A stretch of DNA of 37,514 nt, taken from Pseudomonadota bacterium. Lineage in GTDB: Bacteria > Pseudomonadota > Alphaproteobacteria > Acetobacterales > Acetobacteraceae. The notes beneath the pieces were generated by a model. It ran no database searches. It was given only the letters and a program-made list of their open reading frames with translations, and was not told the DNA's origin. The translations under genes and the position numbers were made by a program. Where the stretch lies: assembly GCA_021781835.1 (NCBI GenBank), contig JAJXWD010000026.1, positions 1 through 37,514 on the forward strand, written 5' to 3'. Shown one piece after another: positions 1-37,514 of this stretch (position 1 is the stretch's first letter; each line of letters begins with the position of its first letter).

Positions 1-148
1 CCGCCCCGATGATCGTCGCCGCCTCGGGCAACTGCCCCGCCGCGTCGCGGTGGAACATCGCCGGCAAAAGCTTCCGACGAGCCAGATCGCCCGTGGCGCC
101 AAAAACAACCAGGGTAAAAGGGGAAACCGGAATCACGCGGCTGGTCAT
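1..148 (-). CDS. zwf: Glucose-6-phosphate 1-dehydrogenase, N-terminal part (runs off the left edge)
   Basis: Only the first 49 codons lie in the window. The translation opens MTSRVIPVSPFTLVVFGATG and continues DLARRKLLPAMFHRD. This is the typical start of glucose-6-phosphate dehydrogenase, with the GATGDLA dinucleotide-binding turn at about residues 17-23 and the RRKLLPA segment that follows it. The enzyme oxidises glucose-6-phosphate to 6-phosphogluconolactone in the cytoplasm, feeding the Entner-Doudoroff or pentose phosphate pathway. An AGAGGA sequence precedes the chosen ATG. It is the last gene of a minus-strand series fruB-fruK-fruA-porin-zwf and starts about 106 bases after the porin stop, so it may be co-transcribed. 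The identification is firm for this much sequence, but the rest of the gene is not visible. Confidence 0.88.
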   Translation of the reverse strand, partial: MTSRVIPVSPFTLVVFGATGDLARRKLLPAMFHRDAAGQLPEAATIIGA

Positions 149-219
149 GGCATCCTCTGCAAGAAAAAGGGGGCAGGATATGGCATTGCACAATAACCTG
201 CCCCAGTTGTTCGCGGCGT

Positions 220-239
220 GCCAGCCTGAAAAGGCTGGC
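220..239 (-). terminator. Perfect 7-bp hairpin after the porin gene
   Basis: GCCAGCC and GGCTGGC flank a 6-base loop just downstream of the porin stop codon. In the transcribed minus direction no run of T follows. It is therefore better described as a stabilising or attenuating hairpin between the porin and zwf than as a clear intrinsic terminator. Confidence 0.4.
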
Positions 240-254
240 CGGTCGAATTCCCGC

Positions 255-1544
255 TTACGAAGCGGGGGCCGCGAAGCCGGCGAGCTGGGCGAAATCGACC
301 GTGAACTTCACACCCACCACGAAGGCGTTGGGAATGTTGGTGCGGCGCGTGGGTTCGGCCGACTGGTCGGGATTGATGATGTACTGGACGTTGGGCATGA
401 GGGTGTAGGCCGTGCCGAGCTTGAGGTCGTAGTTCAGCTCCATCATGATCTCGCGGTGCGGGATACCGGCGGTGGAGGCGCCCACCGAGCGGCGCCCGGC
501 CTGGATGTTGTGGATGAAGGCCGGGGTGAATTCCTGATCGTTGATGACGAAGCCGATGTCATCGTTCGGGCGGCTGGCGAAGGTGCCGGTCTGGACCATG
601 CCCAGCTCGTAATATTGCGCCTCGTTCACCTGGCCGGTCAGGCGGGTCATGGCGACGCCGAACAGCGACAGGCCGGTGGGATCGACCGGCAGGTTGAAGC
701 GCGCGAACAGGCCCGAGCGGTCGTGATACTTGGCGTAAGGCTGGCCGGCGAGCAGGGCCGGGACGCCGTTCACGTCGTTCAGCGGGTCTGAATAGGCGCT
801 GGTGTCGTACCAGCCGCCGACGGCGTAGAGGGTCGCGGCATCGGGCTTGTAGCCGATCTCGGCGGGGATATCGACGCCGGTGTCGCCATGGCCGGACCAG
901 TTGAGGCCGTAATCATTGATCGAACGGTCGGCGGGGCTGACCTCGTAGACGCCGGCATGCACATAGGCGGCGGGGGTGACGTTGAAGGTGGCATCACCGC
1001 CCCAGGCGGAGGCCGGGAAATAGGTGAAATTGCTGTCCTTGAACACGAAAGTGGGATTGCCGCAGGCCGAGTTGGTCTGGAAGGAGCAGTAAAGCGGCGA
1101 GTTGAGGAAGAACATGTTGGCCTGCACGCGGCCCAGACGGACATCGAGCCGGTCATCGAGCGCCTTTTGCTCGGCATAGAGATAGGCGAGATGGGTGTTT
1201 TGCGTGCCCCACACTTCCTGCACGGAGGTGTTGTTGCCGATGTCGTCATTGGCGAGGCTGCGGCCATGGCGCTGGGTGATGGCGATGTGCACCGAACTGC
1301 CGGTGAGCCCGGCGATTTTGGCGAGGTCGAAATCTCCGCCCAGGAATACCTGGCCGGCATATTGCGCGCCCTGGCGGATGCCGCCCGTGGGGTTGGCGGC
1401 GGCTTCGCCGGTGTAGGAAAGGGAGAGGGAGACGCCGTGATCATACAGCTTTTGGCCGAGCGTGGGCGGCTGGGCGGTCTGGGCCAGGGCGGTGGTGAGG
1501 GCGAGCGCGGAGAGCCCGGCGCCCAGGATGAGTTTCGTCCACAT
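255..1544 (-). CDS. oprB: OprB-family carbohydrate-selective outer membrane porin
   Basis: The 429-residue product begins with a signal peptide (MWTKLILGAGLSALALTTALA) that would be cut near residue 21, and then reads as an OprB-type barrel. Typical features are the early GGIRQGAQYAGQVFLGGDFDL stretch, an LDVRLGRVQANMFF strand pair, a long run of alternating aromatic and polar beta strands, and the closing segment PNAFVVGVKFTVDF. The family forms 16-stranded barrels for passive sugar uptake across the outer membrane. The gene lies 130 bases downstream of fruA on the same strand, and that gap holds two palindromic repeats. The context suggests entry of fructose or another hexose for the neighbouring PTS. 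Substrate specificity cannot be read from the sequence. Confidence 0.87.
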   Translation of the reverse strand: MWTKLILGAGLSALALTTALAQTAQPPTLGQKLYDHGVSLSLSYTGEAAANPTGGIRQGAQYAGQVFLGGDFDLAKIAGLTGSSVHIAITQRHGRSLANDDIGNNTSVQEVWGTQNTHLAYLYAEQKALDDRLDVRLGRVQANMFFLNSPLYCSFQTNSACGNPTFVFKDSNFTYFPASAWGGDATFNVTPAAYVHAGVYEVSPADRSINDYGLNWSGHGDTGVDIPAEIGYKPDAATLYAVGGWYDTSAYSDPLNDVNGVPALLAGQPYAKYHDRSGLFARFNLPVDPTGLSLFGVAMTRLTGQVNEAQYYELGMVQTGTFASRPNDDIGFVINDQEFTPAFIHNIQAGRRSVGASTAGIPHREIMMELNYDLKLGTAYTLMPNVQYIINPDQSAEPTRRTNIPNAFVVGVKFTVDFAQLAGFAAPAS

Positions 1545-1570
1545 TATCGTTAAGCCTCTCTGTTGGTTTT

Positions 1571-1602
1571 AGAGCGGGGTGCGCTGAGGCGCATCCCCTC
1601 TA
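1571..1602. repeat. Short palindromic repeat, family R3, copy 1
   Basis: A hairpin GGGGTGCGC-TGAG-GCGCATCCCC with one bulged A sits between fruA and the porin gene. On the minus strand it reads GGGATGCGC followed by CACCCCGCTCTA, which matches a second copy at 15536-15565. It is interpreted as a dispersed extragenic palindrome. It may also act as a stem-loop in the fruA-porin transcript. Confidence 0.55.
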
Positions 1603-1614
1603 CTCTTGTTTAGC

Positions 1615-1671
1615 GATCGATTTCAGCGGGTTGGCTTGCCTCTGCCGACTCACTCCAACCCGCTGTCGATC
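1615..1671. repeat. Covarying stem-loop repeat, family R2, copy 1
   Basis: GATCGA, a TTT bulge and the 11-bp arm CAGCGGGTTGG are followed by a 20-base loop and the exact complement CCAACCCGCTG, then TCGATC. The loop is nearly identical to that of the copy at 23020-23075, while three stem pairs differ by changes on both sides. It lies between the fruA stop and the porin start. Confidence 0.7.
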
Positions 1672-1674
1672 TCG

Positions 1675-3345
1675 TCAGGCCGCCGCTTCGGCGGCGTTTT
1701 TCTTGAGGACGCCCAGCAGCAGGGCGGTGAGGACCGTGCCCGCCACCAGGGCGAAAACGTAGAAGCCGAGATTGGTCACGGCATCGGGGATGGGCAGCAC
1801 GAAGATGCCGCCATGAGGCACGCGCAGCTGCACGCCAAACAGCATGGACAGCGCGCCGGCCAGGGCGGAGCCCGCCATGTTGGAGGGGATGACGCGGAAC
1901 GGATCCTCGGCGGCGAAGGGAATGGCGCCTTCGGTGATGAAGGAGAGGCCGAGCGCGCCGGTCGAGAGGCCGGCCTCGCGCTCCTCATGGGTGAAGCGCT
2001 TGGGGAACAGGCGGGTGGCCAGGGCGATGCCGAGCGGGGGTGTCATGCCCGCCGCCATGACGGCCGCCATGGGGCCATAGATTTGCGCCGACAGCAGCCC
2101 GACCGCGAACGTGTAAGCCGCCTTGTTGACCGGGCCGCCCATGTCGAAGGCCATCATGGCGCCGAGCAGCAGGCCCAGAATGACCGCGGAGGTGCCTTTC
2201 ATGGATTGCAGGAAGCTGGTCATGGCGGTGAGCACATGGGCGATCGGGGTGCCGACCACATAGACCATCGCCAGCCCCACCACGGTGGTGCCGATGAGGG
2301 GCAGGATGAGCACCGGCTTCAACCCTTCGAGCACGCGGGGCAGCTTGAGGGATTTGTTAAGCCAGTTGACGAAATAGCCCGCCAGGAAGCCGGCCACGAT
2401 GGCGCCCAGGAAGCCCGCGCCGATTTGCGAGGACAAGAGCCCGCCCACCATGCCGGGCGCGAGGCCGGGACGGTCGGCGATGGAGTAGGAGATGAAGCCG
2501 GCCAGGATGGGCACGAACAGCGTGAACGCGCCCTTGGCGCCGATCTCGAACAATGCCCCGGCGAAGGTGTTGGCGTGGCTGGGGTCGGTGGCGTAGATGC
2601 CGCCGAACGCGAAGGCCAGCGCGATGAGCAGGCCGCCCGCGGTGACGAAGGGCAGCATGTAGGACACGCCGGTCATCAGGTGCTTGTAGGGGCCGGTTTT
2701 CTGCCCGCCCCGCCGGGGCGCGCTGGCGGTCTCGCCGCCCTGGAGGGTGGCCTCGGCCAGGGCGCGGCGGATGAAATTCTGCCCGTCGCTGATGGCCTGC
2801 TTGGTGCCGGCCGAGAACAGCTTCTTGCCCGCGAAGCGCGCCAGATCGACCTGGCGGTCGGCGGCGATGATGACCAGATCGGCGGCTTTGATTTCCTCGT
2901 CGGTCAGCGGGGTTTGGGCGCCGACCGAGCCCTGGGTCTCGACGCGGATATCATGGCCGAGCGCCTGGGCGGCCTGGGTTAACCCCTCGGCGGCCATGAA
3001 GGTGTGGGCGATGCCGGTGGGGCAGGAGGTGATGGCGACGATTTTGAGCGCCTTGGGCGCGGCGCCGCTGAGCACGGCGGCGGGGTCGGCCAGGACCTGG
3101 TCGATGCTGGCGCTGATGACGCGCGCGGGCTCGGGGCTGAGCGTGGCGCCCGCGCCGATGAGCAGGCCGAGCGAGGCGCCGGCGCTTTGCGCGCTGGTGA
3201 GCTTGCCCAGCACACCGTCTTTGGTGTGGACCTCGACCTCCAGGCTGCGGCCCGCGGCCTTGGCCGCCTTGCGCAGGGCTTCGGCCGCCAGCACGCCTTG
3301 GACGACGGCGTCGCCGGCGGCGATGGATGCGATGATTTCAGTCAT
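1675..3345 (-). CDS. fruA: PTS fructose-specific EIIB'BC permease
   Basis: The 556-residue protein has the FruA order. A degenerate IIB' domain fills about residues 1-98. A IIB domain follows with the phosphocysteine loop ITSCPTGIAHTF (Cys108). A IIC membrane domain starts at about residue 215, with several long hydrophobic helices and the conserved MAFDMGGPVNKAAY segment. It takes phosphate from FruB, imports fructose and releases fructose-1-phosphate in the cytoplasm. Only 18 bases separate its start from the fruK stop, which indicates an operon. Length and domain order are normal for the family. The neighbours fruK and fruB support fructose as substrate over mannitol or other hexoses. Confidence 0.95.
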   Translation of the reverse strand: MTEIIASIAAGDAVVQGVLAAEALRKAAKAAGRSLEVEVHTKDGVLGKLTSAQSAGASLGLLIGAGATLSPEPARVISASIDQVLADPAAVLSGAAPKALKIVAITSCPTGIAHTFMAAEGLTQAAQALGHDIRVETQGSVGAQTPLTDEEIKAADLVIIAADRQVDLARFAGKKLFSAGTKQAISDGQNFIRRALAEATLQGGETASAPRRGGQKTGPYKHLMTGVSYMLPFVTAGGLLIALAFAFGGIYATDPSHANTFAGALFEIGAKGAFTLFVPILAGFISYSIADRPGLAPGMVGGLLSSQIGAGFLGAIVAGFLAGYFVNWLNKSLKLPRVLEGLKPVLILPLIGTTVVGLAMVYVVGTPIAHVLTAMTSFLQSMKGTSAVILGLLLGAMMAFDMGGPVNKAAYTFAVGLLSAQIYGPMAAVMAAGMTPPLGIALATRLFPKRFTHEEREAGLSTGALGLSFITEGAIPFAAEDPFRVIPSNMAGSALAGALSMLFGVQLRVPHGGIFVLPIPDAVTNLGFYVFALVAGTVLTALLLGVLKKNAAEAAA

Positions 3346-3363
3346 TATTCCTCCCTTTGGACT

Positions 3364-4298
3364 TTATGGGGTTTGAACGGTCACGCTTTCCGCCAGCGCC
3401 TCGACCTCGGCGCGGGGCGGCAGATTGGGGCCGGGGCGGGTGAGCTTGCCGGCGGCAAAAGCGGTGGCGAGGCGGGCCAGGCGCTCGAGCGGCGCGCCCT
3501 CATCGAGCGCGGCGATGATGCCGGCGACCATGGCATCGCCCGCGCCGACCGTGCTGGCCACGCGCAACGCGGGCAGATGGGCACGCAAGGCGGCGGTTTG
3601 GGTGACGAACAGCGCGCCCTCGGCGCCCAGCGACACCACCACCAGCGCCACGCCGCGCGCAACCAGCCCACGGGCGGCGGCGAGCAGCGCCTCGTCGGTG
3701 TTCAGGGGCGTGCCCAGCAGGGCTTCGAGCTCGGCGCGGTTGGGCTTGATGGCGAAGGGCGGAACCGGGCCCTTGAGCGCGGCCGCGAGGGGCGGGCCGG
3801 AACTGTCGAGCAGCACGCGCGCGCCCTTGGCGGCCAGGCGGGCGGTGAGGGCGGCATAGATGCCGGGGCTGACATCGGCCGGCAGGCTGCCCGCGAGCAG
3901 CGCGAGGCCGCCGGGCTGGGTCAGGGTTTCGGCGCGCGCCGACAAGGCCGCCACCATTTCCTCCGAGACCGGCAGGCCGGGGAGGTTGATGTCGGTGGTG
4001 TCGTCGTCGTGGCTGAGCTTGATGTTGGTGCGGGTCTCGCCGGGCGCGCGGATGAATTCGTCCGTGATGCCCTTGGCCTTGAACAGCGCGGTGAAGCAGG
4101 CCTGGTTGTCCTCGCCCAATATGCCGGTGGCGGTGACGGCGGCGCCCCAATCGGCCAGGCAGGCGGCGACATTCACGCCCTTGCCGCCGGCATGGAAACT
4201 GACCGCGTGGGCGCGGTGGACATGGCCCGGGCGCAGGCGCTCGAGGCTTACCGTTTCGTCGATCGCCGGGTTGAGGGTGAGGGTGAGGATGGCGGGCA

Positions 4299-4299
<1 letters not shown>
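3364..4299 (-). CDS. fruK: 1-phosphofructokinase
   Basis: The 311-residue protein is a PfkB-family sugar kinase. It begins with ILTLTLNPAIDETVSL, the usual opening of FruK and LacC, and carries the GGKGVNVA substrate-binding signature at about residues 38-45. The C-terminal ATP site VGAGDAMVAG, near residue 255, contains the catalytic aspartate. It phosphorylates fructose-1-phosphate to fructose-1,6-bisphosphate. Its ATG overlaps the fruB stop in a TGATG arrangement, which favours translational coupling. LacC-type tagatose-6-phosphate kinase is a relative, but the flanking fruA and fruB make FruK much more likely. Confidence 0.95.
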
Positions 4300-6809
<2,510 letters not shown>

Positions 6810-6838
6810 GGTTTGGTTTCCCCGGCTTATGGGGGGTA

Positions 6839-6852
6839 TGAAAACGATTTCA
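6839..6852. promoter_or_regulatory. FruR-type operator O1
   Basis: TGAAAACGATTTCA is a near-palindrome (12 of 14 positions) with a central CG, as expected for a LacI/FruR-family operator. It lies 29 bases upstream of the fruB start. It shares the core GARAACGATTTC with a second site near fruR. Confidence 0.7.
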
Positions 6853-6948
6853 AACATCATGTCAAGCATTATCGTGCGGCGCTGAAGAAGTTTCAGCATA
6901 ATCATGCAGCAGAGCTTGATTTTTTGGCGGTTTTCATGATCAAATTAC

Positions 6949-6962
6949 TGAGAACGATTTCG
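6949..6962. promoter_or_regulatory. FruR-type operator O2
   Basis: TGAGAACGATTTCG repeats the operator core of O1 and lies 27 bases upstream of the fruR start. The two sites are 110 bp apart centre to centre, close to a whole or half number of helical turns. That spacing would allow looping and autoregulation. Confidence 0.6.
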
Positions 6963-6989
6963 TCTCAGCTTGAGGCAAGGGAAGGATAC

Positions 6990-7982
6990 ATGGCGGTCAG
7001 CATCAAGGACGTCGCGGCGGCGGCCGGGGTTTCACCGGCGACGGTGTCGCGGGCCTTAGGCGGGGGCAAGGTGAGCGCCGAGCTGCGCGCCCAGGTGGAG
7101 GCGGCGGTGAAACAGACCGGCTACCGCCCTAACCTCTCCGCCCGGCGCCTGCGCTCGCAGGAGGCCCAGACGATTGGGTTGATCGTCGCCGATATTTCCA
7201 ACCCGTTTTTTACCGGCGTGGCGCGCGCGGTGGAGGATGAAGCCTACAAGGCCGGGCTGCGGGTGATTTTGTGCAACACCGATGAAAGCCCCGAACGCGA
7301 GGCGATGTATTTGCAGCTGATGGAGGAGGAGCGCGTGACCGGGGTGATTTTCTCGCCCACCCGCACCACCGTGACCAAGCTCATGCGCCACGAGCCGGGA
7401 TTTCCGGTGGTGCTCATCGACCGCGCCGAGGCGGGCGGGCGGCATGACGCCGTGGTGTTGGATAATTTCGCCGCCGCGCAGCAGCTGGTCGAGCATTTAT
7501 ACGACCGGGGCTACCGGCGCATCATCGGTTTGTTCGGCAATGCCTCGACCACCGGCATCGAGCGCCATGACGGCTATGTGGCCGCCATGCGCCATGTTGG
7601 CCTGACGCCCGAGGCCCGCTTCATCGCGCCCAGCGTGGAGGCGGCGCAGCATGAGGTGGCCGGGTGGTTTAGGGCCAACACCCTGCCCGAGGCGGTGATC
7701 GCCAGTAACGGCCTGCTGCTGATGGGCGCGGTGCGGGCGCTGCGCGAGGCCGGGCGCGAGACGCCGCGCGACCTCGCCATTGCCGGGTTTGACAATGAAA
7801 GCTGGACCGAGCTGACCGGGCCGGGGCTGACCGTGATCGAGCAGCCGGTGGCCGAGATCGGCCGTACCGCCATGCGGCTGCTGCTCGAGCGGCTGGACGA
7901 GCCGCGCGCGCCGCTGCGCAAGGTGGTGCTGGGCGGACGCTGCATGGTGCGCGGCTCGACCGCCGCGCGCGGCGCCACCTGA
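6990..7982 (+). CDS. fruR: LacI-family transcriptional regulator of the fructose operon
   Basis: The product is 330 residues from the ATG after AAGGGAAGGATAC. An N-terminal LacI helix-turn-helix (SIKDVAAAAGVSPATVSRAL, residues 4-23) and hinge (YRPNLSARRLRS) precede a periplasmic-binding-protein-like sensor domain. The sensor contains IGLIVADISNPFFTG and the closing IAGFDN segment. The gene is divergent from fruB and shares a 180-base promoter region carrying two similar operators. By family and position it most likely represses fruBKA and itself, and is relieved by a fructose phosphate. The effector is inferred. A broader Cra-like role is possible. Confidence 0.88.
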   Translation: MAVSIKDVAAAAGVSPATVSRALGGGKVSAELRAQVEAAVKQTGYRPNLSARRLRSQEAQTIGLIVADISNPFFTGVARAVEDEAYKAGLRVILCNTDESPEREAMYLQLMEEERVTGVIFSPTRTTVTKLMRHEPGFPVVLIDRAEAGGRHDAVVLDNFAAAQQLVEHLYDRGYRRIIGLFGNASTTGIERHDGYVAAMRHVGLTPEARFIAPSVEAAQHEVAGWFRANTLPEAVIASNGLLLMGAVRALREAGRETPRDLAIAGFDNESWTELTGPGLTVIEQPVAEIGRTAMRLLLERLDEPRAPLRKVVLGGRCMVRGSTAARGAT

Positions 7983-7995
7983 CCATACGGCGCTA

Positions 7996-8013
7996 GTTAC
8001 TCCGCAAAGTAAC
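7996..8013 (+). terminator. Small stem-loop after fruR
   Basis: GTTACT and AGTAAC form a 6-bp stem around a 6-base loop, 14 bases after the fruR stop. A further weak pairing (TTGG/CCAA nested within AACGG/CCGTT) follows. There is no T tract, so this is only a possible transcript end. Confidence 0.3.
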
Positions 8014-8147
8014 GGGGCGTTGGCTTGCCAAAGCGGCGCCGTTTGCGGGCTGTGCGGTGAAAGCGGCACCCGCGCGTGAAGCCTTGATGACCGGGGCGGG
8101 CGATGCTCTTGGCAAGCGGCCGGTGGCGGGGTTAGGCTGGTTACGAA

Positions 8148-9008
8148 ATGTCCATTTCACGGCCAATGCCCGCCCTGCCGCAAGCGCCGCGATTCGTGTT
8201 CGCGGTGGCGGGGGCGGCGCATGCGGCCAAGCTGGCACCGGCGCTGGGCGCGCTGGGGCGGGCCACGGCGCATGAGATTTTGGTGGTGCAGCGGGCTGGC
8301 GACCCGCCGGCGCCGCACCCCAACCGGCTGGAGGCCGAACCGCCCGCCGGGCTGAGCGACCATCAGGCGGCGATATGGCTGAAAACCGGCCTGCACAGGC
8401 TGGTCGGGCTGGAGCGGCCCTTTTGCTATCTCGACTCCGACGTGCTGGCGCTGGGGCCCGGGATCGAGGCCATTTTTGGCCAGACGCCCGGCCCGCTCGC
8501 CTTTGCCCCCGACCACGCGACCCTCGACCAGTTTTCCCCCTATGCCGTGCGCTGCGGCTGCCGGCAGGCGTGCGGGCATCTGCGCGAGGCGCTGTTTTGC
8601 CAGTGGGGGGTGGATGTGGCGGGGGATTTCCGGCTGTGGAATGGCGGCGTGTTTGTCGCGCGCGCGGGGGCCGAGGCGGTGCTGGACGAATGGCACAAGC
8701 TGGCCACCCAGATTTTCGCCGAGCCTTACTGGTTTACCCGCGACCAGGCCGCGCTGGCGGCGGCGGTGTGGCGGGCCGGGTGGCAGGCGCGCCCTACCCT
8801 GCCCCCGCGCTTCAACCTGATTCTCGATTGCTGCCGGGGCATCGCGCCCGACGCGCGGGCCACCACCCCGCCCGACCGCCTGAGCGTGACCCCCCGCCAC
8901 CTGCCTTTGCCCAAGGCCGAGGCCGTGCATCTGATCAATAACGGGGTCGGCCGCACGGGCTGGCCGCATTGGGACCATCTGGCCCGTTTTTTGGAGCTTA
9001 GCCCATGA
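8148..9008 (+). CDS. GT-A-like glycosyltransferase with DSD motif and cysteine cluster
   Basis: The 286-residue protein resembles GT8-like retaining transferases. It has a Rossmann-like start (FVFAVAGAAHAAKL), LKTGLHRL, then CYLDSDV whose DSD (residues 96-98) would bind metal and nucleotide sugar, and LWNGGVFV at about 163-170. An unusual motif CGCRQACGHLREALFC (Cys136, 138, 142, 151 and His144) lies between the DSD and the NGG segment. No signal peptide is seen, so it probably acts in the cytoplasm. Its stop overlaps the next start as ATGA. The same C-terminal region recurs in the radical SAM protein at the end of the cluster. The donor and acceptor are unknown, and no strong ribosome site decides the start. 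Confidence 0.75.
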   Translation: MSISRPMPALPQAPRFVFAVAGAAHAAKLAPALGALGRATAHEILVVQRAGDPPAPHPNRLEAEPPAGLSDHQAAIWLKTGLHRLVGLERPFCYLDSDVLALGPGIEAIFGQTPGPLAFAPDHATLDQFSPYAVRCGCRQACGHLREALFCQWGVDVAGDFRLWNGGVFVARAGAEAVLDEWHKLATQIFAEPYWFTRDQAALAAAVWRAGWQARPTLPPRFNLILDCCRGIAPDARATTPPDRLSVTPRHLPLPKAEAVHLINNGVGRTGWPHWDHLARFLELSP

Positions 9009-12004
9009 GCCATCTGCCCCCTGTTCATACCATGTGGCTGGGCGAGCGCCTCTCGGGGCTGGAAAAATTGACCCTGGCCTCGTTTGCCGGCCATGGCCAC
9101 CAGGTGACGCTGTGGGCCTATGACGACTTGACCGGACAGGCGCCCAAAAACGTCACCCTGCGCGATGCCGAGGCGATTTTTCCGCGCGCGCGGATTTTGC
9201 CCAAGACCAATGCCGAGCCCGGCGTGGGCGTGGGGGTGGGCAGCGTGGGGGGCGTGTTTTCGGACCTGTTCCGCTACCGCGTGCTGCATGAGATGGGCGG
9301 CATCTGGGCGGATATGGATGTCACCGCGCTCCGCCCGCATCTGTTCGACGGCGATTACGCCTTTCGCCCGCACCGGCTGGGGGCGGTGGGCAGCATCATG
9401 CAGGCCCCCAAGGGCAGCCCGTTTCTGGCCTGGGTGTATGAGCAGACCGAGGCCATCGCGGGGCCGGAAACGCCCTGGCTGGCGCCCATCCATATCCTCA
9501 ATGAGGGCATCAGGCGGTTCGGGCTGGAGGGCATGATCGTCGGGGGGATGAGCAATTTCGACCAGTGGGGCGAGATCCGGCCCTTCATCGAGGGGCATAG
9601 GCCGTTTCCGCGCCCCTGGTTCGCCGTGCATTGGATGAACGAGCTGTGGCGCACGCTCGCGGCCCAGGGCGGCAAGCTCGATGGCCGGACCCTGACCGGG
9701 CTGGCGCTCGACAAGGACCGCCCGCCGCCGGGCTCCATGCTCCATGAACTCTATCGGGCCTACGGGCTGGCGGATCTGTACGAGCCTTACAAGACACATC
9801 TGGCCCGCCCCGCCGCGCTGAGCCACGAGGCGCCAAGGGCCGCCAGCCGCGTTGACATGCTGCTGCCCGCCCTGGCGCCGGGCGGGGCCGAGCGGATTGT
9901 GCTCGACATATTGGCCGGGCTGCCCAAGGAGACCACCGCCCGGCTGCATGTGCTGGGCAGCGGCGCGCACGATCTGGCGCCGCCCGCCCGCCTGGCGGTG
10001 CACCGGCCGCACGGGCCGCGCATGGCCCGGCTGAAGGCCATTGCCCGCGACGTGACCGAGGCCGGGGGCACGCTTTATACCCATCTCATCCGCCATGAGG
10101 ATCTGGAGGTGCTGTGGGCGCAGGGCGTGCGCACGGTGCCGGTGCTGCACAATGCCCGGCCCGGCTGGGCCGATCCGCCGGCCTGCTACAACACGCCCCT
10201 GGTGCCGTTTGTGGTGGCCTGCGCCGATGCCGTGCGCGCCCAGGCCGTGGAAAGCGGCCTGACCCGGCCGGTTTTGACCCTGCGCCACGAGCTGCCCACC
10301 CTGCCCGACCCCGCCGCCCTGGCCAAGGCGCGCGCCGAACTGCGGGCGCGCCACGGCATTGGGGCGGAGATTTTGCTCATCGGCATGGTCGGGCAGTTCA
10401 AGCTGCAAAAATCCCATGCCCGCGCCGCCCGCGTGCTGGCGGCGGTGAAGGCGGCGGGCGCCAAGGCGCGGCTGCTGGTGCTGGGCGGGTGGGACCATGA
10501 ATGGGGCTCGGGCCGCGCGGCCTATGAGGCCTTCATGCGCGCGGCGGTGGAGGCGGGGGTGGTGGCCGATGTCATCTGCCCCGGCGCCATCGCGCCAGCT
10601 CTGCCTTATTACGCGGCGTTCGACGTGCTGCTGAACTGCTCGGCCTATGAGGGCTACTCCATCGCCATGCTCGAGGCCTTGCAGGCCGGGTGTCCGGTGG
10701 TGGCCAGCCGGGTGGGCGGGGCGGCGGAAATACCCGGAGATGCCACGCTCATCGACGACCCGGACGATATCGGGGCGTATGCGGAGGCGATTTTGGCGCG
10801 CGCCACCGGCGGGGCGCGGACCTTGCCGCGCAAGCCCTACACGCCCGACCTGCTGCCCACGCTCTGGCGGCTGCTGCCCGCCGTGCCGCGCGCGCTGGAT
10901 GAGACCCATACCGGCGCGCTGGTCTTGACCCAGGCGCTCGAGCGCGGCGGGCCGGCAAGCTCGCTGGTGCGGCTGGCCGGCGCGCTGCCGGCCCAGCGCA
11001 AGCTGCTGGTGGGGGTGTTCGGCCCCGTGCTGGAGCCCCACGCCCAGGCGCTGCGCGCCAGCCACACCCCGCTGCTGGCCGGGCCCGCGCACGGCGTGGC
11101 CGCCCAGGCCGAGACAGTGCTGGCCTGGGTGCGGCGCCACCATCCGCGCACGGTTTGTTTCTGGAATCTGGCGCCCGAGCTGAAGCTGCTGCTGGCCAAG
11201 CTGTTTGAAACCTCGGGCGTGAGGCTGCTCGATGTCAGCCCCGGGCCGATGCTGTTTGACGAGCTGGCGGACGCCGCCCCGTTCGCCCAGCGGGCCGGGC
11301 TTTCGGGGGCGCAGTATCTGGCCCGGCTGGACGGGTTTGTGAGCCTGCATAAAAGCGGCGCCGCGCCCAGGCCCGCGCGCAATGTGGTGGCGCCGCTGGG
11401 CGTGCCGGCCCCGCCCGCCTTTGTGCCCCTGCCCCCGCCCTGGGCGCTGCCCGCGCGCGGCTTTGACCCGGCGCTGGTGGTGGGGACGGTGTGCAGGCTG
11501 GTGCCGGACAAGAAAATAGAAACCCTGCTGCAGGTGGCGCGGCGGCTGCGCAAGCTGGTGCCGGGCGCCGTGCTGATGGTGGTGGGCGGGCCGGATGGGG
11601 CCTCGGTGCCTTATGCCCAGGACATGATGCGCGCCGCCGAGGCCGAGCCGGGGATAAAATTTGTCGGGCCGTGCGATGACCCGCTGCCATATCTGCGGCT
11701 GTTTCGGGTGTTTTTGCTCACCGGCCGCCGCCAGGGCTGCCCCAACGCCTCGCTCGAGGCCATGAGCCTGGGGCTGCCCGTGGTGGCCGAGCCCGATGGC
11801 GGCGTGGCCGAGCAGGTGATCAATGGCGAGACGGGGTATTTGGCCGCCACCCCCGAGACCATGGCCCGGCGGGTGGCCGCGCTTTTGCGCGACGAGCCGC
11901 TGCGCGCCAGGCTGGGCCGGCAGGCGAGATCGCATTGCCAAACGTATTTTTCCATTGGCGCAATGGCTGAACGATATGATAAATTATTATTCACGGGAGG
12001 CTGA
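9005..12004 (+). CDS. Three-domain glycosyltransferase (GT32-like + GT4-like + GT4-like)
   Basis: The 999-residue protein strings three transferase modules together. Residues about 1-275 look like a GT32/DXD sugar-binding domain, with HTMWLGERLSGLEKLTLASF, the helix FSDLFRYRVLHEMGGIWADM and the metal motif DMD. Residues about 280-600 form a GT-B (GT4-like) domain with LAPGGAERIVLDIL and the late nucleotide-sugar site NCSAYEGYSIAMLEALQAG. Residues about 635-999 form a second GT4-like domain with LVVGTVCRLVPDKKIETL and NASLEAMSLGLPVVAEPDGG. No membrane segment is evident. It probably adds several sugars to one acceptor in the cytoplasm. It is translationally coupled to the preceding transferase. 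The substrate is unknown. Confidence 0.85.
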   Translation: MSHLPPVHTMWLGERLSGLEKLTLASFAGHGHQVTLWAYDDLTGQAPKNVTLRDAEAIFPRARILPKTNAEPGVGVGVGSVGGVFSDLFRYRVLHEMGGIWADMDVTALRPHLFDGDYAFRPHRLGAVGSIMQAPKGSPFLAWVYEQTEAIAGPETPWLAPIHILNEGIRRFGLEGMIVGGMSNFDQWGEIRPFIEGHRPFPRPWFAVHWMNELWRTLAAQGGKLDGRTLTGLALDKDRPPPGSMLHELYRAYGLADLYEPYKTHLARPAALSHEAPRAASRVDMLLPALAPGGAERIVLDILAGLPKETTARLHVLGSGAHDLAPPARLAVHRPHGPRMARLKAIARDVTEAGGTLYTHLIRHEDLEVLWAQGVRTVPVLHNARPGWADPPACYNTPLVPFVVACADAVRAQAVESGLTRPVLTLRHELPTLPDPAALAKARAELRARHGIGAEILLIGMVGQFKLQKSHARAARVLAAVKAAGAKARLLVLGGWDHEWGSGRAAYEAFMRAAVEAGVVADVICPGAIAPALPYYAAFDVLLNCSAYEGYSIAMLEALQAGCPVVASRVGGAAEIPGDATLIDDPDDIGAYAEAILARATGGARTLPRKPYTPDLLPTLWRLLPAVPRALDETHTGALVLTQALERGGPASSLVRLAGALPAQRKLLVGVFGPVLEPHAQALRASHTPLLAGPAHGVAAQAETVLAWVRRHHPRTVCFWNLAPELKLLLAKLFETSGVRLLDVSPGPMLFDELADAAPFAQRAGLSGAQYLARLDGFVSLHKSGAAPRPARNVVAPLGVPAPPAFVPLPPPWALPARGFDPALVVGTVCRLVPDKKIETLLQVARRLRKLVPGAVLMVVGGPDGASVPYAQDMMRAAEAEPGIKFVGPCDDPLPYLRLFRVFLLTGRRQGCPNASLEAMSLGLPVVAEPDGGVAEQVINGETGYLAATPETMARRVAALLRDEPLRARLGRQARSHCQTYFSIGAMAERYDKLLFTGG

Positions 12005-12022
12005 GGCCCGTTGGAGAATGGC

Positions 12023-12757
12023 ATGACCCAAAAGAAGCCAGGTGAGACAACGGACAGCAAGCTGGGCCTGACCCGCCGGAGCCTGCTGGGCGCGGGGCTG
12101 ATGTTGCCGGTGAGCTTCGCGCACAGCGCCGAGGCCGAGGGACCGGCGACGGTGGCTTATGGCAGCGGCGAAACCTATGCGCCGGACAGCAACGTGACCA
12201 CCACCGACCAGGGCGATGGCGGCGGGGCGGGCAGTGTCGGCCAGGGAGCCGAGCCGGCCAATTCGGCGCTGGGCCAGTTGCAGAATATGACCAATGGCTC
12301 CGAATCTCTGAACCAGGGGTTTTTTGGCGGCGGCGGCGGGCCGGATGATACGACCGTGGATGTGACACCGCCCGAACCGCCCACCCCGACGGCCGTGCCC
12401 GTGCCCATGCCCGATGAGAATACCCAAGACAGCAACGACGCGCCCTTTGACCAGCCGCCGCCCGCGCCGCCCACCGCGGATGAGGATAATGGCGACGAGG
12501 AGGATCTGCAAAGCCAGTATGACGACGCCCAGGCACAGGCGGACGCCGCCGCCGCCGCCGCCGTTAGCGCCGCCGCCGCCTGGGACGCCGCGCGCAACAG
12601 CCACACCACCCCGCCCGACCAGTATAATCAGGCTTACCAGAGCTACCAGCAGGCCCAGTCGGCCGAGCAGTGGGAGCGCTATAAGGTCGACCGGATCGAG
12701 GCGGCGATAAAGGCCAAGAAACCGGTTATTTATGTGCTCGACGGAGGCAGCCAATGA
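12023..12757 (+). CDS. Tat-exported low-complexity protein of unknown function
   Basis: The 244-residue product is unrecognised. Its N-terminus LTRRSLLGAGLMLPVSFAHS has the twin-arginine pattern (RRSLLG) plus hydrophobic stretch of a Tat signal, cut near HSAEA. The mature part is rich in Gly, Pro, Ala, Asp, Asn and Gln. It has a GGGGGPDD tract, a Pro/Thr/Val stretch, an acidic EDNGDEEDL patch and an Ala-rich helix, and ends KKPVIYVLDGGSQ. There are no cysteines. The start is the ATG preceded by GGAGA at 12013-12017; an upstream TTG is less likely. Its stop overlaps the next start (ATGA). As an exported, disordered, Ser/Thr/Asn-containing protein inside a transferase cluster, it could be a glycosylation target, which is inference. 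Confidence 0.65.
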   Translation: MTQKKPGETTDSKLGLTRRSLLGAGLMLPVSFAHSAEAEGPATVAYGSGETYAPDSNVTTTDQGDGGGAGSVGQGAEPANSALGQLQNMTNGSESLNQGFFGGGGGPDDTTVDVTPPEPPTPTAVPVPMPDENTQDSNDAPFDQPPPAPPTADEDNGDEEDLQSQYDDAQAQADAAAAAAVSAAAAWDAARNSHTTPPDQYNQAYQSYQQAQSAEQWERYKVDRIEAAIKAKKPVIYVLDGGSQ

Positions 12758-13776
12758 CCCGCATGCTCATGGCCTCCGCCCTGCTCTGCGGGATGCTCGG
12801 CGCCCCCGCCATCGCCGCGGCCCAGGCCCTGACCGGCTGCCCGGCCCACTCGGACGCTTACAAGATCGAGGATACCGCCAGCGCCACCATCATTCATTGC
12901 CGCTGCGTATCCGGCTTTGGCGCCCAGGGCGGCCAATGCCTGCCGCCAGCCCCCCCGCCCAGCGCGCCCAAACTAAGCTGCGCGGTGGCCCAGGCGCGGA
13001 TCGCGCGGGATCTGGCGCAGATCCAGTATCAGCGCCATCTGGCGACCCAGAACCAGGCGCAATTCGCCGATGCCCGCGCCCTTGGCGGCCATGCCGCCAA
13101 GGATATGCTCACCGCCGCCGGCGAGTTGACCCTTAGCGTCGCCGCCGCCGAGGATGGGGAGGAGACCAAGGCCATCGACTCGCTCGAAGAGCAGACCACG
13201 CAACTCGAGGCGCAAATTCCCAACATCACCGACAAGGACGAGCTGCAGACGGCCATGAGCAATTTGCAGCAGCTCAACGACCGGCTCTCCAACGTGCAGG
13301 CCAATGCCGACCTCAAGGAGCTGGTGCGCAACGGCATGGATGCGCGCGAGAGCTGGGCGCTGGGCCGGAACGCCCTGCATGACGGCTTCACCGCCGCCGC
13401 CAGCGTCAATGACAAGATCGCCCAGCAGCTCGAAAATCCGCAATTTCGCCAGATCGTGCTGAACGAGGAGCCGGGGGCGGAAAAAGAAGATGAAAACAGC
13501 ACGCTCTGGGAGCACACCGCCGACGTGCTGAACAGCGTGGTCTCGGAAACCGCCGACAATGCCAAGTTTTTGTCGCATTACTCGGCCATCACCGGCCCGA
13601 CCATCACCTGGACCAGCTTTACCATCGACGCGGCCTATGCCGATCTTGAGCTGTGGTTCGCCGCCCAGAGCGCCGATCAGGCCGACCAGAATGCCGGCCA
13701 GCTCGCCCGCGCCGCCGGGGTGATGCAGGACACGTTCAAGCACGACATGCAGGCCCGCCAGACCTGCACGCCGTGA
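12754..13776 (+). CDS. Secreted helical protein with an EGF-like cysteine motif, unknown function
   Basis: The 340-residue product has a cleavable signal peptide (residues 1-24, ending AIAAAQA). The mature N-terminus contains CRCVSGFGAQGGQC, which fits the EGF-like pattern C-x-C-x2-G-[FYW]-x(4-8)-C. A proline linker follows. The rest is long, mostly helical and probably coiled-coil, with several Gln/Glu/Leu-rich segments between residues about 75 and 200. It ends QARQTCTP. It overlaps both neighbours by 4 bases (ATGA before, GTGA after), so it is translated as part of the cluster. No family was recognised. It probably acts in the periplasm or at the surface, and could be a partner or substrate of the cluster enzymes. 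Confidence 0.7.
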   Translation: MTRMLMASALLCGMLGAPAIAAAQALTGCPAHSDAYKIEDTASATIIHCRCVSGFGAQGGQCLPPAPPPSAPKLSCAVAQARIARDLAQIQYQRHLATQNQAQFADARALGGHAAKDMLTAAGELTLSVAAAEDGEETKAIDSLEEQTTQLEAQIPNITDKDELQTAMSNLQQLNDRLSNVQANADLKELVRNGMDARESWALGRNALHDGFTAAASVNDKIAQQLENPQFRQIVLNEEPGAEKEDENSTLWEHTADVLNSVVSETADNAKFLSHYSAITGPTITWTSFTIDAAYADLELWFAAQSADQADQNAGQLARAAGVMQDTFKHDMQARQTCTP

Positions 13777-15494
13777 CCATAGACGCCCCCGCCTACGACG
13801 CCACGCGCGATTTCTCCCGCAAGGCCGTGCGGGCGCTGTGCTACGCCGCGCATAACAACCTGTATTTCGACCGGCTGGGGCGGGTGCGCGCCTGCTGCTG
13901 GAACTGGAGCAAGCCGGTTGGCCATATCGGCACCCAGCGGCTCGACGATATATGGCAAGGCGCCCAGGCGGCGCTGATGCGCGCCGCCCTGGAGCGCTAC
14001 GAGCTGCCCGAAGGGTGCGATTTTTGCCGCTTCCAGACCGGCGAAGGCTGGATGGGCGGCGCGCGCATGCGCCAGTTCGACCATTTCGACGTACCCCAAA
14101 CCCCGCCGCCCTGGCCCCAGCAGATGGAGTTTTCGCTCTCCAACGCCTGCAACATCGAATGCGCGATGTGCGATGGCGAACATTCCTCGGCCATCCGCGC
14201 CCACCGCGAGGGGCTGCCCGCCCAGCCGAAACTGTACTCGGACGCGATTCTCGAACAGTTCCGCCCCTATTTACCCCACCTCGCCCAGGCGAAATTTCTG
14301 GGCGGGGAGCCGTTTCTCTCGACCGAGAATTTCAAGATCTGGGACATGATGATCGAGGAGGGGCTCTCGACCATCTGCCACGCCACCACCAACGGCACGC
14401 AATATAACGCGCGCATCGAGCGGGCGATGGAGCGGCTGCGCTTTGGCTTTGCCGTCTCGCTCGACGGGGCACGCAAGGAAACCATCGAGCGTGTGCGCTA
14501 CGGGGCGAAATATGAGGAGGTGATGGCCAACCTCAAACGCTTCCGCGCCTATGCGCGCGAGCGGCGCACCACGTTTTCGCTCACCTTTTGCCTGATGCGC
14601 CCGAACTGGGCGGAGTTTGGCGAGTTTTGCGAAATGGCCGATGCCTGGGGCGTGCGCGTGGCCATCAACACCGTGTTCCGGCCGGTGGGCTACTCGCTCT
14701 ACACCCTGCCCGCGCCAGAGCTGCGCCGGGTGGTGGACGCCCTGGAGCGCGAGGCGCCCCGGCTGGAGAGCAGCCTGACGCTGAACAAGCGCGTGTGGTT
14801 TGACGAGGTGGAGCGGCTGCGGCGCAAATGCGCGGCCATGGAGGCCAATGCCGCGCCGCCACCGCCCGGCCCCGCCCGGCCCGCGCGGCCCACGCCCCTG
14901 GCCGACCGCGCCATTGTGCTCGGCATAGAAACCCAGGCCCAGGCCGAATATGGCTGCATCAATCTGAATTTTTTGCGCGGCTTCTCAAAGGCGACGCTGG
15001 TGGCGGCAACGGGCGGCTGCCACAGCCCCGATGCCGAGGCCCACGCCGCCGATGCGCTGAGCCTGCGGACCAGCTTGTTTGACCTGGTGCCCGCAAGCGC
15101 CGCGCGGGTGCTTTATGTGGGTGCCAACCAGCCCCAGCCCCGCCATGACATCGACACCCAGCTCGACCGGTTCACCCCCCCGCTCGCCTTTGCCCGCGGC
15201 GGCCGCACCATCGACGAGGCGAGCGCCACGCTGGTGAGGTGCGGCTGCCAGGACACAAGCTGCGCCCATGCGCGCGAGGCGCTGCTGTGTCTGCTCGATA
15301 CCGACATCGCCGATTGCGCCTGGGAGGTGCCCGACCCTTCGCGCTTTGCCGCCACCCGCGATGCCCAGCCCCTGCTCGATGACTGGGCGCGCCTGGCCCG
15401 CCTGGCCAGTGCCGAGGGCTATTGGGCCGACCCGGTGCTGGCCGGGCTGATCGCCATGGTGTGGCGCCAGGGTTTGGCGGTGGGAACGTTATAG
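13773..15494 (+). CDS. SPASM-like/radical SAM protein with a C-terminal degenerate glycosyltransferase-like domain
   Basis: The start is the GTG that overlaps the previous stop, giving 573 residues. Residues about 18-90 look like a SPASM segment placed before the core (FDRLGRVRACCWNW, then GHIGTQRLDDIW and CDFC; Cys23, 41, 42, 82, 85). The radical SAM core (about 115-345) has SNACNIECAMC with the CX3CX2C iron-sulfur cysteines 126, 130 and 133, then LGGEPFL. A proline linker leads to residues about 374-573, which resemble the cluster's first transferase: LRTSLFDLV, TPPLAFA and CGCQDTSCAHAREALLC match, but YLDSDV has become LYVGAN, so the metal motif is lost. Substrate and reaction are unknown. 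Modification of a sugar or exported protein is inferred. Confidence 0.8.
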   Translation: MTIDAPAYDATRDFSRKAVRALCYAAHNNLYFDRLGRVRACCWNWSKPVGHIGTQRLDDIWQGAQAALMRAALERYELPEGCDFCRFQTGEGWMGGARMRQFDHFDVPQTPPPWPQQMEFSLSNACNIECAMCDGEHSSAIRAHREGLPAQPKLYSDAILEQFRPYLPHLAQAKFLGGEPFLSTENFKIWDMMIEEGLSTICHATTNGTQYNARIERAMERLRFGFAVSLDGARKETIERVRYGAKYEEVMANLKRFRAYARERRTTFSLTFCLMRPNWAEFGEFCEMADAWGVRVAINTVFRPVGYSLYTLPAPELRRVVDALEREAPRLESSLTLNKRVWFDEVERLRRKCAAMEANAAPPPPGPARPARPTPLADRAIVLGIETQAQAEYGCINLNFLRGFSKATLVAATGGCHSPDAEAHAADALSLRTSLFDLVPASAARVLYVGANQPQPRHDIDTQLDRFTPPLAFARGGRTIDEASATLVRCGCQDTSCAHAREALLCLLDTDIADCAWEVPDPSRFAATRDAQPLLDDWARLARLASAEGYWADPVLAGLIAMVWRQGLAVGTL

Positions 15495-15535
15495 CGAGCT
15501 GGAAACGCTGCAAGGGCTTCCGAAAAAACTCCAGG

Positions 15536-15565
15536 GCGGGATGCGCTGAGACGCGCCCGCTCTAG
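15536..15565. repeat. Short palindromic repeat, family R3, copy 2
   Basis: GCGGGATGCGC, a TGAG-containing loop and GCGCCCGC followed by TCTA match the copy at 1571-1602 in inverse orientation. It lies 41 bases after the radical SAM gene and could also serve as its stem-loop terminator. Confidence 0.5.
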
Positions 15566-15570
15566 GCATG

Positions 15571-15700
15571 TTATATACCAACCCACCGAATGTTTAACTC
15601 TTCGAGTCCGATGGCGCTGGTATAATTTTTTGAGTTTTCGCGTGGCCGCCCCACCAACCCCACGCGCATGCCAGTCAGCCTCAGGGCTGACTGGCATAAC
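15571..15700 (+). repeat. Two-hairpin dispersed repeat, family R1, copy A
   Basis: The unit has a first hairpin (TATACCA...TGGTATA), a conserved central stretch ending CGTGGCCGCCCCACC, and a second hairpin GCCAGTCAGCC-TCA-GGGCTGACTGGC. The same layout occurs at 30572-30702 and, inverted, at 24139-24261. It fills most of the 340-base gap between the radical SAM gene and the FadL-like gene. Confidence 0.7.
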
Positions 15701-15734
15701 GGGGAAACGCAAGACATCAGTCATACACCCAATT

Positions 15735-15770
15735 GAATCAAAGCGGTATTTTGAACCGAAAGACTGATTC
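15735..15770. repeat. Nested hairpin downstream of the FadL-like gene
   Basis: GAATCA pairs with TGATTC and, inside it, CGGT pairs with ACCG. It lies 65 bases beyond the stop of the minus-strand FadL-like gene and may mark its transcript end. The remaining bases of the gap (15771-15834) are relatively AT-rich and hold nothing I recognise. Confidence 0.35.
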
Positions 15771-15834
15771 AAAAAGCTCCACCGCTCGATTTTTTGTCGT
15801 CAAATCGATTCCACCAACCTTTTGCAGCAGCCCG

Positions 15835-17112
15835 CTAAAACAGATAGCGATATTCGAGCGTCATATCCCACTGGTGCATGGAGAGCTTGACGTAATGCCC
15901 GGGAATGGCGCCGCTGGGGGTGACTTCCTGGCCGGTGACGGTGGCGGTGGGCACGTAGAGCAAGGCGGCATCGAGCACCGAATGGGCGCCGAATTGATAG
16001 CTGCCGCCGCCGCTCAGCTCATCGGTCACCACGCCGGGGGCCAGAATGTTGAGCGTGACATCCTTGGACGAGATGGGATTGGTGTTGTGGGCATAGCCCG
16101 CCCGCAGGGTGAGCGCGGGGGTGACACGCCACTCGGCCGCGAGGGCGCCGACATCGACATCGTGCCAGCCAAAACCCGGCGCGCCGGCAAGGCCGAACTT
16201 GACCCCCTGATACAGGCTGGGCGTGGCGATGGAGGTGATGTCTGAATAGAAAATATGGCGGTAATCGGCCATTAAAGTAAGGGTGGGCAGGGCATCCCAG
16301 GCGATGCCGGCCGAGAGGCTGGCGGGAATGTCGAAGCTGCCGCCATCGGCGAACAAGCCCTGATACTGGCTGAATTTGGTCATCCAGATGGGGGTTGAGC
16401 CGTCCAGCGCGAAACGGAGGGCGGGGGTGGCGCTCCAGAGCGCGCCAAGCCGCAGGCCACCGCCATACGAGTAGGACAGGCCGCGATTGGTGAGGTTGCC
16501 GGGGCTGGAGGAAATGGCCGAGAAGGCCGCCAGGCCCTCGGCGTCGAAATACTGGATGGCCAGAATGGGGGCGATGCCCAGGGACAGGCTGCCATACCGG
16601 CGGGCATAGGCGGGCGAGATGAAGAACTGGCCGAGATTGACCCCGGCCTTGCCCGCGCAATAAACCCCGCTGCCGCCGCCGCAGGCGGCATTGGCCACGC
16701 CGGCGGGGTAGAGCGTGTTCATGCCGCCATTGCCGTAGAGCGCGAGGCCCCAGGCGGCATTGGCGCCGATGGGGCGGCTGAAGGCGGCGTTGGGCATGGC
16801 AAACGCATTCCAGCCGCTGCTGACATGACCGGGCGCGACAAAGCCCGTGCCGCCCGTGGCCGTGTAGCCGCGAAACGGCATGAACAGCGACACGCCCAGC
16901 TCGGCGGTTTCGCCCAGCTGGGTGAGGCCGGCCGGATTGTTGGCGATGGTCATGGCGGTTTCGGGGTTGGCGGCGCCGGCGGAGGCCAGCGCCTTCTGGA
17001 CGGCATCATAGCCCGGCTGGAAATAGCCCTGGGTCGCGTGGGCGGCCGGGGCGAGCGCAAGCACCGCGCATAGGCCGGCGGCAGCCGCGCGGCGCGGGAG
17101 CGAGGAAGGCAT
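15835..17112 (-). CDS. FadL/TodX-family outer membrane transport protein
   Basis: The chosen ATG is preceded by GGAGA at a good spacing and gives 425 residues with a clean signal peptide (PSSLPRRAAAAGLCAVLALA, cut after AHA). An upstream ATG at 17130 overlaps the previous stop and would add six residues. The mature start GYFQPGYDAVQKALASAGAA and the following ANNPAGL segment are the hallmarks of the FadL/OmpP1 barrel family, where NPA lies in the plug region. The protein ends in Phe (EYRYLF), typical for barrel insertion. The family imports hydrophobic compounds. Its place at the end of a sulfur-related gene series suggests uptake of a hydrophobic sulfur compound, which is inference. Confidence 0.83.
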   Translation of the reverse strand: MPSSLPRRAAAAGLCAVLALAPAAHATQGYFQPGYDAVQKALASAGAANPETAMTIANNPAGLTQLGETAELGVSLFMPFRGYTATGGTGFVAPGHVSSGWNAFAMPNAAFSRPIGANAAWGLALYGNGGMNTLYPAGVANAACGGGSGVYCAGKAGVNLGQFFISPAYARRYGSLSLGIAPILAIQYFDAEGLAAFSAISSSPGNLTNRGLSYSYGGGLRLGALWSATPALRFALDGSTPIWMTKFSQYQGLFADGGSFDIPASLSAGIAWDALPTLTLMADYRHIFYSDITSIATPSLYQGVKFGLAGAPGFGWHDVDVGALAAEWRVTPALTLRAGYAHNTNPISSKDVTLNILAPGVVTDELSGGGSYQFGAHSVLDAALLYVPTATVTGQEVTPSGAIPGHYVKLSMHQWDMTLEYRYLF

Positions 17113-17126
17113 GTGAAGTCTCCGTT

Positions 17127-17726
17127 TCATGTCTTGGGCGGGTCTTCTCCCGCCTGTGAAAGCTTGTGAGCCAGGGTGATGCGCCGCCGGCTCGGCAGAC
17201 GCAAGCGCCGGTCCTCCAGCCGGGCCGGGGCGTTGCCCAGCCGCGCGTCGCGCGCATGCAGAAGGGCGGCGATCTCATCGTGATAAAGCCGCAGCAAGGC
17301 CGCCAGCCACTGCCCGACATCGCGCGGGGCGGCATGGCCGAGCGCGGGTTCGGCCAGCTGGGCGATGAGGGCCGCGGCCGGTTGCCAGCACTCGCCCGTG
17401 ACCCAGCGGTTGGTGGTGAACAGGCGCAGCGGCAGGCCCTTTTCATCGACCGACAGCGCGATGAGGTGCGAGAATTGCCCCCCAGGCGCCGGCACGAAAA
17501 TGTGGAAATGCCCGTGCTCGGCGCGCGGGCGCTGGGTCTGGTTGTGGGTGTGGTAGTAAAACCGCCAGCCGGAGACGGGGTCTGTGGCGTCCTGGTGGGG
17601 GTAATGGGCCCATTCGACAAACCCGCCCTCGCCCGCCAGCAGACGGGCGGGGGCGCATTGTTTGGCGGCCGCCCAGGCGGCGATCTGGTCGACGATGAAG
17701 GTGCCGGTGGCAAGGTCAAAGGGCAT
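17127..17726 (-). CDS. Conserved protein of unknown function with His-rich core
   Basis: The 199-residue soluble protein has no signal peptide. Its centre carries FVEWAHYPHQDATDP, FYYHTHNQTQRP and EHGHFHIFVP, with several histidines close together that could bind metal. It resembles a small family of uncharacterised proteobacterial proteins, possibly DUF6969, a name I recall but cannot check. The second half is helical (LAALLRLYHDEIAALLHARD) and the C-terminus is basic. It starts 9 bases after the stop of the NPCAP-repeat gene and ends within the ATGA that could start the FadL-like gene, so it belongs to the same transcript. No function is assigned. Confidence 0.72.
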   Translation of the reverse strand: MPFDLATGTFIVDQIAAWAAAKQCAPARLLAGEGGFVEWAHYPHQDATDPVSGWRFYYHTHNQTQRPRAEHGHFHIFVPAPGGQFSHLIALSVDEKGLPLRLFTTNRWVTGECWQPAAALIAQLAEPALGHAAPRDVGQWLAALLRLYHDEIAALLHARDARLGNAPARLEDRRLRLPSRRRITLAHKLSQAGEDPPKT

Positions 17727-17735
17727 GGCGGGATC

Positions 17736-17969
17736 TCACGAGGGCGCGCAGGGATTGGAGGCCGGCTTGGCGTTGCCGCTATTGGCGCCGCCATTGCCGT
17801 TTTGGGGCGTTGCCGGGGCGCAGGGATTTTGCGTGCTCCCCGGCGCGCACGGGTTTTGGCCGCTCTGGGCGTAGGCGGGCGCCGCGCCGCCCAGCACGGG
17901 CGGCAGCACGGGCGCCGCCGCGCTGGCCAAAGCGAGCAGAGAGAGCAGCCGTCTGTTGGATGATTTCAT
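17736..17969 (-). CDS. Small exported NPCAP-repeat protein
   Basis: The 77-residue protein starts at an ATG preceded by AAAGGAGG at ideal spacing. A signal peptide of about 34 residues ends APAYAQ. The short mature part is low in complexity and repeats the motif NPCAP three times (QNPCAPGST, QNPCAPATP, SNPCAPS), giving three evenly spaced cysteines in about 43 residues rich in Gly, Asn and Pro. Periplasmic proteins of this sort may bind metal or carry persulfide sulfur. Between a YeeE/YedE permease and a metal-site-like protein, a sulfur-carrier or metal-binding role is plausible but unproven. Confidence 0.72.
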   Translation of the reverse strand: MKSSNRRLLSLLALASAAAPVLPPVLGGAAPAYAQSGQNPCAPGSTQNPCAPATPQNGNGGANSGNAKPASNPCAPS

Positions 17970-17988
17970 GCCAGCCTCCTTTGCAGAT

Positions 17989-18546
17989 TTATGGGGGGGT
18001 GGGCCGCGCGGTGAGCCAGCCGGCCAGACCCAGCAACGCGGCCAGGGCGAGGATGACCATCCAGGCCGGGGCGCCGAGCCATTGCGGCAGGGTGAGGCCG
18101 GATGGGCCGGTTTGCGCGTAGACCCAGGATTTGATCGTCGGGTAGGCCGCGTTGAAGCCCAGCGTGCCGGCGCCGATGCCGAGCAGGAAGACCAGCCCGT
18201 CCAGCCGGCCCGAGGCGAGCGCCACCGCCGAGGTGCCCGGGCAATAGCCGCCCAGCGCCATGCCGATGCCAACCCCCGCGCCCCCCAGCAACGTGCCCCA
18301 GAAATAGACCGAGGGGATGAACAGCCGGCTGAAATCGATCAGCCCCAGCGCCTGGCCGCCATAGAGCAGCACCGCGCAGGTGACGATGGCGGTGAGCATG
18401 ACCCGCAGCACCGCCCAGTTGGTGAAGCGAAGCTGGCCGGTGATGAGGGCGGGGTCGGCAAAGCCCGCGCCCTCGAGGATGAAGCCAAACCCGATGCCGC
18501 ATAGCAAGCCAGACACGGGACCGTTGAAGCCAAAGGGGGCGATCAT
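17989..18546 (-). CDS. YeeE/YedE-family membrane protein, half-size, second of a pair
   Basis: The 185-residue protein has about five hydrophobic helices and the family motif GGYCPGTSAVALASGRLDG near residues 98-116, whose cysteine lines the transport path in YeeE/TsuA. FILEGAGFADP near the start is also typical. The family brings thiosulfate or related sulfur compounds across the inner membrane. It follows the other half-size gene after only 3 bases, so the two probably form one heteromeric unit equal to a full-length YeeE. The substrate is not readable from sequence. Confidence 0.88.
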   Translation of the reverse strand: MIAPFGFNGPVSGLLCGIGFGFILEGAGFADPALITGQLRFTNWAVLRVMLTAIVTCAVLLYGGQALGLIDFSRLFIPSVYFWGTLLGGAGVGIGMALGGYCPGTSAVALASGRLDGLVFLLGIGAGTLGFNAAYPTIKSWVYAQTGPSGLTLPQWLGAPAWMVILALAALLGLAGWLTARPTPP

Positions 18547-18549
18547 GCG

Positions 18550-19062
18550 CTATCTCCGGCGCCAGAGGGGCGTGAGCGGCAGAGCCGCCAGCGCCCCGGC
18601 CACGAAAAACCCGATGAGAAACAAGAACCCCGCCGCCGCGAGCGGCGCCGAGCCCGAGAGCCCCATGCCGCTGGTGCAGCCCATGGCCATGCGCGCGCCA
18701 AAACCCGAGGCGGCGCCGCCGATGAAGGCGAGCGGCAGCTTGAGCCAGACGGCGAGGCGGGGCGGACCATCGATCCGCGGGGCAAAGCGGCGGCCGAGCG
18801 CACTGCCCGCGACGCCGCCGATGAGCACGCCCAGAACCTCCCACTCGATCCAGTGATTGAGGCCAAAACGCACATAGCCGGCCAGATAACTGCCCGGGGC
18901 GAATAGGCCGGGCCGGATGGCATTGGCCGCCACCGCCGTGACCCCGGTGGTGGCGCCGGTGACGCCAAGCCCGTGGCCGGTGGCCAGAAAGGCGGCGAAC
19001 AGCACCACCCCCAGCGCCACCCCGGCCAGATAGGAATTCCAGCGCGGTCTGGGATTGGCCAT
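18550..19062 (-). CDS. YeeE/YedE-family membrane protein, half-size, first of a pair
   Basis: The 170-residue protein has four or five membrane helices and the family signature MAMGCTSGMGLSGSAPLAA, the N-terminal-half counterpart of the GYCPGT motif in its partner. The N-terminus ALGVVLFAAFLATGHGLGVT is also typical. It lies 8 bases downstream of the rhodanese gene and directly upstream of its partner. Sulfur compound import or export is the family role. The rhodanese upstream suggests persulfide or thiosulfate handling. Confidence 0.88.
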   Translation of the reverse strand: MANPRPRWNSYLAGVALGVVLFAAFLATGHGLGVTGATTGVTAVAANAIRPGLFAPGSYLAGYVRFGLNHWIEWEVLGVLIGGVAGSALGRRFAPRIDGPPRLAVWLKLPLAFIGGAASGFGARMAMGCTSGMGLSGSAPLAAAGFLFLIGFFVAGALAALPLTPLWRRR

Positions 19063-19070
19063 GGCGCGCC

Positions 19071-20033
19071 TCAGAAAGCCGATTTACCGGCCACCACCGG
19101 CCGGGCGGGGTCGGCGGTCCACTCGGCCATGGAGCCGCTGAACAAGGTCACGCGCGGGTTACCGAGCACCGCGCGCAGCACGAACCAATCGACCGAGCCC
19201 AGCAGGCCGGTGTTGCAGAAGGTGATGGCGGGGCCAGAGGCCGGCACACCGGCCTTGGCCAGCGCCGCGCGGAGCTGGGCCGGGGGCAGCACGCCTTCGC
19301 CATCGGCGGTTTCAAGGGCCGTGAAGGGCAGGTTGAGGGCGCCAGGCAGCGTGCCCGGCGCCTTGACCACCGGCGAGACGGACAGCCCCTCGAATTGCGC
19401 GGGGGGCCGGGCATCGACCAAAATGGCGGTGTGGGAGGTCAGGTCCGCCCGCACATCGGCCAGCGTGGCGGTGAGCCCCGGGGCCGGCTGGGGGGTGAAG
19501 GCCGCTGGCCTGGGGGCCTTGGGCGCGCCCAAGGCCACCGGCGCGCCCGAGGCCGCCCAGGCAACCTGCCCGCCATTGAGAATGGCGACATTGGCGATGC
19601 CCTCGACCCGCAAGCCCCAGAATATGCGGGTGGTGGCGCTGAAATCCCCCCGGGCGGTGCCGCCGGTGACCAGCACCACCTGGCTGTCCGGGCCGATGCC
19701 AAACCCGCCAATGACCTTGGCGATGGCGGCGGGGGACGGCATGGCGGGCACACCGTTGACGGTGGTGCGCCAGCCATCATTGACAAAGCCGGTGAAGGCG
19801 GCGCCCGGCACATGGCCGGCCGCGAAATCAGGCGCCTGGGCGCTGGTGTCGTAGATTTCGAGCACCACCAGCCCGGGATCGTGCAGATGGGCCCGGAGCC
19901 AGACGGGCGTGACCAGGGCGGGAGACGCGGCCAGGGCCGCTCCCGCCCAGACCACGCCAAACCCGCCCAGGGCCAAGGCTCTGGCCCAGGCCGGTTGGAC
20001 GTTTGGCTTTGGTGTTTGGTGTCGCGTTGGCAT
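19071..20033 (-). CDS. Periplasmic two-domain rhodanese sulfurtransferase
   Basis: The 320-residue protein has an N-terminal signal sequence (hydrophobic ALALGGFGVVWAGAALAAS, cut near residue 37). Two rhodanese domains follow. The first has VLVTGGTARGDFSATTRIFW in place of an active-site loop and lacks the cysteine. The second, with LVDARPPAQFEG and ITFCNTGLLGS, carries the catalytic Cys273. It would move sulfane sulfur between donors such as thiosulfate and acceptors in the periplasm. It is the first gene of the minus-strand sulfur series and is divergent from the molybdopterin oxidoreductase, sharing the FNR-box promoter region. Confidence 0.9.
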   Translation of the reverse strand: MPTRHQTPKPNVQPAWARALALGGFGVVWAGAALAASPALVTPVWLRAHLHDPGLVVLEIYDTSAQAPDFAAGHVPGAAFTGFVNDGWRTTVNGVPAMPSPAAIAKVIGGFGIGPDSQVVLVTGGTARGDFSATTRIFWGLRVEGIANVAILNGGQVAWAASGAPVALGAPKAPRPAAFTPQPAPGLTATLADVRADLTSHTAILVDARPPAQFEGLSVSPVVKAPGTLPGALNLPFTALETADGEGVLPPAQLRAALAKAGVPASGPAITFCNTGLLGSVDWFVLRAVLGNPRVTLFSGSMAEWTADPARPVVAGKSAF

Positions 20034-20132
20034 TGGCCGTCATCTCCGGTTGCGCGGAGCGGCAGCCGGCCGGGGCCGCCGCGCCTGGCTCGAATGATGG
20101 CGAGACGTTAAATAATCTCACCAGACTTGTCC

Positions 20133-20146
20133 TTGATAGAAATCAA
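20133..20146. promoter_or_regulatory. FNR/CRP-family (anaerobic) binding site
   Basis: TTGATAGAAATCAA fits the FNR-type consensus TTGAT-N4-ATCAA at every specified base. It lies 55 bases upstream of the oxidoreductase start and about 100 bases upstream of the divergent rhodanese. Activation by an FNR, FixK or Dnr-like protein under low oxygen is the natural reading. The same consensus was not noticed in the other intergenic gaps I read. Confidence 0.78.
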
Positions 20147-20201
20147 GGCGCGCGGGCGGGCGATTTGCCAGAAATATTTCGCCAACACGCAGGGTAGGAA
20201 A

Positions 20202-22397
20202 ATGCAACGCCGCGATTTTCTGAAGCTCAGCGCCACGCTTGGCGGCGGCGCGCTGCTGGGGCCTTTGGCCGGGTGCGCGCGCGAGGCGGCATGGCAGCGC
20301 ATGATGCAGGCCGGCCCCGCCAAGGTGAGCAGGACGGTGTGCAATATGTGTTTCTGGTCCTGCGCGGCCGAGATGCATGTGCAGGACGGCACGCCCTGGA
20401 AGATTACCGGCAACCCCGATGACCCGCATTGCGCCGGGCGGCTGTGCACGCGCGGCACGGCCGGGCTTGGCGCCTATTACGACCCCAACCGGCTGGTGAA
20501 GCCGCTGCTGCGCGTCAATCGCGGGGGCGGGCAGGAATTTAGCGTGGTGCGCTGGGATGACGCGCTCGATTTCACCGCCGGGAAGCTGCAAAAACTGGCG
20601 GCCGAGCATGGCCCCGACCGCGTGGCCGCCATGGTGCATGGCGCGGGGGCGGCGCATTTTGCGCATCTGCTGCGCGCCTTTGGCACCGATGCCCTGGCCG
20701 AGCCCGCCTTTGCCCAATGCCGCGGCCCGCGCGACACGGGGTTTTTTCTGACCTTCGGGCAGGGCATTTCCTCGCCCGAGCAGACCGATATGGAAAATGC
20801 CCGCTGCGTGGTGCTGATCGGCGCGCACATTGGCGAGAATTTGCACAACAGCCAGGTGCGCAGCTTCGCCGATGCCATCCGCAATGACGCCACCATCATC
20901 ACCGTCGATCCGCGGTTTTCGGTGGCGGCGGGCAAGGCGCGGCACTGGCTGCCCATCAAGCCTGGAACCGACATCGCCCTGCTGCTCGGCTGGATCAATG
21001 TCATCATCTCCGAGCGGCTTTATGACCCCGGCCATGTGGCGCGAAACACGCTGGGGTTTGCCGAACTCGCCGGCTACATCGCCCCTTTCACGCCCGAATG
21101 GGCCTATGGGGAAACCGGCATCGAGGCCGCGCGCATCCGCGAGACGGCGCGGATCATGGCGCTTCACGCCCCGGCGACGGTGGTGCACCCCGGCCGCCAT
21201 GCGGTGTGGTGGGGCGATGACACGCAGCGCGCCCGCGCCATGGCCATTCTGGCCGGGCTGCTCGGCGTGTGGGGCGCCAAGGGCGGTTATTATCTGGCCG
21301 AGCGCGTGGCCGTGCCGGATTACCCCACGCCCGCCTACCCCGTGCCCAAATCCTCCTGGCGCGACCTGACGCTGAAACAATTCCCGCTGGCCGGCGCGCC
21401 GGTGACCAATGTTTTACTCGACGACATGGCGAGCGACGCCCCGCATTACCGGGCGCTGCTGGTCTATTCGACCAACCTGCCCATGACCATGCCAAACGCC
21501 CCCGCCCAGCTGGCCCGCGCGGCGCAGAAGCTCGACCTCATCGCGGTGAGCGATGTGCAGCCCTCGGAAATGACCGGCTTCGCCGATGTGGTGCTGCCCG
21601 AATGCACCTATCTCGAACGATACGATGCGCTGCGCAACGAAGATGAGCGCGACCCGTGCATCGCGCTGCGCGCGCCCACTTTGCCGGTGCTGGGCGAGTC
21701 AAAACCCGGCTGGTGGATCGCCAAGCAGCTGGCCGAGCGGCTGGGGCTGCACGCCTATTTTCCATGGGGTGATTACAGCCAGGTGCTGGACTGGCAGTTG
21801 CAGCGGCTCGGCTCATCGCTGAGCGAAATGGCGCAGGTGGGGGTGAAGCATTTCGCGCGCCAGACACCGCCATATTTCACCCCCGGCGCGCCGCAAGAGT
21901 TTAAGACGCCGAGCGGCAAGATCGAGCTTTACTCGGAGACGCTGGCCGCGGCCGGGTTCGACCCCCTGCCCCGCTATACACGCCACGCCGAGCGGCCGGA
22001 GGGGTTTTATCACCTCAATTACGGGCGCGCGCCGCAACATTCCTTCAGCCGCACCCAGAACAACCCGGTGCTCTACCAGCTGATGCCCGAGAATCTGGTG
22101 TGGCTGCATCCGCTCGCCGCCACCGCGTTTGACATCAAGGATGGCGCGTATATCCGGCTCGTCAACCAGGATGGGGTGGTGAGCAACAAGGTGCGCGTGC
22201 GCGTGACCGAGCGCACGCGGCCCGATTCGGTGTGGCTGGTGCACGGGTTTGGCCACACCGCCCAGGGGCTGGAGCTGGCCTATGGGCGCGGGGCGGCGGA
22301 CTCATCGCTGATCACCCGCGTGCCGTGCGACCCGATCATGGGCGGCACGGCCATGCGGGGCAATTTCGTCACCTTCCGCAAGGAGGCCGCGGCATGA
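20202..22397 (+). CDS. psrA: Molybdopterin oxidoreductase catalytic subunit, polysulfide/thiosulfate reductase type
   Basis: From the ATG after AGGGTAGGAA the protein has 731 residues. A Tat signal (MQRRDFLKLSATLGGGALLG) directs it to the periplasm. The [4Fe-4S] motif is CNMCFWSC plus LCTRG (Cys47, 50, 54, 82), and Cys173 in FAQCRGPRDTG is the likely molybdenum ligand, as in PsrA and PhsA. HWLPIKPGTDIALLLGWIN and the C-terminal dinucleotide-binding domain are also present. Its length is close to PsrA/PhsA (about 760). The next two genes encode the matching ferredoxin and NrfD subunits. Tetrathionate, sulfite or arsenate enzymes are related alternatives; the sulfur genes around it favour polysulfide or thiosulfate. 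Confidence 0.87.
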   Translation: MQRRDFLKLSATLGGGALLGPLAGCAREAAWQRMMQAGPAKVSRTVCNMCFWSCAAEMHVQDGTPWKITGNPDDPHCAGRLCTRGTAGLGAYYDPNRLVKPLLRVNRGGGQEFSVVRWDDALDFTAGKLQKLAAEHGPDRVAAMVHGAGAAHFAHLLRAFGTDALAEPAFAQCRGPRDTGFFLTFGQGISSPEQTDMENARCVVLIGAHIGENLHNSQVRSFADAIRNDATIITVDPRFSVAAGKARHWLPIKPGTDIALLLGWINVIISERLYDPGHVARNTLGFAELAGYIAPFTPEWAYGETGIEAARIRETARIMALHAPATVVHPGRHAVWWGDDTQRARAMAILAGLLGVWGAKGGYYLAERVAVPDYPTPAYPVPKSSWRDLTLKQFPLAGAPVTNVLLDDMASDAPHYRALLVYSTNLPMTMPNAPAQLARAAQKLDLIAVSDVQPSEMTGFADVVLPECTYLERYDALRNEDERDPCIALRAPTLPVLGESKPGWWIAKQLAERLGLHAYFPWGDYSQVLDWQLQRLGSSLSEMAQVGVKHFARQTPPYFTPGAPQEFKTPSGKIELYSETLAAAGFDPLPRYTRHAERPEGFYHLNYGRAPQHSFSRTQNNPVLYQLMPENLVWLHPLAATAFDIKDGAYIRLVNQDGVVSNKVRVRVTERTRPDSVWLVHGFGHTAQGLELAYGRGAADSSLITRVPCDPIMGGTAMRGNFVTFRKEAAA

Positions 22398-22936
22398 CCC
22401 GCTATGCCATGGTCATCGACACCAAGACCTGCGTGGGCTGCACCGATTGCGTGGATGCCTGCCGGATGGAAAACGACGTGCCCGCCGGGCTTTGCTATGA
22501 TTGGGTGGTGGAGGCGACCAGCGGCACCTACCCAGATCTCAGTACCGAATTCCGCTCCGAGCGCTGCAACCATTGCTCGCACCCCACTTGCGTGGAAGCC
22601 TGCCCGACGGGCGCCAGCCAGACCTGGAACGCCAGCAACATCGTGGTGGTGGATGCGACCATCTGCACCGGGTGCAAGGCCTGCATCGCCGCCTGCCCGT
22701 ATGATGCGCGGCTGATCATGATGCCAGACGGCTATATCGGCAAATGCACCTTTTGCGTTCAGCGCGTGGCCAAGGGGCTGGATCCGGCCTGTGTCTCGGT
22801 CTGTCCGGCGCGGGCCATGTATTTCGGGCTGCCCGACGATCCGGGCAGCGAGGTGGGCAGGCTGCTCGCCACCCGCGACTGGTACACGCTGGCGCCCGAG
22901 ACCGGGAACCAGCCCAATGTCTATTATCTACGCTAA
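22394..22936 (+). CDS. psrB: Four-cluster ferredoxin subunit of the molybdoenzyme
   Basis: The ATG overlaps the previous stop (ATGA) and follows AAGGAGG, giving 180 residues. Four cysteine groups for [4Fe-4S] clusters are seen: CVGCTDCVDAC, CNHCSHPTCVEACP, CTGCKACIAACP, and CTFC paired with CVSVCP. This is the DmsB/PsrB/NrfC family of electron-transfer subunits, which wire the catalytic subunit to the membrane anchor. It has no signal of its own and would be co-exported with the Tat-bearing catalytic partner. Length and cluster number match PsrB. Confidence 0.92.
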   Translation: MTRYAMVIDTKTCVGCTDCVDACRMENDVPAGLCYDWVVEATSGTYPDLSTEFRSERCNHCSHPTCVEACPTGASQTWNASNIVVVDATICTGCKACIAACPYDARLIMMPDGYIGKCTFCVQRVAKGLDPACVSVCPARAMYFGLPDDPGSEVGRLLATRDWYTLAPETGNQPNVYYLR

Positions 22937-23019
22937 TGCGATGGTTCGGAAATTCGCAATATTTCCCGTTGCGAACCTCTGAACAATCGCCTTAACTTTT
23001 TGATTTTACTTGTTTTTTT

Positions 23020-23075
23020 GATCAATTTCATTGGGTGACTTGCCTCCGCCGACTCACTCCAACCCAATGTTGATC
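23020..23075. repeat. Covarying stem-loop repeat, family R2, copy 2
   Basis: GATCAA, a TTT bulge and CATTGGGT pair across a conserved loop with ACCCAATG and TTGATC. It lies in the 153-base gap between psrB and the NrfD gene and ends just before the AGGGAG ribosome site. The pairs G-C, C-G and G-C of copy 1 are T-A, T-A and A-T here. Confidence 0.7.
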
Positions 23076-23089
23076 TAGGGAGACCCGCC

Positions 23090-24124
23090 ATGCATGAGGA
23101 GCTTCTGGCGAGCGTGATGGCCAACCCCAGTGTGGTGCCGCAAATGGCCATTTGGGGCTGGCAGATCGCGGTTTATCTGTTTCTGGGCGGGTTCACCGCC
23201 GGGCTGATGGTGTTTTCGGGCTGGACGGTGCTGAGCGGGCGCGAGGAGCAGGCGCCCTTTGCCGCCAGGCGCGCGCCGATGGTCGCGTTCATCGCCCTGT
23301 CTCTGGGCATGACCACGCTGTTTCTCGATCTCAGCCATAAACTCAATGTCTGGCGGTTCTACACCACGCTGCACGTCACCTCGCCCATGTCCTGGGGCTC
23401 GTGGGTGCTGGTGCTGGTGTTTCCCGCCCTCATCGTGGCGGCGCTCGATGGGCTGCCCCTGGGGTTTCCAGGACTGGCCGCACGGCTCACCGGGCTACCC
23501 AAGCTGGGCAAATGGGCGGGCGGGCTGCTGGGGCTTTGCCGCCGGCTGCGCGGACCGGCGGCGCTGCTCAATGTCGCGCTCGGCATGGCGCTTGGCATTT
23601 ATACCGGCATCCTGCTCTCAAGCTTCAATGCCCGGCCGTTCTGGCACTCGGCGCTGCTCGGGCCGCTATTTCTGGTCTCGGGGCTCTCCACCGGGGCGGC
23701 CATGATGGTGCTGGCCTCGCCCAAGGCCGGGGAGCGGCATATGTTCGGGCGCATCGATCTCGGGCTCATCGTGCTGGAGAGCGCCATTCTCGGGCTTTAC
23801 ATGAGCGACATGCTCACGGGCGACCTGGTGCAGCAACAGGCCGTGGGGTTTTTGCTGGGCGGCGCGGGGGCGCGGCTGTTTTGGCTGGGTTTCGTGCCGC
23901 TGGGACTCGGCGTGCCGCTGCTGCTCGAAGCCGCCATGTGGCGGCGGAGCTTGCTCATCCCCGGCGCACTGGCCGCGCTCATGGTGCTCTCCGGCGGGTT
24001 TTTGCTCCGCGGCATCGTTATTGCCGGGGGGCAGGAAACCGGCTGGGTGACGCTGCAAAACCAGTTCAACCCGGCGCTGCTCGGCCAGCTTGGCGCCATC
24101 CCCGCGCCCGATCCGCGCTTTTAG
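23090..24124 (+). CDS. psrC: NrfD/PsrC-family quinone-interacting membrane subunit
   Basis: The 344-residue protein has about eight hydrophobic helices and the family start VPQMAIWGWQIAVYLFLGGF. LDLSHKLNVWRFYTTLHVTS and the following MSWGSW are typical of NrfD/PsrC anchors, which oxidise quinol at the membrane and pass electrons to the ferredoxin subunit. The ATG follows AGGGAG with 8-base spacing. It completes the PsrABC-type complex, although a repeat lies between it and psrB. A methionine-rich MSDMLTG segment is also visible. The quinone type is not readable here. Confidence 0.9.
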   Translation: MHEELLASVMANPSVVPQMAIWGWQIAVYLFLGGFTAGLMVFSGWTVLSGREEQAPFAARRAPMVAFIALSLGMTTLFLDLSHKLNVWRFYTTLHVTSPMSWGSWVLVLVFPALIVAALDGLPLGFPGLAARLTGLPKLGKWAGGLLGLCRRLRGPAALLNVALGMALGIYTGILLSSFNARPFWHSALLGPLFLVSGLSTGAAMMVLASPKAGERHMFGRIDLGLIVLESAILGLYMSDMLTGDLVQQQAVGFLLGGAGARLFWLGFVPLGLGVPLLLEAAMWRRSLLIPGALAALMVLSGGFLLRGIVIAGGQETGWVTLQNQFNPALLGQLGAIPAPDPRF

Positions 24125-24138
24125 GGTGCAATGACGTT

Positions 24139-24261
24139 AGATTGACCCGCCTCGCGGGTAAATCTGGCGTGGGGGTGGCCGAGCGGCCACGTGCAAAATC
24201 AAAAAGTTATATCATCCCGCCCCCGGACGAGACGGGTCAAATATTTGGCGGGATGGTATAA
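24139..24261 (-). repeat. Two-hairpin dispersed repeat, family R1, copy C (inverted)
   Basis: Read on the minus strand this gives TTATACCATCCCGCC...GGCGGGATGATATAA (15 bp with one wobble). The shared ACTTTTTGATTTTGCACGTGG follows, and then a second hairpin AGATTTACCCGC-GAG-GCGGGTCAATCT. It lies between psrC and the rhodanese-like gene and is the best preserved copy of the first hairpin. Confidence 0.72.
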
Positions 24262-24317
24262 GATGCAATCGCGCAACTAGCCCATCTTATGTCATTCGGC
24301 TCTAGGGAGTTTGCCTC

Positions 24318-24938
24318 ATGCCCCGCTCACCCAAAACCCGCCTCTCGACCCTGTTACGGCTGATTCCGGCGCTGCCCGTGGCGGTGGCGGCGGTCCAGCC
24401 GCTGGCCGCCGCGCGCGCCGCCACGCCAGACCAGCCCAGCCTGGACGCGCTGGCCCAGATGGTGGCGCGCGGCGATGACATGGTGAGCGTGGACTATCTC
24501 AAGGCCCGGATCCTGGCCGCGCGGGGGGATTTCACCCTCATCGACATCCGCGCCCCGGATGAGTTTGCCGCCGGACATATCAAGGGGGCGGTCAATCTGA
24601 CCGTGCCCCAGTTGCTCAGCCCCGATGAGGTGGTGAAGCTGCGGCGCATGCCCCAGGTGATCCTCTACGGTACCAACTCCGCCGCCGCCGCCCAGGCCGC
24701 CGTGCTGCTGCGGCTCTCGGGCGTGGCGGCCATGGCGCTCTCGGGCGGGGTGCGGGGCTGGGCCAGCGCCCTGCAAGCCGCGCCCGCCGATCAGGCCGCC
24801 CTTACCCGCGCGCTCACCGGCTGCCCCGAGACCGCGCCGCCCGCCGCCGCGCCAGTGCCCGCGCCAATGCCCGCGCCGCCCCCCGCGCCCGCCAAGCCCA
24901 AGACCGGCCCGGTGCAGCTCAACGGCATGTGCGGGTAG
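24318..24938 (+). CDS. Exported rhodanese-fold protein lacking the catalytic cysteine
   Basis: The 206-residue protein has a signal peptide ending near ARAATP. A single rhodanese domain follows (TLIDIRAPDEFAAGHIKGAV, then VILYGTNSAAAAQAAVLLRL and ALSGGVRGWASAL). In active enzymes the VILY strand leads to a cysteine; here it leads to GTNS, so normal sulfurtransferase activity is unlikely. The tail is Pro/Ala-rich and the protein ends NGMCG, placing a cysteine next to last. It follows psrC with a ribosome site AGGGAG. A binding or sulfur-relay role through the terminal cysteine is possible but speculative. Confidence 0.8.
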   Translation: MPRSPKTRLSTLLRLIPALPVAVAAVQPLAAARAATPDQPSLDALAQMVARGDDMVSVDYLKARILAARGDFTLIDIRAPDEFAAGHIKGAVNLTVPQLLSPDEVVKLRRMPQVILYGTNSAAAAQAAVLLRLSGVAAMALSGGVRGWASALQAAPADQAALTRALTGCPETAPPAAAPVPAPMPAPPPAPAKPKTGPVQLNGMCG

Positions 24939-24944
24939 GCGGCC

Positions 24945-26462
24945 ATGAACCCGTTTGCCGCCGCCACCGCCGGAGGGGATGCCAGCCTCGCCAAGGCGGA
25001 TGAAGCCGTGATCTGCGCGCTGCTCGATGCCGCGCCCACGCTGGTGCTGGCCGGGGCGATCGATGGCAACCCCGCCGCCACGCCGCTGCGCTTCGCCCGC
25101 CAGGGGCTGGAGCTGTTCATGTTCGTCCATCGCGGTTCGCGCATGGCGGCGCAACTGGCGCTCAACCCCCAGGCGCAGGCGGTGATCTGGGATGAGGCGC
25201 GGGGCATGGGGCTGGAAATCGCCGGCCGCGGCACGCTGCTGCGCCCTGGCCCCGCGCGCGATGCCGCCCGCGCCCTGCTGGCCGCGCGCTTCGCCCCCCC
25301 AGGCGATGATGCCGCGCTGGCCTGCCTGCATTTGCGCCCCACGCGGCTGGGGCTGGTGGATGCCACCGGCGCGGCGCGCCATTGGGCGTGGCATGAGTTT
25401 CCGGGCAACCAGCCCGCCCCGCCGGTGCAGGCCATGCAGGCGCTGGGGCGCTGGCTGCACCTGTGGGTGCGCGCCGCCCGGGCGCCGTTTTTCACCGCCG
25501 CCATCGTGCCCGTGCTGCTGGGTGCGGCCGTGGCCTTCCGGGCGCTCGCCCAGGCCGGGCTGGGGGCACGGTTTTCCTGGCCGGTGTTTTTATGGGCGCT
25601 GCTGGGCGCGGTGCTGGCGGCGGCGGGCACCAACCTCGCCAATGATTATGGCGACCATGAAAGCGGCTGCGATGACGCCAACCAGGCCGCAACGCCGTTT
25701 TCGGGCGGCAGCCGGGCCATTCAGCTCGGGCTGCTGGCGCCCTGGAAGGTGCTGGCCGGGGCGGGTGTGTGTTTTGGCGCCACCATCGGCATCGGGCTGC
25801 ATATCAACGCCATGCTGGCGGGCAGCGCGTTTGCCCCCACCCCCTTGCTGGCCACCGGGATCATCGGGGTGGCGCTGGGCGTGACCTACACGGCGGGGCC
25901 GGTGCGGCTGAGCTATGCGGGGCTGGGCGAGCTGGCCGTGGCCCTGGGGTTTGGGCCGGTCATCGTGCTGGGCACGGCCTATGTGCTGGCCGCCAAGGCG
26001 GGCGTGGCGTGCGCCTGGGGCGACGGGCTGCTGGCCTCGCTGCCAGTGGCGCTGTTCATCATGCTGGTGCTGTGGATCAACCAGTTTCAGGATGCCCCAG
26101 CCGACGCGGCGAGCGCCAAGCGCAACTGGGTGGTGCGGCTTTCTGGGCGGGGGGACGGTCAATTCAGCTTCGGGCGGGCTTTCGCGGTGTATCAGGGGCT
26201 CAATATTTCGGGCTTCGCGCTCATCGCGCTGCTCGGCGTGCTGGTGACGCCCTGGGCGCTGCTGGGGCTGGTGGCGCTGCCGCTGCATGTGCGGGCCGCG
26301 CGCCAGGGCCGGGCCTGGGTGGCGGCATGGGACAGCGCCCCGCCCGCAGCGCGCGCGCAACTGCCCTTCGCGCTGCTGCCAGTCAATGCCGCGACGATTT
26401 TCGTGCATCTCACGACGGGTCTGGCGCTGGCGCTGGGGGTGATGCTCTCGGCACTGGTGTGA
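24945..26462 (+). CDS. PNPOx-like flavin barrel fused to a UbiA/MenA-type prenyltransferase
   Basis: The 505-residue protein joins two families. Residues about 15-150 look like a pyridoxamine-phosphate-oxidase-like FMN-binding split barrel (LVLAGAIDGNPAATPLRFAR, LFMFVHRGSRMAAQLALNPQ). Residues about 175-505 form a polytopic UbiA-family domain. Its first diphosphate site is NLANDYGDHESGCDDAN (Asn233, Asp234, Asp237, Asp243) and its second is NQFQDAPADAASAKR. The NDYxD...G.D form resembles MenA or MqnP, which prenylate naphthoate precursors of menaquinone. PsrC-type anchors often use menaquinol, so a quinone role beside psrABC makes sense. It starts 6 bases after the rhodanese-like gene. The flavin domain's role is unknown. 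Confidence 0.8.
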   Translation: MNPFAAATAGGDASLAKADEAVICALLDAAPTLVLAGAIDGNPAATPLRFARQGLELFMFVHRGSRMAAQLALNPQAQAVIWDEARGMGLEIAGRGTLLRPGPARDAARALLAARFAPPGDDAALACLHLRPTRLGLVDATGAARHWAWHEFPGNQPAPPVQAMQALGRWLHLWVRAARAPFFTAAIVPVLLGAAVAFRALAQAGLGARFSWPVFLWALLGAVLAAAGTNLANDYGDHESGCDDANQAATPFSGGSRAIQLGLLAPWKVLAGAGVCFGATIGIGLHINAMLAGSAFAPTPLLATGIIGVALGVTYTAGPVRLSYAGLGELAVALGFGPVIVLGTAYVLAAKAGVACAWGDGLLASLPVALFIMLVLWINQFQDAPADAASAKRNWVVRLSGRGDGQFSFGRAFAVYQGLNISGFALIALLGVLVTPWALLGLVALPLHVRAARQGRAWVAAWDSAPPAARAQLPFALLPVNAATIFVHLTTGLALALGVMLSALV

Positions 26463-26889
26463 GCCGGGCGGCGGCGCGGCGCTCAAGGGCCGCCACCACG
26501 GCGGCCAGCAGATCGGGGCGCAGGCGCGCGGCCAGGGCGGTGAGCAGAGGCGCGCGCAGGCTCAGGGTCAATGTCCCCTCGACCCGCGTGCCGCCATCGG
26601 GGCGCGGGGTGAAGCGCCAGAGCAGCTCGAAACGGCGGAAGGGGCCATCTGTGGAGAGGATGCGCAGGCGCGCGGGCGGGAGGATCCAGGCGCGGGTGGT
26701 GAAATCCTGGCGCAGCCCGGCGATGGTGACGATCTGGCGCACGGTTACGCCGTCTGGGTGGCGGGCGAGGATGCGCGCCGCCCGCCAGCCCGGCATGAAA
26801 TGCGGGTAGCGCTCGATATCGGCCACCAGGGCGAACAGATCGGCCTGGGCATAAGGCAGGTCGCGCGCGGCGCGGCAGGTGAGCGCCAC
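26410..26889 (-). CDS. COQ10/RatA-like START-domain protein
   Basis: The 159-residue protein starts RAARDLPYAQADLFALVADI and continues ERYPHFMPGW. This is the typical opening of the COQ10/RatA polyketide-cyclase-like family, whose hydrophobic cavity binds lipids such as ubiquinone. The pattern of strands (RLRILSTDGPFRRFELLWRF) and the C-terminal helix (LLAAVVAALERRAAARL) fit. It is usually about 145-160 residues long, so it is complete. Its 3' end overlaps the prenyltransferase gene by 53 bases tail to tail. A role in quinone handling is the usual inference for alphaproteobacteria. Confidence 0.82.
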   Translation of the reverse strand: MALTCRAARDLPYAQADLFALVADIERYPHFMPGWRAARILARHPDGVTVRQIVTIAGLRQDFTTRAWILPPARLRILSTDGPFRRFELLWRFTPRPDGGTRVEGTLTLSLRAPLLTALAARLRPDLLAAVVAALERRAAARLTPVPRASPPAPAPDPS

Positions 26890-26895
26890 GGCCCT

Positions 26896-27081
26896 TCAGC
26901 CCGGCGCGAAAAGCGGGGCGAGGCCGATATGGAGGCGGTATTCGGGCAACAACCTGGCGGTGCGGCGGCGCCCGATATGGGCGCCGGGGGCAAACAAGGC
27001 GCCAAAGCCAGCCGCGCCCATGGCGTTCACCGTGGCGAACACAAGGCCGGCGACGCAACGCGCTTCGGTTTTCTGGAGCAT
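26896..27081 (-). CDS. Small hypothetical protein upstream of the COQ10-like gene
   Basis: A 61-codon frame begins MLQKTEARCVAGLVFATVNA and ends 6 bases before the COQ10-like start on the same strand. It has one short hydrophobic stretch and a basic middle (GRRRTARLLP). The ribosome site (AAGG only 2 bases from the ATG) is poor. It fills a 280-base interval between two genes and is in operon position, but no family is recognised, so it may not be a gene. Confidence 0.35.
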   Translation of the reverse strand: MLQKTEARCVAGLVFATVNAMGAAGFGALFAPGAHIGRRRTARLLPEYRLHIGLAPLFAPG

Positions 27082-27169
27082 GGCCTTGCTTACGCAAGCC
27101 CAGGCGCGCGGGCAAGACGGGGTAGATCGGCACGGGCCCATGTGCAAGGCTGGCGGCGAGGAGAGCCGC

Positions 27170-28315
27170 ATGAGCGCCGCCACCATCGACACGCTGACCC
27201 GCCTGCGGGGCGCCACCGCCGGGCTGATTTTGGCCGGGGGCAGCGCCGTGCGGCTGGGCGGCATGGATAAGGGGCGGCTGGTGGTTGGCGGGCAAAGCCT
27301 GTTTGCCCGCGCGGCCGCCGCGCTGGGCCCGCAAACCGCCACGCTCGCGCTCAGCGCCAATGGCCCGGCCGGGCGGCTGGCCGATCTCGGCCTGCCGGTG
27401 CTGGCCGACGAGGTGGCCGGCCTGGGGCCGCTCGGCGGGCTGCTGGCCGGGCTGGACTGGGCCGCGCGCCAGGGCTTTGCCTGGCTGCTCACCGCCCCCG
27501 CCGACACGCCCTTTCTGCCACCCGATCTGCTGCTCCGCCTGGGCCATGCCGCGCGCGCGGCCCGTGCGCCGGCGGCCATCGCGGCTTCGGGCGCACGCGC
27601 GCACGGGGTGGTGGGGCTGTGGGACGTGGCGCTGGCGCCGCATCTGCGCGCGCGGCTGTTTGAGGCGGGCCAGCGCAAGGTGGGCGCCTGGAGCGAGGCT
27701 TGCGGGGCGGCGATCGCGCTGTGGCCCGATGAGCCGGCCGATCCGTTTTTCAACGTCAACACCCCGGCCGAGCACCAGGAGGCCGAGCGGCTGGCGGCGC
27801 GGCGCCCGGCCCGTGGCGGCGCGGTGGTGGTGGCGCGCGGCGAGGATGGCGCGCCCCTGCTGGCCGCCCTGGCCGCTGAACTGCGGGCCGAGGGCATTGG
27901 GCTGGGCGGGCTGTTGCAGGAGGGCAGCAAGGCCGGCGGCGACCGGCCCGAAGCCGTGCGGCTGGTGGCGCTGGACACGGGCGAGGCGTTTCCGATTTTG
28001 CAGCGCCTGGGTGGCGGCGGGGCGTGCATGGTGGATGAGCAGGCGGTGTGCGGGGCATCGGGGGCGTTGCGGCGGGCGGTGGCCGGGCGCCTGTCGCCGG
28101 TGCTGGTCAATAAATTCGGGCCGCTGGAGGCCGAGGGGCTGGGGCTGGCCGATGACATGCGCGCCGTGATGGCCGAGGGGCTGGCGCTGCTCACCACCGT
28201 TACCGAAGCCCGGCTGGAGGCATGGCTGCGCTTTTGCGGCGGAGAGTGCGCGCTGCTGTTCGACGAGCTGGACGCGCTGCGCCGGTGGTGGCGCGAGCGC
28301 GCGGCGCCTGGTTAA
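27170..28315 (+). CDS. mobA: MobA-type molybdenum cofactor guanylyltransferase fused to a DUF2478 domain
   Basis: The ATG after GAGGAGA gives 381 residues. Residues about 17-195 are MobA-like: GLILAGGSAVRLGGMDKG is the GTP-binding loop, and PADTPFLP and NVNTPAE are later family motifs. Residues about 200-375 match DUF2478, with LLQEGSKAGGDRPE, SPVLVNKFGPLEAEG and a C-terminal LLFDELDALRRWW. DUF2478 is an NTPase-like family often found near molybdate genes. MobA attaches GMP to molybdopterin to make the bis-MGD cofactor needed by PsrA-type enzymes. Its stop and that of the convergent decarboxylase share the palindrome TTAA. Confidence 0.87.
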   Translation: MSAATIDTLTRLRGATAGLILAGGSAVRLGGMDKGRLVVGGQSLFARAAAALGPQTATLALSANGPAGRLADLGLPVLADEVAGLGPLGGLLAGLDWAARQGFAWLLTAPADTPFLPPDLLLRLGHAARAARAPAAIAASGARAHGVVGLWDVALAPHLRARLFEAGQRKVGAWSEACGAAIALWPDEPADPFFNVNTPAEHQEAERLAARRPARGGAVVVARGEDGAPLLAALAAELRAEGIGLGGLLQEGSKAGGDRPEAVRLVALDTGEAFPILQRLGGGGACMVDEQAVCGASGALRRAVAGRLSPVLVNKFGPLEAEGLGLADDMRAVMAEGLALLTTVTEARLEAWLRFCGGECALLFDELDALRRWWRERAAPG

Positions 28316-30498
28316 ACCACGCAATCGAGCTGGTAGCTGCCCTCGGGGGTTTTGCGGGCGCCGTGAATGTCGGTCTCGAAGCCGGGGAAGCGGCGGTCCC
28401 ACGCCTCGGCGAAGCGCAGATAGCGGATCATGGCCGGCACGCTCACCCGCTCGCCAGGGAAGATGAGCGGGATGCCCGGCGGGTAGGGCACCACCATGCG
28501 CGCCACGATGCGGCCCGGCAGCTCATCCAGCCCCACCGGCTCCACCCGGTTGCCGATGAGCGCGGCATGGGCCATTTGCGGGGTCATGGCGGGTTCGGGC
28601 AGGGTCTCGAACATGGCGTTTTGCAGGGCCAGTATGTCCCCCTCGCGGTAGGCCTGGTGCTGGGCGCGGCACAGATCGGCCAGGCCCATGCGCTCATAGC
28701 GGGCGGGGTGGGTTTTCACCAGATCGGGCAGCACATCGGCCAGCGGGGTGTTGGCCTGGTAATGGGCGCGAAAGGCCAGCAGCTCGGTGATCAGGTTGCT
28801 CCATTTGCCGCGCGTCACGCCCAGCGTGAACAGGATGAGGAAATGGTAAATGCCGATTTTTTCCACCACGATGCCGCGCGACCACAGGAATTTGGCGACG
28901 ATGGGCGCGGGGATGCCGGGCTGGTCCTCCTCGAGCCCTGGGCAGAGGATGGTCACCTTCATCGGGTCGAGCAGGGTGACGCCCTCGGTCACATCGGCGA
29001 AGCCGTGCCAGGCATCGTTGGGCTTCAGGGTCCAGCCCTGCTGGGCGAGGCCGGCGTTTTCAGGCTCCCACAGGCGAAACCACCACGCGCCGGCGGCGCG
29101 GGATTCCGCCCCGAGCCGGGCGATGCCCGCGCGGAAATCGGCGGCTTCGGTGAGTGTTTCATCGACCAGCGTGCGCCCGGCTGAGCCGCGCATCATGCGC
29201 GCGGCGACATCGCAGGAGGCGATGATGCCATACCAGGGCGAGGTGGAGGCGTGCATCATGAAGGCTTCGTTGAAGCGGTCGGGGTCGAGCTGGAAATTGG
29301 TGCCGGATTTGACGTGGATCATCGAGGCCTGGGAAAAGGCCGCCAGCACCTTGTGGGTGGACTGGGTGGAAAACACCAGCGGCGCGACCGGCCCGGATTC
29401 GGGGCTCATGGCGTAGAAGCCGGCGTAAAATTCGTGGAACCGCGCCTGGGCCAGCCAGGCTTCATCGAAATGAATGGCGTCGGCGATGGGGCTGAGCGCC
29501 TGCTTGACCACGCCGGTATTGATGCACAGCCCGTCATAGGTGGAGTTGGTGATGGTGGCGACCCGCAGGCGCGCGCCCTTGGGCAAACGGGCGGCCAGGG
29601 TTTGGGCATCGAAGGCGGCGCGGGGGATGGGGCCGATGATGCCGTAAGCGTTGCGGCTGGGCAGCAGATAGACCGGGGTGGCGCCGGTCATGATGAGGGC
29701 GTGAACCAGGGATTTATGGCAGTTGCGGTCAACCAGCACATGATCGCCGGGGCCGACGAGGCCGGACCAGACGATCTTGTTGGCGCTCGAAGTGCCGTTG
29801 GTGACGAAGAAGGTGGCATCGGCGCCAAAACTCAGCGCGGCCTCGCGCTCGGCCTCGCGCACGGGGCCGGTATGGTCGAGCAGCGAACCCAGCTCGGGCA
29901 CCGAGACGGAGAGATCGGCGCGCAGGGTGGTCTCGCCGAAAAACCGGTGAAAGGCCTGGCCGACGGGTGAGCGCATGAAGGCCACGCCGCCGCCATGGCC
30001 GGGCGTGTGCCAGGAATATTTGGCGGCATCGGTGTAGCGCACCAGCGCCTTGAAGAAGGGCGGCAGCATGGCATCGAGATAGCGGTGGATGGCGCTCGAG
30101 ACATAGCCGGCGATGAAGCCGGGCGTGTCCTCGTGCAGGTAGAGATAGCCGTCGATCCAGCGCATCAGCGGGGTGGGCAGATCTCCGCCCAGCCGCCGCT
30201 CGCCATAGAGAAACACCGGCAGATCGGGGGCGCGGGCGAGGGCCAGGTCGAGCAGGGTGGTGAGGGTCTCGACCAGCGCCTCGCGGGTGGCGAAACCGTC
30301 TATGCCGATGAGCACGGCGGCGAGGCCGGTATATAGCACGCGGCCGGCGCCGGCGTCGGAGAAGCTGAGGCCGGTGAGCACGCGGTGGCCACGCGCCTCG
30401 AAGGCGGCGACCAGCTCGCCCACCACCCGCCCGACCGGCGTGGCCGCGCCAAACGCGTCATCGATGATGGCGATTGGGTAATCGGCGAGTTCTCGCAT
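28312..30498 (-). CDS. Orn/Lys/Arg-type PLP-dependent decarboxylase (fold III)
   Basis: The 728-residue product has the layout of the large inducible decarboxylases. A receiver-like wing domain (ADYPIAIIDDAFGAATPVGR) fills about residues 1-130. A PLP domain follows with KYSWHTPGHGGGVAFMRSPV, FVTNGTSSANKIV and IHFDEAW, and with the PLP-lysine loop STQSTHKVLAAFSQASMIH. A C-terminal domain (PYPPGIPLIFPGERV) ends it. Known members of about 710-755 residues include SpeC, LdcI and AdiA; which amino acid is used cannot be told by eye. It makes a polyamine or diamine and may aid acid tolerance. Its start is preceded by AGGGGGG. A longer open frame upstream runs through a repeat and is not coding. Confidence 0.88.
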   Translation of the reverse strand: MRELADYPIAIIDDAFGAATPVGRVVGELVAAFEARGHRVLTGLSFSDAGAGRVLYTGLAAVLIGIDGFATREALVETLTTLLDLALARAPDLPVFLYGERRLGGDLPTPLMRWIDGYLYLHEDTPGFIAGYVSSAIHRYLDAMLPPFFKALVRYTDAAKYSWHTPGHGGGVAFMRSPVGQAFHRFFGETTLRADLSVSVPELGSLLDHTGPVREAEREAALSFGADATFFVTNGTSSANKIVWSGLVGPGDHVLVDRNCHKSLVHALIMTGATPVYLLPSRNAYGIIGPIPRAAFDAQTLAARLPKGARLRVATITNSTYDGLCINTGVVKQALSPIADAIHFDEAWLAQARFHEFYAGFYAMSPESGPVAPLVFSTQSTHKVLAAFSQASMIHVKSGTNFQLDPDRFNEAFMMHASTSPWYGIIASCDVAARMMRGSAGRTLVDETLTEAADFRAGIARLGAESRAAGAWWFRLWEPENAGLAQQGWTLKPNDAWHGFADVTEGVTLLDPMKVTILCPGLEEDQPGIPAPIVAKFLWSRGIVVEKIGIYHFLILFTLGVTRGKWSNLITELLAFRAHYQANTPLADVLPDLVKTHPARYERMGLADLCRAQHQAYREGDILALQNAMFETLPEPAMTPQMAHAALIGNRVEPVGLDELPGRIVARMVVPYPPGIPLIFPGERVSVPAMIRYLRFAEAWDRRFPGFETDIHGARKTPEGSYQLDCVV

Positions 30499-30571
30499 GC
30501 CCCCCTGCTCCCTAGCGGCTTGGTGAGCCGCTAGTTCCACCACGCCCGCGCGGCGCGCGCAAGACGGGGGC

Positions 30572-30702
30572 TTAGGCCATCGCGCCAAATGTTTGCCGCT
30601 TCCAGCCCGGTGTCGGAATGGTATAACGCTTTGATTTTGCCCGTGGCCGCCCCACCCCCCCAAGCTTATACCCGTCAGCCTCAAGGCGGGCTGGTATTAT
30701 AG
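30572..30702 (+). repeat. Two-hairpin dispersed repeat, family R1, copy B
   Basis: GCCATCGCGCCAAATGTTTG, GTCGGAATGGTATAACGCTT and CCCGTGGCCGCCCCACC align with copies A and C. The second hairpin is ATACCCGTCAGCC-TCAA-GGCGGGCTGGTAT. It fills the gap between the decarboxylase and the MFS transporter and contains the transporter's stop codon. Confidence 0.72.
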
Positions 30703-31868
30703 GCCAGGCGGGCCGCCCAGAAAATGAGCACGCCCCCCAGAAGCATGGCCCCCGCCCCCACGCGAAACAGCAGCGCATAGCTGCCGGTGGCGTGAAACAG
30801 GGCCGAGAGGCCGGCCGCGCCGCCGATTTGGGTGAGGGCATAGACCATGGTGGCCAAGCCCCAATCGGCGGCCAGACGCTCGGGCGGGACAATGCCCGCG
30901 ATCGCCCCGACCACCAGCATGACCGCCCCCAGCGCCACCGCCCCCACGCACACCGCCGACCCCACCAGCCACGGGGCCGCCTGGGTGAAAAGCGGCAGCG
31001 CCACCGCCCCGCCCATGACCGCGAACCCCGCCGCCAGCGTGGGCAGGAAGCCGAACCTATCGGCCGCGCGGCCGAGCAGCGGCGGGCCCAGCGTGGCGGC
31101 CAGGCCGATCCAGGCGGCCATGACCGCGCCGGCGGCAACGCCCCGCCCCAGCCCAATGGCCACGAAACTCGACCAGAACAGCATGTGCGGCATGAAGCCG
31201 AGCGCCGAACAGGCATAGGCCGCGATCAATACCAGCACCACCGGCGGCGGCGGGCCGGCGGATTTGTGGCGCGGCGGCGGCTCGATGCGGGCGGGCGGCA
31301 TGATGAGCGCCACCGCCAGCGTGGCCAGCGCGCACAGCCCGCCCAGCGCCGCCCAGGCAAAGGCCAGCCCATGAGCCAGCAGCGGCGGCAGCGCCAAGGC
31401 GCTGAAGCTCATGCCCGCGCCCATGCCGGCAAAGGCGAAACCGCTGACCCGCCCGCGCAGGCCCGCCGGGGCGCGGGCCACCACCGCATGGGCCATGAGC
31501 ACCATGAGCAGCCCCCCGGCAAACCCCGCCAGCAGCCGCCAAAACCCGAACCAGACGCCGCCCCAGTTGAGCGCGCAGCCCAAAGTGGCCAGGGCGGTGA
31601 GCGCCATGGCCCCCACCAGCGCCGTTTTGCCCTGGTAGCGCCGCCGCCAGACGCGCATGGCCGCCACGCCCAGGAAATAGCCCGCCAGATTGACCGCCGC
31701 GAACCAGAAGGCCGCCGATGCGCTGTACCAATGGGCGGCGACCAGGGCCGGCACCAGCGGCGCGAAGCTGAACCGGGCGACGCCGATGCCCACGAACATG
31801 GCCAGCCCGCCGCTGAGCGCGGCGCGCGCGACGGCAAAAGGCGGGGCTGGTGGCGGCGGGCTGGACAT
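30681..31868 (-). CDS. YbfB/YjiJ-type MFS transporter
   Basis: The 395-residue protein has about twelve hydrophobic helices. GIGVARFSFAPLVPALVAAH near the N-terminus and GYFLGVAAM are typical of the YbfB/YjiJ branch of the major facilitator superfamily. LGFMPHMLFWSSFVAIGLGR in the middle also fits. The substrate is unknown. A GGAG site precedes the ATG. The last residues (AYNTSPP) and the stop codon lie within palindromic repeat copy B, so the end of the protein was probably set by the repeat. It follows a small broken frame and the creatinase gene on the same strand. Confidence 0.85.
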   Translation of the reverse strand: MSSPPPPAPPFAVARAALSGGLAMFVGIGVARFSFAPLVPALVAAHWYSASAAFWFAAVNLAGYFLGVAAMRVWRRRYQGKTALVGAMALTALATLGCALNWGGVWFGFWRLLAGFAGGLLMVLMAHAVVARAPAGLRGRVSGFAFAGMGAGMSFSALALPPLLAHGLAFAWAALGGLCALATLAVALIMPPARIEPPPRHKSAGPPPPVVLVLIAAYACSALGFMPHMLFWSSFVAIGLGRGVAAGAVMAAWIGLAATLGPPLLGRAADRFGFLPTLAAGFAVMGGAVALPLFTQAAPWLVGSAVCVGAVALGAVMLVVGAIAGIVPPERLAADWGLATMVYALTQIGGAAGLSALFHATGSYALLFRVGAGAMLLGGVLIFWAARLAYNTSPP

Positions 31869-31869
31869 G

Positions 31870-32015
31870 TCAGCTCCAGAACGGCACGGGTTTGGGGCCC
31901 TTTACCGGCACGCGCCGGCCGATAGCCAAGCCTTTATCGAAGGCGGCGATGACGATTGGTTTGATGACGCGGGCATGGGGCCGATGGCGGGCTTGGCTTG
32001 GTGGGCGATGTTCAT
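31870..32015 (-). pseudogene. Small frame apparently shifted by one base at a C4 run
   Basis: An ATG with a strong AAGGGAGA site starts MNIAHQAKPAIGP. Its frame then degenerates into Ser/Pro-rich sequence and stops. Moving back one base at CCCC (31977-31980 on the plus strand) gives HARVIKPIVIAAFDKGLAIG and then RRVPVKGPKPVPFWS, ending two bases before the MFS start. The joined 48-residue product reads more like protein than either frame alone. It could be a disrupted small gene, a sequencing error or programmed slippage. Confidence 0.4.
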
Positions 32016-32065
32016 GGGTATGTCTCCCTTGCCGCCATTAGCGTTTCGAGACGATCACGACGTGC

Positions 32066-32105
32066 GGCCGTGGCGCGGGGGGGGGGGTAGGCCCGCGCCA
32101 CGGCC
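32066..32105 (-). terminator. Strong 14-bp hairpin with homopolymer loop after creatinase
   Basis: GGCCGTGGCGCGGG and CCCGCGCCACGGCC are exact complements. The intervening loop continues an 11-base G run (C run on the transcribed strand). It begins 5 bases beyond the creatinase stop. The T tract of a classical intrinsic terminator is absent, but the stem is very stable and the position fits transcript termination. Confidence 0.55.
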
Positions 32106-32110
32106 GGGGC

Positions 32111-33319
32111 TCATTTCACGATGAGATGCTCAGGCCCGTAGGGGAAGCCGGTGATGTTGCGGTTGCCTTCCTCGGTGATGACGAGAATATCGTGCTCGCG
32201 GTAACCGCCGGCGCCGGGCTGGCTCTCGGGGATGGTGATCATCGGCTCCATCGAGACCACCATGCCCGGCTGCAGAACGGTCTCGCAATCCTCGCGCAGC
32301 TCCAGCGCGCCTTCGCGGCCGTAATAATGGCAGAGCACGCCGAACGAATGGCCATAGCCAAATGAGCGATATTGCAGCAGCCCCTCGGCGGCGTACATTT
32401 CATTCAGCTCCCGCGCGATCTCGGCGCAGCTCTTGCCCGGCACCAGCAGCTCCTTGCCGCGGTCATGAACCTGGCAGTTGAACTCCCACAGGCGGAGATT
32501 TTCATCGCGCGCGGTTTCGGCGAACAGCGTGCGCTCGAGCGCGACATAATAGCCCGCCACCATGGGGAAGCAGTTGAGGCTGAGAATGTCGCCGCGCTCG
32601 ATCTTGCGGCTGGTCACCGGGTTGTGGGCGCCATCGGTGTTGATACCGGACTGGAACCAGGTCCAGGTATCGAGCAGCTCGCCATGGGGCCAGGTTTTGG
32701 CGATTTCGCGCACCATGGTGGCGGTCGAGTGCAGCGCCACCTCGTGCTCGGGCACGCCGACCTTGATGGCTTCCACGCAGGCCGCGCCGCCAATGTCGGC
32801 GATCTTGGCCATTTTGGTGATGTGCTCGATCTCCTCGGCGGATTTGATCATGCGCAGACGCTGGGCGGGAAAGGCGATGTCGACGAACTCGATGGCGGGG
32901 AATTCGGATTTGAGCAGGGCGAGCGTGTCGATGTTGATATGGTCGAACTCGATGCCCAGGCGCTTGACGCCACCCACCAGCTGGCGCACGGCGTGGAAGT
33001 AATTATCCTTTTGCCAGTCAGTGTACGTAATGTTGCCGCCATGGGTGCGGCGCCAGGGCTGGCCGCCATCGATGCCGGCGGAAACACTGGTGGATTGCTT
33101 GTGATCGACCAAAAGCCCATAGCGGCGGCCGAAATAGCAGAACATGAAATCTGAATAATAGCAGATATTGTGGTAAGAGGTGAACAGCGCGGCATCGACG
33201 TTGTGCGCGGCCATATAGGCGCGAATGGCGTTCAGGCGGCGCGTCATTTCGGCGGGGGAAAAGGTGGGCACGACCTTTTCGCCATTATTGGTGAAATCCT
33301 GCAAACGTTCCCGTTCCAT
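32111..33319 (-). CDS. Creatinase (creatine amidinohydrolase)
   Basis: The 402-residue protein is a pita-bread-fold hydrolase of the creatinase/aminopeptidase P superfamily. The residues expected for creatinase occur at the same numbers as I recall for the Pseudomonas enzyme: His232 in TDGAHNPVTSR, Glu262 in YVALERTLF, Arg335 in YYGRE and Glu358 in VVSMEPM. It lacks the metal-ligand set of the aminopeptidases and would hydrolyse creatine to sarcosine and urea in the cytoplasm. It is the last gene of the series creatininase, permease, creatinase. A TGAG-N5-CTCA palindrome lies about 100 bases upstream, so it may have its own LysR-controlled promoter. Confidence 0.93.
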   Translation of the reverse strand: MERERLQDFTNNGEKVVPTFSPAEMTRRLNAIRAYMAAHNVDAALFTSYHNICYYSDFMFCYFGRRYGLLVDHKQSTSVSAGIDGGQPWRRTHGGNITYTDWQKDNYFHAVRQLVGGVKRLGIEFDHINIDTLALLKSEFPAIEFVDIAFPAQRLRMIKSAEEIEHITKMAKIADIGGAACVEAIKVGVPEHEVALHSTATMVREIAKTWPHGELLDTWTWFQSGINTDGAHNPVTSRKIERGDILSLNCFPMVAGYYVALERTLFAETARDENLRLWEFNCQVHDRGKELLVPGKSCAEIARELNEMYAAEGLLQYRSFGYGHSFGVLCHYYGREGALELREDCETVLQPGMVVSMEPMITIPESQPGAGGYREHDILVITEEGNRNITGFPYGPEHLIVK

Positions 33320-33420
33320 GGCGTTTTCCTTTAGAAATTCTCATGATTTAGACTTGGCGTCCTCGCTCAAATGACCCGTATTTCCTTATGTGGTCAAATG
33401 ATATGTTTTCACCGAATTGT

Positions 33421-33433
33421 TGAGATTTTCTCA
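33421..33433. promoter_or_regulatory. TGAG-N5-CTCA palindrome upstream of creatinase
   Basis: TGAGATTTTCTCA has the same arms and spacing as the boxes before the LysR gene at 36005-36038. It lies 101 bases upstream of the creatinase start. Nearby, TCAAATGA occurs twice (33367-33374 and 33394-33401), 27 bases apart. A binding site for the LysR-type regulator of the locus is inferred. Confidence 0.55.
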
Positions 33434-33474
33434 TGTTAAACGCGACCAAACCCGGGGGCGGCGAGACGCGGAAA

Positions 33475-33503
33475 CACAGCCGGACGGAGACCGTCCGGCT
33501 GTG
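33475..33503 (-). terminator. Perfect 13-bp hairpin after the NCS1 permease
   Basis: CACAGCCGGACGG and CCGTCCGGCTGTG flank a 3-base loop about 40 bases after the permease stop. On the minus strand the stem is followed by TTTCC, a short T stretch. It probably ends or attenuates the creatininase-permease transcript before creatinase. Confidence 0.7.
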
Positions 33504-33542
33504 CCCGGGGGGCGCGGCGCAGAGGGCGCCGGCGCAACGCCT

Positions 33543-34973
33543 TCAGGTGCGGGCGTAGGCCGTTGCGCCCGCCGGGCGCCGGGCCAGCAGCCAATAAACC
33601 AGCGCGGCCGAGCTTATGCCGGCTTCGAAACTCAGATCTCCCCAGCCGAGCACGTTGGTCATAAGCGGGCTGGCATAGGTGGAGGAGTTGGAGAACACCA
33701 GCGACAGCACGATGCCGACGATAAAGGCGGTGACGCCGGGCCAGTAAATGCCGTTGCGGTACCAGTAGCGGCCGGCGCCCCATTTCATCATGTCGGCGGA
33801 ATGGTAATCGCCGCCGCGCAGGAAGTAATCGACGATCACGATCGCCGCCCAGGGGCCGGTCCAGAACACCATGTAGTTCAGGAAGTTCTGGTAGACATCG
33901 AAGAACTCGCCATAATAGACCACCGCGACCCGCACGCAGACCGTGAACAGCGCGATGACCGCCAGGGAGATGAGCCGGGTCATGGGCAGGCGCAGCGCCA
34001 GCAGCCCCAGGCTGGCCGTGTAGCCGTTGGGCACATTGGCCGCGACACCGCCGAAAATGACCGCGATGAGCAGCGGCACCATGAACCAGGTGGGCAGGAA
34101 ATGCCCGAGCTGGCTGACCGGGTCGTTGCCGAGATTGCCGCCCACCGCGATGGCGAACACCACGCCGATGATCTCGCACAGCGTGAGGGAGACGAACTGG
34201 CCAAGCCCGGCGGAGAGGGCGATTTTTTTCCAGCTCATCGTGGGCGGGAAATAGCGGCTGTAATCGGAGGCGAAATTGGTCCAGCCGATGGGATAGGAAA
34301 CGATGATGCCCAGCGCCACCAGCCACGCGCCAAACGAGCCCGTGTGGCTGTTGAAGCTGAACAGCTCTTGCGCCGGCACATGCGGCACCACGAAATAGGC
34401 GAGCCCGAAGAACAGCACCGCCAGCACCACGGCGATCATCCCCTCGGCGGCGATGATGGTGGCATGGCCATAAACCGCGACCAGGATCTCGGCCGCCAGC
34501 ACCACCCCCAGCGCCACCCACACCGCGCCATGGCCGCCAAAGCCGGCGAGGTTGAACAGCTCCTCCAGCGCCTGGGTGGCGACGATGGAGTTGATCGAGA
34601 ACCAGCTGAGCGCCGAGACGACGTTGACGATCTTGGGCAGCACGGAGCCGAGCTGGCCAAAACACACGCGCGATGTCATCATGCCCGACGTGCCCGTGCG
34701 CGGCCCCTGGATCGAGGTCAGCCCGACCATCAGGCAGCCGATGAGGTTGCCGACCAGAATGGCCAGGATGGATTGGGTGAAGGTGACGCCAACCGAAAGG
34801 GCGAACGCGCCGGTGACGATGACGACATAATTGACATTGGCGCCAACCCATAATTTGAACAGCTCGAAGGCCGAGCCATGCCGATCCTTGGGGGGAATCG
34901 GGTCTATGCCGTGCTGTTCGATCGCGCCGACCTTGTCGGTCGCGATGACGGCGTGAGCCATATCACTTGTCAT
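33543..34973 (-). CDS. NCS1-family permease, probable creatinine or creatine transporter
   Basis: The 476-residue protein has about twelve membrane helices and NCS1 (cytosine/purine/allantoin permease) features. These are FELFKLWVGANVNYVVIVTG at the start, IQGPRTGTSGMMTSR after helix 2, and the middle segment YPIGWTNFASDYSRYFP. A GGAGG site precedes the ATG. It lies between creatininase and creatinase on the same strand, so uptake of creatinine or creatine is the likely job. That rests on context, because NCS1 substrates cannot be told from sequence alone. CodB-type cytosine permeases are the nearest general relatives. Confidence 0.87.
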   Translation of the reverse strand: MTSDMAHAVIATDKVGAIEQHGIDPIPPKDRHGSAFELFKLWVGANVNYVVIVTGAFALSVGVTFTQSILAILVGNLIGCLMVGLTSIQGPRTGTSGMMTSRVCFGQLGSVLPKIVNVVSALSWFSINSIVATQALEELFNLAGFGGHGAVWVALGVVLAAEILVAVYGHATIIAAEGMIAVVLAVLFFGLAYFVVPHVPAQELFSFNSHTGSFGAWLVALGIIVSYPIGWTNFASDYSRYFPPTMSWKKIALSAGLGQFVSLTLCEIIGVVFAIAVGGNLGNDPVSQLGHFLPTWFMVPLLIAVIFGGVAANVPNGYTASLGLLALRLPMTRLISLAVIALFTVCVRVAVVYYGEFFDVYQNFLNYMVFWTGPWAAIVIVDYFLRGGDYHSADMMKWGAGRYWYRNGIYWPGVTAFIVGIVLSLVFSNSSTYASPLMTNVLGWGDLSFEAGISSAALVYWLLARRPAGATAYART

Positions 34974-35030
34974 TACGTTATCCTCCAGATTTTATTATGA
35001 GATGTTGGGGGGGCGCGGGGCGCGCGCGCT

Positions 35031-35813
35031 TCAGCTTGGCTGAAAATAAGGCTCGCCCCGCAAGGCGGCCGATATGCCGGCGACGGTTACATCGAACAGC
35101 AGCTTGCCTTTGGCCGCCGTCGCCGCCGCGGGCGAGGAGAGGCAGCCCGAAGGCGGGGTCCAGGCGGGCAGCGGCGGAAACACGGTGTAGGGCGGAAATT
35201 TCGCCGGCGGCTGCGCGGGGGCCAGCGCCATGTCCACCAGCTCGGGCTTGAGGTGGAGCATCAGCGAGGTTTCGAGAATGCCGCCATGCTCGACATCCCA
35301 GCCCGTGAAATCGGCCGGGAAAACCTGCCCGATGGTGTCTTCGGTCACGAAATCCCAATAGGAGATCACGAGGACATGGAAATCCTCGATGCCGGCCCAT
35401 TTCAGCTCCTGGATGGCCAGCTCTATGCCTTCGGTGGCGAAAGGCATGTTTTCATAATGCCCGTTCATCACCGCCACGCGGCGCACGCCATGGCGGCCGA
35501 ACTCCTTCAGCACATCCTTGAGCGCCAGGCTGAGGGTGTGGCCATCGAGGCTGGTGGTGCCGCATAAATGGTTGCCGCCGCCGCTTTTTTGCTGGGATTT
35601 GGCGCCATAGGCGAAAGGCGGGGCCACCAGCGCGCCGATATTTCGCGCCACCGCCGCGGAAATGGCGGTGGGGATGATGACGTCGGGGTTCATGGACATA
35701 TGCGGCCCGTGCTGCTCGAGCGCGCCGAGCGGCAACAGCACCGGCTGGCGCTCATCCTGCACACGGCGGCGATACTCGGTCCATGCCAGCTCGTCGATCA
35801 TGACGTTAACCAT
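35031..35813 (-). CDS. crnA: Creatininase (creatinine amidohydrolase)
   Basis: The 260-residue protein has the creatininase-family signature LPLGALEQHGPHMSMNPDVI with likely metal ligands Glu33, His35 and Asp44. It also has VMNGHYEN with His118 and Glu120, and a later VEHGGILETSLML segment. The length equals that of the Pseudomonas enzyme as I recall it. It opens the lactam ring of creatinine to give creatine, which creatinase then splits. It is the first gene of the minus-strand catabolic series and is divergent from the LysR regulator. A GAGAGG site is about 12 bases from the chosen ATG, and an inner ATG four codons on has no visible ribosome site. Confidence 0.92.
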   Translation of the reverse strand: MVNVMIDELAWTEYRRRVQDERQPVLLPLGALEQHGPHMSMNPDVIIPTAISAAVARNIGALVAPPFAYGAKSQQKSGGGNHLCGTTSLDGHTLSLALKDVLKEFGRHGVRRVAVMNGHYENMPFATEGIELAIQELKWAGIEDFHVLVISYWDFVTEDTIGQVFPADFTGWDVEHGGILETSLMLHLKPELVDMALAPAQPPAKFPPYTVFPPLPAWTPPSGCLSSPAAATAAKGKLLFDVTVAGISAALRGEPYFQPS

Positions 35814-36004
35814 CGGCGTTCAGTTCCTCTCGTTGAATACGGCCTCGCGCCGCGTGACGTTCCTCGTTTCCGCCCATCGCTTATCCGGCTCGTGGCCGGT
35901 TTTTGCCTTGCGCGATCGGCGTGCCCCTTGCAAACCGGCAGATCTTTCCTTTGCCGGCGCTGTCTGATAAAGTGAGTTTTCTTCAAGCAAAAATCTTTGT
36001 CAAA

Positions 36005-36038
36005 CGAGAAAAACTCACAGAAAAATGAGAAAAACTCA
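36005..36038. promoter_or_regulatory. Tandem LysR-type operator boxes
   Basis: GAGAAAAACTCA occurs twice, as CGAGAAAAACTCA (36005-36017) and TGAGAAAAACTCA (36026-36038). The centres are 21 bp apart, two helical turns. A looser TGAGTTTTCTTCA lies at 35973-35985. The boxes sit between the creatininase and regulator starts, as expected for LysR autoregulation and activation. Confidence 0.65.
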
Positions 36039-36068
36039 TCTAACACCTCATCCAGACAAGGAGCCGAG

Positions 36069-36953
36069 ATGGGCTACGCGCCGCTGAACGCCTTGAAAGT
36101 GTTTGAGGCGGTGTTTCGCCATGGCACCTTTTACGGCGCGGCCGAGGAGCTGAATGTCACCCCTTCGGCGATCAGCCATCAAATGCGCCATTTGGAGGAG
36201 TGGCTGGGCACCAGCCTGCTCGACCGGCGCGGCAAGCAGCTTAAATTCGGCGCCCATGCCGTCTCGCTGGCCGGGGCGCTGCGTTTGGCGTTCTCGGACA
36301 TAGACCGCGCCTGCCAGGAGGTGCGGCGGAAAAACAAGAACCAGCAACTGACCGTCGCGGTCATTCCCTCGGTCGCCATTTGCTGGCTCATTCCAAGGCT
36401 GGCGCTGTTCCGGGAGCTGGAGCCCAAGATCGACCTCAAGATCGTTTACGCCATTTTCGGGCATGAGATTAACTTCGAGGATGTCGATATCGCCATTGTC
36501 TATGCGGATGAAAAACCCGTCATCCCCAAGATGGAGACCATGCAGTTTCTCTCGGGCGCCAGCACGCCGGTGTGCAGCCAGAGCTTCATCGCCGGGCATC
36601 CCGGTCTGGACAGCCCCGAAGCCATCGCCCGCTGCAACCTGCTGCACGATACCGATACCACCGGCTGGCATGACTGGCTGGGCGAGGCTTACCCCGCCAA
36701 AAACGGCATGCTGGCCGATGTCGTGTTTGGGGATTTCAACCTGCTGCGCGCCGCCGTGCTGGCGGGCCAGGGCATCGCGCTGTGCCCCACCGCCATCATC
36801 CGCGACGATCTGGCGGCGGGGCGGCTGACGCAATTATCGGGGCGCACCATCAATGAGCACTATAATTACTTCGCCCTCCGCCGCGCCTTGCCGGAAAGCG
36901 GACCGGTTGACATTTTCTTCAACTGGCTCATCCGCATGGCCGCCACACCATGA
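36069..36953 (+). CDS. LysR-family (GcvA-type) regulator of the creatinine locus
   Basis: The ATG after AAGGAG gives 294 residues. A longer frame from a TTG at 35997 would run through the operator boxes and is rejected. The N-terminal winged helix is typical: LNALKVFEAVFRHGTFYGAA, then ELNVTPSAISHQMRHLEEWL. The effector domain begins near residue 90 (QQLTVAVIPSVAICWLIPRL), and DVDIAIVYAD is the GcvA-branch motif. The gene is divergent from creatininase, with palindromic boxes between them. It most likely activates the creatinine genes in response to creatinine or creatine, which is inferred. Confidence 0.88.
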   Translation: MGYAPLNALKVFEAVFRHGTFYGAAEELNVTPSAISHQMRHLEEWLGTSLLDRRGKQLKFGAHAVSLAGALRLAFSDIDRACQEVRRKNKNQQLTVAVIPSVAICWLIPRLALFRELEPKIDLKIVYAIFGHEINFEDVDIAIVYADEKPVIPKMETMQFLSGASTPVCSQSFIAGHPGLDSPEAIARCNLLHDTDTTGWHDWLGEAYPAKNGMLADVVFGDFNLLRAAVLAGQGIALCPTAIIRDDLAAGRLTQLSGRTINEHYNYFALRRALPESGPVDIFFNWLIRMAATP

Positions 36954-36966
36954 GCACCCGCCCGCG

Positions 36967-37514
36967 ATGATCGCCGCCCGCCTGCCCTTCGTGCCGCCCG
37001 AAGCCGCGCTTGCCGCCTTTGCCGGCACGCCGGACCTCGCCTTTCTCGACAGCGCCGCGCGCCATGACCCGCGGGCGCAAACCAGCTATCTCTGCCTCGC
37101 GCCCCGCGCGGTGCTGCGGCTGGAGACCGACCCGTACACGCGCTTGCGCCGCTGGATGGCGGGCTTTACCCCACCGCCCCGCCCGGCGGACTGGCCGTTT
37201 GCGTTCGCGGGCGGGGCGGTGGGGTGGATTGGTTACGATCTGGCCCGGCGCGCCGCCGGGCTGCCCAGCCGCTTTGCCCCGCTGCCCGGCCTGCCCGGCG
37301 GGTGGTTTGGGCTCTATACCCAGATTTTGGGCTTCGACCTCGCCCGCCGCGAGCTGGTTTATCTGGGCCCGGCCGAGGAGCTGGCCAGTGTGGCCGCGCG
37401 GCTGCTCAACGCCCCCGCCCCGCCGCCACCGCCCGCCCTGGCCTGGCGCGCCGAAACGCCGCCGCCCGTCTACCGCCAGCGCCACGAGGCGTTGAAGGCC
37501 TATATCGGGGCGGG
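36967..37514 (+). CDS. pabB: Aminodeoxychorismate synthase component I-like protein (runs off the right edge)
   Basis: The first 182 codons are present. The product begins MIAARLPFVPPEAALAAFAG and contains LAFLDSAARHDPRAQTSYLC, then PFAFAGGAVGWIGYDLARRA. This is the N-terminal layout of the PabB/TrpE family, where FxGGxxGxxGYDL is characteristic. The last visible residues enter the linker before the chorismate-binding domain. PabB makes aminodeoxychorismate for folate synthesis. It starts 13 bases after the LysR stop. Anthranilate synthase component I is a related possibility, but the short N-terminal region favours PabB. Confidence 0.78.
   Translation, partial: MIAARLPFVPPEAALAAFAGTPDLAFLDSAARHDPRAQTSYLCLAPRAVLRLETDPYTRLRRWMAGFTPPPRPADWPFAFAGGAVGWIGYDLARRAAGLPSRFAPLPGLPGGWFGLYTQILGFDLARRELVYLGPAEELASVAARLLNAPAPPPPPALAWRAETPPPVYRQRHEALKAYIGA

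Follow-up and report, generated by a model that had tools for sequence, protein, structure and literature searches.

A five-gene cassette of glycosyltransferases, exported proteins and a radical SAM enzyme in the Acetobacteraceae, and its possible role in modifying a protein before Tat export

The window analysed here is a 37,514-nucleotide stretch from a bacterium of the family Acetobacteraceae (assembly GCA_021781835.1, contig JAJXWD010000026.1). It carries five closely packed genes, g1 to g5, that a preliminary description had read as two glycosyltransferases, two exported proteins and a radical SAM enzyme. The question raised by this locus is what the enzymes act upon, the exported proteins encoded among them or a glycan that these proteins handle. 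We tentatively propose that the cassette may serve glycosylation of the Tat-exported g3 protein before export, and perhaps also of g4, with g5 oxidizing or epimerizing the sugar.

Layout and recurrence of the five genes

The five plus-strand open reading frames at 8148–15494 are present in the ORF list of the window with the coordinates originally given to them (Table 1), and the junctions read from the DNA are likewise as first described, with four-base overlaps at g1/g2 (ATGA), g3/g4 (ATGA) and g4/g5 (GTGA) and an 18-base gap between g2 and g3. Upstream of g1, a gene for a LacI-type regulator on the same strand ends at 7982, 165 bases from the cassette. Downstream of g5 lies a convergent gene for a FadL-type outer-membrane protein (15835–17130, minus strand). 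A scan of the locus for promoters and terminators gave a result at chance level. Nei–Gojobori dN/dS values for the five genes against their counterparts in two genomes of the same genus, G140 and G068, were 0.22–0.36 in all ten comparisons (0.26 and 0.36 for g3), and hence g3 and g4, both without a family above cut-off, are real genes. All five genes are under purifying selection. The flanks of the cassette in the window are unlike those in G140 and G068.

Table 1. Positions of the five genes and their parts in the window.
Feature	Position	Strand	Basis
g1, probable glycosyltransferase with DSD motif, 286 aa	8148..9008	+	DSD motif, no family model
Cys/His motif in g1 (C136-x-C138...C142-x-H144, then C151)	8553..8600	+	alignment
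g2, three-module glycosyltransferase, 999 aa	9005..12004	+	Pfam/NCBIfam domains
g2 N-terminal DXD module (DMDVT), g2N	9005..9799, borders approximate	+	Gly_transf_sug sub-threshold match
g2 middle GT4 module	10328..10825	+	domain match
g2 C-terminal GT4 module	11477..11932	+	domain match
g3, predicted Tat-signal protein with Thr/Pro segment, no cysteine, 244 aa	12023..12757	+	sequence
Conserved Thr/Pro segment of g3, consensus DDTTVNxxPPEPPTPxA	12329..12394	+	alignment
g4, Sec-signal protein, four-Cys module then region modelled as helical, 340 aa	12754..13776	+	
Four-Cys (EGF-like) module of g4	12838..12939	+	alignment, profile
g5, N-terminal twitch, radical SAM and apparent pseudo-glycosyltransferase	13773..15494	+	
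g5 twitch/auxiliary-cluster domain (C23, C41, C42, C82, C85)	13839..14027	+	SPASM
g5 radical SAM core (C126xxxC130xxC133)	14133..14636	+	Radical_SAM
g5 C-terminal g1-like domain without DSD or NGG	14952..15491	+	alignment to g1

The genus was sampled with 38 genomes, the window's own included. g2 was found in six of these and g4 in five (in G170 by its N-terminal module alone), while g5 matched in four at E<1e-120 and in five more weakly, at E 8e-15 or worse. The corresponding loci are designated L036 (G140), L037 (G068), L038 (G170), L039 (G151) and L067 (G167). The order g1-g2-g3-g4-g5 is kept in three of the 38 genomes, namely in the window, L036 and L037. L038 is arranged as g5-g1-g2-g3-g4′ followed by an extra gene, L039 holds g2-g3-g4 without g1 and g5, and L067 holds g2 on a contig that ends 85 bases after it; searches of G151 and G167 gave no match to g1 or g5. 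Wherever the contig continues, g3 and g4 follow g2 (5 of 5 loci).

Close spacing recurs together with gene order. Overlaps of four bases are found at g3/g4 and g4/g5 in L036 and L037 and at g5/g1 and g3/g4 in L038, and the g3/g4 overlap of L039 depends on the start that is chosen. The g1/g2 overlap is one base in L038 and, when starts are picked by homology, four bases in L036 and L037; the g2/g3 gap measures 18 bases in the window and in L036, 9 in L037, 12 in L038 and 8 in L039. The expectation that the five genes recur together thus holds for the three ordered loci and, in rearranged form, for G170, but not for G151 with its g2-g3-g4 alone, and the notion of one five-gene unit is weakened further by g1- and g5-like enzymes that occur without g3 or g4 relatives in Methylomagnum and on an IMG/VR contig (see below). 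The g2-g3-g4 set is a conserved, closely spaced core, and g1 and g5 are a variable accessory enzyme pair. In G151 and G167 a gene for an Stf0 sulfotransferase is divergent from g2, the two sulfotransferases being 83% identical to each other; none was found in the stretches examined of the window, L036, L037 and L038.

The three enzymes

The assignment of g2 as a three-module transferase was borne out. Two GT4 stretches score above Pfam cut-offs, the protein resembles polysaccharide-type GT4 models, and the N-terminal DXD module g2N reaches 21.5 bits with Pfam Gly_transf_sug, just below the cut-off of 23. For g1, the DSD motif on which the original assignment was based is conserved, with D96, D98 and N165-G166-G167 invariant in five homologues including that of Methylomagnum and the DXD motif present as DSD or DTD. 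No family model matched g1 in Pfam (E≤1), NCBIfam (E≤0.1) or PHROGs (E≤0.01), and comparison with the sequences of solved structures gave nothing of note. A fold search with a structure model of low confidence (mean pLDDT 45.6) returned 894 matches at E≤10. Even the best of them, at E 0.033, stays above 0.001, and 40 of the 50 rows listed from these 894 matches are UGGT or glycogenin. g1 is a probable GT-A, GT8-like transferase. Residues C136, C138, C142 and H144 are invariant in all eight aligned rows, which comprise five g1 homologues and the pseudo-transferase domains of three g5 proteins.

g5 passes the cut-offs of both Pfam Radical_SAM (46.4 against 29.5; residues 121–288) and Pfam SPASM (27.7 against 21.5; residues 23–85), as anticipated for a SPASM-like radical SAM protein, and the cysteines of its auxiliary domain and CxxxCxxC core are invariant in five of five homologues. 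The best NCBIfam match is NF033640 (N_Twi_rSAM), at 145.7 bits against a cut-off of 170 and covering residues 22–336. In comparisons with solved structures, two BtrN chains were the top two of seven matches (in the C-terminal part of BtrN; E 2e-7 and 3e-7). Because the nearest solved auxiliary domain is that of BtrN, considered with the epimerases NeoN and HygY, the chemistry of g5 would by analogy most likely be dehydrogenation or epimerization at a sugar carbon. Two PADLOC models of pVip (viperin) also match g5 (E 3.5e-9 and 4.8e-6), which we read as a generic radical SAM likeness, and g1 to g4 gave no PADLOC match at E≤0.01; an anti-phage defence system is not favoured, as viperin-type radical SAM likeness of g5 is all that PADLOC provides.

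The reported resemblance of the g5 C-terminus to g1 was recovered in two search directions (41.8% over 98 residues; E 6e-15 and 2e-13). Both DSD and NGG are lost in three of three such tails and the C-x-C...C-x-H motif is retained, and the tail is seemingly a catalytically dead copy of a g1-type transferase. Since the Cys/His motif is kept, the most plausible role of the tail is to hold the glycan or to serve in docking. Identity to G140 and G068 is 67% and 47% in the tail versus 80% and 66% in the radical SAM part, and the g5 protein of G170 is without a g1-like tail. None of g1, g2 and g5 contains a strongly hydrophobic segment, for which reason we infer that they act in the cytosol; the highest 19-residue Kyte–Doolittle mean is 1.58, on a measure blunt enough that the Tat signal of g3 (1.04) escapes flagging too.

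The exported proteins and relatives beyond the genus

In Tat signals, a signal-like stretch comes after an (S/T)RR motif. Both elements are present in all five g3 homologues and the RR pair is invariant in all of them, which agrees with the Tat signal first read from the sequence and makes g3 a predicted Tat substrate. No Pfam family matched g3 at E≤1. Within its Thr/Pro segment (TT....P.P.TP.A), residues T110, T111, P117, P119, T121, P122 and A124 are invariant in five of five homologues, and the segment is a candidate modification site. Thr and Ser each account for 7% of mature window g3, which is not strikingly rich in either, and the post-signal parts of the five homologues contain 5–9% Ser without long Ser-rich repeats.

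A Sec-type signal can be read in g4, in keeping with its earlier designation as a signal-peptide protein, and its structure model is of low confidence (mean pLDDT 45.6). Residues Cys29, Cys49, Cys51 and Cys62 are invariant in five of five homologues. The EGF-like motif claimed for g4 therefore stands as a conserved four-Cys pattern but, with EGF- and TIL-type models below cut-off, as a resemblance rather than an assignment; no Pfam family scored above cut-off for g4 (TIL_2, 14.5 against 24), and cEGF reached 15 against a cut-off of 26.6 on the G170 homologue. A profile of the signal and module picks out five of the 38 genomes of the genus at E<1e-31, after which the best match is at E 0.006. 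In G170 the four-Cys module is joined to a different C-terminus.

Searches of the family and phylum were made on draws of genomes rather than whole groups, and none of our searches yielded a clear relative of g3 or g4 beyond the genus. Single-sequence searches with g3 and with g4 each matched 3 of 150 family genomes, in both cases members of this genus. A g4 profile matched 7 of 397 family genomes, of which four were clear and of this genus; the three weak matches, in other family genomes (E 0.004–0.009), were taken as chance, the one inspected being unrelated. A g1 profile matched 3 of 249 family genomes, all of this genus, and in the phylum draw 1 of 398, its own genome. g5 matched more widely, in 14 of 150 family genomes; 11 of these lie beyond the genus, with weak matches only (E no better than 1e-10). 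A phage origin of g3 and g4 was considered and set aside: searches of viral contigs yielded no confirmed relative, and PHROGs offered no family for either protein at E≤0.01. A search of plasmids with g4 gave no match at E≤0.01.

Relatives of g1 and g5 were found together in two settings outside the genus. On the Methylomagnum ishizawai plasmid NZ_AP019784.1, a g1-like domain (39%) forms one protein with GT4-like modules, and 2.9 kb from its gene lies one for a twitch radical SAM enzyme (37%). The two are close together as in the cassette, but their companions are asnB, UbiA, polyprenyl synthetase, GT39 and ABC transporter genes, and no g3 or g4 relatives were found within the 25-kb stretch. 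The IMG/VR contig L066 encodes a g1-like domain fused to a g2N-like module, with a twitch radical SAM gene 9 bases on, and is also without g3 or g4 relatives; an asparagine-synthase gene is present in both loci. A wider stretch of the same contig (L068) contains GT9, GT2 and a further two SPASM radical SAM genes and so resembles a glycan locus of a bacterium, although the collection is a viral one.

Each of the six g1 loci examined, four in the genus and these two, has a twitch radical SAM gene at most 5 kb from g1. g5-type radical SAM genes are themselves common in IMG/VR (101 confirmed), and among the best 80 of these 101 loci a g1 or g2N relative was found in one, the L066 contig itself. 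The stretch examined of L069, whose enzyme is sister to that of L066, contains no g1. A radical SAM tree was built from 86 rows, with 18 of 97 candidate loci giving no row (duplicates, short sequences or no hit) and long branches flagged. A single clade of g1-linked enzymes is not supported by this tree, as three changes are needed, two of them forced by starred branches; none of 500 shuffles clustered the g1-linked enzymes as well as the tree does. Since the tree does not unite these enzymes and L069 is without g1, more than one origin or exchange may lie behind the pairing of g1 with a radical SAM enzyme.

Competing explanations and comparison with known systems

In the scheme that we tentatively prefer, g2 would build a short glycan in the cytosol on the Thr/Pro segment of g3, and perhaps also on g4, g1 would add a sugar, and g5 would oxidize or epimerize a sugar carbon, its dead g1-like domain holding the glycan or docking on g1. 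The g3 protein would then exit pre-modified via Tat and g4 would exit via Sec as its partner. In loci without g1 and g5, the Stf0 sulfotransferase may provide tailoring instead. Cytosolic modification followed by export would be the simplest route for the enzymes to meet g3, and the fact that g3 is without cysteine or an evident cofactor yet carries a Tat-type signal would fit modification before Tat export. The original proposal as a whole is partly supported; its idea of a sugar built and radically modified on exported proteins would fit the gene layout. Counted against it are the exopolysaccharide-type locus of G068 described below, the Methylomagnum g1- and g5-like enzymes without g3 or g4, the distribution of g1-linked radical SAM enzymes over more than one clade, the Thr and Ser contents of g3 (7% each) and the bluntness of the hydropathy test.

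About as likely is a reading close to the surface-glycan alternative of the preliminary description: the enzymes would produce and then modify a glycan of the cell surface or on a lipid carrier, which g3 and g4 assemble, bind or anchor, themselves remaining unmodified. The two glycan loci that hold g1 and g5 relatives without g3 or g4 (Methylomagnum and L066/L068) point this way, as does the likeness of g2 to polysaccharide-type GT4 models. In G068, moreover, an exopolysaccharide-type locus starts 3.6 kb beyond g5, with GT8, Polysacc_synt_3 flippase-type (Wzx-type), Wzz/kinase-type and two GT4 genes and one for a 476-aa protein, polymerase-like in appearance and matching no family, and this locus moved the odds slightly toward a surface glycan. 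However, it is separated from g5 by metabolic genes (arginase-family, LysR and permease), and no flippase, polymerase or lipid-carrier transferase was recognized on reading the ORF lists of the stretches examined of the window, L036, L038, L039 and L067, of which L038 and L067 are short contigs. The tie of g2 to g3 and g4 in five of five loci also speaks against this reading.

We regard as improbable that g5 is a peptide maturase that cross-links or epimerizes residues of g3 or g4 while the transferases glycosylate the same protein. Weak similarity of g5 to mycofactocin, PapB and StsB models would be in keeping with such a role, but the scores are far under cut-off, g3 and g4 are proteins of 244 and 340 residues with export signals rather than short leader–core peptides, the closest solved auxiliary domain comes from BtrN, and the g1-like tail argues for a glycan substrate. 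That the genes came together by chance on a variable segment of the chromosome and share no pathway is very improbable: the differing flanks of the window and the patchy distribution of the cassette across the genus are what such an origin would leave, but gene order is kept in three genomes and linkage in a fourth, selection is purifying on every gene, and g1-, g2N- and g5-like genes are independently linked in L066.

Returning to glycosylation of g3 before export, the full form of this reading, a Tat-coupled protein glycosylation in which a dedicated multi-domain transferase acts and the sugar is rebuilt by a radical enzyme steered by a dead transferase copy, would have to be called unlikely. 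Radical SAM sugar chemistry is known mainly from antibiotic pathways. If the reading is true, this chemistry would extend to a glycoprotein, and a protein without an evident cofactor would gain a reason to use Tat. The dead-transferase fusion suggests how a radical enzyme might locate its glycan, an idea open to testing, and in the g1/g5 loci and the Stf0 loci nature offers different tailoring modules to compare on one core. The parts are of known kinds; the literature searched showed neither their combination nor the dead-transferase fusion nor the g2-g3-g4 core, and in its titles and abstract openings no description was recognizable as this system.

g1 has a DSD motif and, from its low-confidence model, a weak fold match to GT8 and GT24 enzymes (glycogenin and the catalytic domain of UGGT), and differs from them in matching no family model and in its invariant Cys/His motif. 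Like N_Twi_rSAM proteins, g5 has an N-terminal auxiliary-cluster domain before the CxxxCxxC core, but it scores below the cut-off of that family and its pseudo-transferase tail lies outside the matched stretch. BtrN is described as carrying out the two-electron oxidation of an aminocyclitol (PMC9012708) and NeoN and HygY as radical SAM epimerases (PMC10991966). g5 has in common with these three enzymes a CxxxCxxC core and one auxiliary Cys-rich domain, whereas in g5 that domain precedes the core, which is in turn followed by a g1-like domain that lacks the catalytic motifs. A parallel to the proposed logic alone, cytosolic transferases acting on an exported protein, is provided by the serine-rich repeat (SRR) adhesins of accessory Sec systems (for example, GspB), for which glycosylation inside the cell before export is established (PMC5578698). 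The cassette differs from these systems in having a Tat signal, in a candidate target without Ser-rich repeats, and in its radical SAM enzyme.

Surroundings of the cassette

Upstream of the cassette, G140 and G068, genomes of the same genus with the five genes in the order g1 to g5, have two genes in common, one LysR and one DUF1028. Neither gene has a match in the window, and the surroundings of the cassette therefore differ between the window and these genomes. In the window, a convergent gene encoding a FadL-type outer-membrane protein adjoins a DUF6969 gene (PF22308, 179.7 bits). In G068, the cassette adjoins exopolysaccharide-type genes (two GT4, one of the Wzz/kinase type, Polysacc_synt_3 and GT8), and one arginase-family, one LysR and one permease gene lie between the two.

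Positions of the neighbouring, variant and related genes
Feature	Locus	Position
LysR and DUF1028 genes, G140	L036	4629-6318
LysR and DUF1028 genes, G068	L037	14891-16575
FadL-type and DUF6969 genes	window	15835-17726
Exopolysaccharide-type genes, G068	L169	339-8636
Exopolysaccharide-type genes, G068	L037	714-1676
g3 ORF, G170	L038	6778-8049
g4', G170	L038	8046-8828
Additional gene, G170	L038	8825-9610
Two further radical SAM genes	L066	5383-7845
Radical SAM run	L112	3110-14964

Exported proteins of the G170 variant

The g4 homologue of G170, g4', retains only the four-Cys module and has a C-terminal region apparently unrelated to that of g4, so the module may be shuffled among exported proteins. 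In G170, the open reading frame of g3, the Tat-signal protein, has ∼190 additional residues ahead of the Tat motif, possibly reflecting an alternative start or a separate gene. An additional gene, whose product begins with a signal-like stretch, shares 4 bases with g4'. Pfam gave no match at E≤1 for this gene or for the g3 reading frame.

Radical SAM relatives in IMG/VR contigs

On the IMG/VR contig L066, two twitch-type radical SAM genes on the opposite strand, one truncated by the contig end, adjoin the fusion of g1-like and g2N-like modules (g2N being the N-terminal DXD module of g2) and the radical SAM gene of that fusion. Another IMG/VR contig, L112, carries radical SAM genes in a row, with Radical_SAM matched by seven of the ten proteins scanned (five exceeding the Pfam cut-off) and SPASM located at the N-terminal end in three. 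Twitch radical SAM genes related to g5 are common in IMG/VR, with 101 confirmed by tblastn in the viral contig scan, the best 80 of them being loci L068-L147.
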